Below the pieces are notes generated by a model. It did no database searches. It saw only the letters and a program-made list of their open reading frames with translations, and was not told the DNA's origin. Positions 1-39,592 of a stretch of DNA of 39,592 bases are shown piece by piece. Where the stretch lies: NCBI GenBank assembly GCA_031292015.1, contig JARLHY010000069.1:1-39592 (forward strand), read 5' to 3'. The stretch's first letter is position 1; each line of letters opens with the position of its first letter. The position numbers and the translations under genes are program-made. The stretch comes from Negativicutes bacterium (GTDB taxonomy: Bacteria > Bacillota_C > Negativicutes > Sporomusales_B > JARLHX01).

Positions 1-1
1 C

Positions 2-316
2 GGCCGGGATAATACCTATCTGTCGTTTTCCTACTTGCAGCTGTATGCAACATCAATCGGCCTGGGGACGTGCTGGGCCGGGCTGTTCGAGTACTGTGCC
101 GCTACCGGTTACGGACCGCTCCTTAGTCTGCTGAATCTGCCGAAAAACATGCAAGTCACCAGCGGAATGATGGTTGGTTACCCGCAATATGCCTATCATC
201 GCCTGGTGGACAGAAATCCCCTGCAGGTCACCTGGAGCACAACCCGGAAGCATTGTGAACAATATAAAAGCGCGGAGGGATCATACTATGTCCATCAAAC
301 TACCGCCGGTGATTGA
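2..316 (+). CDS. Nitroreductase family protein, C-terminal part (5' end outside window)
   Basis: The reading frame is open from the first bases and ends at TGA 314-316, so only the last ~104 residues are present. The segment around GLGTCWAG followed by LNLPKNMQVTSGMMVGYP matches the C-terminal half of FMN-dependent nitroreductase family proteins, where a Gly-rich stretch contacts the flavin and an 'hGYP' turn precedes the C-terminal strand. The family reduces nitro compounds, quinones or similar acceptors with NAD(P)H or ferredoxin in the cytoplasm. The substrate cannot be told from this fragment, and an N-terminal 4Fe-4S domain, seen in some relatives, would lie outside the window. The last ~10 codons overlap the start of the next gene by 29 bp, suggesting coupled translation. 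Confidence 0.8.
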   Translation, partial: GRDNTYLSFSYLQLYATSIGLGTCWAGLFEYCAATGYGPLLSLLNLPKNMQVTSGMMVGYPQYAYHRLVDRNPLQVTWSTTRKHCEQYKSAEGSYYVHQTTAGD

Positions 317-626
317 CGCGTTCCTTCAGGCAAAAAACAGTTGCGACAGTACTGCATTTGCCGCTTGTTTTGCGGATCATGCCGTCGTCCAGGACGAAGG
401 TAAGGAGCTGCGCGGTACCGTCGCCATTAAGAACTGGATCGAGGCCAGTAATGCCAAGTATCAGGATACCGTCACTGCCCAGGGCCTTGATGAGCGTGGC
501 GGCGAAACGGTTCTGACCGCCCAGGTCTCCGGTAATTTCGAAGGTAGTCCGGTTCTGCTCGACTTTCATTTTACGGTCAGCGAAGATAAGATCAGCCGGT
601 TAAGCATTCGTCCGACAGGCGAGTGA
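288..626 (+). CDS. SnoaL-like / NTF2-fold protein
   Basis: A 112-residue protein. The longer frame upstream is discarded because ATG 288 has a GGAGG at 274-278. It has the alpha-plus-beta cone pattern of SnoaL-like proteins: a helix with PPVIDAFLQAKN, then FAACFADHAVVQDEGKELRG, a helix with IKNWIEASN and four strands ending in FHFTVSEDKISRLSIRP. The family is functionally mixed (isomerases, hydrolases, small ligand binders), so no reaction can be assigned. It overlaps the upstream nitroreductase by 29 bp and ends 20 bp before the alkylation-repair gene, so the three are probably one operon. Confidence 0.75.
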   Translation: MSIKLPPVIDAFLQAKNSCDSTAFAACFADHAVVQDEGKELRGTVAIKNWIEASNAKYQDTVTAQGLDERGGETVLTAQVSGNFEGSPVLLDFHFTVSEDKISRLSIRPTGE

Positions 627-646
627 GCATTTTGGGGGAGAAGCAC

Positions 647-1759
647 ATGCCTGAACTATTGAAGAACATCTACAACAGTGAGTTTCTGCACCGCTTCAGT
701 GAAAAAGTACAGGCTGCATATCCCGCCTTTGACAAAGAAGATTTTATGGCGGCGGTATTGGACCACTTGTGGGATGAACTGGCTCTCATGGCCCGGATGC
801 GGTGGATAACCGAGATGCTGGGAAAGTATCTGCCGAAAAGGTATGAGGACGCGCTGGCCGTATTGTTCGCCATTGATGAGGACTGTGTCGGCTTCCCCTA
901 TCTGTTTTTCCCGGATTTTGTGGCAACCTGTGGTCGGGCGGAAGAACACTGGGCACTTTCCATGACTGCACTGGAGCGATTTACGGTCAGATCATCCTCG
1001 GAATTCGCCGTGCGGCCTTTTTTGCTGCAGGACCCGTTGCGGATGATAGAGCAGATGGAAGAATGGGCCAGGCATCCCAATGAACATGTCCGGCGATTGG
1101 CCAGCGAAGGCTGCCGCCCCCGTTTGCCGTGGGGACAGTCGCTTCCTGTATTCAAACGCGATCCCGCGCCTGTGCTCCGGGTGCTGGAACTGTTAAAGGC
1201 AGATCCGTCGCTTTATGTACGCAAAAGTGTTGCCAACAATCTAAACGATATTGCCAAAGATCATCCTGCCATTGTGTTGGAAACAGCCCGCCGCTGGAAA
1301 GGCGTCAATCCCTACACCGACTGGATTGTACGCCAAGGCTGCCGGACCTTGCTCCGCAAAGCCGAGCCTGAAGCCATGGCCTTGTTTGGCTATGATGAAG
1401 GAACGGATGCGACGCCCCTGGCCGCGGATGCCTCGCTGGCGGTCGAGCCGTCCGCGGTGCCGATCGGCGGGAACTGCGAATTGTGCTATGAGCTTTGGAT
1501 CCGGGAAGGCGAGCCGGTTCATGTCCGTGTTGAATACGGGATACACTTCGTAAAAGCCGGGGGACGTACAACGCAAAAAAAGTTTCTGTTGACCGATAAG
1601 ACAGTACCCGGCGGCACAAAAATCAGCGGGAGACGAACCCATAGCTGGGCGGAGCTGACGACCCGCCGTCATTACCCGGGGGAACATCGGATTGTTTTGT
1701 TGGTCAATGGACATGAGGCTGCTTATGCTGTGATGATACTTACGTCAATTCAGCCATGA
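647..1759 (+). CDS. DNA alkylation repair protein, AlkD/AlkC-like HEAT repeats
   Basis: A 370-residue protein built of helical HEAT-like repeats. The segment VRRLASEGCRPRLPWG (around residue 145) and the following LKADPSLYVRKSVANNLNDI are hallmarks of bacterial HEAT-repeat alkylpurine DNA glycosylases, which remove bulky or cationic alkylated bases without base flipping. The C-terminal ~110 residues (after LFGYDEG) form a predicted beta-rich extension, seen in the longer members of this family. ATG 647 is chosen because GGGGGAG at 633-640 is well spaced. A GTG at 623 overlaps the previous stop and has no good ribosome site. The role is base-excision repair by family; glycosylase activity is inferred, since paralogues differ in substrate. 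Confidence 0.8.
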   Translation: MPELLKNIYNSEFLHRFSEKVQAAYPAFDKEDFMAAVLDHLWDELALMARMRWITEMLGKYLPKRYEDALAVLFAIDEDCVGFPYLFFPDFVATCGRAEEHWALSMTALERFTVRSSSEFAVRPFLLQDPLRMIEQMEEWARHPNEHVRRLASEGCRPRLPWGQSLPVFKRDPAPVLRVLELLKADPSLYVRKSVANNLNDIAKDHPAIVLETARRWKGVNPYTDWIVRQGCRTLLRKAEPEAMALFGYDEGTDATPLAADASLAVEPSAVPIGGNCELCYELWIREGEPVHVRVEYGIHFVKAGGRTTQKKFLLTDKTVPGGTKISGRRTHSWAELTTRRHYPGEHRIVLLVNGHEAAYAVMILTSIQP

Positions 1760-1826
1760 ACCTGAATTTCGCGATCTCCGAAGATTTAACCCGACCGGTC
1801 TTGCGGCCTGGACAACACCGTGTTGG

Positions 1827-2385
1827 TTAGGCTGCGTGCTGCATGGCGAGGATTTTGCAGACGATCCATTTTGTTGCCAACCCCATAACAATATAGATAG
1901 GAAAAGAATACCAGTAATACCATTTAATAAGAAAATAAAGATTCAAATGTACCAAGGCCGGTTCCAAGAGAAAGGCCGCTATAGCCGAAAATATAACCAG
2001 GATTCGAAAAAAACTCCACCAGGAGTTGCAATATTGATAAATGAGAACATAGATGATAGGCAGCGCTGAATAATCCATTGAAGTCAGGCGGGGGAAAAAC
2101 GGTACTAACTGAACCGGATAAGTCCAGAGGAACAGGCTATAGCCTATTTCATCCATTGTAATCGTTTCGATCGCAATCAGCGCTCCAAACAATACCAGCT
2201 CGCAAAGCCTTTTTCGGTCGACGAAACGAGAGGCTGCGATCCAAGGTGCAATAAAGACAGCGACAAGCAACCACCAATGGGATGTGCGGAATTCTTCAGC
2301 AAGCCAAAGTTCAAATTGGGCATGCCTTAACTCACTGACTAACTGTAGAATTTCTTGCCTGGACGCATGTTCAAGAATAGATCAT
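1827..2385 (-). CDS. CBO0543-family membrane protein with N-terminal frameshift
   Basis: A polytopic membrane protein with about five hydrophobic helices. Motifs such as WTYPVQLVPFFPRL and YSALPIIYVLIYQY place it in the CBO0543 family, common in spore formers and of unknown function. The first candidate start in frame (TTG 2270) cuts inside the conserved N-terminus. Conserved-looking coding sequence (EILQLVSELRHAQFELW, then FRTSHWW) continues in frame upstream to about 2378 but has no usable start codon. One base out of frame lies ATG 2385 preceded by GGAGAGG, reading M-I-Y-S-stop. Removing one T near 2373-2377 would join the two. So the gene carries a 1-nt insertion or a sequence error just after its start codon. 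It is the only minus-strand gene between 647 and 2734. Confidence 0.65.
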
Positions 2386-2520
2386 CAAAGCCTCTCCGCT
2401 CAAGTGTCATCGTATATATTGTCGCCAGGGGCTGAGCCATTATTCAGGAAGCAGGCAAGCATTTACGTAGTGGCGTCCATCGACGTACATCAGGTGTATG
2501 GTAAACTTAAAAGAAATATA

Positions 2521-2555
2521 GCCAATGAAGCTTTGCGGTGCAAGGCTTCATTGGC
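2521..2555. repeat. 15-bp inverted repeat (hairpin), possible terminator
   Basis: GCCAATGAAGCTTTG (2521-2535) and CAAGGCTTCATTGGC (2541-2555) are complementary apart from one position and are separated by 5 nt. On the minus strand the hairpin is followed by a T-rich run, so it could end minus-strand transcription, though no minus-strand gene lies immediately upstream of it. The 348 bp between the CBO0543 gene and ycgQ otherwise hold only the repeat-like element at 2599-2663. Confidence 0.5.
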
Positions 2556-2598
2556 GTTTGTAGAAATGCACATGTTTCCCAAGACCGCGAGAAAACAC

Positions 2599-2663
2599 GG
2601 GACAGGTTTTGAACAAGTCACGCTTATCCTTAGGGGACAGGGATTCGATTTCCCCTGCTCCCG
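2599..2663. repeat. REP-like element with two GGGACAGG motifs
   Basis: GGGACAGG occurs at 2599-2606 and 2634-2641. The second copy begins an imperfect hairpin in which CAGGG (2638-2642) pairs with CCCTG (2653-2657) and GGG pairs with CCC (2660-2662). GGGACAGG/CCTGTCCC-type palindromes are typical of scattered intergenic repeats mobilised by RAYT transposases. No transposase lies nearby, so this would be a solitary or decayed copy. The loop TTCGATT also resembles a tRNA T-loop, but no cloverleaf can be drawn. Confidence 0.3.
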
Positions 2664-2733
2664 CAGATATAAGGATTAACTGATGATAAACAAGGACCAT
2701 ATCCCTGTATCTTGTTGGTATAGTGTCGTAAAA

Positions 2734-3516
2734 TTATTGGCTTGGTGGGAAAACATACGGTTCCTTAGGTTCGGGGACTTGTTGCAATGACGTTATCCTT
2801 AGGGTTGGGACCGTTTTATCCTCGTACTTTGTTTTTTGCACAACGCCTTTGATTGTCAGCCAGGTGCCTTCTTTGTATTTGGCTGCGTCCTTAAGTTCAC
2901 ACAACATACCGTAAGGTAAAGCATCCGCAGTACAACACATGACCACATACCGGACCAGGGTAAATTGGTTATTGGCGGCTTCCGGCGGTTTGAAGACAAA
3001 TCCGGTCATTTGGATTTCCTTGCCGATGTAGTCTTGGGAAAAAAACTGCAGTTCGCCTATGATCTCGGCATAGTCGCGATCGGTGACCTCGATCCGGGAC
3101 ATTTGACGAAGCTTGGAAGCCAGGGGCCGCGTCATCTCGTAGCCGCCGGAGGCCGGGGCGGACAATTGGCTATTGAGACCTTTGCTGTTGACGAGATTGG
3201 CATTCAAGGTATTGCCAGGCAGAGCAAAGGCCAGCATGAGAACGAGAATAAAGGGGATATACGCCCAACGGCTATTGTGGGAATGACCGTGAGGAGGCTG
3301 TTCAAAAGCGTAGGCGACCCGGACGATGCTGAGAGTCTGGATGATTGCCAGGGGAAAGAGCAGCCAGCCGGCGATTTCAATCAACCCTTTGAAGCGGGGG
3401 TTAATGTACAAGGTTAGTTGATAGGTATTGACAAGCCACAGCAAAAGGGCGATGAACCCAAAGAGGACAGTGGCCTTCATAAGGGCGTGGACATCAAATA
3501 TATACCTGTTCTTCAT
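2734..3516 (-). CDS. YcgQ-like membrane protein (TIGR03943/DUF1980), partner of a DUF318 permease
   Basis: About 260 residues. Two hydrophobic helices occupy residues ~10-65, followed by a His-rich loop (PPHGHSHNS), a third helix near residue 85-105 and a C-terminal extracytoplasmic domain with RYVVMCCTADALPYGML, a signature of the TIGR03943 family. In Firmicutes these proteins are encoded beside a DUF318 permease and the two are thought to form one membrane system. The substrate is unproven; a metal link is suspected because of the histidines and, in some species, zinc-related regulation. The gene lies 18 bp downstream of the permease in the same operon. ATG 3516 follows GGAGGT by about 10 nt; GTG 3522 two codons earlier is an alternative. 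Confidence 0.8.
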   Translation of the reverse strand: MKNRYIFDVHALMKATVLFGFIALLLWLVNTYQLTLYINPRFKGLIEIAGWLLFPLAIIQTLSIVRVAYAFEQPPHGHSHNSRWAYIPFILVLMLAFALPGNTLNANLVNSKGLNSQLSAPASGGYEMTRPLASKLRQMSRIEVTDRDYAEIIGELQFFSQDYIGKEIQMTGFVFKPPEAANNQFTLVRYVVMCCTADALPYGMLCELKDAAKYKEGTWLTIKGVVQKTKYEDKTVPTLRITSLQQVPEPKEPYVFPPSQ

Positions 3517-3534
3517 AGACACTGTACCTCCGGT

Positions 3535-4515
3535 TTATAGATGGTTGATCAGGTAGGCGGAAACCGTGCAGGAGAACACGACGGCGGCGACCAGAGAAAG
3601 CACGAAACGAGCTCGGAAGGAATGCAGCAGCATCAGAATATTCTTCAGGTCGATCATCGGGCCGAACACCATGAAAGCGATGAGGGAACCCGGGGAAAAG
3701 CTGGTAACAAAAGAAGCGGCAATGAAGGCGTCGGCGGCGGAGCAAACCGAGATGACAAACGCAAAAAGCATCATCACCCCGATCGATAGGACCGGGTTCT
3801 GGCCGACAGCCAATAGTAACACCCGGGGAATGACAATCTGGGCAAGCGCCCCCATGATGGCGCCCAGGATCAGGTACTTGCCCATTTCGAAAAATTCGTT
3901 GCTGGCGTCGTAGACAGTGCGCAGCAGCTTATCGGCAAAGGAAGGGCGGGCGGAGGGGAAATCGTCATCGTGCTCTGCACAGCCGCATCCGTGGTGGTGC
4001 GTATGAGCAGCGCTTTTCAGTTCGTCGCTCTTAAACAAGATGCTGATCAGCCAGCCGGAAAAACAGGCTGTAAATAGCGCGGTGCCCAAACGGAAGACAA
4101 CCATGTTCATATTGGCTTTGAAGGCGAACGCGGTCGCCGCTGTCACTACCGGGTTGATAATGGGAGCGGCCAGCATGAAAGATACCGCCGCGTGCAAAGG
4201 AACCCCCTTCATAACCAGGCGACGCACAATCGGCACCATTCCACAGTCGCATACCGGAAACAAAATGCCGAGAAACGCGGCAGGCACAATGCTGAGCAGT
4301 TTACTTTTGGGAATGATGCGGCGGATGAAATCGTCCGAAACAAAGTTATGAAGAAATGCAGAAACAATTACACTGAGCAGCACGAAGGGCAGTGCTTCCA
4401 ATACGATGCTGAGCAGAATGACCTTAAAATTGATGACATTGTCCCAGTTTAGGCCGGGTAAGGCTGCCGATATTCTCTCCAGACCAATCTCCCCCAGTGA
4501 ATGCGTCCAATGCAA
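3535..4515 (-). CDS. YcgR/DUF318-type permease with His/Cys-rich loop
   Basis: A 326-residue inner-membrane protein with about eight helices in two homologous halves. Each half carries a characteristic polar turn: FPVCDCGMVPIVRRLV near residue 105 and SVCSAADAFIAASF near residue 255. This is the pattern of the DUF318 predicted permease superfamily, which also contains ArsP. Between the halves is a cytoplasmic loop with HTHHHGCGCAEHDDD, a likely metal-binding stretch. Together with the downstream YcgQ-like protein it probably forms a transport or efflux system; the ligand is unknown. The start is uncertain: TTG 4515 is the only start codon before the first helix and has only a weak GGAA upstream. 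Confidence 0.8.
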   Translation of the reverse strand: MHWTHSLGEIGLERISAALPGLNWDNVINFKVILLSIVLEALPFVLLSVIVSAFLHNFVSDDFIRRIIPKSKLLSIVPAAFLGILFPVCDCGMVPIVRRLVMKGVPLHAAVSFMLAAPIINPVVTAATAFAFKANMNMVVFRLGTALFTACFSGWLISILFKSDELKSAAHTHHHGCGCAEHDDDFPSARPSFADKLLRTVYDASNEFFEMGKYLILGAIMGALAQIVIPRVLLLAVGQNPVLSIGVMMLFAFVISVCSAADAFIAASFVTSFSPGSLIAFMVFGPMIDLKNILMLLHSFRARFVLSLVAAVVFSCTVSAYLINHL

Positions 4516-4583
4516 GTAAATTCCAATTTTCAGTATATGCCAGATTTTGGAAGATATGCAATTGAACTTCCCGCGATTTGACG

Positions 4584-4601
4584 GACACCTGCCGGAGTGT
4601 C
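4584..4601. promoter_or_regulatory. Inverted repeat GACAC-N8-GTGTC upstream of the permease genes
   Basis: GACAC (4584-4588) and GTGTC (4597-4601) form a symmetric site in the 344-bp gap between the divergent permease (-) and AEC transporter (+) genes. It lies 69 bp upstream of the permease start and could be an operator. It does not match the Zur or Fur consensus I know, and no regulator gene is adjacent. Confidence 0.3.
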
Positions 4602-4792
4602 ACGGTAACGGTCGCGAAGCCGATAAAAGGGGTGACGACGCGAAACTATCAAGCCGGTATTCGTATGCTGCATGCGCAAACATCACAATGAGAAATATGC
4701 CTGGTCGATACAATAAAAAATAATATGGTCTTATCTGTATACTATGCATCTGTTGTCAGGCGAGTTTTGCTTAAGTGTGTAAACAAACCAGC

Positions 4793-4821
4793 TTGACATC
4801 GCGTAAGAATGGTGGCAAAAT
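4793..4821 (+). promoter_or_regulatory. Sigma-A-type promoter for the AEC transporter
   Basis: TTGACA at 4793-4798, a 17-nt spacer and CAAAAT at 4816-4821, placed about 40 bp before the TTG start. The -35 is perfect and the -10 matches at four of six positions. Confidence 0.55.
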
Positions 4822-4859
4822 ACACAAAGACGTATCTGGATGCAGGATAGGAGATCGAC

Positions 4860-5822
4860 TTGGCTATTTTCTTTCATATTTTAGGTTATAATATTGGTCC
4901 TATATTTTTGCTGATTATCCTCGGCTTTATTTTAGGCAAAAAGTTCAATATCGATATACTCAGTCTTAGTAAGTTGAATATCTATCTGCTTATGCCGGCT
5001 TTTGTATTTTATAGTTTGTATACTACCAATATTGGCCTTGACATGCTAAAGGTACTTTTTTGCTGCATGTTGCTTCTTGCCTGCAATGATATGATCGGGC
5101 GAATGATCTCGAAAATCCGGCACCATAATTCCGGGCTTACCAACGCATTTAAAAATTCAATTATGTTCAATAATTCCGGGAATATCGGATTATCGCTGAT
5201 AACACTTGTCTTCGCCAGTACCCCGTATGTGATCGATGGGCAAACGCCTTATTTGCATGAAGCTATAACCGCGCAAATCATGATTATGCTGTTTCAGAAC
5301 ACAACCTCCAATACTTTGGGATTCTTTAACGCCGGAAGAGCTAAATTAAATGTTAAGGACTCACTTCGAAAAGTGTTGTTCATGCCAGCTATCTATGCCA
5401 TCCCCAGTGCGCTGCTCCTTAAAAATATTGGCTTTAATCTCCATGAAACCATGGTATGGCCTGTCTTGGAATATCTGAAAAATGCCCTGGTGCCTGTGGT
5501 CCTGATCACTTTGGGGGTTCAACTGGCGAAAACCAAATTTGATTTTGGCAATGTAGATGTGCATATTTCCGTCTTTACAAGGCTGATCATGGGGCCGATC
5601 CTAGCAATCATCGGTGTCTATCTGTTTGGCTTCACCGGGGTCATCGCCCAAACGCTGTTCATAGCGTACGCCGTTCCAACTGCCGTAAATACCGCGCTCA
5701 TCGCGGTTGAGTGTGACAGCTGCCCGGAATTTGCCTCTCAGTCGGTAATGATGTCCACGCTCTTCAGTGCCGTAACACTCACCGGGGCTATCTATATAGC
5801 CAGAACCATTTTTCCTGTTTGA
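4860..5822 (+). CDS. AEC (auxin efflux carrier) family transporter
   Basis: A 320-residue protein with about ten hydrophobic helices. The N-terminal half has the family's LNIYLLMPAFVFYSL and the NNSGNIGLSLI segment (near residue 103), and the C-terminal half repeats the fold with ALVPVVLITLGVQLA. AEC carriers move small carboxylates such as malate or other metabolites across the inner membrane. The substrate cannot be read from the sequence. The start is TTG 4860, preceded by GGATAGGAG about 6 nt upstream. The gene is monocistronic, with its own promoter upstream and a terminator at 5870-5895. Base composition is more AT-rich than neighbouring genes. Confidence 0.85.
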   Translation: MAIFFHILGYNIGPIFLLIILGFILGKKFNIDILSLSKLNIYLLMPAFVFYSLYTTNIGLDMLKVLFCCMLLLACNDMIGRMISKIRHHNSGLTNAFKNSIMFNNSGNIGLSLITLVFASTPYVIDGQTPYLHEAITAQIMIMLFQNTTSNTLGFFNAGRAKLNVKDSLRKVLFMPAIYAIPSALLLKNIGFNLHETMVWPVLEYLKNALVPVVLITLGVQLAKTKFDFGNVDVHISVFTRLIMGPILAIIGVYLFGFTGVIAQTLFIAYAVPTAVNTALIAVECDSCPEFASQSVMMSTLFSAVTLTGAIYIARTIFPV

Positions 5823-5869
5823 TTTGGGCCAAATAAGTGACGATAATGCCTGCTGCAATAAAGACGATT

Positions 5870-5895
5870 AGCCGGGAGCAACCCCGGCTATTTTT
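5870..5895 (+). terminator. Intrinsic terminator of the AEC gene
   Basis: Stem AGCCGGG (5870-5876) with CCCGGCT (5883-5889), followed by A and five T. It lies 48 bp after the AEC stop and between convergent genes. Confidence 0.8.
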
Positions 5896-5942
5896 CGATC
5901 CTATTTATTCCGCGCTATATTCCTGCCGCCGAATATATCACC

Positions 5943-6305
5943 TTATACTATTTTTCCAACTGCCAGACCTTCGACAATTCGTCCGTTTATAACATGCTCA
6001 CTGATAATTCTGCCTACCGTCGCCGGTGTTACTTTGCCATAGGTAATACGGGGTTCACCGGGCCGTACGACGTCCACCAGCACTTCCATCTCACACATGC
6101 CAATACATCCGGTTTGGCGTACCGACACGTCCTGCAATTTGCGCCTGACAATCTCGTCAAAAATAGCAGCCATTACATCCCGTGCGCCGGCAGCGATACC
6201 GCAAGTACCCATACCGACAATAATCTGAATACCGGTGGTATCCCTTATTTTGATCTGTTCCTGGAACTTTTCCCGCATGGTCTTTAGGTCTTCCATTGTC
6301 TTCAC
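5943..6305 (-). CDS. HndB-like (2Fe-2S) ferredoxin-domain protein
   Basis: A 120-residue protein with a thioredoxin-like ferredoxin fold. GMGTCGIAAGARDV near residue 35 and QTGCIGMCEMEVLVDV near residue 80 match the HndB subunit of NADP-reducing hydrogenases and related NuoE-type 2Fe-2S domains. Three cysteines are visible at these motifs, one in the first and two (CxxxC) in the second. GTG 6305 is preferred because GAGGAGGTG sits 6 nt upstream; the longer start ATG 6326 would put that ribosome site inside the gene. In hydrogenases HndB passes electrons between the flavin subunit and the catalytic core, but no HndA, HndC or HndD gene is adjacent, so this copy may be a solitary electron carrier. 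Confidence 0.75.
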   Translation of the reverse strand: MKTMEDLKTMREKFQEQIKIRDTTGIQIIVGMGTCGIAAGARDVMAAIFDEIVRRKLQDVSVRQTGCIGMCEMEVLVDVVRPGEPRITYGKVTPATVGRIISEHVINGRIVEGLAVGKIV

Positions 6306-6413
6306 GTTCCGCACCTCCTCAAACATTGCTTATCGCCTGATCGATATTCGTCCAGTTGATAACTTGCTGTATATTATGTAATTTACTATGAAGAGGAAAC
6401 ACGTCAATAAGCA

Positions 6414-6495
6414 ACAAAAAGCCGGGAGTTTATAACTCTCGGCTTTTCATATGTGGCGTGTATCCCTTGCAGCCGTGGTTTGGCCAATACGCCAC
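6414..6495 (-). ncRNA. Candidate small RNA (~80 nt) with intrinsic terminator
   Basis: No ORF fits here, but the minus strand has a complete small transcription unit. A promoter lies at 6499-6527. A 7-bp stem near the 5' end joins GTGGCGT (complement of 6489-6495) and ACGCCAC (complement of 6453-6459). A strong terminator follows: GCCGGGAGTT (6421-6430) pairs with AACTCTCGGC (6433-6442) with one G-T mismatch, and the minus strand then runs into five T (complement of 6416-6420). The neighbouring gene upstream on this strand has its own terminator at 6541-6559, so this hairpin is not needed for it. Function unknown. Alternatively it is part of the leader of the ferredoxin gene that starts at 6305. 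Confidence 0.4.
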
Positions 6496-6498
6496 GTC

Positions 6499-6527
6499 AT
6501 TATAGTATATGCCTGAAGAAGCATAAA
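6499..6527 (-). promoter_or_regulatory. Promoter for the candidate small RNA
   Basis: On the minus strand TTTATG (complement of 6522-6527), a 17-nt spacer and a perfect TATAAT (complement of 6499-6504). The predicted start point is near 6492-6493. The -35 is weak, the -10 is consensus. Confidence 0.45.
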
Positions 6528-6540
6528 TTATAACGCAAAA

Positions 6541-6559
6541 GAAAAAGAGCCCGCAGGCT
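6541..6559 (-). terminator. Intrinsic terminator of the 52-aa gene
   Basis: On the minus strand GAGCC-TGCG-GGCTC (6546-6559) runs into TTTTTC. It lies 28 bp downstream of the stop of the 52-residue ORF, supporting that ORF as a transcribed unit. Confidence 0.75.
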
Positions 6560-6586
6560 CATTATCTTTCTTTTCCGACCGAATAC

Positions 6587-6745
6587 TCAGTTCTTGTCAT
6601 TACGATATCGTTCCTGTTGTTGGCGTTTCTTTGCCAGTTTCGCATGGTCTACCGGTAAGAGCTTTTCGCCAAACCTGTCCGAAAGAGCCTTCTCGATTTC
6701 CTCTGGTGTCAATCTGCAAATGCTTAGCTGTTTTAAGTTGTTCAT
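6587..6745 (-). CDS. Small basic protein, 52 aa, unknown function
   Basis: ATG 6745 is preceded by GAAGGGA at a good distance and the frame ends at TGA 6587-6589, 28 bp before an intrinsic terminator. The protein starts MNNLKQLSICRLTPEEIEKA, continues with a short amphipathic region and ends in a charged tail rich in Lys, Arg and Gln (KLAKKRQQQERYRNDKN). No membrane segment or known motif is visible. Ribosome site, terminator and isolated position make it a credible small gene. It may be part of the same run of minus-strand short genes as those at 7044-7720. Confidence 0.55.
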   Translation of the reverse strand: MNNLKQLSICRLTPEEIEKALSDRFGEKLLPVDHAKLAKKRQQQERYRNDKN

Positions 6746-6842
6746 GAATTAGTCCCTTCAAATAAAATATTAAATCGATAAATATTGCGCTTTATTTTAT
6801 TCGACTCTGCATTTTATATTCCTTCGTCCTTTGGTTTTTATT

Positions 6843-7024
6843 ATTGGGCCGACGCTAAAAAAATGTCCTCGCTCACAATCCTGCTCTCGCCGGCAGCCAA
6901 GCTTTCAAGGAATTCTTAACTCCTGGATACCAGTTGGAAGCTCCTGAGCCGTCCATGACGGCAGAAATCCCCGGGTAACCGGGGATCTTGTTGCAGTAGG
7001 ATGTGAATCTGCTCATGGCCCAAT
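6843..7024 (+). ncRNA. Candidate structured RNA, ~182 nt, multi-helix, no known class recognised
   Basis: The 410-bp gap between small genes folds as a branched RNA. P1 pairs ATTGGGCC (6843-6850) with GGCCCAAT (7017-7024). P2 pairs 6873-6885 with 6995-7006, 12 bp with one bulged A. P2b pairs 6893-6897 with 6990-6994. P3 pairs 6900-6908 with 6934-6942 and stacks on CTGG/CCAG (6923-6933). P4 is GCCGTC/GACGGC (6948-6962). P5 is an 8-bp stem, 6967-6974 with 6979-6986, closed by the GNRA tetraloop GTAA. P2, P2b and P3 each contain one G-T (G-U) pair that would be an A-C mismatch on the minus strand, and GTAA is GNRA only on +, so the + strand is favoured. No + gene follows until 8090, so it would be free-standing. 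Upstream is AT-rich with TATATT at 6815-6820; no clear terminator follows. A minus-strand leader of the 52-aa gene is the alternative. Confidence 0.5.
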
Positions 7025-7043
7025 GATTTTACGTGGCCTTAAC

Positions 7044-7124
7044 CTAAATCATAGAATACATATGTAGAAACAATCCTATAGACACTGTGGCCATAATGCC
7101 AAGACCGACAATGATGTATTGCAT
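7044..7124 (-). CDS. 26-aa hydrophobic microprotein
   Basis: ATG 7124 is preceded by a strong GAGGTGA at about 5 nt. The 26 codons read MQYIIVGLGIMATVSIGLFL and then HMYSMI to TAG 7044-7046, one continuous transmembrane-type helix with almost no charge. Such single-span microproteins often accompany larger membrane complexes or act alone; no partner gene is adjacent. It sits 31 bp downstream of the 54-aa gene on the same strand, so the two may be cotranscribed. Too short for most gene finders. The support is the ribosome site and the uniformly hydrophobic composition. Confidence 0.5.
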   Translation of the reverse strand: MQYIIVGLGIMATVSIGLFLHMYSMI

Positions 7125-7155
7125 ACGTTCACCTCAACTGAATATAATCGGCAGA

Positions 7156-7320
7156 CTAATATAACGGAACAATTTCATCGCGGGAACAGGTGTGTACACG
7201 AACACCCAATTCTTCCGTGGATTCAACTTTGTAGCGGCCATCCATCGTTACCCAGATAACCTGACCCCGTTGACCGGTCGACTTAATGAGAATAAAGTCT
7301 CCTTCTATTACATGTGACAT
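7156..7320 (-). CDS. 54-aa protein, SH3-like beta-rich, unknown function
   Basis: ATG 7320 (MSHVIEGDFILIKSTGQRGQ) is preceded by AAAAGGAG at about 9 nt. An upstream ATG in the same frame at 7392 has no ribosome site, and a TATAAA lies between the two, so the short form is preferred. The sequence alternates short strands and turns (GDFILIKSTGQRGQVIWVTMDGRY in parts, then EIVPLY), like a small KOW or SH3-type barrel. No family is recognised. It is followed 31 bp later by the 26-aa microprotein. It could bind nucleic acid or protein, but this is only a fold guess. Confidence 0.55.
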   Translation of the reverse strand: MSHVIEGDFILIKSTGQRGQVIWVTMDGRYKVESTEELGVRVHTCSRDEIVPLY

Positions 7321-7512
7321 TTCACGTTGCTCCTTTTGCGTTGGCTTTATAATCCAATATTTTATTCCATCTTCATTGTAAGCCATATTCAATCATAAGT
7401 AAAATTCATTTATTAGATATCAATTATTACTAAAACAGATAGTTGTGACTATAAGCTGCCTGCAGGTTTTTTTCAGTCAGCTGCTGGTGTTGCGGTCACC
7501 TCCCCTAGGGCA

Positions 7513-7536
7513 TGAAAAAAGAGCCCGGAAGGCTCT
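7513..7536 (-). terminator. Terminator overlapping the stop codon of the 61-aa gene
   Basis: AGAGCC (7520-7525) pairs with GGCTCT (7531-7536), and the minus strand then has seven T. The TAG stop of the 61-aa gene (7535-7537) lies inside the stem, so a ribosome at the stop codon could disturb the hairpin. Confidence 0.8.
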
Positions 7537-7720
7537 ATTTCAACTGTTCGACAATATCATACCTGCCTAATTCTTTTAATTTGGTTTTCGCATCTTCCAG
7601 GGTTTTCCCTAGTGGTGTTCTTTTCATATCACTTACGGTTATTAAAATGTATTCACCGTTAAAGTCACTGATTTGCTCACTCATATCTTTGCTGAACCAA
7701 ATATTACCAGCACTCGCCAT
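7535..7720 (-). CDS. 61-aa protein, unknown function
   Basis: ATG 7720 follows GGTAGGAT by a few bases. The protein contains a central hydrophobic strand (GEYILITVSDMKRTPLGKT) and ends in an amphipathic helix (LEDAKTKLKELGRYDIVEQL). No transmembrane span, cysteine or known motif is visible. It has its own terminator, which begins within the stop codon. It belongs with the other very small minus-strand genes at 6587-7320, from which it is separated by about 210 bp that hold no obvious gene. Coding support is good (ribosome site, terminator) but function is unknown. Confidence 0.6.
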   Translation of the reverse strand: MASAGNIWFSKDMSEQISDFNGEYILITVSDMKRTPLGKTLEDAKTKLKELGRYDIVEQLK

Positions 7721-7962
7721 AATATCCTACCTTCTTTCTGGCCTGCTAAAAGATGCTGCGCGACCTTGTCGCTCTAGTTTCATTATGATTTGATTATAGC
7801 ATTTATTTGATCGCGTTGAAAGACTTTGCTTCTCAACATAAGGTTGTCTAACTGATCCAGGCAGCTGTTTTGGCTCCCCTGATGTTGTGAAATATGACTG
7901 CGTTCGGATGCCTGTAACGGGAGGCTTTTACGTGTAAGGTCAGATCGGGTTTTTCTTTTAAC

Positions 7963-7983
7963 ACAATGTTTACACGACATTGT
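7963..7983. promoter_or_regulatory. Inverted repeat ACAATGT-N7-ACATTGT before the acidic protein gene
   Basis: A perfect 7-bp inverted repeat in the 369-bp gap 7721-8089. It overlaps the likely -35 (TTGTCG, 7980-7985) of a + strand promoter with GAATAT at 8003-8008, so it is positioned like a repressor operator. The rest of the gap shows no supportable gene. Confidence 0.35.
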
Positions 7984-8089
7984 CGAAAAACCGTGCTACT
8001 ATGAATATGGACGAAGGTTCGAGCTGATCCGTTCCAAGGATACCTTTCGCCTGGTCCGAAAAACATGAAGCGGTGAAGGAGTGAGTATT

Positions 8090-8323
8090 ATGAGTGACGA
8101 AAAAGAGCTTGAAACGACGGAAGAAATCCCGGTGCTATTTTCAGACGATATCGAAATCCTCGAAGACCGCTTGACAGATGTTATTGTAGCCATGGGTTTG
8201 CCTGAAGAGCAGACCAGCGCCGTTCTTAGACTGATCAGCGATATGCTGGAAGATCATCATGCAGATATTCTTGACACTTTTGAGGGGACCCTTGGCGATG
8301 AAGACGAGGAAGCGGCCCAATAA
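8090..8323 (+). CDS. Acidic 77-aa protein, unknown function
   Basis: ATG 8090 is preceded by AAGGAG (8076-8081) at 8 nt; an in-frame GTG at 8081 is part of that ribosome site. The protein is very acidic, begins MSDEKELETTEEIPV and ends GDEDEEAAQ, with a central helical stretch (ILEDRLTDVIVAMGLPEEQ, then VLRLISDMLEDHHADIL). No cysteines or known motif. It is a single-gene unit with a promoter-like region upstream and a terminator at 8368-8396. Small acidic helical proteins of this kind can be adaptor or stress proteins; nothing in the sequence decides. Confidence 0.6.
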   Translation: MSDEKELETTEEIPVLFSDDIEILEDRLTDVIVAMGLPEEQTSAVLRLISDMLEDHHADILDTFEGTLGDEDEEAAQ

Positions 8324-8367
8324 TCTTTGCAGCCATCCAATCCGCAAAAAGAATGAATACAGATAAG

Positions 8368-8396
8368 AATGACACCTCATCGCGGGTGTCATTTTT
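8368..8396 (+). terminator. Intrinsic terminator of the acidic protein gene
   Basis: AATGACACC (8368-8376) pairs with GGTGTCATT (8385-8393), followed by further T residues. It lies 45 bp after the stop. Confidence 0.85.
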
Positions 8397-8443
8397 ATTC
8401 GGATACTATTCGATTTCGGACGAATTTAGTCGAAGTAACAGTA

Positions 8444-8637
8444 TTGACATAAATTTATGAATTTTAAATAAATTATGGAGGAATTTACTGCTTGTTCCAG
8501 AAATACATCATGTGATAATACGACTTGCGGTCAGTAAAATTTGCTTTCTATATTATTGAGCCCAGTAACGACAGGTAAAACTCTGATTTTCTTCCCCAAT
8601 ATATCATATGGCAACACATCATATGATATTATGACTT
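8444..8637. promoter_or_regulatory. Operator-rich leader of the MFS transporter operon
   Basis: The 595-bp gap before the transporter holds several symmetric or repeated sites. TTGACA (8444-8449) overlaps the perfect 12-bp palindrome CATAAATTTATG (8448-8459). A 22-bp direct repeat starts ACATCAT and ends GACTT at 8505-8526 and 8616-8637, with 19 of 22 positions alike. ATATCATATG (8601-8610) and CATATGATAT (8620-8629) form a perfect 10-bp inverted repeat around the second copy. This looks like binding sites for a dimeric repressor (GntR-, IclR- or LacI-like). No regulator gene is nearby. A 45-codon frame at 8740-8877 has no ribosome site. Confidence 0.5.
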
Positions 8638-8918
8638 TTCAACATGCGACGGCTACCGGGGTGCAGAATTTGTAAGATCGATGGGTACTTCCATCATATC
8701 AATAAACCGAAATAATCGGCGCAGTTTTACGCGAGAAAGATGAAACGTGCACCTGGAGGCAACAGCTCCTTGCTTTACCGGATAAACAAGAAGGGAGAAG
8801 GCGGATATACAGTTGGGCAAAGAAGGCGGAAGGAGTTGAAACAACGTGGTTACCTAAGGGAATGGAAGGATTTATAAAGAGTGCAACAGGGCTGTATAAG
8901 CGAAAGGAGATCATTTTC

Positions 8919-10190
8919 ATGGATAAAATTAAGAATATGGCAGGATGGGGCGTAGTATTCGGTATATTCGCCGCCACTGTGGTCTGCTTTATGGACCGTG
9001 TTAATATCTCGGTTGCTGCTCCGATGATGATTAAGGAATATGGGTGGGATTCCAAGTCGCTTGGATATGTTTTTTCGGCCTTTTTCTGGGGGTACTTTCT
9101 CTGTCAATTGCCTGTGGGCTGGTTGGCTGATAAGTTCGGGCCGCGGAATGTACTCGGTTACTCGATAGGTGGCTGGGGGCTGTTCAGTATATTGACGGCT
9201 TTTCCGAGCAACCTCTTTGCGCTAATGGCTGTCCGGGCCGGATTGGGTATTGCTGAAGCGCCGTCAATGCCTGCTACGGCATCGTTTGTCGCCAGGCATT
9301 TGCCACGCCGAATGGTTGGACGGATTCAGGCTTTAAATCTGTCGGCCATAGCCGTGGGTCCGCTTGTAGCGACACCATTCGCTGCGTTCTTAATCGCTCA
9401 CTATGATTGGCGCAGCGTTTTTTATGCTTGTGCAGTCATCAGTTTTGTCTTCTTGGGTTACTGGATGTATATTACGAAAAAGGCAAACATGACTGATGCT
9501 GTTTTTCATAGCCAAAAGGAAGCCGAGGCTACTGAAAAAAATGTTGTGCCGGCAGTTTTCGAAAAACCGCTAAAACAAATCGAAGTTTGGGGTTCTTCCA
9601 TGCAAGCGGCCTGCAACAGTTATGTATTCACCTTTCTGGTGCTGTGGCTGCCGACGTATTTCGTGGTAGGACGTGGCATGTCAGTACAGGAAATGGCTAT
9701 TTTCGGCACGATACCTTGGGCGGTTCTATTTGTCATGATGAATGTTGCCGGATATTTTGTGGACTGGGTTAAGAATAATACCACCCACAATATATTCTGG
9801 CGGCGCATGATTCTTGTCGCCGGCTATTTTTGGTGTGCCGCTTGCATCATAATGATCCAGAATGTTGAAACAAGCAATCAGGCTTTGATGTATATTTGTG
9901 CCGCTTTGGTGGGGTTGGCGTTTACATGGCCTGTGGGCTTTTCACTGCCGATCGAGTACGCTGGTCTTAATGCAGGTTTTATTACCGGATTTATGAACTG
10001 CTTTGGCCAATTTGCCTCAATTATACAGCCGCTTATCACAGGATATGTAGCTTCCACAAATGATTGGGGCCGTGCTTTCTGGTGGGCGGCAGTGTTCGCT
10101 TTGGCCGGAGCTGTGGCTGTATTGATTACCAGTAAATATAATACCGGCGTAAAAAATGAAACGACCGCCCCCAAGGCGCTTGCCAACTAA
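8919..10190 (+). CDS. MFS transporter, ACS (anion:cation symporter) family
   Basis: A 423-residue protein with 12 predicted helices. CFMDRVNISVAAPMMIKEYGW in helix 1, the GWLADKFGPRNVLG loop between helices 2 and 3, and PSMPATASFVARHLPRRMVG in helix 4 and loop match the ACS family, which takes up hexuronates, glucarate, aromatic acids and similar organic anions with protons. ATG 8919 is used because AAGGAG lies 9 nt upstream; an in-frame ATG at 8862 has no ribosome site. The aldo/keto reductase follows after 85 bp, so uptake and first reduction of a sugar acid or carbonyl compound is a reasonable but unproven reading. The upstream leader has several operator-like repeats. Confidence 0.85.
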   Translation: MDKIKNMAGWGVVFGIFAATVVCFMDRVNISVAAPMMIKEYGWDSKSLGYVFSAFFWGYFLCQLPVGWLADKFGPRNVLGYSIGGWGLFSILTAFPSNLFALMAVRAGLGIAEAPSMPATASFVARHLPRRMVGRIQALNLSAIAVGPLVATPFAAFLIAHYDWRSVFYACAVISFVFLGYWMYITKKANMTDAVFHSQKEAEATEKNVVPAVFEKPLKQIEVWGSSMQAACNSYVFTFLVLWLPTYFVVGRGMSVQEMAIFGTIPWAVLFVMMNVAGYFVDWVKNNTTHNIFWRRMILVAGYFWCAACIIMIQNVETSNQALMYICAALVGLAFTWPVGFSLPIEYAGLNAGFITGFMNCFGQFASIIQPLITGYVASTNDWGRAFWWAAVFALAGAVAVLITSKYNTGVKNETTAPKALAN

Positions 10191-10275
10191 TAATCCCTTG
10201 CTGCTTTGGTGATTAGTTGTCAGCTAATTTTCTTGAATTTTGAATATGAAGAGTTAATGGCGGAGGTAAAAGACG

Positions 10276-11295
10276 ATGAAGTACAGGTATTTAGGCAAAT
10301 CAGGACTTGCTGTGTCGAGATTGTGTCTTGGGACGCTGTCATTCGGTTTTAAAGAATGGGGCAATGACGAGAAATCGGCAACGCGGATTATCGACATATT
10401 TTTGGATGGCGGCGGAAATTTTATTGATACATCAAATATATATGGTGGCGGATTGTCGGAAGGGATCATCGGAGAAGCCATAAAAAACAAAAAACGTGAA
10501 GATATAATACTTGCCACAAAATGTTTCTTCCGGACAAGACCTACACCAAATTCCAAAGGCTTGTCAAGAAAGAATATTATCGAATCCTGTGAGACCAGCC
10601 TGAAAAGGCTAAAAACAGACTATATCGATATATTGTATATCCATTCGCCGGACCCGCACACCCCCTATGAAGAAACCATGAGAGCTTTCGATGACCTGGT
10701 TCGCCAGGGGAAGGTCCGCTATGTAGGCTGCAGTAATCTTCCGTCATGGCAAATAGTCAAAGCTAATGCCGTAAGTCGGCAGATGAACCTTGAAAAATTT
10801 ACTTGCGGACAGTACATGTATAACTTGATAAACCGCGATATCGAAAGAGAAATCCTGCCAGCTTGTCAGGATCAGGGTATGGGTCTCGTATGCTGGAGCC
10901 CGCTGGCTGGCGGTATGCTGTCAGGCAAGTATGTAGGCATGGACAAGCCTCAAGAGGGCACTCGCTTCTCCTACCGCACTCACGTTGATTTACCGAGATT
11001 CTGGAGTGAAAGAGGCAAAAAAATTGCCGAAGGCATCCTGCCAATCGCAAAGATGTCCGGAGAACCTGCCTGGAAAATTGCCCTTGCCTGGCCGTTATGT
11101 AATAAGAGCGTTAGTTCTGTCGTAGTCGGGGTAACGAAGGAAGAACAAATGAAAAACAACCTCTCGGTCGGTGATTGGGATATTCCGACGAACGTACTGA
11201 ATCAGCTGAATGCGCTCGCAGACTATGAGCCTGATTATCTTACCGGTTTTATCAATGAGAATTACCAGGGCGTTTTAGAAGATATAGAAATCTGA
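10276..11295 (+). CDS. Aldo/keto reductase
   Basis: A 339-residue (beta/alpha)8 oxidoreductase. The catalytic tetrad is visible: Asp51 and Tyr56 in FIDTSNIYGGG, Lys82 in ATKCFF and His123 in YIHSPDP. The C-terminal NADPH site includes CWSPLAGGMLSGKY and SVVVGVTKEEQM. The family reduces aldehydes and ketones with NADPH in the cytoplasm; sequence style is close to the YajO/Tas-like group. GGAGG precedes ATG 10276 at good spacing. It is the second gene after the MFS transporter and ends at a strong bidirectional terminator, so it probably acts on the transporter's substrate or a product of it. Confidence 0.88.
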   Translation: MKYRYLGKSGLAVSRLCLGTLSFGFKEWGNDEKSATRIIDIFLDGGGNFIDTSNIYGGGLSEGIIGEAIKNKKREDIILATKCFFRTRPTPNSKGLSRKNIIESCETSLKRLKTDYIDILYIHSPDPHTPYEETMRAFDDLVRQGKVRYVGCSNLPSWQIVKANAVSRQMNLEKFTCGQYMYNLINRDIEREILPACQDQGMGLVCWSPLAGGMLSGKYVGMDKPQEGTRFSYRTHVDLPRFWSERGKKIAEGILPIAKMSGEPAWKIALAWPLCNKSVSSVVVGVTKEEQMKNNLSVGDWDIPTNVLNQLNALADYEPDYLTGFINENYQGVLEDIEI

Positions 11296-11307
11296 TTCGG
11301 TATAGCT

Positions 11308-11359
11308 GTTGCAACATAAGAAAAGCACTTACCGCGGTAAGTGCTTTTTATGTTGCAAC
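11308..11359. terminator. Long bidirectional terminator
   Basis: GTTGCAACAT (11308-11317) pairs with ATGTTGCAAC (11350-11359) around a core in which AAAAGCACTTACC pairs with GGTAAGTGCTTTT. Runs of A and T flank the core on either side, so it can stop transcription from the aldo/keto reductase (+) and from the convergent repeat protein (-). Confidence 0.85.
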
Positions 11360-11369
11360 AGCCTTGATT

Positions 11370-11882
11370 CTATTTAAGCATGGCCGGGGATGGCGAGGAG
11401 GGGCTCTGGGGGGGATCCAGAGTTACCGCCGAAGACAATAAGGTGAGCATGCGCATTTCCGGGGTGTCTTTCACGATTTGCAGCACCGCGTTGCGGAATT
11501 CAGGCACTGCCATGAGTTTCATGATGGCTGCGCGCATTTCCGGCGACTGGAGGCTGTCGGACATTGCCTTGCGCATTTCCGGGGACTGGATATTCTCGGA
11601 CATCACCTTGCGCATTTCCGGCGATTTGAGTATTTCCGTCATTTTCGCTTTGCCGTCAGGTGAGTTGAAGTAGACGACCAGTTGGTTTTTCAGGGCGTTT
11701 TGGACGTCGGGATTCTTGATGCTGGTCTCGATGACCGCGTTTACCATTTTTTGATCGACCACCGACCGGTAGCCGAGAAGAAAAGTATTAAAATAAATAA
11801 GGGCCATCAGCCATATTCCGAAAAGGATAACCAGACCTGTCGTCAGTCCGGCCGCCAACCAGGGCGACAATCTTTGCAGCAC
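11370..11882 (-). CDS. Membrane-anchored protein with 13-residue SPEMRK repeats
   Basis: 170 residues. One N-terminal hydrophobic helix (residues ~9-36) is followed by a soluble region with tandem 13-residue units that begin (S/N/V/T)P(E/D): SPDGKAKMTEILK (74-86), SPEMRKVMSENIQ (87-99), SPEMRKAMSDSLQ (100-112), SPEMRAAIMKLMA (113-125), then VPEFR and TPEMR units. Each unit looks like a Pro-capped short helix, giving a helical solenoid or coiled stalk. Similar 'SPEF/SPEM' units occur in the GerD spore-germination lipoprotein, but here there is a membrane helix and no lipobox. The start is GTG 11882 with AGGAGAT upstream. The gene lies 66 bp downstream of the rhomboid gene on the same strand. 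Confidence 0.65.
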   Translation of the reverse strand: MLQRLSPWLAAGLTTGLVILFGIWLMALIYFNTFLLGYRSVVDQKMVNAVIETSIKNPDVQNALKNQLVVYFNSPDGKAKMTEILKSPEMRKVMSENIQSPEMRKAMSDSLQSPEMRAAIMKLMAVPEFRNAVLQIVKDTPEMRMLTLLSSAVTLDPPQSPSSPSPAMLK

Positions 11883-11948
11883 AGCGACATCTCCTTTGCT
11901 GTTGATGCGAATAGATTTTCCCGGAGTTGGCAGTTTTATACCAATATT

Positions 11949-12608
11949 TTAGTCTTTAACCATCTTTACCAGCGCCATGCCGGCGACAAAACCGCCGATA
12001 TGGGCCCACCAGGCGATGCCGGAACCGGCGGTGAACAGGGCCAGTGCCCCGCTCTGCAACTGCAGCAGGAACCAGAAAATGAGAAACAGCCAGGCTCGGA
12101 TCTGAATGATCGGAAAGAAGATAAACAGCGGTATAAGGGTCGAGATCCGGGCCCGGGGATACAAAAGAAAGTAGGCCCCCAGGACACCTGAAATGGCTCC
12201 GCTGGCGCCGATGGTCGGCACGGTGGAGGCGGGATCGACGATGATCTGGGACAGGTTGGCGGCAATGCCGCACAGGAGGTAAAACCAGGTGAAGTTAAGC
12301 CGTCCCAGACAGTCTTCCACACTGTGGCCGAATAGCCAAAGATACCACATGTTGCCGATGATATGCATCCAGCCGCCGTGTAAAAAAAGGTCACTGAAGA
12401 GAGGGACATAGGTGGAGACAGCCAGGGGATGGCTGGCGAAGTTCGCCAGGAAAGAAGCCGGGACCAGTCCGTAATTCTGGATGCTGCCGGCCAGGGCCGC
12501 GTCGCTCATGCCAATTTCCTGGAAGAAGGTATAAAAATTGATGATAATCAGCCCGACGGTGATGTAGGGAAAATGACGGGAATGGACGTTGTCGCGAAGT
12601 GGAATCAC
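11949..12608 (-). CDS. Rhomboid-family intramembrane serine protease
   Basis: 219 residues with six predicted helices. The rhomboid features are all present: HGGWMHIIGNMWYLWLFG in helix 2 and the following loop, the catalytic serine in GASGAISG of helix 4 and the catalytic histidine in AHIGGFVAG of helix 6. Rhomboids cleave transmembrane segments of substrate proteins inside the membrane; the target here is unknown. The start is GTG 12608, with GGAGGT 5 nt upstream. The gene may be cotranscribed with the SPEMRK-repeat protein that follows, and it diverges from splB across 141 bp. Confidence 0.9.
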   Translation of the reverse strand: MIPLRDNVHSRHFPYITVGLIIINFYTFFQEIGMSDAALAGSIQNYGLVPASFLANFASHPLAVSTYVPLFSDLFLHGGWMHIIGNMWYLWLFGHSVEDCLGRLNFTWFYLLCGIAANLSQIIVDPASTVPTIGASGAISGVLGAYFLLYPRARISTLIPLFIFFPIIQIRAWLFLIFWFLLQLQSGALALFTAGSGIAWWAHIGGFVAGMALVKMVKD

Positions 12609-12749
12609 GGCTGACCTCCCCAGTTTAGTCTATTTTATTATAACTGATATCGCCGGAAAAGTGCTGATTTGGTCTTGCGCGGGACATGAAATTGTTTTCG
12701 CCGGATATACTAAGACGGCAGTTTTATCTGGCAGGAAAGGGTGTAAAGG

Positions 12750-13775
12750 ATGCCGCGTTTTGTTCCGGTACGCGCTTTTTTCGAACCGGCGGCTTTGGAC
12801 TATCCCCTGGGCCGGGATCTTCACCACCGCCTTACAGCCATGAATATCCCGATTTTGACCACCAAAGCCCACAACCGGGTGAGCGGCATTCCCGGAAGAA
12901 CGCTGGGGGAGGCTTACCGGGAAGCGAAACGGACACTGGTGGTAGGGGTCCGAAAGACCGCCGATTTTGCTCCCTGCAAGCCGTCGGCCCACTATCAGCT
13001 GCCCCTCAATACCAGTTGCCCGGGAATGTGCGAATACTGTTATCTGGCCACCACGCTGGGGAAAAGGCCTTATCTCAGGGTATATGTCAACATTGAGGAA
13101 GTCCTGGCCAGAGCCGCTGCTTATATGAAGGAGCGCGCCCCGGCGATCACCGTCTTTGAAGGGGCGGCCACATCGGATCCGATTCCGACCGAATATCTTA
13201 CCGGTCTGTTGGCCAAAACCGTCGAATTTTTCGGCGGGCAGTCCCTGGGCCGCTTTCGTTTCGTGACAAAGTATACTGATGTCGATTCGTTGCTGACCGC
13301 CAGACATAACGGTCATACCCGCTTTCGTTTCAGTCTGAACGCCGCCAGAGTGATTCGCGATTATGAGCATGGTACTCCGCCTGTGGAAGAGCGGGTTTCG
13401 GCTGCGGCCGCAGTCGCCGGGGCGGGCTATCCGCTGGGGTTCATCATCGCGCCGATTTTTCATTTTCCCGGGTGGCAGCTTGAATACAGGCAATTGTTCG
13501 ACAGCCTGGCCGGGGCGTTGCCGGCCAGTGGCCGGCGGGACTTGACGTTTGAACTGATTACCCACCGGTTTACCAAACGGGCCAAGGCCAACATCGCCGC
13601 CATTTTTCCCAGGACAACGCTGCCGCTGGCCGAGGAGGAGCGGAAATTCAAGTTCGGCCAGTTCGGTTACGGGAAATATATTTATCCTGAGGATACGATG
13701 GGCGAAATCAAGGAGTTTATGATGAAGCAGATAAACAGCCATTTTCCCGAAGCCAAGGCGGAGTATTTTGTGTAG
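12750..13775 (+). CDS. splB: Spore photoproduct lyase
   Basis: 341 residues, the usual family length. This radical SAM enzyme reverses the UV-induced spore photoproduct (5-thyminyl-5,6-dihydrothymine) in DNA during germination. The 4Fe-4S cluster cysteines are Cys90, Cys94 and Cys97 (CPGMCEYC), flanked by the two tyrosines (Tyr96, Tyr98) that take part in radical transfer in studied enzymes. KTYTDV-type, TRFRFSLNA and FELITHRFTK segments also match. The hydrogen-donor cysteine of the Bacillus enzyme (in FEASCTSD) corresponds here to Ala140 (FEGAATSD). Cys76 is an extra cysteine not present in the Bacillus protein as I recall it. The gene is monocistronic; no clear forespore-type promoter was found upstream. 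Its presence indicates a spore former. Confidence 0.92.
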   Translation: MPRFVPVRAFFEPAALDYPLGRDLHHRLTAMNIPILTTKAHNRVSGIPGRTLGEAYREAKRTLVVGVRKTADFAPCKPSAHYQLPLNTSCPGMCEYCYLATTLGKRPYLRVYVNIEEVLARAAAYMKERAPAITVFEGAATSDPIPTEYLTGLLAKTVEFFGGQSLGRFRFVTKYTDVDSLLTARHNGHTRFRFSLNAARVIRDYEHGTPPVEERVSAAAAVAGAGYPLGFIIAPIFHFPGWQLEYRQLFDSLAGALPASGRRDLTFELITHRFTKRAKANIAAIFPRTTLPLAEEERKFKFGQFGYGKYIYPEDTMGEIKEFMMKQINSHFPEAKAEYFV

Positions 13776-13777
13776 AT

Positions 13778-13809
13778 AAAAAAACAGCCGGGCGATAATC
13801 TCCTGGCTG
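13778..13809 (-). terminator. Terminator of the FapA-like gene
   Basis: CAGCCGGG (13785-13792) pairs with CTCCTGGCTG (13800-13809) imperfectly. On the minus strand the stem runs into seven T (complement of 13778-13784), as expected for the gene ending at 13860. Confidence 0.7.
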
Positions 13810-13859
13810 CAGCGGGTTTGACTCAGGCCGGGACGATATCCCGTGCGAGCGGGGCGGGT

Positions 13860-16094
13860 TCAACAGGAAGAAAACTTGACTTCCCCGTCAAGGACGTAGA
13901 AGGAGACGAAGCGAAGCGGTTCGATAAGGTTCTTTGTCATCGAACCGATGTTGATTCTTGAGCCGGGATGGATAAAATTGCTGACCCGGATTCGGCCTGG
14001 CTTAAGGGTGCTCAGGATTTCTTCGATATCGGTTGAACGTTGCTGCATTTCTTCTATCCGGTCCGGCAGGGTTTTGTATTCCGCTTCGTTCTTTTTGTAG
14101 CGTTCCAGCTTGTCGGCGGAAAGCTGGTCGACACCTTTGTTGCGCAGGAAGGTCAGGGAGAGGGTTAATTCATCATATAGGGTCCGGGCTTTTTTAATTT
14201 CCTGGCGGAGGCGGAGAAGTTCATCCTTGAGCACGGCGTTGACCGAAACCTCAAGCTCGGTTACGACACCGGTCTCGTTGCCGATGGTCTTGGCGCGAAT
14301 CAGTTCGCCGGCCGATATGCGTCCGCCGCGGATGAGTCCGCGCCGTCCCTCGGCAATGACCCGCATGCCGGCGAAAACCGAGCTGGTCAGAATGACGTCG
14401 CTGACAACAATGTCCTGATCGGCATAGACGGTGGCGCTTTCGATAAAGGTGGCTACAAGGCGGTCCCGTGCCTTTATCACGCTGCGGTTCATACCCTGAA
14501 TGCCTTTGCGGACGATAATGTTGGTGGCTTCGACCATGCCGCCGCTGATGGTGCCGTGTACTTCAACATTGCCACCGGCTTTTACGACAAAGTCGGGCTG
14601 CACCGAACCCCGGACAATGACACTGCCCCTAAAATCGATGTTGCCGGTGGAATGGTCGACATCGCCGTCAATGATAATAATGGGTATGACATTGATCCGT
14701 TTATCAAGGAAGATGTTCAGGTGCCCGTTGATAGCGGCATAAAGCCGCCATTCGTCGACATTGACGATGTTTTTGCCCACAGGCATTCTTACATCTTTAC
14801 CCGGTTTGGCCGGAAGCGGCAGACCGAAAACGTCCGTTCCCGGGATGCCTTCAGTTGCCGGAATCTTTTCTATCAGCAGCTGCCCTTCCTCGACACAGAG
14901 AAACTCGTTGATTTCTTTGAAATCGACCCGGCCGTCTTCCAGTTCCACCGGACGCCCCTGACTGTCGGGATCGATGAAGTATTTCAGATAGGCGTCATCG
15001 CCGGGACAGGACTGGGCACCGCGGGCGCAGACAACATTTTTGGCCGATCGCGTCCGGGTAAGTCTTTCAAGCGCCTCTTCCACTACGCCGAAGACGACGC
15101 CGGCTGCTTCCAGTTCTGCCAAAAGCTGTTCCACTGTGGCCATGGGGGAGTCTTCAGAAATCGTAAGATCAATCCTGGCTTCCAAGTGGTCAAGGCCTAC
15201 CTTGACGCGGATCAATCGCCCTTTTTCGCCTCCAGGAACCGAGGTGACGATAAGTACAGGTACTCCGGCGGCCTCCAGGATCACTTTGGAAATGAAATCG
15301 TTATCGAAGTTGGTAAAGTTCTGACTGATAAGGTCCTGAACAATAGCCGTTTTGGCTACCGCCGAACCGCCGCCTGTCGGCGGCCACACGCACAGATGAA
15401 CGCCGGTATCGACTGCCGTGATCTGATAGCGGCCGTCCAGCCGCGGCAAGGCGTTGGCTACCAGTACAGGCACACCGCCGGCTTCGCTGATTACTCTGGA
15501 GAGAAAATCACTGTCAAAATCGCAATTGTGTTTGTTCAGGTCATGAATAATGGCGGATTTCGACACAGGCACGCCGGCACCTGTCGGGGCCCACACGCTG
15601 AGATAAACACCGGCGTCGGTTGCCGTGATCTGATATCTGCCATCAACCGTCGGCAGGGCACTGACGATAAGTACCTGTTTGCCGATGGCTTCGCTGATGA
15701 TTCTGGCAAGAAAATCACTGTCAAAATTGCTGCAATTCCGGCTGGTCAGATCTTGCATCACAGCCGCTTTCGATACCGGAGCCCCGCCGTTCGCCGGGGC
15801 CCATACACTGAGATAAACGCCGGCGTCGATTGCCGTGATCTGATATTTGCCATCGACCGCCGGCAGTGCGTTGACAATGAGTATCGGTTCACCGATGGCC
15901 TCGTGAACGATCCGGGAAAGAAAGGCGCGATCATAGTCGGTGAGGTTTTGCTCGGCCAGTGCCCGGACTATGTTGGTGATTGAGACCGGCGAGCCGCCGT
16001 TGGACGCCGGCCATACGCTGAGGCAGACGCCACGGTCGGTTGAGGTTATTTGATAGTGGCCGTCTCGCTTTTCAAAAAAAACAGTTTCATCCAT
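13860..16094 (-). CDS. FapA/DUF342-family protein with four N-terminal ~70-aa repeats
   Basis: 744 residues from ATG 16094. Residues 11-80, 81-150, 151-219 and 220-289 are four tandem repeats of the form DGxYQIT..D.GVYLSVW.P..GG..VSK..I..DL...N...FD.DFLSR.I.EA.G.PVLIV. They resemble the small N-terminal domain that normally occurs once in FapA-like proteins. The rest is a standard FapA core: IDGDVDHSTGNIDFRGSV and KAGGNVEVHGTISGG begin a right-handed beta-helix, followed by a coiled coil (about residues 630-715, LRQEIKKARTLYDEL) and a short beta C-terminus. Family members affect flagellar or polar assembly and septum-site or wall processes; the exact role is unsettled. It stands alone with its own terminator. 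GGGTGGTG upstream is a modest ribosome site. Confidence 0.8.
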   Translation of the reverse strand: MDETVFFEKRDGHYQITSTDRGVCLSVWPASNGGSPVSITNIVRALAEQNLTDYDRAFLSRIVHEAIGEPILIVNALPAVDGKYQITAIDAGVYLSVWAPANGGAPVSKAAVMQDLTSRNCSNFDSDFLARIISEAIGKQVLIVSALPTVDGRYQITATDAGVYLSVWAPTGAGVPVSKSAIIHDLNKHNCDFDSDFLSRVISEAGGVPVLVANALPRLDGRYQITAVDTGVHLCVWPPTGGGSAVAKTAIVQDLISQNFTNFDNDFISKVILEAAGVPVLIVTSVPGGEKGRLIRVKVGLDHLEARIDLTISEDSPMATVEQLLAELEAAGVVFGVVEEALERLTRTRSAKNVVCARGAQSCPGDDAYLKYFIDPDSQGRPVELEDGRVDFKEINEFLCVEEGQLLIEKIPATEGIPGTDVFGLPLPAKPGKDVRMPVGKNIVNVDEWRLYAAINGHLNIFLDKRINVIPIIIIDGDVDHSTGNIDFRGSVIVRGSVQPDFVVKAGGNVEVHGTISGGMVEATNIIVRKGIQGMNRSVIKARDRLVATFIESATVYADQDIVVSDVILTSSVFAGMRVIAEGRRGLIRGGRISAGELIRAKTIGNETGVVTELEVSVNAVLKDELLRLRQEIKKARTLYDELTLSLTFLRNKGVDQLSADKLERYKKNEAEYKTLPDRIEEMQQRSTDIEEILSTLKPGRIRVSNFIHPGSRINIGSMTKNLIEPLRFVSFYVLDGEVKFSSC

Positions 16095-16222
16095 GAAAGC
16101 ACCACCCATTCGTTGGTTAGTGTTGTTATGCAATTTTTACTGATCCTTGCGCTGCTTTGACGGCAAAACCGACAAGCGCAAAGTGTCGGGAAATTGGGGT
16201 GCTGCATTTATATTTATTTCTA

Positions 16223-16234
16223 GGTAAATTTACC
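16223..16234. promoter_or_regulatory. 12-bp palindrome GGTAAATTTACC upstream of the FapA-like gene
   Basis: A perfect palindrome in the 266-bp gap between the FapA-like gene (divergent to the right side's terminator) and the nitroreductase terminator, embedded in AT-rich sequence about 130 bp before the start codon. It is placed like an operator near a promoter; the cognate regulator is unknown. Confidence 0.35.
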
Positions 16235-16360
16235 ATAAATATGCAAAAGTCCTGCCAAAATTAGACATAATTTATTGACTGCCCCTTATTTTCCAAATTT
16301 TAATAGTGAAATAAGTTCAGCTCCGTTGTCCCGAAGGCGAAAACTTCCGGGTAATATAAT

Positions 16361-16400
16361 AAACCGCCAGTTATCTTTAGCATCAGATAATTGGCGGTTT
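16361..16400 (-). terminator. Terminator of the nitroreductase gene
   Basis: AAACCGCCAGTTATCT (16361-16376) pairs with AGATAATTGGCGGTTT (16385-16400) with one mismatch around an 8-nt loop. On the minus strand it is followed by a TTTATTATATT-like tail. Confidence 0.8.
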
Positions 16401-16461
16401 AGAGGAAAAGGGAATATTGACGCGGGAATAGGTGGGGTTTTTTGTTGCTCAGCCGCTGTTT

Positions 16462-17112
16462 TTAGCGGAGGAAAGTGACCAGTTCGCTGAGCGGCTTATG
16501 CGCAGGAGCAGCCGGTTGTTCGTCAGGATAGCCCACCGGTACCAAGGCTACGAAGTCCTCTTGTTTTCCCATGCCGATGATTTTCTCCACTGCGCTTTTG
16601 GCCTGGGTGGGACCTACCATCCAGACGGCTCCCAAGCCCAGCGTATGCAAGGCGAGCAGCAGATGGTCGACAAATGCTGCTGCAGTCTGGACACGGGAAC
16701 TGGCGAGCTGCCGGCACCGGTTGATTTCAGCTACCCGTGGTTTATCCATATTGCTGGCCTGCAGCTTGTCGGCGATCGATTGGTAGATGCTGGCGCTTAC
16801 GGCGATGAGGGCCGGCGCTTTCGCAAAAAAAGCCGAATTCTTCTGCCAGCGTTCCACAGCCTGCCGGTCGCTTTCTTCGGTGCACAGCGACGCCAGATAA
16901 TCGGAGACTTCCTGGACCGCCTGTCCTATTTCGGCGATCTTGGCAGGGTTGGTGATCACGTAGCAGTGATAGGGCTGCCTCCCGCCGCTGTTAGGGCACC
17001 AGCCGGCGGCCTCGATCGCCTTTGTCAGGAGCTCTTCGGAAACAGGGGCGCTTTTCCACTGGCGGACAGACCGCCTTGCTTTGAACAGCTTTTCCAGCGA
17101 TGAAAAATCCAT
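16462..17112 (-). CDS. Nitroreductase family protein (FMN)
   Basis: 216 residues, normal for a single-domain nitroreductase. The N-terminal RRSVRQW contacts the FMN phosphate, NSGGRQPYHCYVI is the second flavin contact and GLGAVWMVGP near residue 160 is the third. The family uses FMN and NAD(P)H to reduce nitroaromatics, quinones or flavins in the cytoplasm, usually as a dimer. GGAGG lies about 7 nt before ATG 17112. It stands alone between two terminators. The long insertion at residues ~75-125 (DYLASLCTEESDRQAVERWQ) suggests a specialised lid over the active site. The physiological substrate is unknown. Confidence 0.85.
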   Translation of the reverse strand: MDFSSLEKLFKARRSVRQWKSAPVSEELLTKAIEAAGWCPNSGGRQPYHCYVITNPAKIAEIGQAVQEVSDYLASLCTEESDRQAVERWQKNSAFFAKAPALIAVSASIYQSIADKLQASNMDKPRVAEINRCRQLASSRVQTAAAFVDHLLLALHTLGLGAVWMVGPTQAKSAVEKIIGMGKQEDFVALVPVGYPDEQPAAPAHKPLSELVTFLR

Positions 17113-17265
17113 ACTGAATTCCTCCTTAAGATGAGTCGGTTTGTATTCCCTGCAGGATTGCCTGCCGTATCTGCCTGCCCTACAATCCTTGGAAAGAGTA
17201 TAACCAAATAGTACTGCTGCCGGAAAAAGAATGCAAGTGCTTCGGCAGCTGAATTTCGCGTTAAC

Positions 17266-17296
17266 AAAAAAAGCCCGCAGGGGTCCTCTGGGCTTT
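17266..17296 (-). terminator. Terminator of the HD-GYP gene
   Basis: AAAGCCCGCAG (17270-17280) pairs imperfectly with CTCTGGGCTTT (17286-17296). On the minus strand seven T follow. It lies 84 bp after the HD-GYP stop. Confidence 0.75.
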
Positions 17297-17379
17297 ACAT
17301 GGTGACAGTATCAGGCTAAGGTCGGTGCGTTATCGGTGATAAGCGGGACGGCAAGCCGTGAACCGGGAAAAGCCGGCAG

Positions 17380-18444
17380 CTACCAACCGGATAATAATTC
17401 GATAATATGCAGTTCTTTTTTATTTACCAACGCGATGTATTCTCCATCCGCGGTCTGGACGGTCGGTCGGTCCAGACGGGCCTTGTTGATGTAGATAACC
17501 CTCGCTGTTGAACCGTCTGACAATCTGACGATACTCCCGAGGAGAGAAGCATTGATATTTTCCAGGAATACGGTGATGACTTCCGGAGCCAGTTTATCAA
17601 ACATCAAACTGGAAAATTCGTGAATCACCGAAAAGGGGGTCACAGCGGAGCGATAAACCCGGTTTGAGGTCATTGCATCCAGCGTGTCGGCAACAGCTAT
17701 GATTCTGGCGATGGTGCCGATGCTGTCGGCGTTCAGATTTCCCGGATAACCGCTGCCATCCATCCGTTCATGATGTTGTAATACCCCATGCAGGACAGCT
17801 TTCGGCAATTGGCAGTTGTCGCTTAGCAAGTCGAAGCCCAGTGCGGCATGTTTTTTCATGATTTGCATTTCGGAAGGAGTCAGTTTGCCGGGTTTATTGA
17901 GGATGGGGAGCGGGATCTGGGTTTTCCCGACATCGTGGAGCAAGCCGGACAGGACCAGATCGTGGAGCGCCGGCCCTGACATCTCCAGCCACTTGCCGAT
18001 TACGCCGGCGGTCACACCGACATTGACAGAGTGCATGAAGGTGTAGTCATCCGTGTCCCGGATCGTCGCGAGTTGGTAAACAACGCACGAAGTGCTGAGC
18101 AGAGAGTCAATACAGCGACTGGCAAGATCTTTCAGCTGTTCAATCGGCACCTCCCGGAGATAGCGGATCTTCTCGAAGGCGCCCTTGATGGTTGCCACTA
18201 TTTCGCCGTGGGTTGCTGCCATCGACTGGTGTCCCATAAAAAGTTCGCTTATATTCTCAGGGGCGGCTTGGGCAAAAATATCGATATCTTGTATTTCCCA
18301 TGTCGCAAGAAGCTGGATCAGTGAATCGTTCAGTACCATGTTTTTGTCCAAAATGACTTGTCCGCTATCGCTAAGAATCGTTTTTCCAACCGTCATTCCC
18401 GGCCGTAAGTTTCTTACCGAAATACTTGTTGTGCGAACAGACAA
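17380..18444 (-). CDS. HD-GYP domain protein (cyclic-di-GMP phosphodiesterase type)
   Basis: 354 residues. The central domain has the HD-GYP signatures in order: HSVNVGVTAGVIG, LLHDVGKTQIPLPILNKPGKL (metal-binding HD), KKHAALGFDLL, HHERMDGSGYPGNL (the GYP part) and IIAVADTLDAMTSNRVYR. Such proteins hydrolyse cyclic di-GMP to GMP or pGpG using a di- or tri-metal site. The N-terminal ~100 residues match the short DUF3391-like segment often found before HD-GYP domains, starting with the PGM...TILSDSGQVILDKNM motif. No receiver or membrane domain is seen, so it is probably cytoplasmic. TTG 18444 is the start, with GGTGGTG about 7 nt upstream. A promoter is proposed at 18538-18567. Confidence 0.88.
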   Translation of the reverse strand: MSVRTTSISVRNLRPGMTVGKTILSDSGQVILDKNMVLNDSLIQLLATWEIQDIDIFAQAAPENISELFMGHQSMAATHGEIVATIKGAFEKIRYLREVPIEQLKDLASRCIDSLLSTSCVVYQLATIRDTDDYTFMHSVNVGVTAGVIGKWLEMSGPALHDLVLSGLLHDVGKTQIPLPILNKPGKLTPSEMQIMKKHAALGFDLLSDNCQLPKAVLHGVLQHHERMDGSGYPGNLNADSIGTIARIIAVADTLDAMTSNRVYRSAVTPFSVIHEFSSLMFDKLAPEVITVFLENINASLLGSIVRLSDGSTARVIYINKARLDRPTVQTADGEYIALVNKKELHIIELLSGW

Positions 18445-18537
18445 CTGGAAACACCACCATCGTACAGCAGACGGATCCTGAGCACAACCAATCTGTTGCC
18501 GTACTTATTCAAATTTCTTACCACAAATGTTCGACAA

Positions 18538-18567
18538 ATAATTCTCCAAAACCTTTCACCTTGACAA
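18538..18567 (-). promoter_or_regulatory. Promoter of the HD-GYP gene
   Basis: On the minus strand TTGTCA (complement of 18562-18567), an 18-nt spacer and AATTAT (complement of 18538-18543), about 95 bp before the TTG start. Its -35 overlaps that of a + strand promoter at 18561. Confidence 0.5.
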
Positions 18568-18589
18568 GAAAATGTTAATTTTGTATTAA
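18561..18589 (+). promoter_or_regulatory. Promoter-like sequence on + strand with no gene behind it
   Basis: TTGACA (18561-18566, perfect), a 17-nt spacer and TATTAA (18584-18589). It points into 140 bp with no + strand ORF and then into the antisense of the YckD-like gene. CTTGACAAG is itself symmetric, which creates -35 elements on both strands. Confidence 0.35.
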
Positions 18590-18661
18590 TATTGTAGGTC
18601 TGTTGAACAAGTGATCGGCAACCGGCAGAAACCTGTTCCGGCGGGGCTGATTCTCCCCGCG

Positions 18662-18696
18662 AAAAAGCGAGGCCCTTGCTTGCGCAGGGGCCTCGC
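18662..18696 (-). terminator. Terminator of the YckD-like gene
   Basis: GCGAGGCCC (18667-18675) pairs perfectly with GGGCCTCGC (18688-18696). On the minus strand five T follow (complement of 18662-18666). Confidence 0.85.
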
Positions 18697-18731
18697 CTGG
18701 TTAACGGTCATACCTGACTGGGACGCGAGTG

Positions 18732-19148
18732 CTATTGATTGGCGGCCGGACCTTGCTGTCCAGCCGGGCCGCGGCAACTGCCGCCGCCGCCCATCATACC
18801 GTGGCCGGGACCTCTGCCCATCATGTCGGAGCCGCCGCCCATCATGCCAGGGCCGATGAAGCCTTGCTGCAAGCGGTTTTGCATCCGGTCTTTCATAAAG
18901 GCGGCCCGCTGGTCAGCCTGCCATTGGGTGATATAGCCGTAGTCGACATATTTCTGCATCAGTTTTTTCTGAGTTTCCAGCATCTGGTCATAAAGTGGCG
19001 CCAGCTCCTGCTTCTGGGTTTCGGTGAGGGTGGGGGGCTGATATTGGCCGGGCGGCGGGGCCTGCTGCGGGACTGCCGCGTAAGCCAGTGTTCCGGCGAC
19101 GATCATTATGGCCAGGGCGATGGTGGCGAAGGCGATGGATTTTTTCAT
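18732..19148 (-). CDS. YckD-like (DUF2680) secreted protein with Gly/Met-rich tail
   Basis: 138 residues from ATG 19148, which has GGAGT 7 nt upstream; the longer frame adds 25 residues without a ribosome site. The N-terminus is a classical signal peptide (MKKSIAFATIALAIMIVAGT, cleavage likely after AYA). The core LTETQKQELAPLYDQMLETQ followed by KYVDYGYITQWQADQ is the DUF2680/YckD motif, helical and of unknown function. The C-terminal 35 residues are rich in GMM, GGG, HG and Met/His, like copper- or metal-binding tails. Probably exported to the cell envelope. It diverges from acpS and ends at its own terminator. Confidence 0.75.
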   Translation of the reverse strand: MKKSIAFATIALAIMIVAGTLAYAAVPQQAPPPGQYQPPTLTETQKQELAPLYDQMLETQKKLMQKYVDYGYITQWQADQRAAFMKDRMQNRLQQGFIGPGMMGGGSDMMGRGPGHGMMGGGGSCRGPAGQQGPAANQ

Positions 19149-19343
19149 CTGAATCACTCCTTTTTGCTTTCTGATTTCAGTATAGGCTACAATCTTGGCA
19201 AAGATATGACGTAGTTGTAACAAAATTGTGAACTCGGCAGCCGGTCCGGAAAATTATATGCGGCGGCAGGTATAGGGTGGCGCGGCTCGAAATATATAGT
19301 CGCAGGTTCGAGTACCGCAGACTGGATTGACGGGGGTGACCGG

Positions 19344-19745
19344 ATGATTGTCGGCGTGGGCGTTGATATGGTTGAAATTGAGCGCATAAAGACAGCGCTG
19401 GAAAAACGGCGTTTTGTCCAGCGTGTTTTCAGCGAGGCCGAGCAGGTCTATTGCGAGAGCCGCGGGGTGCAGCGCTTTGCTTCCTATGCCGCTCGTTTCG
19501 CCGGCAAGGAAGCGGTGCTCAAGGCCCTGGGCACAGGACTGTCCGGCGGCAAGTGGCTGGAAATAGAAATTCTGCCTGATTCTCTGGGCCGTCCCACCGT
19601 CAAACTCAGTGGTTATTACGAACAATTGGCCCGGCACAAGGGAGTCGGTGCCATCCATATTTCACTTACCCACGCCCGGGAATGCGCCGTGGCGCAGGTG
19701 GTAATCTGGGGAGGTGCGGCAGATGAAGGTCGTCCAGGCGGCTGA
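19344..19745 (+). CDS. acpS: Holo-[acyl-carrier-protein] synthase
   Basis: 133 residues, typical of AcpS. It transfers 4'-phosphopantetheine from CoA to the serine of acyl carrier protein, needed for fatty acid synthesis. The Mg-binding residues Asp8 (GVDMVEIERI) and Glu56 (FAGKEAVLKALGTG) are present, as is the C-terminal ISLTHARECAVAQVV strand. GGGGGTGA precedes ATG 19344. The last 23 bp overlap nnrD, an arrangement common in Firmicutes. A C-terminal extension of ~12 residues (GGAADEGRPGG) is a by-product of this overlap. Confidence 0.95.
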   Translation: MIVGVGVDMVEIERIKTALEKRRFVQRVFSEAEQVYCESRGVQRFASYAARFAGKEAVLKALGTGLSGGKWLEIEILPDSLGRPTVKLSGYYEQLARHKGVGAIHISLTHARECAVAQVVIWGGAADEGRPGG

Positions 19746-21309
19746 GATGCGGGAAATCGACCGACAGGCCATTTTTGACTATGGCATCCCGGGCCCGGCG
19801 CTGATGGAAAGTGCCGGCAATGAGGTGGCCCGCAAGGTGGAACTGCTGCTGGGCAGCGTATCCGGCAAGCGGGTATGCATATTTGCCGGCAGGGGCAATA
19901 ACGGCGGGGACGGTTTCGTAGTCGCCCGCCGGCTTCAGAACAAGGGGGCCAAGGTCAACCTGTTTTTGTTGGGCACCAAGGAAGCGGTCGCCGGAGACGC
20001 CCGCATATATCTTGACGTCTTGGGCAAGACGGACATCGAGATCGTCGAACTGACCGCCCAGCGGGACTGGGACAAGGCCGGGCTTGCCGCCGCTTTCGCC
20101 GACTGTCTGGTGGACGCTCTGGTCGGCACCGGGTTCCACGGAGAGGCTGGCGGGCTGTTGGCCGAGGCCATTGCCATGATCAATAACGCCGGGAAACCGG
20201 TGGTGGCGGTAGATATCCCTTCCGGTATCGACGCCGATAACGGACAGATCCGGGGAATGGCCGTCCGGGCCAGCCATACGGTTACGTTTGCCCTGCCGAA
20301 ACCCGGCCTGCTGTTTCAGCCGGGAGCTTCTCTCGCCGGCGAGGTTACTGTCGCCGATATCGGCATTCCGGCAGCGCTCCTGACTGACAGCGCTATTCGT
20401 CAGAACCTGATTACCGCCGCCGATGTGCGCAAGGTTCTGCCGCTCCGGCAGCCCTGGGTCCACAAAGGTACGTGCGGGAAGGTGCTGGTGGTGGCCGGGT
20501 CACAGGGTTTTACCGGAGCCGCCGCGCTTTCTTCCATGGCCGCTGTCCGGTCGGGGGCCGGTCTTGTGACCCTCGCTGTCGCCGCCAGCCTCCAGCCGGT
20601 GATGGCCGGCAAGCTCACCGAGGTGATGACCCGGTCGCTGCCTGAGTCCGCCTGGGGGTCCCTGGGAATCGACGCCATACCCTATATTCAAAAACTGGCG
20701 GCTGAGTGCGACGTGCTGGCGGTGGGGCCAGGGCTGGGCCGGGAAGCGGAAACAGCCGAGATGGTGCGGGAGGCGGTGAAAACCGCCAGGTGTCCGCTGG
20801 TGCTTGATGCCGACGCCCTGAATGCCCTGGTGGGCTACACCGATCTTTTGCTGGAACCGGAGGCGCTCGCGGTACTTACGCCCCATCCGGGCGAACTGTC
20901 CAGGCTGACCGGCCTTGCGGTGGAAACCATCAACGCCGATCGCCTTGCGGTAGCGCGGCAGGCGGCGACTGACTGGGGCAGCATCGTGGTGCTGAAGGGG
21001 CCGGCTACGGTGGTGGCTTTTCCTGATGGCGAGGTGTTTATCAATTCCACCGGTAATGCCGGCATGGCCACAGGCGGAACAGGGGATGTTCTCACCGGCG
21101 TGATTGCGGCGTTGATCGCTCAGGGCCTCTCCAGTCATGATGCCGCGGTGGCCGGAGTATATATCCACGGGCTGGCCGGAGACATTGCCGCCGGTTCCGG
21201 TATGATCGGAATGAGCGCCGGAGATCTGCTGCAGGCTATACCGGCAGCCATCCGCAATCTGCAGGCCGGCGGCGACGGCGCTGGGTTTACTGACCCTGGC
21301 AAACCTTGA
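19723..21309 (+). CDS. nnrD: Bifunctional NAD(P)H-hydrate epimerase / ADP-dependent dehydratase
   Basis: 528 residues. This enzyme repairs hydrated NAD(P)H: the N-terminal YjeF_N domain (residues ~1-215, with AGRGNNGGDGFV and VAVDIPSGIDADNG) epimerises the R form to S, and the C-terminal ribokinase-like domain (residues ~225-505, with KVLVVAGSQGFTGAA, AVGPGLGRE, LDADALNAL and ATGGTGDVLTGVIAAL) dehydrates S-NAD(P)HX using ADP. ATG 19723 is chosen because GGGAGGTG is 6 nt upstream; GTG 19714 lies inside that ribosome site. It overlaps acpS by 23 bp and is probably cotranscribed with it. Standard length for the fused form. Confidence 0.95.
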   Translation: MKVVQAAEMREIDRQAIFDYGIPGPALMESAGNEVARKVELLLGSVSGKRVCIFAGRGNNGGDGFVVARRLQNKGAKVNLFLLGTKEAVAGDARIYLDVLGKTDIEIVELTAQRDWDKAGLAAAFADCLVDALVGTGFHGEAGGLLAEAIAMINNAGKPVVAVDIPSGIDADNGQIRGMAVRASHTVTFALPKPGLLFQPGASLAGEVTVADIGIPAALLTDSAIRQNLITAADVRKVLPLRQPWVHKGTCGKVLVVAGSQGFTGAAALSSMAAVRSGAGLVTLAVAASLQPVMAGKLTEVMTRSLPESAWGSLGIDAIPYIQKLAAECDVLAVGPGLGREAETAEMVREAVKTARCPLVLDADALNALVGYTDLLLEPEALAVLTPHPGELSRLTGLAVETINADRLAVARQAATDWGSIVVLKGPATVVAFPDGEVFINSTGNAGMATGGTGDVLTGVIAALIAQGLSSHDAAVAGVYIHGLAGDIAAGSGMIGMSAGDLLQAIPAAIRNLQAGGDGAGFTDPGKP

Positions 21310-21414
21310 ATATTTAGGCATATTCTCCGCCAGAATAAGGCATACTTACCTTATATGCCGCACAGGTAAATATTCCCGGTGTGCCGATTGGGGCAAAAAG
21401 GTATATATATAGCG

Positions 21415-21444
21415 TTGACATTGGTATATAACTACTCCTATAAT
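21415..21444 (+). promoter_or_regulatory. Consensus promoter of mazEF, with upstream inverted repeat
   Basis: TTGACA (21415-21420), an 18-nt spacer and TATAAT (21439-21444): both elements perfect. Upstream TTACCT (21346-21351) and AGGTAA (21364-21369) form an inverted repeat, a possible regulatory site or a weak end structure of the nnrD transcript. Confidence 0.75.
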
Positions 21445-21488
21445 TAATATATATTATTGTCGATTCCTCAAACGGCGGGGGTGATGAT

Positions 21489-21764
21489 GTGGCCGAATTA
21501 AAGCGTATCATGATTAGTATCCCAAATAGCTTGCTGCAGGAAGTGGACGGTATCATTGCCATGGAGAAATTGAGCCGTAGCCAGTTTGTCCGTGAGGCGA
21601 TGCGCCTTTATATCGAGGAGCGCAAGCGTAAAGCTGTGCGGGATATGATGCGCAAAGGATATCAGGAGATGGCCATCATTAATTTGACGTTAGCTGAGGA
21701 AGGATTGACCGCCGACGTGGAAGTCTATGAAATGATGCCCACCTTGTTAGTGGAGCGTGAATAA
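21489..21764 (+). CDS. mazE: Antitoxin MazE/NdoAI, ribbon-helix-helix type
   Basis: 91 residues. The N-terminal [20 protein letters not shown] and [20 protein letters not shown] form a ribbon-helix-helix DNA-binding domain, as in the Firmicute EndoAI antitoxins. The acidic C-terminus wraps around and inhibits the toxin. The complex usually represses its own promoter, here the consensus promoter at 21415-21444. The start is GTG 21489 with GGGGGTGAT upstream. It ends 2 bp before the toxin gene. In spore formers this pair lies just after alr or acpS, as seen here after nnrD. Confidence 0.88.
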
Positions 21765-21766
21765 AC

Positions 21767-22117
21767 ATGGTCGTGAAGCGCGGCGACATTTATTATGCGA
21801 ATCTGAGCCCGGTGGTCGGTTCCGAACAGGGCGGACACCGGCCGGTGCTGGTGATTCAGAATGATGTCGGCAATAAGTACAGTCCCACCGTTATTGTTGC
21901 AGCCATTACTTCTCAGATTTCCAAAGCGAAATTACCGACTCATATCGAAATCAGCGCCAAACAGTTCAACCTTGATAAAGATTCGGTCATTCTTCTGGAA
22001 CAAATGCGGACAATCGACAAACGCCGCTTAAAAGAAAAGATCACCCATCTGAGCGAAGAAGTCATGGGCAAGGTGGACGAAGCCATCAGGATCAGCCTGG
22101 GGTTGGTCCAGCTATAG
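21767..22117 (+). CDS. mazF: mRNA interferase MazF/NdoA (EndoA)
   Basis: 116 residues, the normal length of Firmicute Maz[33 protein letters not shown] at the N-terminus carries the conserved Gly-Asp and the RPVLVIQ strand; [22 protein letters not shown] and [17 protein letters not shown] follow with the conserved Ser/Thr and Arg residues of the RNA-binding cleft. The enzyme cuts single-stranded mRNA at short sequences (UACAU in Bacillus) and is held in check by MazE. The pair forms one operon. All key residues look intact, so the toxin is expected to be active. Confidence 0.93.
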
Positions 22118-22182
22118 TTAATGATAGGCGGGGTTCTGCCTATTTTTAATTTGTACGCTTATCTACATAGTGGAGGATAATA

Positions 22183-23067
22183 ATGTCAATCCGGCGAAAA
22201 TGGGCCGTTACTGTTTTCATACTGCTGGCCATGGCGGTGCTGACCGCGGTCGTCGGCTGCGGCAAAACGCCGGCAGACCGAGGCAAAGCCGATCAGCTGG
22301 TGGTCAGTGTCATTAATATTGGTCAGGGGGATGCTATTCTCATCCGCAGCCCCGGACAGGTCACCCTGGTTGATACCGGCGACGTTCCGGCCCGGGACAG
22401 GTTGATCGGCTACCTCAAGAAACAGGGGATAACCACTGTCGATAACCTGATCATCACTCATCCCCATGGCGATCACCTCGGCGGCGGAGCAGCCGTGCTG
22501 GAACATTTCACCGTGAATAGGATCTATGACAGCGGACAGCCTTCAACAAGCGTGCTGTTTCGCAACTACCTTACGATGATTCAGAAAAAGAATATTCCCT
22601 TCGCCGTTCTGACCGCCGGGCAGACGCTGGATATCGGCGGCGGGGCGACCCTCAGCATTTTCGGCCCCGACACTCCGTTTATCAGCGGCACCGAGTCGGA
22701 TCTGAACAACAATTCCATTGTCGCCAAGCTTACCTTCGGCAACTTTTCGATGCTGTTGCCCGGTGACGCCGAACTGGAGGCCGAACAGCGCATCCTGGGG
22801 CGATTTGGCGGTGAACTGAAGAGTACGGTGTTGAAAAGCGGCCATCATGGCAGCAGAACTTCGTCATCCCTTCCTTTTCTCAAAGCCGTCAACCCGGAAG
22901 CGGTAATCATTTCGGCCGGGGCCGGCAACGAATACCATCATCCTCATCCGTCGACACTGCAAAAATACAGCGATCTAAAGCTCCAGGTCTACCGGACCGA
23001 CCGGGATGGCACGGTGACTGTGACCAGCGACGGCAAGAGCTATACAATAACCAAGGAGAAACCGTGA
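22183..23067 (+). CDS. ComEC/Rec2-like metallo-beta-lactamase-fold lipoprotein
   Basis: 294 residues. A signal peptide ends in the lipobox VVGC (Cys26), so the protein is likely anchored outside the inner membrane. The rest is the metallo-beta-lactamase domain found at the end of ComEC: VINIGQGDAILIRSPG, LVDTGD, THPHGDHLGG (metal ligands), LLPGDAELEAEQ and LKSGHHGSRTSSS. Stand-alone versions are thought to be nucleases or hydrolases at the cell surface; substrate unproven. GGAGG lies ~7 nt before ATG 22183. It is separated from mazF by 65 bp and followed immediately by a DUF3006 gene, a partnership common in Firmicutes. Confidence 0.85.
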   Translation: MSIRRKWAVTVFILLAMAVLTAVVGCGKTPADRGKADQLVVSVINIGQGDAILIRSPGQVTLVDTGDVPARDRLIGYLKKQGITTVDNLIITHPHGDHLGGGAAVLEHFTVNRIYDSGQPSTSVLFRNYLTMIQKKNIPFAVLTAGQTLDIGGGATLSIFGPDTPFISGTESDLNNNSIVAKLTFGNFSMLLPGDAELEAEQRILGRFGGELKSTVLKSGHHGSRTSSSLPFLKAVNPEAVIISAGAGNEYHHPHPSTLQKYSDLKLQVYRTDRDGTVTVTSDGKSYTITKEKP

Positions 23068-23068
23068 T

Positions 23069-23287
23069 ATGAGACTAAAGGCGGTTATTGACCGGTTTGA
23101 AGGCGACAAGGCCGTGCTGTTCCTCGACGACGAGCAGACCGCGGTCTGGCCCCGGAGCTGTCTTCCCGGTGAGGCCAGGGAAGGTGACGTTTTATCGTTG
23201 GAACTTAATCTGGATGCAAAAGCCACCAGGCAGGCCCGGGAGGCATCGGTGGAACTGCTGCGTCAGCTGACGAAAAAGGAAGGTTGA
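23069..23287 (+). CDS. DUF3006 domain protein
   Basis: 72 residues. LKAVIDRFEGDKAVLFLDDEQ followed by VWPRSCLPGEAREGDVLSLEL is the DUF3006 pattern, a small beta-barrel-like protein of unknown function. It starts 1 bp after the ComEC-like gene, with AAGGAG about 10 nt upstream inside that gene, so the two are translationally coupled. DUF3006 genes are frequently paired with MBL-fold ComEC-like genes, suggesting a shared task. The stop codon lies within the downstream terminator. Confidence 0.8.
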   Translation: MRLKAVIDRFEGDKAVLFLDDEQTAVWPRSCLPGEAREGDVLSLELNLDAKATRQAREASVELLRQLTKKEG

Positions 23288-23303
23288 AGATACCTTCCTT
23301 TTT
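23273..23303 (+). terminator. Terminator overlapping the DUF3006 stop codon
   Basis: AAAAAGGAAGG (23273-23283) pairs perfectly with CCTTCCTTTTT (23293-23303). The stop codon 23285-23287 is in the 9-nt loop. Confidence 0.85.
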
Positions 23304-23434
23304 GGTAATATAAACTAAAAGCCGCTATGGCGCGGTTTGAGCCAAATGCGACATAACATTCCGAACCAAAGTCCTGCAGGAATTTGACTGCAAAGCGCGA
23401 ATTGTAACATAACACGTCACATAGGGAGGTGTTA

Positions 23435-24574
23435 GTGTTGCGCCGTGCAATTTGTTCCGCATTAGTTGCCACGATTCTGCTTCTGTCGCCGACGGTGATG
23501 GCCGGGCCGGTGAGCCTAGTCGCCAAACCAACCGCGACTGTTTCCGTGCTGAAGACCGATGCGGCAACGGCTAAGCCTGACGCCGCGCCTGCTGCCGCGC
23601 AGCTGACCCAGATCCGATGGGCCTCCTCCACTGACGCTGTGACTGGCGGGAGCAAGCTGCGGCTGGTTTTCGACGTAACCGGCCCGGTTGAGGTTGACGG
23701 GGCGGCTTCCGCTGCACCTAACCCGCGGCTGGTGATCAATGTCAAGGGCGCGGTGCCGGCAAAAGGGGACGACAGCGTCAACCTGGATGGTAAAATCGCC
23801 GATAGCGTGAGTATCGCTGCCGTGGATGGGCAAAATACCAGAATTACGGTAGATATGCCTGTCATGGTGGACGATGGCGACTACAAGGTATTCACGTTGC
23901 CGCCTGACACGAGCGCCGGCAAGCCTTTCCGGGTGGTGGTGGATATCAACAAGCCGCTGCCGCCGATGGTGTTCAATTTTACGCCTGGCCTGAAGAATAA
24001 GGTGATCGCCATTGATCCGGGCCATGGTGGTACCGATCCGGGGGCCATAGGCCTAGCCAGGATCCAGGAAAAAACCGTCACATTGGCGGTAGCGTTCAAA
24101 GTGAAGGATTTGCTGGAAAAGGCCGGGGCCAAGGTTCTTATGACCCGGGAAACCGATCGCGATGTTTTTGCGCCCAACGACTCGGCGGTGGATGAGCTTA
24201 AGGCCCGCGTCACTCCCGCCAATCTGCGCAAAGCCGACATTTTCCTCAGTATTCACGCCAATTCCTTTGTCAACCGGACGGTTGGCGGAACAGCCACCTA
24301 CTATTATCAGAAGTCGCAGTATGATGCGATGCTGGCCCAGAACATTCAGGCAGGTGTGGTTCAAAGCGCCGGCCTTAGTAATCGCGGCTCCTTTCCCGCC
24401 AATTTTTATGTCGTTAAGCGCACCCTTATGCCGGCGGCGCTGGTGGAGATGGGCTTCCTATCCAACCCCGACGAGGAAAAGCTTCTCAATGATCCGGTAT
24501 TTGAACAAAAAGTGGCTCAAGGCATCGTTCAGGGAATGGAACGGTTTTTTGCCCAGGCGGGAGGTGATCGGTGA
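23435..24574 (+). CDS. N-acetylmuramoyl-L-alanine amidase with N-terminal AMIN-like domain
   Basis: About 379 residues. A signal peptide (LRRAICSALVATILLLS...VMA) is followed by an AMIN-like beta domain (residues ~55-180, LRLVFDVTGPVEV, NPRLVINVKG) that targets peptidoglycan, and an Amidase_3 domain from ~190. The zinc ligands are visible in IDPGHGGTDPGA (His), QEKTVTLAVA (Glu) and LSIHANSF (His), and the catalytic Glu in LVEMGFLSNP. It cuts the bond between MurNAc and the stem peptide. GTG 23435 is used; GGGAGGTG overlaps an in-frame GTG at 23429 and TTG 23438 is also possible. It overlaps the GerMN gene by 1 bp, giving a wall-related operon. Confidence 0.9.
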   Translation: MLRRAICSALVATILLLSPTVMAGPVSLVAKPTATVSVLKTDAATAKPDAAPAAAQLTQIRWASSTDAVTGGSKLRLVFDVTGPVEVDGAASAAPNPRLVINVKGAVPAKGDDSVNLDGKIADSVSIAAVDGQNTRITVDMPVMVDDGDYKVFTLPPDTSAGKPFRVVVDINKPLPPMVFNFTPGLKNKVIAIDPGHGGTDPGAIGLARIQEKTVTLAVAFKVKDLLEKAGAKVLMTRETDRDVFAPNDSAVDELKARVTPANLRKADIFLSIHANSFVNRTVGGTATYYYQKSQYDAMLAQNIQAGVVQSAGLSNRGSFPANFYVVKRTLMPAALVEMGFLSNPDEEKLLNDPVFEQKVAQGIVQGMERFFAQAGGDR

Positions 24575-25143
24575 TGGCAGCTAAAACGAAAGTGTTGCTT
24601 CTGATGGTAATTGTTTGTATGCTGACAGCACTGGCCGCAGGCTGCGCTCCGGCATCCCCTTCGACGGCGCCCCCGGGAACGGAGGCTGATAAAGGTCAGT
24701 CTGTCCCCCCGAATACGGCTCCGGCGGAGACGATGCGCCTCACCGTTTACTACGCCACCGCTGACGCCATGTATCTGACGCCTGAAGTGAGGCTGGTACC
24801 CAAGACGGAGCACCCGGCCTTAACCGCCTTGGAACAACTGCTGCAAGACCCTAAGGGCCGTGATCTGGTGAAAGTTATGCCTGATGGCACCAGGATACGG
24901 GGAATTACGGTCAAGGACCGGGTGGCTTTTGTCGATTTTAATGACAAACTCGCCAAAGGCAGTGCCGGGTCCACCACCGAAATGCTCATCGTCGCATCGA
25001 TTGTCAATACCCTGACCGAGTTCCCGGAGATCCACAAGGTTCAGATCCTGGTGGAAGGGAAAAAGGTGGATACTCTTGCCGGCCACATGGACCTCAGTGA
25101 GCCCCTCAGCCGCTCGGAGAAGATTGTCCGTAAAACTCCGTAA
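24574..25143 (+). CDS. GerMN domain lipoprotein
   Basis: 189 residues from ATG 24574, with GGGAGGTG 7 nt upstream. A signal peptide ends in lipobox LAAGC (Cys24), followed by a Pro/Thr-rich linker and one GerMN domain (residues ~52-165: MRLTVYYATADAMYLTPEVR, TALEQLLQDPKG, VKDRVAFVDFNDKL, MLIVASIVNTLTEFPEIHKVQILVEGKK). GerMN domains occur in the sporulation/germination protein GerM, needed in Bacillus for the engulfment-stage SpoIIQ complex and cortex. Single-domain copies also occur beside amidases, as here. Coupled to the amidase (1-bp overlap) and followed by a terminator. Confidence 0.88.
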   Translation: MAAKTKVLLLMVIVCMLTALAAGCAPASPSTAPPGTEADKGQSVPPNTAPAETMRLTVYYATADAMYLTPEVRLVPKTEHPALTALEQLLQDPKGRDLVKVMPDGTRIRGITVKDRVAFVDFNDKLAKGSAGSTTEMLIVASIVNTLTEFPEIHKVQILVEGKKVDTLAGHMDLSEPLSRSEKIVRKTP

Positions 25144-25171
25144 CCAGCGGACGGGATCGATTGTAAACCGA

Positions 25172-25211
25172 TGCAGCCTGCCTAATCATGGCAGGTTGCA
25201 TTATTTTTTTT
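25172..25211 (+). terminator. Terminator of the amidase-GerMN operon
   Basis: TGCAGCCTGCC (25172-25182) pairs with GGCAGGTTGCA (25190-25200) with one G-T pair, then a T-rich run with eight consecutive T. Confidence 0.9.
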
Positions 25212-25328
25212 GCAACTATTTGGCAGGCAAAACAAAAATGAGATGCGGTTTTCATTTTTAAAGGAATTCTTTCCAACAAACGCGAACTTGGTCTGCTAAA
25301 AGGATTATAGGATGGAGTGAGACGAAGA

Positions 25329-26468
25329 GTGCGTTTTGAGTTGAATGAAGAACAAAAGATGATGCAGAAAATGGTGCGGGAATTCGCGGAAAAGAGGATC
25401 GCGCCCGGCGCGGCCCAGCGGGACGAGGAAGAAAAATTCGACCGTGGTCTCTATGACGGTATTGTGGAACTGGGGCTCAATGGCAGCTGTTTTCCAGAGG
25501 AATACGGCGGGGCCGGCGGTGATTACCTGAGCTATATTCTGGCGGTTGAGGAGCTGGCCCGCGCTGATGGCAGCTTCGGCGGATGTTTCGCTACAACCGT
25601 GTCGTTGTGCCAGTGGCCGATTTTTCATTTCGGCACCGAAGAGCAAAAACGCAAGTACCTTGTCCCGCTTATTGAAGGCAAGACCCTCGGGGCGTTTGGG
25701 CTGACCGAACCGAATGCCGGGACCGATTCAGGCGCACAGGAGACTACCGCGGTCTGGGACGGGAACCATTATATTTTTAACGGCAGCAAGATCTTCATTA
25801 CCAACGCCGGTGAGGCGGAGACCTATGTAGTTTTTGCCATGACCGACAAAACCAGGGGCGTCAAGGGGATTTCCGCTTTCATCCTAGAGAAGGGCATGGC
25901 AGGCTTCAGCTTCGGCAAGAAAGAGCGCAAAATGGGACAAAACGGTTCCCAGACCATGGAACTCATTTTCCAGGATATGAAAGTGCCGAAAGAAAACCTG
26001 CTCGGCAAGGAAGGCGAAGGCTTTAAAGTAGCCATGGCCACCATCGACGGCGGCCGGATCGGTATTGCCGCCCAGGGCCTGGGCATTGCGCAGGCCGCCC
26101 TGGAGTATGCAGTGAAATACTCCAAGGAGCGCGTCCAGTTCGGCAAGCCGATCGCCAGCAACCAGGCCATTGCTTTCATGCTGGCCGATATGGCGACAAA
26201 GGTGGACGCGGCGAGACTGCTGGTCTATCGTGCCGCCTACCTGAAAGACCAGGGGCTGCCTTATTCCAAAGAATCGGCGATGGCGAAAATGTACGCCACC
26301 GACACCGCGATGGAGGTGACCACCGATGCGGTGCAAATCTTCGGCGGTTACGGCTATTCGCGGGAATACCCTGTGGAGCGGTTGATGCGGGACGCGAAGG
26401 TTACCCAGATCTATGAAGGCACCAATCAGGTCCAACGGATGATTATCTCCGGCGCCATACTTAGGTAA
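25329..26468 (+). CDS. Acyl-CoA dehydrogenase
   Basis: About 379 residues, the normal length. It oxidises acyl-CoA to trans-2-enoyl-CoA with FAD. Motifs: FELNEEQKMMQKMVREFAEK at the N-terminus, GAFGLTEPNAGTDSG (first family signature), GIAAQGLGIAQAALEYA, and QIFGGYGYSREYPVERLMRDAK, QIYEGTNQVQRMII, where the Glu is the usual catalytic base of the short-chain group. The sequence most resembles butyryl-CoA dehydrogenases. No etfAB or thiolase is adjacent, so electron partner genes lie elsewhere. GTG 25329 gives the usual N-terminus; GTG 25317 in the same frame is closer to the ribosome site and cannot be excluded. Confidence 0.9.
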   Translation: MRFELNEEQKMMQKMVREFAEKRIAPGAAQRDEEEKFDRGLYDGIVELGLNGSCFPEEYGGAGGDYLSYILAVEELARADGSFGGCFATTVSLCQWPIFHFGTEEQKRKYLVPLIEGKTLGAFGLTEPNAGTDSGAQETTAVWDGNHYIFNGSKIFITNAGEAETYVVFAMTDKTRGVKGISAFILEKGMAGFSFGKKERKMGQNGSQTMELIFQDMKVPKENLLGKEGEGFKVAMATIDGGRIGIAAQGLGIAQAALEYAVKYSKERVQFGKPIASNQAIAFMLADMATKVDAARLLVYRAAYLKDQGLPYSKESAMAKMYATDTAMEVTTDAVQIFGGYGYSREYPVERLMRDAKVTQIYEGTNQVQRMIISGAILR

Positions 26469-26501
26469 AGTCGTTTTGTCCGGGAATCGGTGGATGATAT
26501 A

Positions 26502-26534
26502 AAAATGCAGCTCGTCTTGAGCTGCATTTTCTTT
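26502..26534. terminator. Bidirectional terminator between convergent genes
   Basis: AAAATGCAGCTC (26502-26513) pairs perfectly with GAGCTGCATTTT (26519-26530) around a 5-nt loop, with T-rich and A-rich flanks. It serves the acyl-CoA dehydrogenase (+) and AIM24-like (-) genes. Confidence 0.9.
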
Positions 26535-26558
26535 ATGCGATTATTTGGCCTGAACTTT

Positions 26559-27398
26559 CTATTCGTCGTCTTCGCTATTGTCTCCGCCGAGCAGGCTGCC
26601 CAGCCCGCCGAGAACCGTCCCGCCCAGCGCGGCCCGGCCGAGAACGCTGCCTTCTTCTCTGGAGCCGCCTCGCTGCGGCGCCGCGGCAAGCATCCGCCCG
26701 GCCAACCGGGAAAATGGCAGCGACTGCAGCCAGATTTTCCCTGGCCCCTGGAGAACCGCAAAAAACAGGCCTTCACCGCCGAACAGGGCGGTTTTGATGT
26801 TTCCGGCCTGCTCGATGTCGAATTGGACGCTGGGTTCGAAGGCAACAACGCAGCCGGTGTCAACATGGACGATTTCTCCGGGCTGCAGCTGCCGTTCGAC
26901 GATGGTGCCGCCGGCATGCAGGAAGGCATAGCCGTCGCCTTCCAGTTTCTGCATGATGAAGCCTTCACCGCCGAACAGGCCGGTCAGGATCTTCCGCTGG
27001 AAATAGATGCCGATGGAAACGCCCTGAGCGGCGCAGAGGAAGCTGTCCTTCTGGCAGATGAGACTGCCTCCCACCTGCGGCAGGAGAACAGGGATGATGT
27101 TGCCGGGATACGGTGCGGCAAAGGCTACCCTTCCTTTGCCTGAGCCGTTGTGGGTAAACACGGTGATGAACAGGCTTTCGCCGGTAATCACCCTTTTGCC
27201 TGCTGTCATCAGCTTGTCGAAAAAACCGCTGCTTTTCGCCGATCCGTCACCTAAAGCAGTCTCCATCCGGATGGAGCCGTCCTTGTACATCATAGCTCCC
27301 GCTTCAGCAACAACGCTCTCTCCTGGGTCCAGTTGAATTTCAACAAATTGCATCTCCGAACCGATGATCTTATAATCCACTTCGTCGGCGTGACCCAA
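26559..27398 (-). CDS. AIM24/TIGR00266 family protein
   Basis: 279 residues from TTG 27398, preceded by AGGAGG at 9 nt. A beta-rich double-stranded helix: DYKIIGSEMQFVEIQLDPGESVVAEAGAMMYKDG, GESLFITVFTH, VAFAAPYPGNIIP, the repeated LFGGEGFIMQKLEGDG and LFGGEGLFFAVLQGPG, and VHVDTGCVVAF are typical of the TIGR00266/AIM24 family. The function in bacteria is unknown; the mitochondrial relative AIM24 is linked to inner-membrane organisation. The C-terminal ~45 residues are low in order and Gly-rich (LGGTVLGGLGSLLGG) and end acidic. It forms a single-gene unit downstream of two small hairpins. Confidence 0.85.
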   Translation of the reverse strand: MGHADEVDYKIIGSEMQFVEIQLDPGESVVAEAGAMMYKDGSIRMETALGDGSAKSSGFFDKLMTAGKRVITGESLFITVFTHNGSGKGRVAFAAPYPGNIIPVLLPQVGGSLICQKDSFLCAAQGVSIGIYFQRKILTGLFGGEGFIMQKLEGDGYAFLHAGGTIVERQLQPGEIVHVDTGCVVAFEPSVQFDIEQAGNIKTALFGGEGLFFAVLQGPGKIWLQSLPFSRLAGRMLAAAPQRGGSREEGSVLGRAALGGTVLGGLGSLLGGDNSEDDE

Positions 27399-27457
27399 GT
27401 CCTTCGACCTCCTGTGCAATATCGTTCTCTTTGCAAGTTTCGCGCTGCCCCTTTATT

Positions 27458-27495
27458 TTCCTGCAAAGCAGGAATGTGCCGCCGCTATGGCGGCA
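27458..27495 (-). terminator. Two hairpins after the alr gene, possible terminator
   Basis: TTCCTGC-AAA-GCAGGAA (27458-27474) and TGCCGCC-GCTAT-GGCGGCA (27477-27495) are adjacent perfect hairpins in the gap between alr and the AIM24 gene. On the minus strand the first is followed by AAAATAAAGG rather than T, so termination is uncertain. Confidence 0.35.
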
Positions 27496-27561
27496 GTTCT
27501 GGCAGTCGCGATGCGGGTGCGGAACAACCGGAACTTGCTCGGCGAAGGCCTCTTGTTACAT

Positions 27562-28665
27562 TTATTCGTTAAGGTATACTCTGGGTACCCGGGCGCTCAC
27601 CGCGCAGACAAGTTCGTAGTTGATGGTGCCGGCAAGGTCGGCCAGTTCGGTGACGGTGATTTCGGCCCCGCCCTGCCGGCCGAACAGCACGGCTTCATCG
27701 CCGATGCGGGTGTCGCAGTCCGGGCCGAGATCGACCATCAGTTGATCCATGCAGACCCGGCCGACAATCGGGCGGCGCCGTCCGCCGATCAGTACCTGGG
27801 CCTTGTTGGACAACAGGCGGTTGTAGCCGTCGGCGTAACCGATAGGCAAAGTGGCGATGAAAGTCGGTCGCTCGGTGGTATGGGTGCAGCCGTAACTGAT
27901 GGAAGTGCCTGCCGGTACCTGTTTGACGTAGACCACCCTGCTTTTCAGCTGCATCGCCGGGCGAAGCTCCAGGCAGCGGTGCATTTCGCCGGAGGGCGGC
28001 AGCCCGTAGAGGATGATGCCCGGCCGGACGGTGTTAAAATGGCCTGACGGCAGGTCGATGATGGTGGCGCTGTTGGCGGCGGACATATAGGTGAGGGCCG
28101 GGAGTTGACCCAGCGCTGTCTGAAAAAGCGCAAGCTGGCCGGCGGCGTGGGTCTTGTCGCTGGCGTCGGCTGCGGCCAGATGGGTGAAGACTCCGACCGG
28201 CTGGGCTTCAGGTATGTCCTGGGCCGATGCCAGCAAAGCCCCCACTTCGGCGGGAGTTACCCCGATCCGCCCCATGCCGGTGTCGGTTTTGAGAACGAAA
28301 CTGGCCTGCTTGCCTGCGGCGCGGGCCGCGGCTCCCAGCGCCCGGATGCCTTCGCTGCTGGACACGGTTGCTATCAAATCGTTGGCAATCACCAGGCCGG
28401 CTTGCTCCGGCAGGGTGAGTCCGAGAATGAAGATCGGCACCGTAAATCCCGCGGCGCGAAGCTGGGCGCCCTCTTCCGGCAGCGCCACCGCCAGGCAGTC
28501 GGCCCCCGCCTGCAGCGCCGCCCGGCTGACCGGAACGGCGCCGTGGCCGTAGGCGTTGGCTTTGACCACCGCGACAAGTTTGGCTGCCGGGCCTATTTTA
28601 TTCCTGATCTGAACGATGTTGTGGCGGATAGCCGCCAGGTCGATTTCCGCTATTGTCGGACGCAT
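27562..28665 (-). CDS. alr: Alanine racemase
   Basis: 367 residues. It makes D-alanine for peptidoglycan (PLP-dependent). The PLP-binding Lys35 is in VVKANAYGHG and the second catalytic residue, Tyr, in SISYGCTHTT near residue 265. GVFTHLAAADASD, IRPGIILYG-like VRPGIILYGLPP and GRVCMDQLMVDLG are further family segments. AAGGGA precedes ATG 28665. It is divergent from thiL across 224 bp and not linked to mazEF here, unlike in Bacillus. No second racemase is seen. D-alanine also plays a part in spore germination control in related species; this copy has no spore-specific feature. Confidence 0.95.
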   Translation of the reverse strand: MRPTIAEIDLAAIRHNIVQIRNKIGPAAKLVAVVKANAYGHGAVPVSRAALQAGADCLAVALPEEGAQLRAAGFTVPIFILGLTLPEQAGLVIANDLIATVSSSEGIRALGAAARAAGKQASFVLKTDTGMGRIGVTPAEVGALLASAQDIPEAQPVGVFTHLAAADASDKTHAAGQLALFQTALGQLPALTYMSAANSATIIDLPSGHFNTVRPGIILYGLPPSGEMHRCLELRPAMQLKSRVVYVKQVPAGTSISYGCTHTTERPTFIATLPIGYADGYNRLLSNKAQVLIGGRRRPIVGRVCMDQLMVDLGPDCDTRIGDEAVLFGRQGGAEITVTELADLAGTINYELVCAVSARVPRVYLNE

Positions 28666-28812
28666 AATGATCCCTTCTTTGTCTGGAGTCTTTGCCTGGC
28701 AAGCAAGGTGCCGTCTTTTTCGCTTTTAGGCTCCCCCTGCTGAGGCTGTTCATACATCACTTAAACGCACGATGGGGATAATCCTTTGCTGATACAACTT
28801 TTTTTAGCGCAG

Positions 28813-28821
28813 TGGTATACT
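28813..28821 (+). promoter_or_regulatory. Extended -10 promoter of the thiL operon
   Basis: TGGTATACT: an extended -10 (TG-N-TATACT, 28816-28821) 69 bp before the thiL start. The -35 region is weak, which fits use of the TG extension. Confidence 0.45.
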
Positions 28822-28889
28822 AGCAATGCAGGAAATGCCAGTATTCGGCAGGAATAGAATCAGAAAGGCTCTTAATATGGTGGTGAATT

Positions 28890-29876
28890 ATGAAGCTGAA
28901 AGACGTTGGCGAATTCGGCCTGATTGATTTAATCAAACAAGATACCCTTGTCGACCCGGCCGATGTCATTGTGGGCATCGGTGACGACGCCGCGGTCTAC
29001 GTGCCGGGTGTGGGCAAGTATGAACTTCTCACCACCGACATGCTGGTGGAAAACGTCCATTTTGATCTGTCGAAAACCACGACCTGGCAGCTGGGCTATA
29101 AAGCTATCGCCGTTAATCTCAGCGATATCGCGGCGATGGGGGGGCGGCCCCGGCATGCCGTGGTTTCCATCGGCCTGCCGCCGCATCTGTCTGTCGATGA
29201 TGTCGTCGATTTATACAACGGGATGAAGGAAATCTGCCGGGAGTTCATGGTGAATATTATCGGCGGGGACACGGTATCCAGTCCCGCCGGCCTGGTGATC
29301 AACATCGGCGTCGTGGGGGAGGTGGAACCTGACAAGCTCCTGCGGCGGTCCGGGGCCCGGCCCGGTGACCTTGTAGTGGTCACGGGAACGCTGGGAGACT
29401 CGGCCTGTGGCCTGGAGCTTCTGTTTCGCCCGGGGTGGGAGGAGTTTTCTTTTGCCTGGCCTTTGGTCGCCGCTCACCTGACGCCACGGCCGCAGATGGC
29501 GACGGGGCCTGCTTTGGCCGCTTGCGGGGCTACCAGCGCCGACGACATCAGTGACGGACTGGCCAGCGAGGCCAACGAACTGGCTCGGGCCAGCGGGTTT
29601 TCCCTGCGGCTTTTTGCTGACAAGATACCGCTTTCCCCCGAACTGACCCAGGCGGCCGCCATGCTGGGCAAAAAACCGCTGGACTACGCTCTGTTCGGCG
29701 GTGAAGACTATCAGTTGGTGTTTACCATCGGCGCCGAACAATTCGCCTCTTTGCCGAAAGGGCCGGTGTCCTTTACCGCTGTGGGCGAGGTGACCGACGG
29801 GCAGGGGGTCCTGCTGGTGGATGCCGACGGCAAGAGTGCCGGACTGGAGCCGAAAGGCTATAACCACTTCCGCTAG
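28890..29876 (+). CDS. thiL: Thiamine-monophosphate kinase
   Basis: 328 residues. It phosphorylates thiamine monophosphate to thiamine diphosphate with ATP. Signatures: GEFGLIDLI at the N-terminus, VGIGDDAAVY, LTTDMLVENVHFDL, the AVNLSDIAAMGGRPRHAVVSIGLP loop, NIIGGDTVSSP and DDISDGLASE. Mg-ATP binding Asp residues are all present. GTGGTGAATT lies before ATG 28890. It heads an apparent operon with tsaE, tsaB and rimI, the usual Firmicute order; there is no functional link except coregulation. Confidence 0.95.
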   Translation: MKLKDVGEFGLIDLIKQDTLVDPADVIVGIGDDAAVYVPGVGKYELLTTDMLVENVHFDLSKTTTWQLGYKAIAVNLSDIAAMGGRPRHAVVSIGLPPHLSVDDVVDLYNGMKEICREFMVNIIGGDTVSSPAGLVINIGVVGEVEPDKLLRRSGARPGDLVVVTGTLGDSACGLELLFRPGWEEFSFAWPLVAAHLTPRPQMATGPALAACGATSADDISDGLASEANELARASGFSLRLFADKIPLSPELTQAAAMLGKKPLDYALFGGEDYQLVFTIGAEQFASLPKGPVSFTAVGEVTDGQGVLLVDADGKSAGLEPKGYNHFR

Positions 29877-29885
29877 GAGGAAATT

Positions 29886-30383
29886 ATGCTTGTATATAAA
29901 ACCGCGAACCCCCGCGAGACTTTTGCCCTGGGAGAACAACTGGGTGCCGGCCTCGCGCTTGGGGATGTCATTTGTCTGAACGGCGACCTGGGTGCCGGCA
30001 AGACGCTGCTTGTCCAGGGGATCGCCGCAGGCCTCGGCATATGCGAAGGGGTGACAAGTCCCACCTATACAATACTTCATGTGTATGATGGCGGGCGTCT
30101 GCCGATTTTTCATTTTGACCTTTACCGGCTGGAGCACCCCGATCAGCTGGATGACATCGGTTTTGAGGAATACAGCCGGCCGGACGGGGTGGCCATTATT
30201 GAATGGGCTGACAAATTTGCCGCCCGGATGCCGGAAGAAAATCTTTGGGTCGAACTGAAGGTCATGGATGGGACTTCGCGGTCGATCACCCTGAAGCCGG
30301 CCGGCCCGCGTTACGAACAACTGTGTGAGGAGCTGAAACCTGGTGCCGATTCTCGCTTTGGACACGGCCACTCTTGTATCTAG
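29886..30383 (+). CDS. tsaE: tRNA t6A biosynthesis ATPase TsaE
   Basis: 165 residues. TsaE is the ATPase that supports TsaB/TsaD (t6A37 formation on ANN-decoding tRNAs). The Walker A motif is GDLGAGKT (33-40), followed by GVTSPTYTILHVY, FHFDLYRLEHPDQLDDIGFEEY and IIEWADKF, all typical. AGGAGG lies 4-5 nt before ATG 29886. The stop is 41 bp inside tsaB, so translation of tsaB is coupled. The C-terminus (SRFGHGHSCI) is a product of this overlap. Confidence 0.95.
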   Translation: MLVYKTANPRETFALGEQLGAGLALGDVICLNGDLGAGKTLLVQGIAAGLGICEGVTSPTYTILHVYDGGRLPIFHFDLYRLEHPDQLDDIGFEEYSRPDGVAIIEWADKFAARMPEENLWVELKVMDGTSRSITLKPAGPRYEQLCEELKPGADSRFGHGHSCI

Positions 30384-31044
30384 CGTTGCGTTGGCTAGGC
30401 GGGAGACTGTCGTAGCCGAACTTACATTACAGACCCGCAAAACACATTCCGAGCTGCTTATGCCCCATATCGAACAATTGCTGGCCCTGGCTGAAACCTC
30501 CAAGGAGGCTGTCGAAGCGATCGCCGTAAGTATCGGGCCAGGGTCGTTCACCGGCCTCCGAATCGGCTTGGCCACCGCCAAGGCTCTGGCCTACGCCCTG
30601 CAGATTCCCCTTGTCGGTGTGCCGACCCTGGACGCCCTGGCTTATGGCTGCCCGGTGCCTGGTGCAGTGCTCGCCGCGACGATGGATGCTCAGAAGGGCA
30701 ATGTCTATATCGCTCTTTTCCGGTGGGGAACCGCCGGGCTGGAGCAGCTTTCCCCGCCCCGGGTAATGGATCATAACGCCGCGTTCGCCGAACTGGCCGC
30801 TCTCACCGAACCGGTTGTTGTTCTGGGCGAGGCGGTCGGTCTGTATGCCGAAGCCCTGGGCAAAGTCAAGGGAGTGGCGGCGGCCGAGCCCCATGTGGCT
30901 ATGCCGCGGGCCGCCAGTGTGGCCCTGCTGGGATGGCAGCTCCTGGACGGCGGCGCGAGGCATGACGTTATGACTCTTGAACCTTTATATATCAGGCGGT
31001 CGGAAGCGGAGGACCTGTGGGACCGGCGGAGTGGCTGCCGATGA
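30343..31044 (+). CDS. tsaB: tRNA t6A biosynthesis protein TsaB
   Basis: 233 residues. An ASKHA-fold partner that forms the TsaB-TsaD dimer for transferring the threonylcarbamoyl group to A37. ILALDTATLVSSVAL, THSELLMPHIEQLL, AVSIGPGSFTGLRIGLATAKALAYAL and TMDAQKGNVYIALF match the family. The start is GTG 30343 with GAGGAG ~10 nt upstream inside tsaE. The stop overlaps rimI by 4 bp (ATGA). Length is normal. Confidence 0.95.
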   Translation: MPILALDTATLVSSVALARRETVVAELTLQTRKTHSELLMPHIEQLLALAETSKEAVEAIAVSIGPGSFTGLRIGLATAKALAYALQIPLVGVPTLDALAYGCPVPGAVLAATMDAQKGNVYIALFRWGTAGLEQLSPPRVMDHNAAFAELAALTEPVVVLGEAVGLYAEALGKVKGVAAAEPHVAMPRAASVALLGWQLLDGGARHDVMTLEPLYIRRSEAEDLWDRRSGCR

Positions 31045-31511
31045 AGACCGGTATTCGCAGTATGGATGTAAACGATATTGATCCGGTGGTGACGGTGGAA
31101 CAGCAGTCTTTCGCCATCCCCTGGTCCAGGGCGGCCTTCGAGACCGAACTGGCGGAAAACACTCTGGCCCATTATCTTGTGGCCGAAGTGGACGGGGCAG
31201 TGGTCGGATACTGCGGCATGTGGATTATTCTTGATGAGGCGCATCTGACCAATGTCGCCGTGCTGCCCGAATACCGCAGCCAGGGAATCGGCCGCAGCCT
31301 GCTGATCACCTTGATGGAGTACGCCAAGCTGAGGGGCGCCACATGCATGACCCTGGAGGTCAGGAAGTCGAACTACTCCGCCCAGCGGCTTTACCGCCGC
31401 CTGGGCTTTATGCCCCGGGGCCTGCGCCGGCAGTATTATACCGACACCGCCGAAGACGCCGTGATTATGTGGCGGGATGATCTTTGCAGCGAGCCCGGGC
31501 CGGAAGAATAG
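31041..31511 (+). CDS. rimI: Ribosomal protein alanine acetyltransferase RimI
   Basis: 156 residues, GNAT fold. RimI acetylates the N-terminal alanine of ribosomal protein S18 and other proteins. The acetyl-CoA site is VAVLPEYRSQGIGRSLL, and LEVRKSNYSAQRLYRRLGF is the usual C-terminal motif with the catalytic Tyr/Glu area. ATG 31041 overlaps the tsaB stop; GTG 31017 in the same frame has a closer GGAGG but adds residues not usual in the family. The operon order thiL-tsaE-tsaB-rimI-tsaD is conserved in many Firmicutes. Confidence 0.93.
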   Translation: MKTGIRSMDVNDIDPVVTVEQQSFAIPWSRAAFETELAENTLAHYLVAEVDGAVVGYCGMWIILDEAHLTNVAVLPEYRSQGIGRSLLITLMEYAKLRGATCMTLEVRKSNYSAQRLYRRLGFMPRGLRRQYYTDTAEDAVIMWRDDLCSEPGPEE

Positions 31512-31580
31512 TTGGGGCGTGGCGGCTTCATATTGCTGGATGCAGTAATACGTGGAATAAAATGGAATGTTCTGAGCGTA

Positions 31581-31604
31581 AAAAAAATGCCACTGCCGTG
31601 GCAT
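31581..31604 (-). terminator. Terminator-like hairpin on the minus strand before tsaD
   Basis: ATGCCAC (31587-31593) pairs with GTGGCAT (31598-31604) around 4 nt. On the minus strand it is followed by seven T with one preceding T of the stem. No minus-strand gene lies upstream of it, so it would block antisense transcription coming from the tsaD region. The 179-bp gap around it has no ORF. Confidence 0.5.
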
Positions 31605-31690
31605 AAGGGGTGATTGCAATATTACGATATGCTTTTACCGCCGCAAGTGTTACGGCAGGACCCGGCTGAATTTGATAGGAGGTTGTCGTT

Positions 31691-32707
31691 TTGACTTTGG
31701 TTCTCGGTTTGGAGACAAGCTGTGATGAAACTTCTGCGGCGGTGGTGGCTGACGGACGAACGATCCTGTCCAACGTCATTTCCTCCCAGATCGACTTGCA
31801 TCAGAAGTTTGGCGGGGTGGTGCCGGAAATCGCGTCCCGCAAGCATATTGAAAACGTCATTCCTGTCGTTCACCAGGCCCTGGAGGAGGCCGGAACCGGC
31901 CTGAAAGACGTCGACGCCATCGGTGTAACGTTCGGGCCGGGACTGGTCGGAGCGCTGCTGGTGGGGGTCGCTGCAGCCAAGGGGCTGGCTTTCGCCGCCG
32001 GCAAGAAGCTGGTGGCCGTCAATCATCTGGAAGGCCATATCTTCGCCAATTTTCTGGCCGCTAAAGAGCTCGAGCCGCCTTTTGTCGCCCTGGTCGTCTC
32101 CGGAGGACATACTTCCCTGGTGCATATCAAGGATTACAATGAATTTGTTTTGCTGGGCGAGACCAGAGACGACGCCGCAGGCGAGGCCTTCGACAAAATT
32201 GCCAGAGTCATGGGGCTGCCGTATCCCGGCGGCCCTTATATCGACCGGTTGGCTGCGACCGGAGATCCTGCGGCTGTCCACTTTCCCCGGGCGCTGTCCG
32301 GTGACAACTTTGAATTTAGCTTCAGCGGCCTCAAATCAGCGGTGCTGAACTATCTCAACACCGGCCGGCAGAAGGGTCTTGCTGTCGATGACGCCGACGT
32401 GGCCGCCAGCTTTCAGGCCGCTGTAGTCGATGTACTCACAGCCAAAACCGTTCAGGCGGCCCGGTACTGCGGTGTGGATAAAGTGGCGGTATCCGGCGGG
32501 GTAGCCGCCAATTCCTGTCTGCGGGCCGAGCTTGCCGCCGCCTGCACCGCGCAAGGATTGGCGCTGTTCTATCCCCCGCCGGTGCTGTGCACCGACAACG
32601 CCGCGATGATCGCCTGCAGGGCCTACTACCAGTATGGTGCCGGCGATTTCGCGAACCTTCGGCTCAACGCGGTTCCATCTCTAAAATTGGGAAAAATGAA
32701 ACCGTAG
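31691..32707 (+). CDS. tsaD: tRNA t6A threonylcarbamoyltransferase TsaD
   Basis: 338 residues. The catalytic subunit that transfers threonylcarbamoyl from TC-AMP to A37. [15 protein letters not shown] at the N-terminus, the metal-binding HLEGHIFAN (HxxxH), [36 protein letters not shown] and CTDNAAMIA are all typical and complete. The start is TTG 31691 with AGGAGG ~10 nt upstream. Separated from rimI by 179 bp with its own region; it may have a separate promoter. The last bases are followed by a cluster of DnaA-box-like sites. Confidence 0.95.
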
Positions 32708-32815
32708 TGTGGAAAAGAAACCTGCGGACAATTGTGGATAGTGTTAGTTAAAACCCGAAAAAGCGGGTAAATTCGCTTCTTTTCCTGTGGATAACCCTGT
32801 GGACAATGTGGATAA
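32708..32815 (-). promoter_or_regulatory. Cluster of five DnaA-box-like sites, all in one orientation
   Basis: TGTGGATAA, the complement of the DnaA box TTATCCACA, occurs perfectly at 32786-32794 and 32807-32815. TGTGGAAAA at 32708-32716 also fits the relaxed consensus TTWTNCACA. TGTGGATAG (32733-32741) and TGTGGACAA (32798-32806) each have one mismatch. All five read in the same direction within 108 bp and three are spaced 9-12 bp apart. This resembles a DnaA-binding control region or a titration site rather than random occurrence. The downstream gene encodes a radical SAM protein, not a replication gene. dnaA and dnaN are not in the window. Confidence 0.6.
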
Positions 32816-32877
32816 GTCCGGGAATAACGCAAATATTATGTCGCTATCAACATTATTTATAAAGACAGGAGGCGCGT

Positions 32878-34203
32878 ATGTCGGGCCAGGTCGATTACTT
32901 ATTGTACTATTCGGCAGCTACGGCGAATATACTGCCGATAACCTCTGTTTGCAACGTTTCCTGCGTCTTCTGCAGCCATAAACACAATCCGCCTGGAATC
33001 GATATCTACCAGCTGCCGCCGCTATCCAGCCAAAAGCTCCGCGATGTGATCAGCTATCTTGATCCTTCGCAGAAAATTGTGATCGGGGAATCGGTGACAA
33101 AAATTAACGAAGGCGAACCCTTCACCCACCCTGATTTTTTGGCGATACTGGAACTGCTGCGTGACACGTATCCTCACACCCCTATCCAAATCACCACGAA
33201 CGGGACGTTGCTCAGCGATCCGGTGGTCCGCCGGCTGGTGGAACTTGCGCCGCTGGAACTTAATCTGTCTCTCAACAGTGCCAGCATCGATGGCCGCCGT
33301 CGGCTGATGAAGGACAACTTGGCGGAAGCAGCGGTGGAAAGTCCTGCGCTCCTGGCGTCCTACCAGCTGCCCTTTCATGGCAGCGTCGTCGGTCTGCCGC
33401 ATCTGGTGGGTTGGCCCGATATCCGGGAGACTTGCCGCCGGCTTGACCGCTGTGGGGCCCAAACCATCCGCCTGTTCCTGCCTGGGTTTCCGGCCTTTTC
33501 GCCTTTCGCCGACCGTTATTCCGAAACCTCACTGGCCGAGTTTACCGCCGAGGCCGGAAAACTGGCGGACGAACTGGCTACTCCGTTGACTGTCGAGCCA
33601 CAGATGCCGGATGATGTCCTGGCGACCGTCGAAGGGGTGATTGCTTCGTCCCCGGCCGCGCTGGCCGGTCTGAGGCGGGGTGATGTCATTGTCGCGGTGG
33701 ACGGAGTTGCCGTATGCTCGCGGGTCGATGCCTTCCGACGGTTGGCCAGGGAGCTTGAAAGCAGGGTTACCGTATGCAGGGGCGATTCCAGCCTGCAGCT
33801 GCAACTGGTCAGAACAGCGTTTCAGCGACCGGGTGTGGTTATGGCCTATGATATCGATTTTGCGTTGGTGGACAGGGTGGAAAAAACGGCGGCAGACCGA
33901 AAGGCAGCGGCAGCGGCAGTGCTTACCTCGGAGTTTGCTTATCCGCTCTGGCACAATGTGCTGGCCGGCCGGCCGGGGCTGAGCGTTGTTCCTGTCGCCA
34001 GCCGGTTTTTCGGAGGGACAATCAAGGCCGCGGGCCTCCTGACTGTAAGCGATTACCAGGCGGCCATCGACGCCGTCGGAGCCGGCGACAGGTACGGGCT
34101 GGTTATGGTGCCTCAGATATCCTTTGATCCGAAAGGCCGGGACTTGACAGGGAAATCGTATCTGGATCTCCGGGGCGGCGGGGCGGAAATAGCTGTTTTA
34201 TAA
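32878..34203 (+). CDS. Radical SAM protein with internal PDZ domain and DUF512-like C-terminus
   Basis: 441 residues. The N-terminal ~230 residues are a radical SAM domain: CNVSCVFC (CxxxCxxC, Cys25, 29, 32) binds the 4Fe-4S cluster, and the GEPFTHPDF and ITTNGTLL segments are SAM-domain features. Residues ~250-310 are PDZ-like (VEGVIASSPAALAGLRRGDVI and VDGVAV). The C-terminal ~120 residues (VVPVASRFFGGTIKAAGLLT and MVPQISF...YLDLRGG) resemble the DUF512 C-terminal region. In the DUF512 family I know, PDZ comes first and the Fe-S domain follows, so the order here is different. Substrate unknown. AGGAGG precedes ATG 32878. The DnaA-box cluster lies just upstream. Confidence 0.75.
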   Translation: MSGQVDYLLYYSAATANILPITSVCNVSCVFCSHKHNPPGIDIYQLPPLSSQKLRDVISYLDPSQKIVIGESVTKINEGEPFTHPDFLAILELLRDTYPHTPIQITTNGTLLSDPVVRRLVELAPLELNLSLNSASIDGRRRLMKDNLAEAAVESPALLASYQLPFHGSVVGLPHLVGWPDIRETCRRLDRCGAQTIRLFLPGFPAFSPFADRYSETSLAEFTAEAGKLADELATPLTVEPQMPDDVLATVEGVIASSPAALAGLRRGDVIVAVDGVAVCSRVDAFRRLARELESRVTVCRGDSSLQLQLVRTAFQRPGVVMAYDIDFALVDRVEKTAADRKAAAAAVLTSEFAYPLWHNVLAGRPGLSVVPVASRFFGGTIKAAGLLTVSDYQAAIDAVGAGDRYGLVMVPQISFDPKGRDLTGKSYLDLRGGGAEIAVL

Positions 34204-34281
34204 ATTAGGACCTCATCACAAGGATTTTTCTCCTGCGGGGTTGAATACAATGATTCTTATACAGGCTGCTGGAGGAATCCA

Positions 34282-35703
34282 ATGGGGATAGTTGCTGATA
34301 TCTGCCGTAAAACGACGGTGCTTCACCCGGCCCAGATCGAAACTCTGGATTTTAACGCCAATATACTGCAGATGGTGGCTGATCTGGCTCACGCCCAGGT
34401 TACCATTTATGCTCCGGCCCGGGAGGACCGTTTTTTGGTAATTGTCGCTCAGGCTAAGCCCAATACCAGCCTGATCAACTATAAACCACACCTTTTGGGG
34501 ACGACTGTCGACAACGCTGAAGAACCGCTGGTATGGCGGACGATCAGTTCCGGCGAGCACATTTCCGGCCAGCGGGAATGGGGTATGGGGATGGAAGCGC
34601 TGGCGATGCAGACCTTCCCTCTGTACGACGAGGCCGGCGGCATCATCGCTGTTGTCAGTTTTGAATTCAGCATCGAAGACTCTGCCACCGGTGACCACTC
34701 CATCGTTATCGAAACAGCTTATATGCTTCTTACTTCACCTCGAAGCGGTTCGGCGGAGACCATGTACCGGCCGCTCACCACCCGCGACGGCATCATCATT
34801 GTCGACGAGCGCGGCCAAATCGTGTTCGCCAATGCTGCCGCCAGCAGTATCTATAAAATCTTCGGCCTTGGGCGGATCGTCGGACGCCGGATTTACGAGC
34901 GTCAGGTGAATATCCGGCTGGCCCAGAAGGCGGCCAATACCCGGCAACCGCAGGAGTCGGAGCTGGAAGTGGGCAATATCGTGCTGGCCCAGCGGGCGAT
35001 ACCCGTCGTCCGGGGTAATCAGACCCTTCGCACCATCGTTATTGTCGCCGATATCACCGAAATCAAGAAGAAAGAAAAAGAGTTGCTGATCAAATCGGCA
35101 GTCATCCAGGAAATTCATCACCGGGTAAAAAACAACCTTCAAACCATCGCCAGCCTGCTGAGACTGCAGGCTCGCCGCACCAAGTCCGATGAAGTGAAAG
35201 CCGCTCTGCGCGAAAGCGTCAACAGAATCCTCAGCATCTCGGTGGTTCACGAATTTCTGTCCCAGCAGGACGCCGAATTTATCGACGTGGCGGAGGTGGC
35301 CAAGAATATTTTGGATCTGGTGATTCAGAATATGCTTGAACCGGATTTTAATATCCAGACGGTTTTCAACGGGCAGAAGATGGTGTTGCCTTCCGACGCG
35401 GCGATAAGCCTGGCGCTGGCCATCAATGAACTCATTCAAAATTCCATAGAACATGGATTTGTCGGCAGGCGGGACGGGGTGATCGGTGTCGACATGACCA
35501 CGCTGAAGGATACCTATCAGATCGAAATATGGGACGACGGCATCGGTTTGCCGCCGGATTTCAGCGAAAAGGGATTAAATAGTCTTGGTTTACAGATTAT
35601 AAGGACGCTGATCGAACATGACCTGGGGGGACAATTCCGGCTGTTTTCCGAGGGCGGCACCCACGCCCGCATCGCCATTCCCCGTAGTAAGGAGGAGGGA
35701 TAG
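34282..35703 (+). CDS. HisKA_2 sensor histidine kinase (GAF-like, PAS)
   Basis: 473 residues, no transmembrane segment. Residues ~1-150 form a GAF-like sensor domain (HK_N type), ~165-260 a PAS domain (GIIIVDERGQIVFANAAASSIY), then the HisKA_2 phosphoacceptor EIHHRVKNNLQTIASLLRLQAR with the accepting histidine at 279 or 280, and a HATPase_c domain with the N-box INELIQNSIEHGF and G-box DDGIGLP. This kinase type, with an ANTAR regulator as partner, is found in PdtaS/PdtaR and EutW/EutV systems. The ANTAR gene follows 2 bp after the stop. GGAGG lies near ATG 34282. The signal is unknown; the GAF-PAS sensor suggests a cytosolic small molecule. Confidence 0.9.
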   Translation: MGIVADICRKTTVLHPAQIETLDFNANILQMVADLAHAQVTIYAPAREDRFLVIVAQAKPNTSLINYKPHLLGTTVDNAEEPLVWRTISSGEHISGQREWGMGMEALAMQTFPLYDEAGGIIAVVSFEFSIEDSATGDHSIVIETAYMLLTSPRSGSAETMYRPLTTRDGIIIVDERGQIVFANAAASSIYKIFGLGRIVGRRIYERQVNIRLAQKAANTRQPQESELEVGNIVLAQRAIPVVRGNQTLRTIVIVADITEIKKKEKELLIKSAVIQEIHHRVKNNLQTIASLLRLQARRTKSDEVKAALRESVNRILSISVVHEFLSQQDAEFIDVAEVAKNILDLVIQNMLEPDFNIQTVFNGQKMVLPSDAAISLALAINELIQNSIEHGFVGRRDGVIGVDMTTLKDTYQIEIWDDGIGLPPDFSEKGLNSLGLQIIRTLIEHDLGGQFRLFSEGGTHARIAIPRSKEEG

Positions 35704-35705
35704 TC

Positions 35706-36287
35706 ATGCAAGCACTGCGAATCGTCATCGCTGACAACGAATCAATCATCCGCATGGACCTGAAAGAGCTGCTGGAAGAAGCCGGACACACCATCGTGGG
35801 AGAAGCCGCCGACGGAGTAAAGGCCATCGAACTGGCCAGACGGCACAAACCCGATCTGGTGATCATGGATATCAAGATGCCGGAAATGGACGGCATCACC
35901 GCCGCCAAGATCATTTCCACCGAAAAGGTGGCGCCGGTCCTCCTGCTGACTGCGTTCAGCCAGAAGGAGATTGTCGAAAAGGCCAAAGATTCCGGTGTGC
36001 TCGCCTACCTGGTCAAACCGGTCAAGGAGGCCAACCTCTTCCCTGCTATCGAAATCGCCCTGTCGCGGTTTCAGGAGTTTGCCGAACTGGAGCGCGAACT
36101 GGAAGAAGTGAAAAATTCGCTGGAAACCCGGAAAATTCTCGACCGGGCCAAAGGCATTCTTATGGACGCCTATAACCTGAGCGAAAATGAAGCCTATCGG
36201 CGGATTCAGCAGTACAGCATGTCCAAACGCAAGTCGATCCGTGAAGTTGCTGAAGCGATCGTCGAAGCGGCTGTCAAGAAAAAATAG
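35706..36287 (+). CDS. ANTAR-domain response regulator
   Basis: 193 residues. Receiver domain residues 1-120 with the phosphoacceptor Asp55 (LVIMDIKMPEMDG), acidic pocket residues Asp10/Glu12, Thr82 (LLTAFS) and Lys104 (YLVKPVKE). A coiled segment (ELERELEEVKNSLETRK) leads to an ANTAR domain, residues ~130-190 (LDRAKGILMDAYNLSENEAYRRIQQYSMSKRKSIREVAEAIV). ANTAR domains bind paired stem-loops in mRNA leaders and prevent termination. The partner kinase is 2 bp upstream, so this is a two-component RNA-binding antiterminator. No paired hexaloop target was identified in the window. Confidence 0.93.
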   Translation: MQALRIVIADNESIIRMDLKELLEEAGHTIVGEAADGVKAIELARRHKPDLVIMDIKMPEMDGITAAKIISTEKVAPVLLLTAFSQKEIVEKAKDSGVLAYLVKPVKEANLFPAIEIALSRFQEFAELERELEEVKNSLETRKILDRAKGILMDAYNLSENEAYRRIQQYSMSKRKSIREVAEAIVEAAVKKK

Positions 36288-36310
36288 CCGATTCAAAGGA
36301 GATGGCTCCT

Positions 36311-36802
36311 ATGGCTCTGCGCCGTTACCAACGCTATCCCGTCAGCGGGAAAAATTCACTTCGCTTTTGGCCTGAGGCCGTCAGTCCGCTGCGCGTTATC
36401 TGGAATTTTTCCATCATATCTCTCGGCCGGATCTGCCCGTCCTTTACTGTCAAAGATTTTTTGTACCGGCTGCTTGGCGTAAAAATAGGCAAAGACGCCT
36501 CGGTTGGTCTTATGGTTATGCTGGATATCTTTTTCCCTGAGGAAATTGAGATCGGTGATAATGTAATCATCGGCTACAACACTACTCTGCTGGGCCATGA
36601 GTTTCTGCGGGATGAATGGCGCAAAGGCAAGGTCATCATCGAAAAAGACGTGGTGATCGGCGCCAACTGTACTCTGCTGCCGGGGATTGTTGTCGGGGAA
36701 GGTGCGGTGGTGTCGGCCATGTCGCTGGTGAACCGCGATGTTCCGCCCCGTTCTTTTTACGGCGGGGTGCCGGTCCGGGATTTGGGGGCGAGACAGGGAT
36801 GA
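36311..36802 (+). CDS. Hexapeptide-repeat acyltransferase
   Basis: 163 residues from ATG 36311, for which AAAGGAG lies 9 nt upstream; ATG 36302 touches that site. The C-terminal two thirds form a left-handed beta-helix with hexapeptide turns (VKIGKDASVGLMVML, EIGDNVIIGYNTTLLGHE, VIIEKDVVIGANCTLLPGIVVGEGAVVSAMSLVNRDVPPRSFYGGVPVR). Catalytic histidine probably in LLGHEF. This is the CysE/LacA/NodL-type transferase family that acetylates sugars or other small molecules with acyl-CoA; substrate unknown. It overlaps the DUF1405 gene by 4 bp (ATGA), so coupled translation is likely. Confidence 0.85.
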   Translation: MALRRYQRYPVSGKNSLRFWPEAVSPLRVIWNFSIISLGRICPSFTVKDFLYRLLGVKIGKDASVGLMVMLDIFFPEEIEIGDNVIIGYNTTLLGHEFLRDEWRKGKVIIEKDVVIGANCTLLPGIVVGEGAVVSAMSLVNRDVPPRSFYGGVPVRDLGARQG

Positions 36803-37386
36803 ACGTGTTTTTCGCTCGCTGGTTCCTGGCCGCTCTGGTTTTCGTCAACGCCGTCGGCACCGTCTGGGGAGTTCTGTGGTACTGGGAACAGCTGAAGGAA
36901 ACGCCCTGGTATTTCCTGCCTGTCGTTCCCGACTCGCCGTTGCACGCGATGCTGTTCGGCATCTTTATTTTTTGGCTGCTGCAGGGGCAGCGCTGCCAAG
37001 AGCCCTGGCGCCGGTTCATCGCCTGGGCCGGTGTGCTGGGCGGTATCAAATACGGACTCTGGACCACGGTGATTCTCAGTCAGTACCTGCTTATGCCGGG
37101 AACCCATTCCACGCCGGAGGACTGGATGCTGTACGCCAGCCACGGCGGCATGGCCCTGCAGGGGCTTGTGTACATGAACAAGCTGCCGAAAAGCGCCATG
37201 GCGGCCGCGACGGTAATTTTATGGCTGGCTTTGAACGACTTTTGCGACTATGTTTTTATGACCCATCCCCGGCTGCCGCTGCCGGACCAGGTGGCGGTGG
37301 CGGGCTGGACAGGCATTATACTGACCGTTTCGGTGGCCCTCCTGGCCGCCGGACTGCTTAGACGGTGGCGACACAGGGCGGGATGA
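36799..37386 (+). CDS. DUF1405 (YpjA-like) membrane protein
   Basis: 195 residues with five or six hydrophobic helices. WYWEQLKETPWYFLPVVPDSPLHAMLFG near residue 30 and YGLWTTVILSQYLL are the diagnostic DUF1405/YpjA segments. The family is widespread in spore-forming Firmicutes; function unknown. The start ATG 36799 overlaps the acyltransferase stop. The C-terminus has an Arg-rich cytoplasmic end (RRWRHRAG). The gene is followed by a strong hairpin at 37436-37462 and then the groESL promoter. Confidence 0.85.
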   Translation: MNVFFARWFLAALVFVNAVGTVWGVLWYWEQLKETPWYFLPVVPDSPLHAMLFGIFIFWLLQGQRCQEPWRRFIAWAGVLGGIKYGLWTTVILSQYLLMPGTHSTPEDWMLYASHGGMALQGLVYMNKLPKSAMAAATVILWLALNDFCDYVFMTHPRLPLPDQVAVAGWTGIILTVSVALLAAGLLRRWRHRAG

Positions 37387-37435
37387 GATCCTGCCTTTTC
37401 TTATTGAAAGAGCTATTCCCCCAGCGGGTGTAAAA

Positions 37436-37462
37436 GCGGCCGCCCGTCTGACCGGGCGCCGC
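37436..37462. terminator. GC-rich hairpin after the DUF1405 gene
   Basis: GCGG-C-CGCCCG (37436-37446) pairs with CGGGCG-CCGC (37453-37462) with one bulged C and a 6-nt loop. The T-run is poor (GATAGTTT), so termination is plausible but not certain. The rest of the 320-bp gap upstream of groES holds a second, weaker TACCGC/GCGGTA inverted repeat. Confidence 0.4.
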
Positions 37463-37593
37463 GATAGTTTACCGCCGGCCGATGATTTCGGTATAAAACA
37501 GCGGTAAGAAGTAAAAAATACCAGGAATACGGCAAGAAATATGGCAATCGTGAAAAAAATTATAAAAAAGACCGATTTTTACGGGGGAAGCTC

Positions 37594-37622
37594 TTGATTT
37601 TTGGGCGCGAATTATATATCAT
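37594..37622 (+). promoter_or_regulatory. groESL promoter
   Basis: TTGATT (37594-37599), a 17-nt spacer and TATCAT (37617-37622). CIRCE follows immediately, as in other Firmicute groESL promoters. Confidence 0.7.
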
Positions 37623-37633
37623 AATTTATGGAA

Positions 37634-37660
37634 TTAGCACTCGTCATTAGTGAGTGCTAA
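37634..37660. promoter_or_regulatory. CIRCE operator (HrcA binding site)
   Basis: TTAGCACTC (37634-37642), nine bases, GAGTGCTAA (37652-37660): a perfect match to CIRCE. The HrcA repressor binds it, and heat or protein misfolding lifts repression. hrcA itself is not in the window. Confidence 0.98.
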
Positions 37661-37706
37661 CAATAAAATAACTACATAGGCCAAGGATAAAAGGAGGTTA
37701 TTGTAA

Positions 37707-37991
37707 ATGATCAAGCCGTTAGGCGACAGGGTAGTCATCAAACCCCTGGAGAGAGAAGAGAAAACCAAGAGTGGCATCGTCCTGCCGGACACTGCCAAGG
37801 AAAAACCCCAAGAGGGCAAAATCGTTGCCGTGGGCACCGGTAAAGTGCTGGACAACGGTCAGCGGATAGCGCTGGATGTCAAGGAAGGCGACAAGGTTAT
37901 TTTCTCCAAATACGCCGGTACCGAAGTAAAAATTGATGGTCAGGACTATCTTATCCTCAGCGAACGGGACGTCCTGGCGATCGTACAATAA
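37707..37991 (+). CDS. groES: Co-chaperonin GroES
   Basis: 94 residues, complete. [42 protein letters not shown] (the mobile loop that contacts GroEL), [21 protein letters not shown] and [12 protein letters not shown] cover the whole co-chaperonin. A heptameric lid for the GroEL folding chamber. AAAGGAGG precedes ATG 37707. Under CIRCE control, 17 bp before groEL. Confidence 0.98.
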
Positions 37992-38008
37992 AAGAGGGGG
38001 AAGCATAA

Positions 38009-39592
<1,584 letters not shown>

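Follow-up and report, generated by a model that had tools for sequence, protein, structure and literature searches.

The window (the whole stretch of DNA that was analysed, 39,592 nt), derived from a source chromosome of Negativicutes (Sporomusales-like) appearance, contains a discrete G+C-rich island of about 185 nt (6840-7027), which is closed by a terminal helix and folds more stably than its dinucleotide shuffles. The likeliest single reading, which we propose with low confidence, is an orphan RNA, structured, about 185 nt long and restricted to its lineage, coming more probably from the plus strand than from the minus strand; the strand itself is not settled, with a slight lean towards plus. 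The G+C content falls from 0.527 inside the element to 0.268 on its left, across an abrupt edge, and to 0.421 in the 19 nt on its right. A free-standing plus-strand RNA would be consistent with a discrete island of this kind and with a fold of this significance, but nothing independent shows one.

Helices, fold stability and strand of the element

Folding and pair probabilities located six helices on the plus strand. The closing helix, P1, pairs 6840-6850 with 7017-7027 over 11 bp, including one U-G pair, and its pair probability rises from 0.64 at the outermost pair to 1.0. The preliminary description had given this helix as 8 bp long; the 8-bp version is present and continues outward for three more pairs, which bring in the extra U-G on the plus strand. 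The remaining helices of that description (P2, P2b, P3, P4 and P5) were all recovered in place. P2 (6873-6885 with 6995-7006) contains one bulge and one G-U pair, with probabilities of 0.77-0.81 for four of the five checked pairs and 0.40 for the fifth. P2b (6893-6897 with 6990-6994) is weakly supported, as the two checked pairs reached 0.45-0.48. The P3 hairpin (6900-6942) showed probabilities of 0.71-0.97 for the checked pairs and a z-score of -1.77 on its own. P4 (6948-6962), a perfect 6-bp inverted repeat with a 3-nt loop, and P5 (6967-6986), a perfect 8-bp inverted repeat, are adjacent hairpins shared by the most stable folds of the plus and the minus strand, with probabilities for the checked pairs of 0.97-0.99 and 0.71-1.0, respectively. 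The P5 loop is GUAA on the plus strand and UUAC on the minus strand; the GNRA loop is confined to plus, as had been noticed before. In the folded molecule, P1 would close the RNA and P2/P2b would constitute an inner stem, with P3, P4 and P5 predicted to branch off the junction.

The stability expected of a structured RNA, i.e., a fold below that of dinucleotide shuffles, was found for the element. The folding energy of 6843-7024 was -70.3 kcal/mol on the plus strand (z -4.22) and also -70.3 kcal/mol on the minus strand (z -3.51), and in neither case was any of 200 shuffles as stable. A repeat run with 300 shuffles gave z -4.29 on plus (none as stable) and z -3.07 on minus (one as stable). When 329 stretches of 182 nt were sampled across the window (plus strand, 25 shuffles per stretch), the stretch starting at 6841 ranked second, and four stretches, the element among them, had z-scores of -4 or lower. 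The element is less special when its energy is judged against G+C content by simple regression: 21 of 986 sampled windows lay at or below it on the plus strand and 3 of 986 on the minus strand. Much of the stability excess resides in P4 and P5 (z -5.35 for the two alone), hairpins that can form on both strands. Seven variants were tried in the helix-removal analysis. Without P4 and P5, the plus fold kept a z-score of -2.94 (2 of 300 shuffles as stable) and the minus fold -1.25 (38/300), whereas the additional removal of P1 left -1.66 (17/300) on plus and +0.56 on minus. Perfect 8-bp inverted repeats with this sort of spacing are not rare in the window, where 146 overlapping 8-mer pairs span 100-260 nt.

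The G-U pairs of the helices had previously been presented as strand-specific evidence for the plus strand. This argument did not hold, as the best folds of both strands contain five G-U pairs (5 of 60 pairs on plus, 5 of 58 on minus) at the same energy, and mirroring costs each strand five pairs. It runs in a circle: any helix read off the plus fold carries plus-strand G-U pairs by construction. As matters stand, the element mainly illustrates this pitfall, namely that G-U pairs within a strand's own best fold are no evidence for that strand. The energy difference between the strands was compared with that of 400 shuffles, which is a fairer test. For the whole element, 79 of the 400 shuffles were at least as biased, and 18 of 99 control windows had a plus bias equal to or exceeding that of the element. 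The corresponding counts were 14/400 without P1, 23/400 without P4 and P5, and 7/400 without P1, P4 and P5, these reduced variants having been picked post hoc. The resulting lean to the plus strand is modest.

Known families, coding potential and surrounding genes

The preliminary description had recognised no known RNA class in the element, and the covariance-model comparison agreed with it: none of the 4227 families of Rfam 15, including 6S RNA, matched at the gathering score anywhere in the window. At E<=10, three matches were recorded within 6700-7200, all far under their cut-offs and none to 6S RNA. A known Rfam RNA was thus ruled out, and tRNA or tmRNA identity was also rejected. 6S RNA is of similar length to the element and has a long closing stem; the branched element differs from it in shape. 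The arm sequences had suggested an integron attC-like site, and this candidate was dismissed, as the orientation and the conserved letters do not fit such a site.

A leader of a plus-strand gene was rejected on the grounds of distance, the next supported plus-strand gene lying about 1 kb away, at 8081. The earlier statement that no such gene follows for about 1 kb, which speaks against an obvious leader, was therefore correct. That gene (8081-8323) encodes an 80-aa acidic protein without a Pfam match, of which 8 of the 28 order genomes carry a relative. A protein family match of the 47-codon minus-strand frame had been named at the outset as counting against the RNA. Comparison of this frame with the protein catalogue, Pfam and PHROGs yielded nothing related, and a protein product was rejected. 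Its codon score (z 1.71) was near those of the small genes nearby (1.91-3.05), and composition therefore does not exclude coding by this frame.

The abstract openings and passages of the structured-RNA literature that were covered held no description of the element. In the parts of three reports covered here, orphan structured RNA candidates of G+C-rich intergenic regions (PMC8723152, PMC8632094, PMC6429828) resemble it in being structured, locally G+C-rich, intergenic and associated with no protein; the published motifs differ in resting on several representatives, while the element is one sequence with no relative found. The ldh2 motif, according to the same passages, has 34 unique examples in Negativicutes (PMC8632094, PMC6429828).

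The preliminary description was right about the gap in plus-strand genes but overlooked the microprotein genes that flank the element on the minus strand. In the order of the minus strand, these surroundings comprise a 61-aa frame (7535-7720), a gene for a 54-aa SH3-like small protein (7156-7320), a gene for a 26-aa hydrophobic microprotein (7044-7124), the element, a gene for a 52-aa microprotein (6587-6745) and an intrinsic-terminator-like hairpin (6547-6560). The 26-aa gene is preceded by a good AGGTG ribosome-binding site, and its stop codon lies 19 nt from position 7024, i.e., beside the element, so that a plus-strand transcript of the element would run convergent with it. At E<=10, its product was matched in 6 of the 28 order genomes, and two of these matches were convincing (81% identity in genome G013, locus L139, and 60% in genome G030, locus L140). 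The 54-aa protein had an identical catalogue entry (P0121; nine contigs, presumably of one species with the window), catalogue relatives at 78% and 75% (P0123/P0124), an MSSS SH3 match under the Pfam cut-off, and relatives in none of the 28 order genomes at E<=0.1. The 52-aa microprotein had no Pfam match; its family has members in 12 of the 28 genomes of the Sporomusales order (E<=0.1), with one to three scattered copies each. The hairpin that follows its gene carries a TTTTTCTTTT tail on the minus strand and was also scored on the plus strand, with a poorer tail (consensus scan). Farther along, the ferredoxin gene (5943-6326, minus strand) had its best match among the genome representatives at 78% (L001); the named relatives among the best 120 of 3748 include Negativicutes, Acetonema, Thermosinus and Sporomusa.

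Search for relatives

Neither DNA searches nor covariance models built from a single sequence revealed a convincing relative of the element. In the family genomes, one of six gave matches at E<=0.1, both of them short, and none of the 28 order genomes gave any at E<=0.01. In the class genomes, 8 of 380 contained nine matches at E<=0.01, compared to about four expected by chance, with at most two candidates scored per genome. The best of these matches (E 4.8e-5, 34 nt, in G042) corresponds to about 0.02 over 380 genomes and is nominally unlikely. All nine lie within open frames of 198-1009 aa, and the plus-strand model applied to these loci yielded one weak match (E 0.39), which did not coincide with the DNA match.

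The plus-strand model, run with strict filters and at most six candidates scored per genome among the matches listed, found nothing in the 380 class genomes at E<=0.1. At E<=10, a single one of the 28 order genomes gave a match (E 7.6). In 46 of the 139 sequence sources, the model produced three weak matches besides the element itself, and in nine further loci it produced one. The model of the minus-strand structure, run on the order genomes, had matches in 2 of 28 at E<=10, with a best per-genome E of 0.16 (L148); the latter match shows several broken pairs and sits between two genes of other kinds. Three weak matches to this model were obtained in 22 loci. Phages gave one 26-base match, located in the flank of the element, and plasmids gave none; no relative was detected in viral contigs by exact-pattern and protein-based scans. 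No homologue that would allow covariation to be assessed was found by these searches.

The synteny of the 80-aa gene was compared in 20-kb loci (L101-L108), which do not share the surroundings of the element. Neither model found it next to the genes for the 26-aa microprotein's homologues (81% and 60%), and at the former locus (L139) there was no counterpart within about 3 kb. For the 52-aa family, the upstream stretches of 20 loci, two of which have the same upstream sequence, shared no more than 10-base matches with the element. Judged from these sequences, neither the 26-aa nor the 52-aa gene has the element as a fixed partner over the distances checked. The comparison genomes are distant, as illustrated by the 441-aa gene of the window, which passes E 1e-60 in 3 of the 28 order genomes with at most 49% identity; the failure to find relatives of the element is, consequently, weak evidence of absence.

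Possible functions and origins of the element

For the orphan structured RNA, the analysis establishes the sequence, its helices, a stability beyond that of shuffles, and the convergent microprotein gene with its two relatives, while transcription of the element, the strand used and all steps of regulation are inferred. The RNA would most likely be a stable small RNA, acting in trans or as an antisense regulator. The antisense role is proposed because a plus-strand transcript would head towards the 3' end of the 26-aa gene, 19 nt away, and would oppose the mRNA of that gene when transcription runs on. Type I toxin-antitoxin pairs of the TxpA/RatA type have such an arrangement, a gene for a tiny hydrophobic peptide with an RNA facing its 3' end. 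The likeness lies in the 26-aa hydrophobic peptide gene faced by a possible structured plus-strand RNA, both the toxicity and the RNA being hypothetical. The difference is that no counterpart of the element stands beside the 81% homologue and that no plus-strand promoter or terminator was found; the antisense RNA kept beside the toxin gene in such systems was not seen at L139 or L140 with the models of the element, which leaves room for an unrelated antisense RNA there. A promoter and a terminator of its own, as an independent plus-strand small RNA gene would have, were not identified by simple consensus scans, which recorded no plus-strand promoter-like site in 6700-6843 (other promoter types not covered) and no plus-strand terminator-like site in 7024-7500.

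The plus-strand RNA is favoured by the stability and rank of its fold, by the G+C island with its abrupt left edge, by the fold staying under the shuffles without P4 and P5 more clearly than that of the minus strand, by the strand bias of the variant lacking P1, P4 and P5, by the competing minus-strand frame being devoid of a protein match, and by the relatives of the neighbouring 26-aa gene. The points against it include the missing convincing relative, the lack of a flanking plus-strand promoter-like or terminator-like site in the scan, the equal energies of the strands, the whole-element strand bias that many shuffles reach, the absence of a counterpart at L139, the weak P2b and the z-score of only -1.66 that remains without P1, P4 and P5. 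A bolder version, in which the element founds a class of its own among small RNAs, branched and self-closing, found only in an uncultured Sporomusales lineage and paired as an antisense RNA with a 26-aa membrane microprotein that is conserved, appears highly improbable. If real, the element would add one more orphan structured RNA. The collections used contain no close sequenced relatives of its lineage, and the microprotein gene nearby, which has relatives elsewhere, would offer a testable partner.

It is somewhat unlikely that the element belongs to a minus-strand message as a structured untranslated region, either trailing the SH3-like and 26-aa genes or leading into the 52-aa gene, with hairpins that would protect, process or end the message. 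Small genes on the minus strand lie on either side, that of 26 aa ending next to the element, and the 52-aa gene is followed by the minus-strand terminator-like site (6560-6547). Promoter-like sites were also scored on this strand at 7102-7073 and 6869-6840 (consensus scan), and the minus fold has a z-score of -3.51 and is one that only 3 of 986 windows equal by G+C regression. Nevertheless, that fold sheds most of its excess once P4 and P5 are removed, the upstream stretches of the 52-aa family share only 10-base matches with the element, and the minus-structure model produced nothing convincing in either the 28 genomes or the 22 loci. Chance is an unlikely source of the element as well: an intergenic stretch under no constraint, with a pair of strong hairpins and an inverted repeat of an ordinary kind, would have been picked from about 40 kb. 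The rank of the element as second of 329 stretches and the position of P1 right at the left edge of the G+C island argue against this. In favour of chance, three other sampled stretches reach z -4 or lower, the G+C regression puts 21 of 986 windows equally low on plus, conservation was not found, and P4 and P5 alone carry z -5.35, with z -1.66 (plus) and +0.56 (minus) left when these and P1 are taken away.

Terminal inverted repeats around a non-coding body are characteristic of MITE-like non-autonomous elements, and such repeats were found here, 8 bp in perfect or 11 bp in imperfect form, at the abrupt left change in G+C and enclosing a G+C-rich, non-coding, hairpin-rich body. We nonetheless regard a small non-autonomous mobile element of this kind, or its remnant, as improbable. 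The element differs from MITE-like elements in that no target-site duplication is clear by eye and no second copy is present within the window. A 12-base copy of one arm at 8313-8324 is at chance level (E 0.75), and the ATTGGGCC/GGCCCAAT combination, sought within 400 nt, came up just this once among the 1,541,334 bases searched (a set without the whole source genome). The plasmid and phage searches likewise offered no copy, the 26-base phage match being restricted to the flank.

Two further features of the window were recorded. A long near-perfect inverted repeat (11305-11362) follows an aldo-keto reductase gene, encloses a hairpin and then TTTTT, and is the top fold of the 329 sampled stretches (z -5.35); it is apparently an extended terminator. 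The minus-strand gene at 13860-16133 encodes a 757-aa protein with FapA domains.
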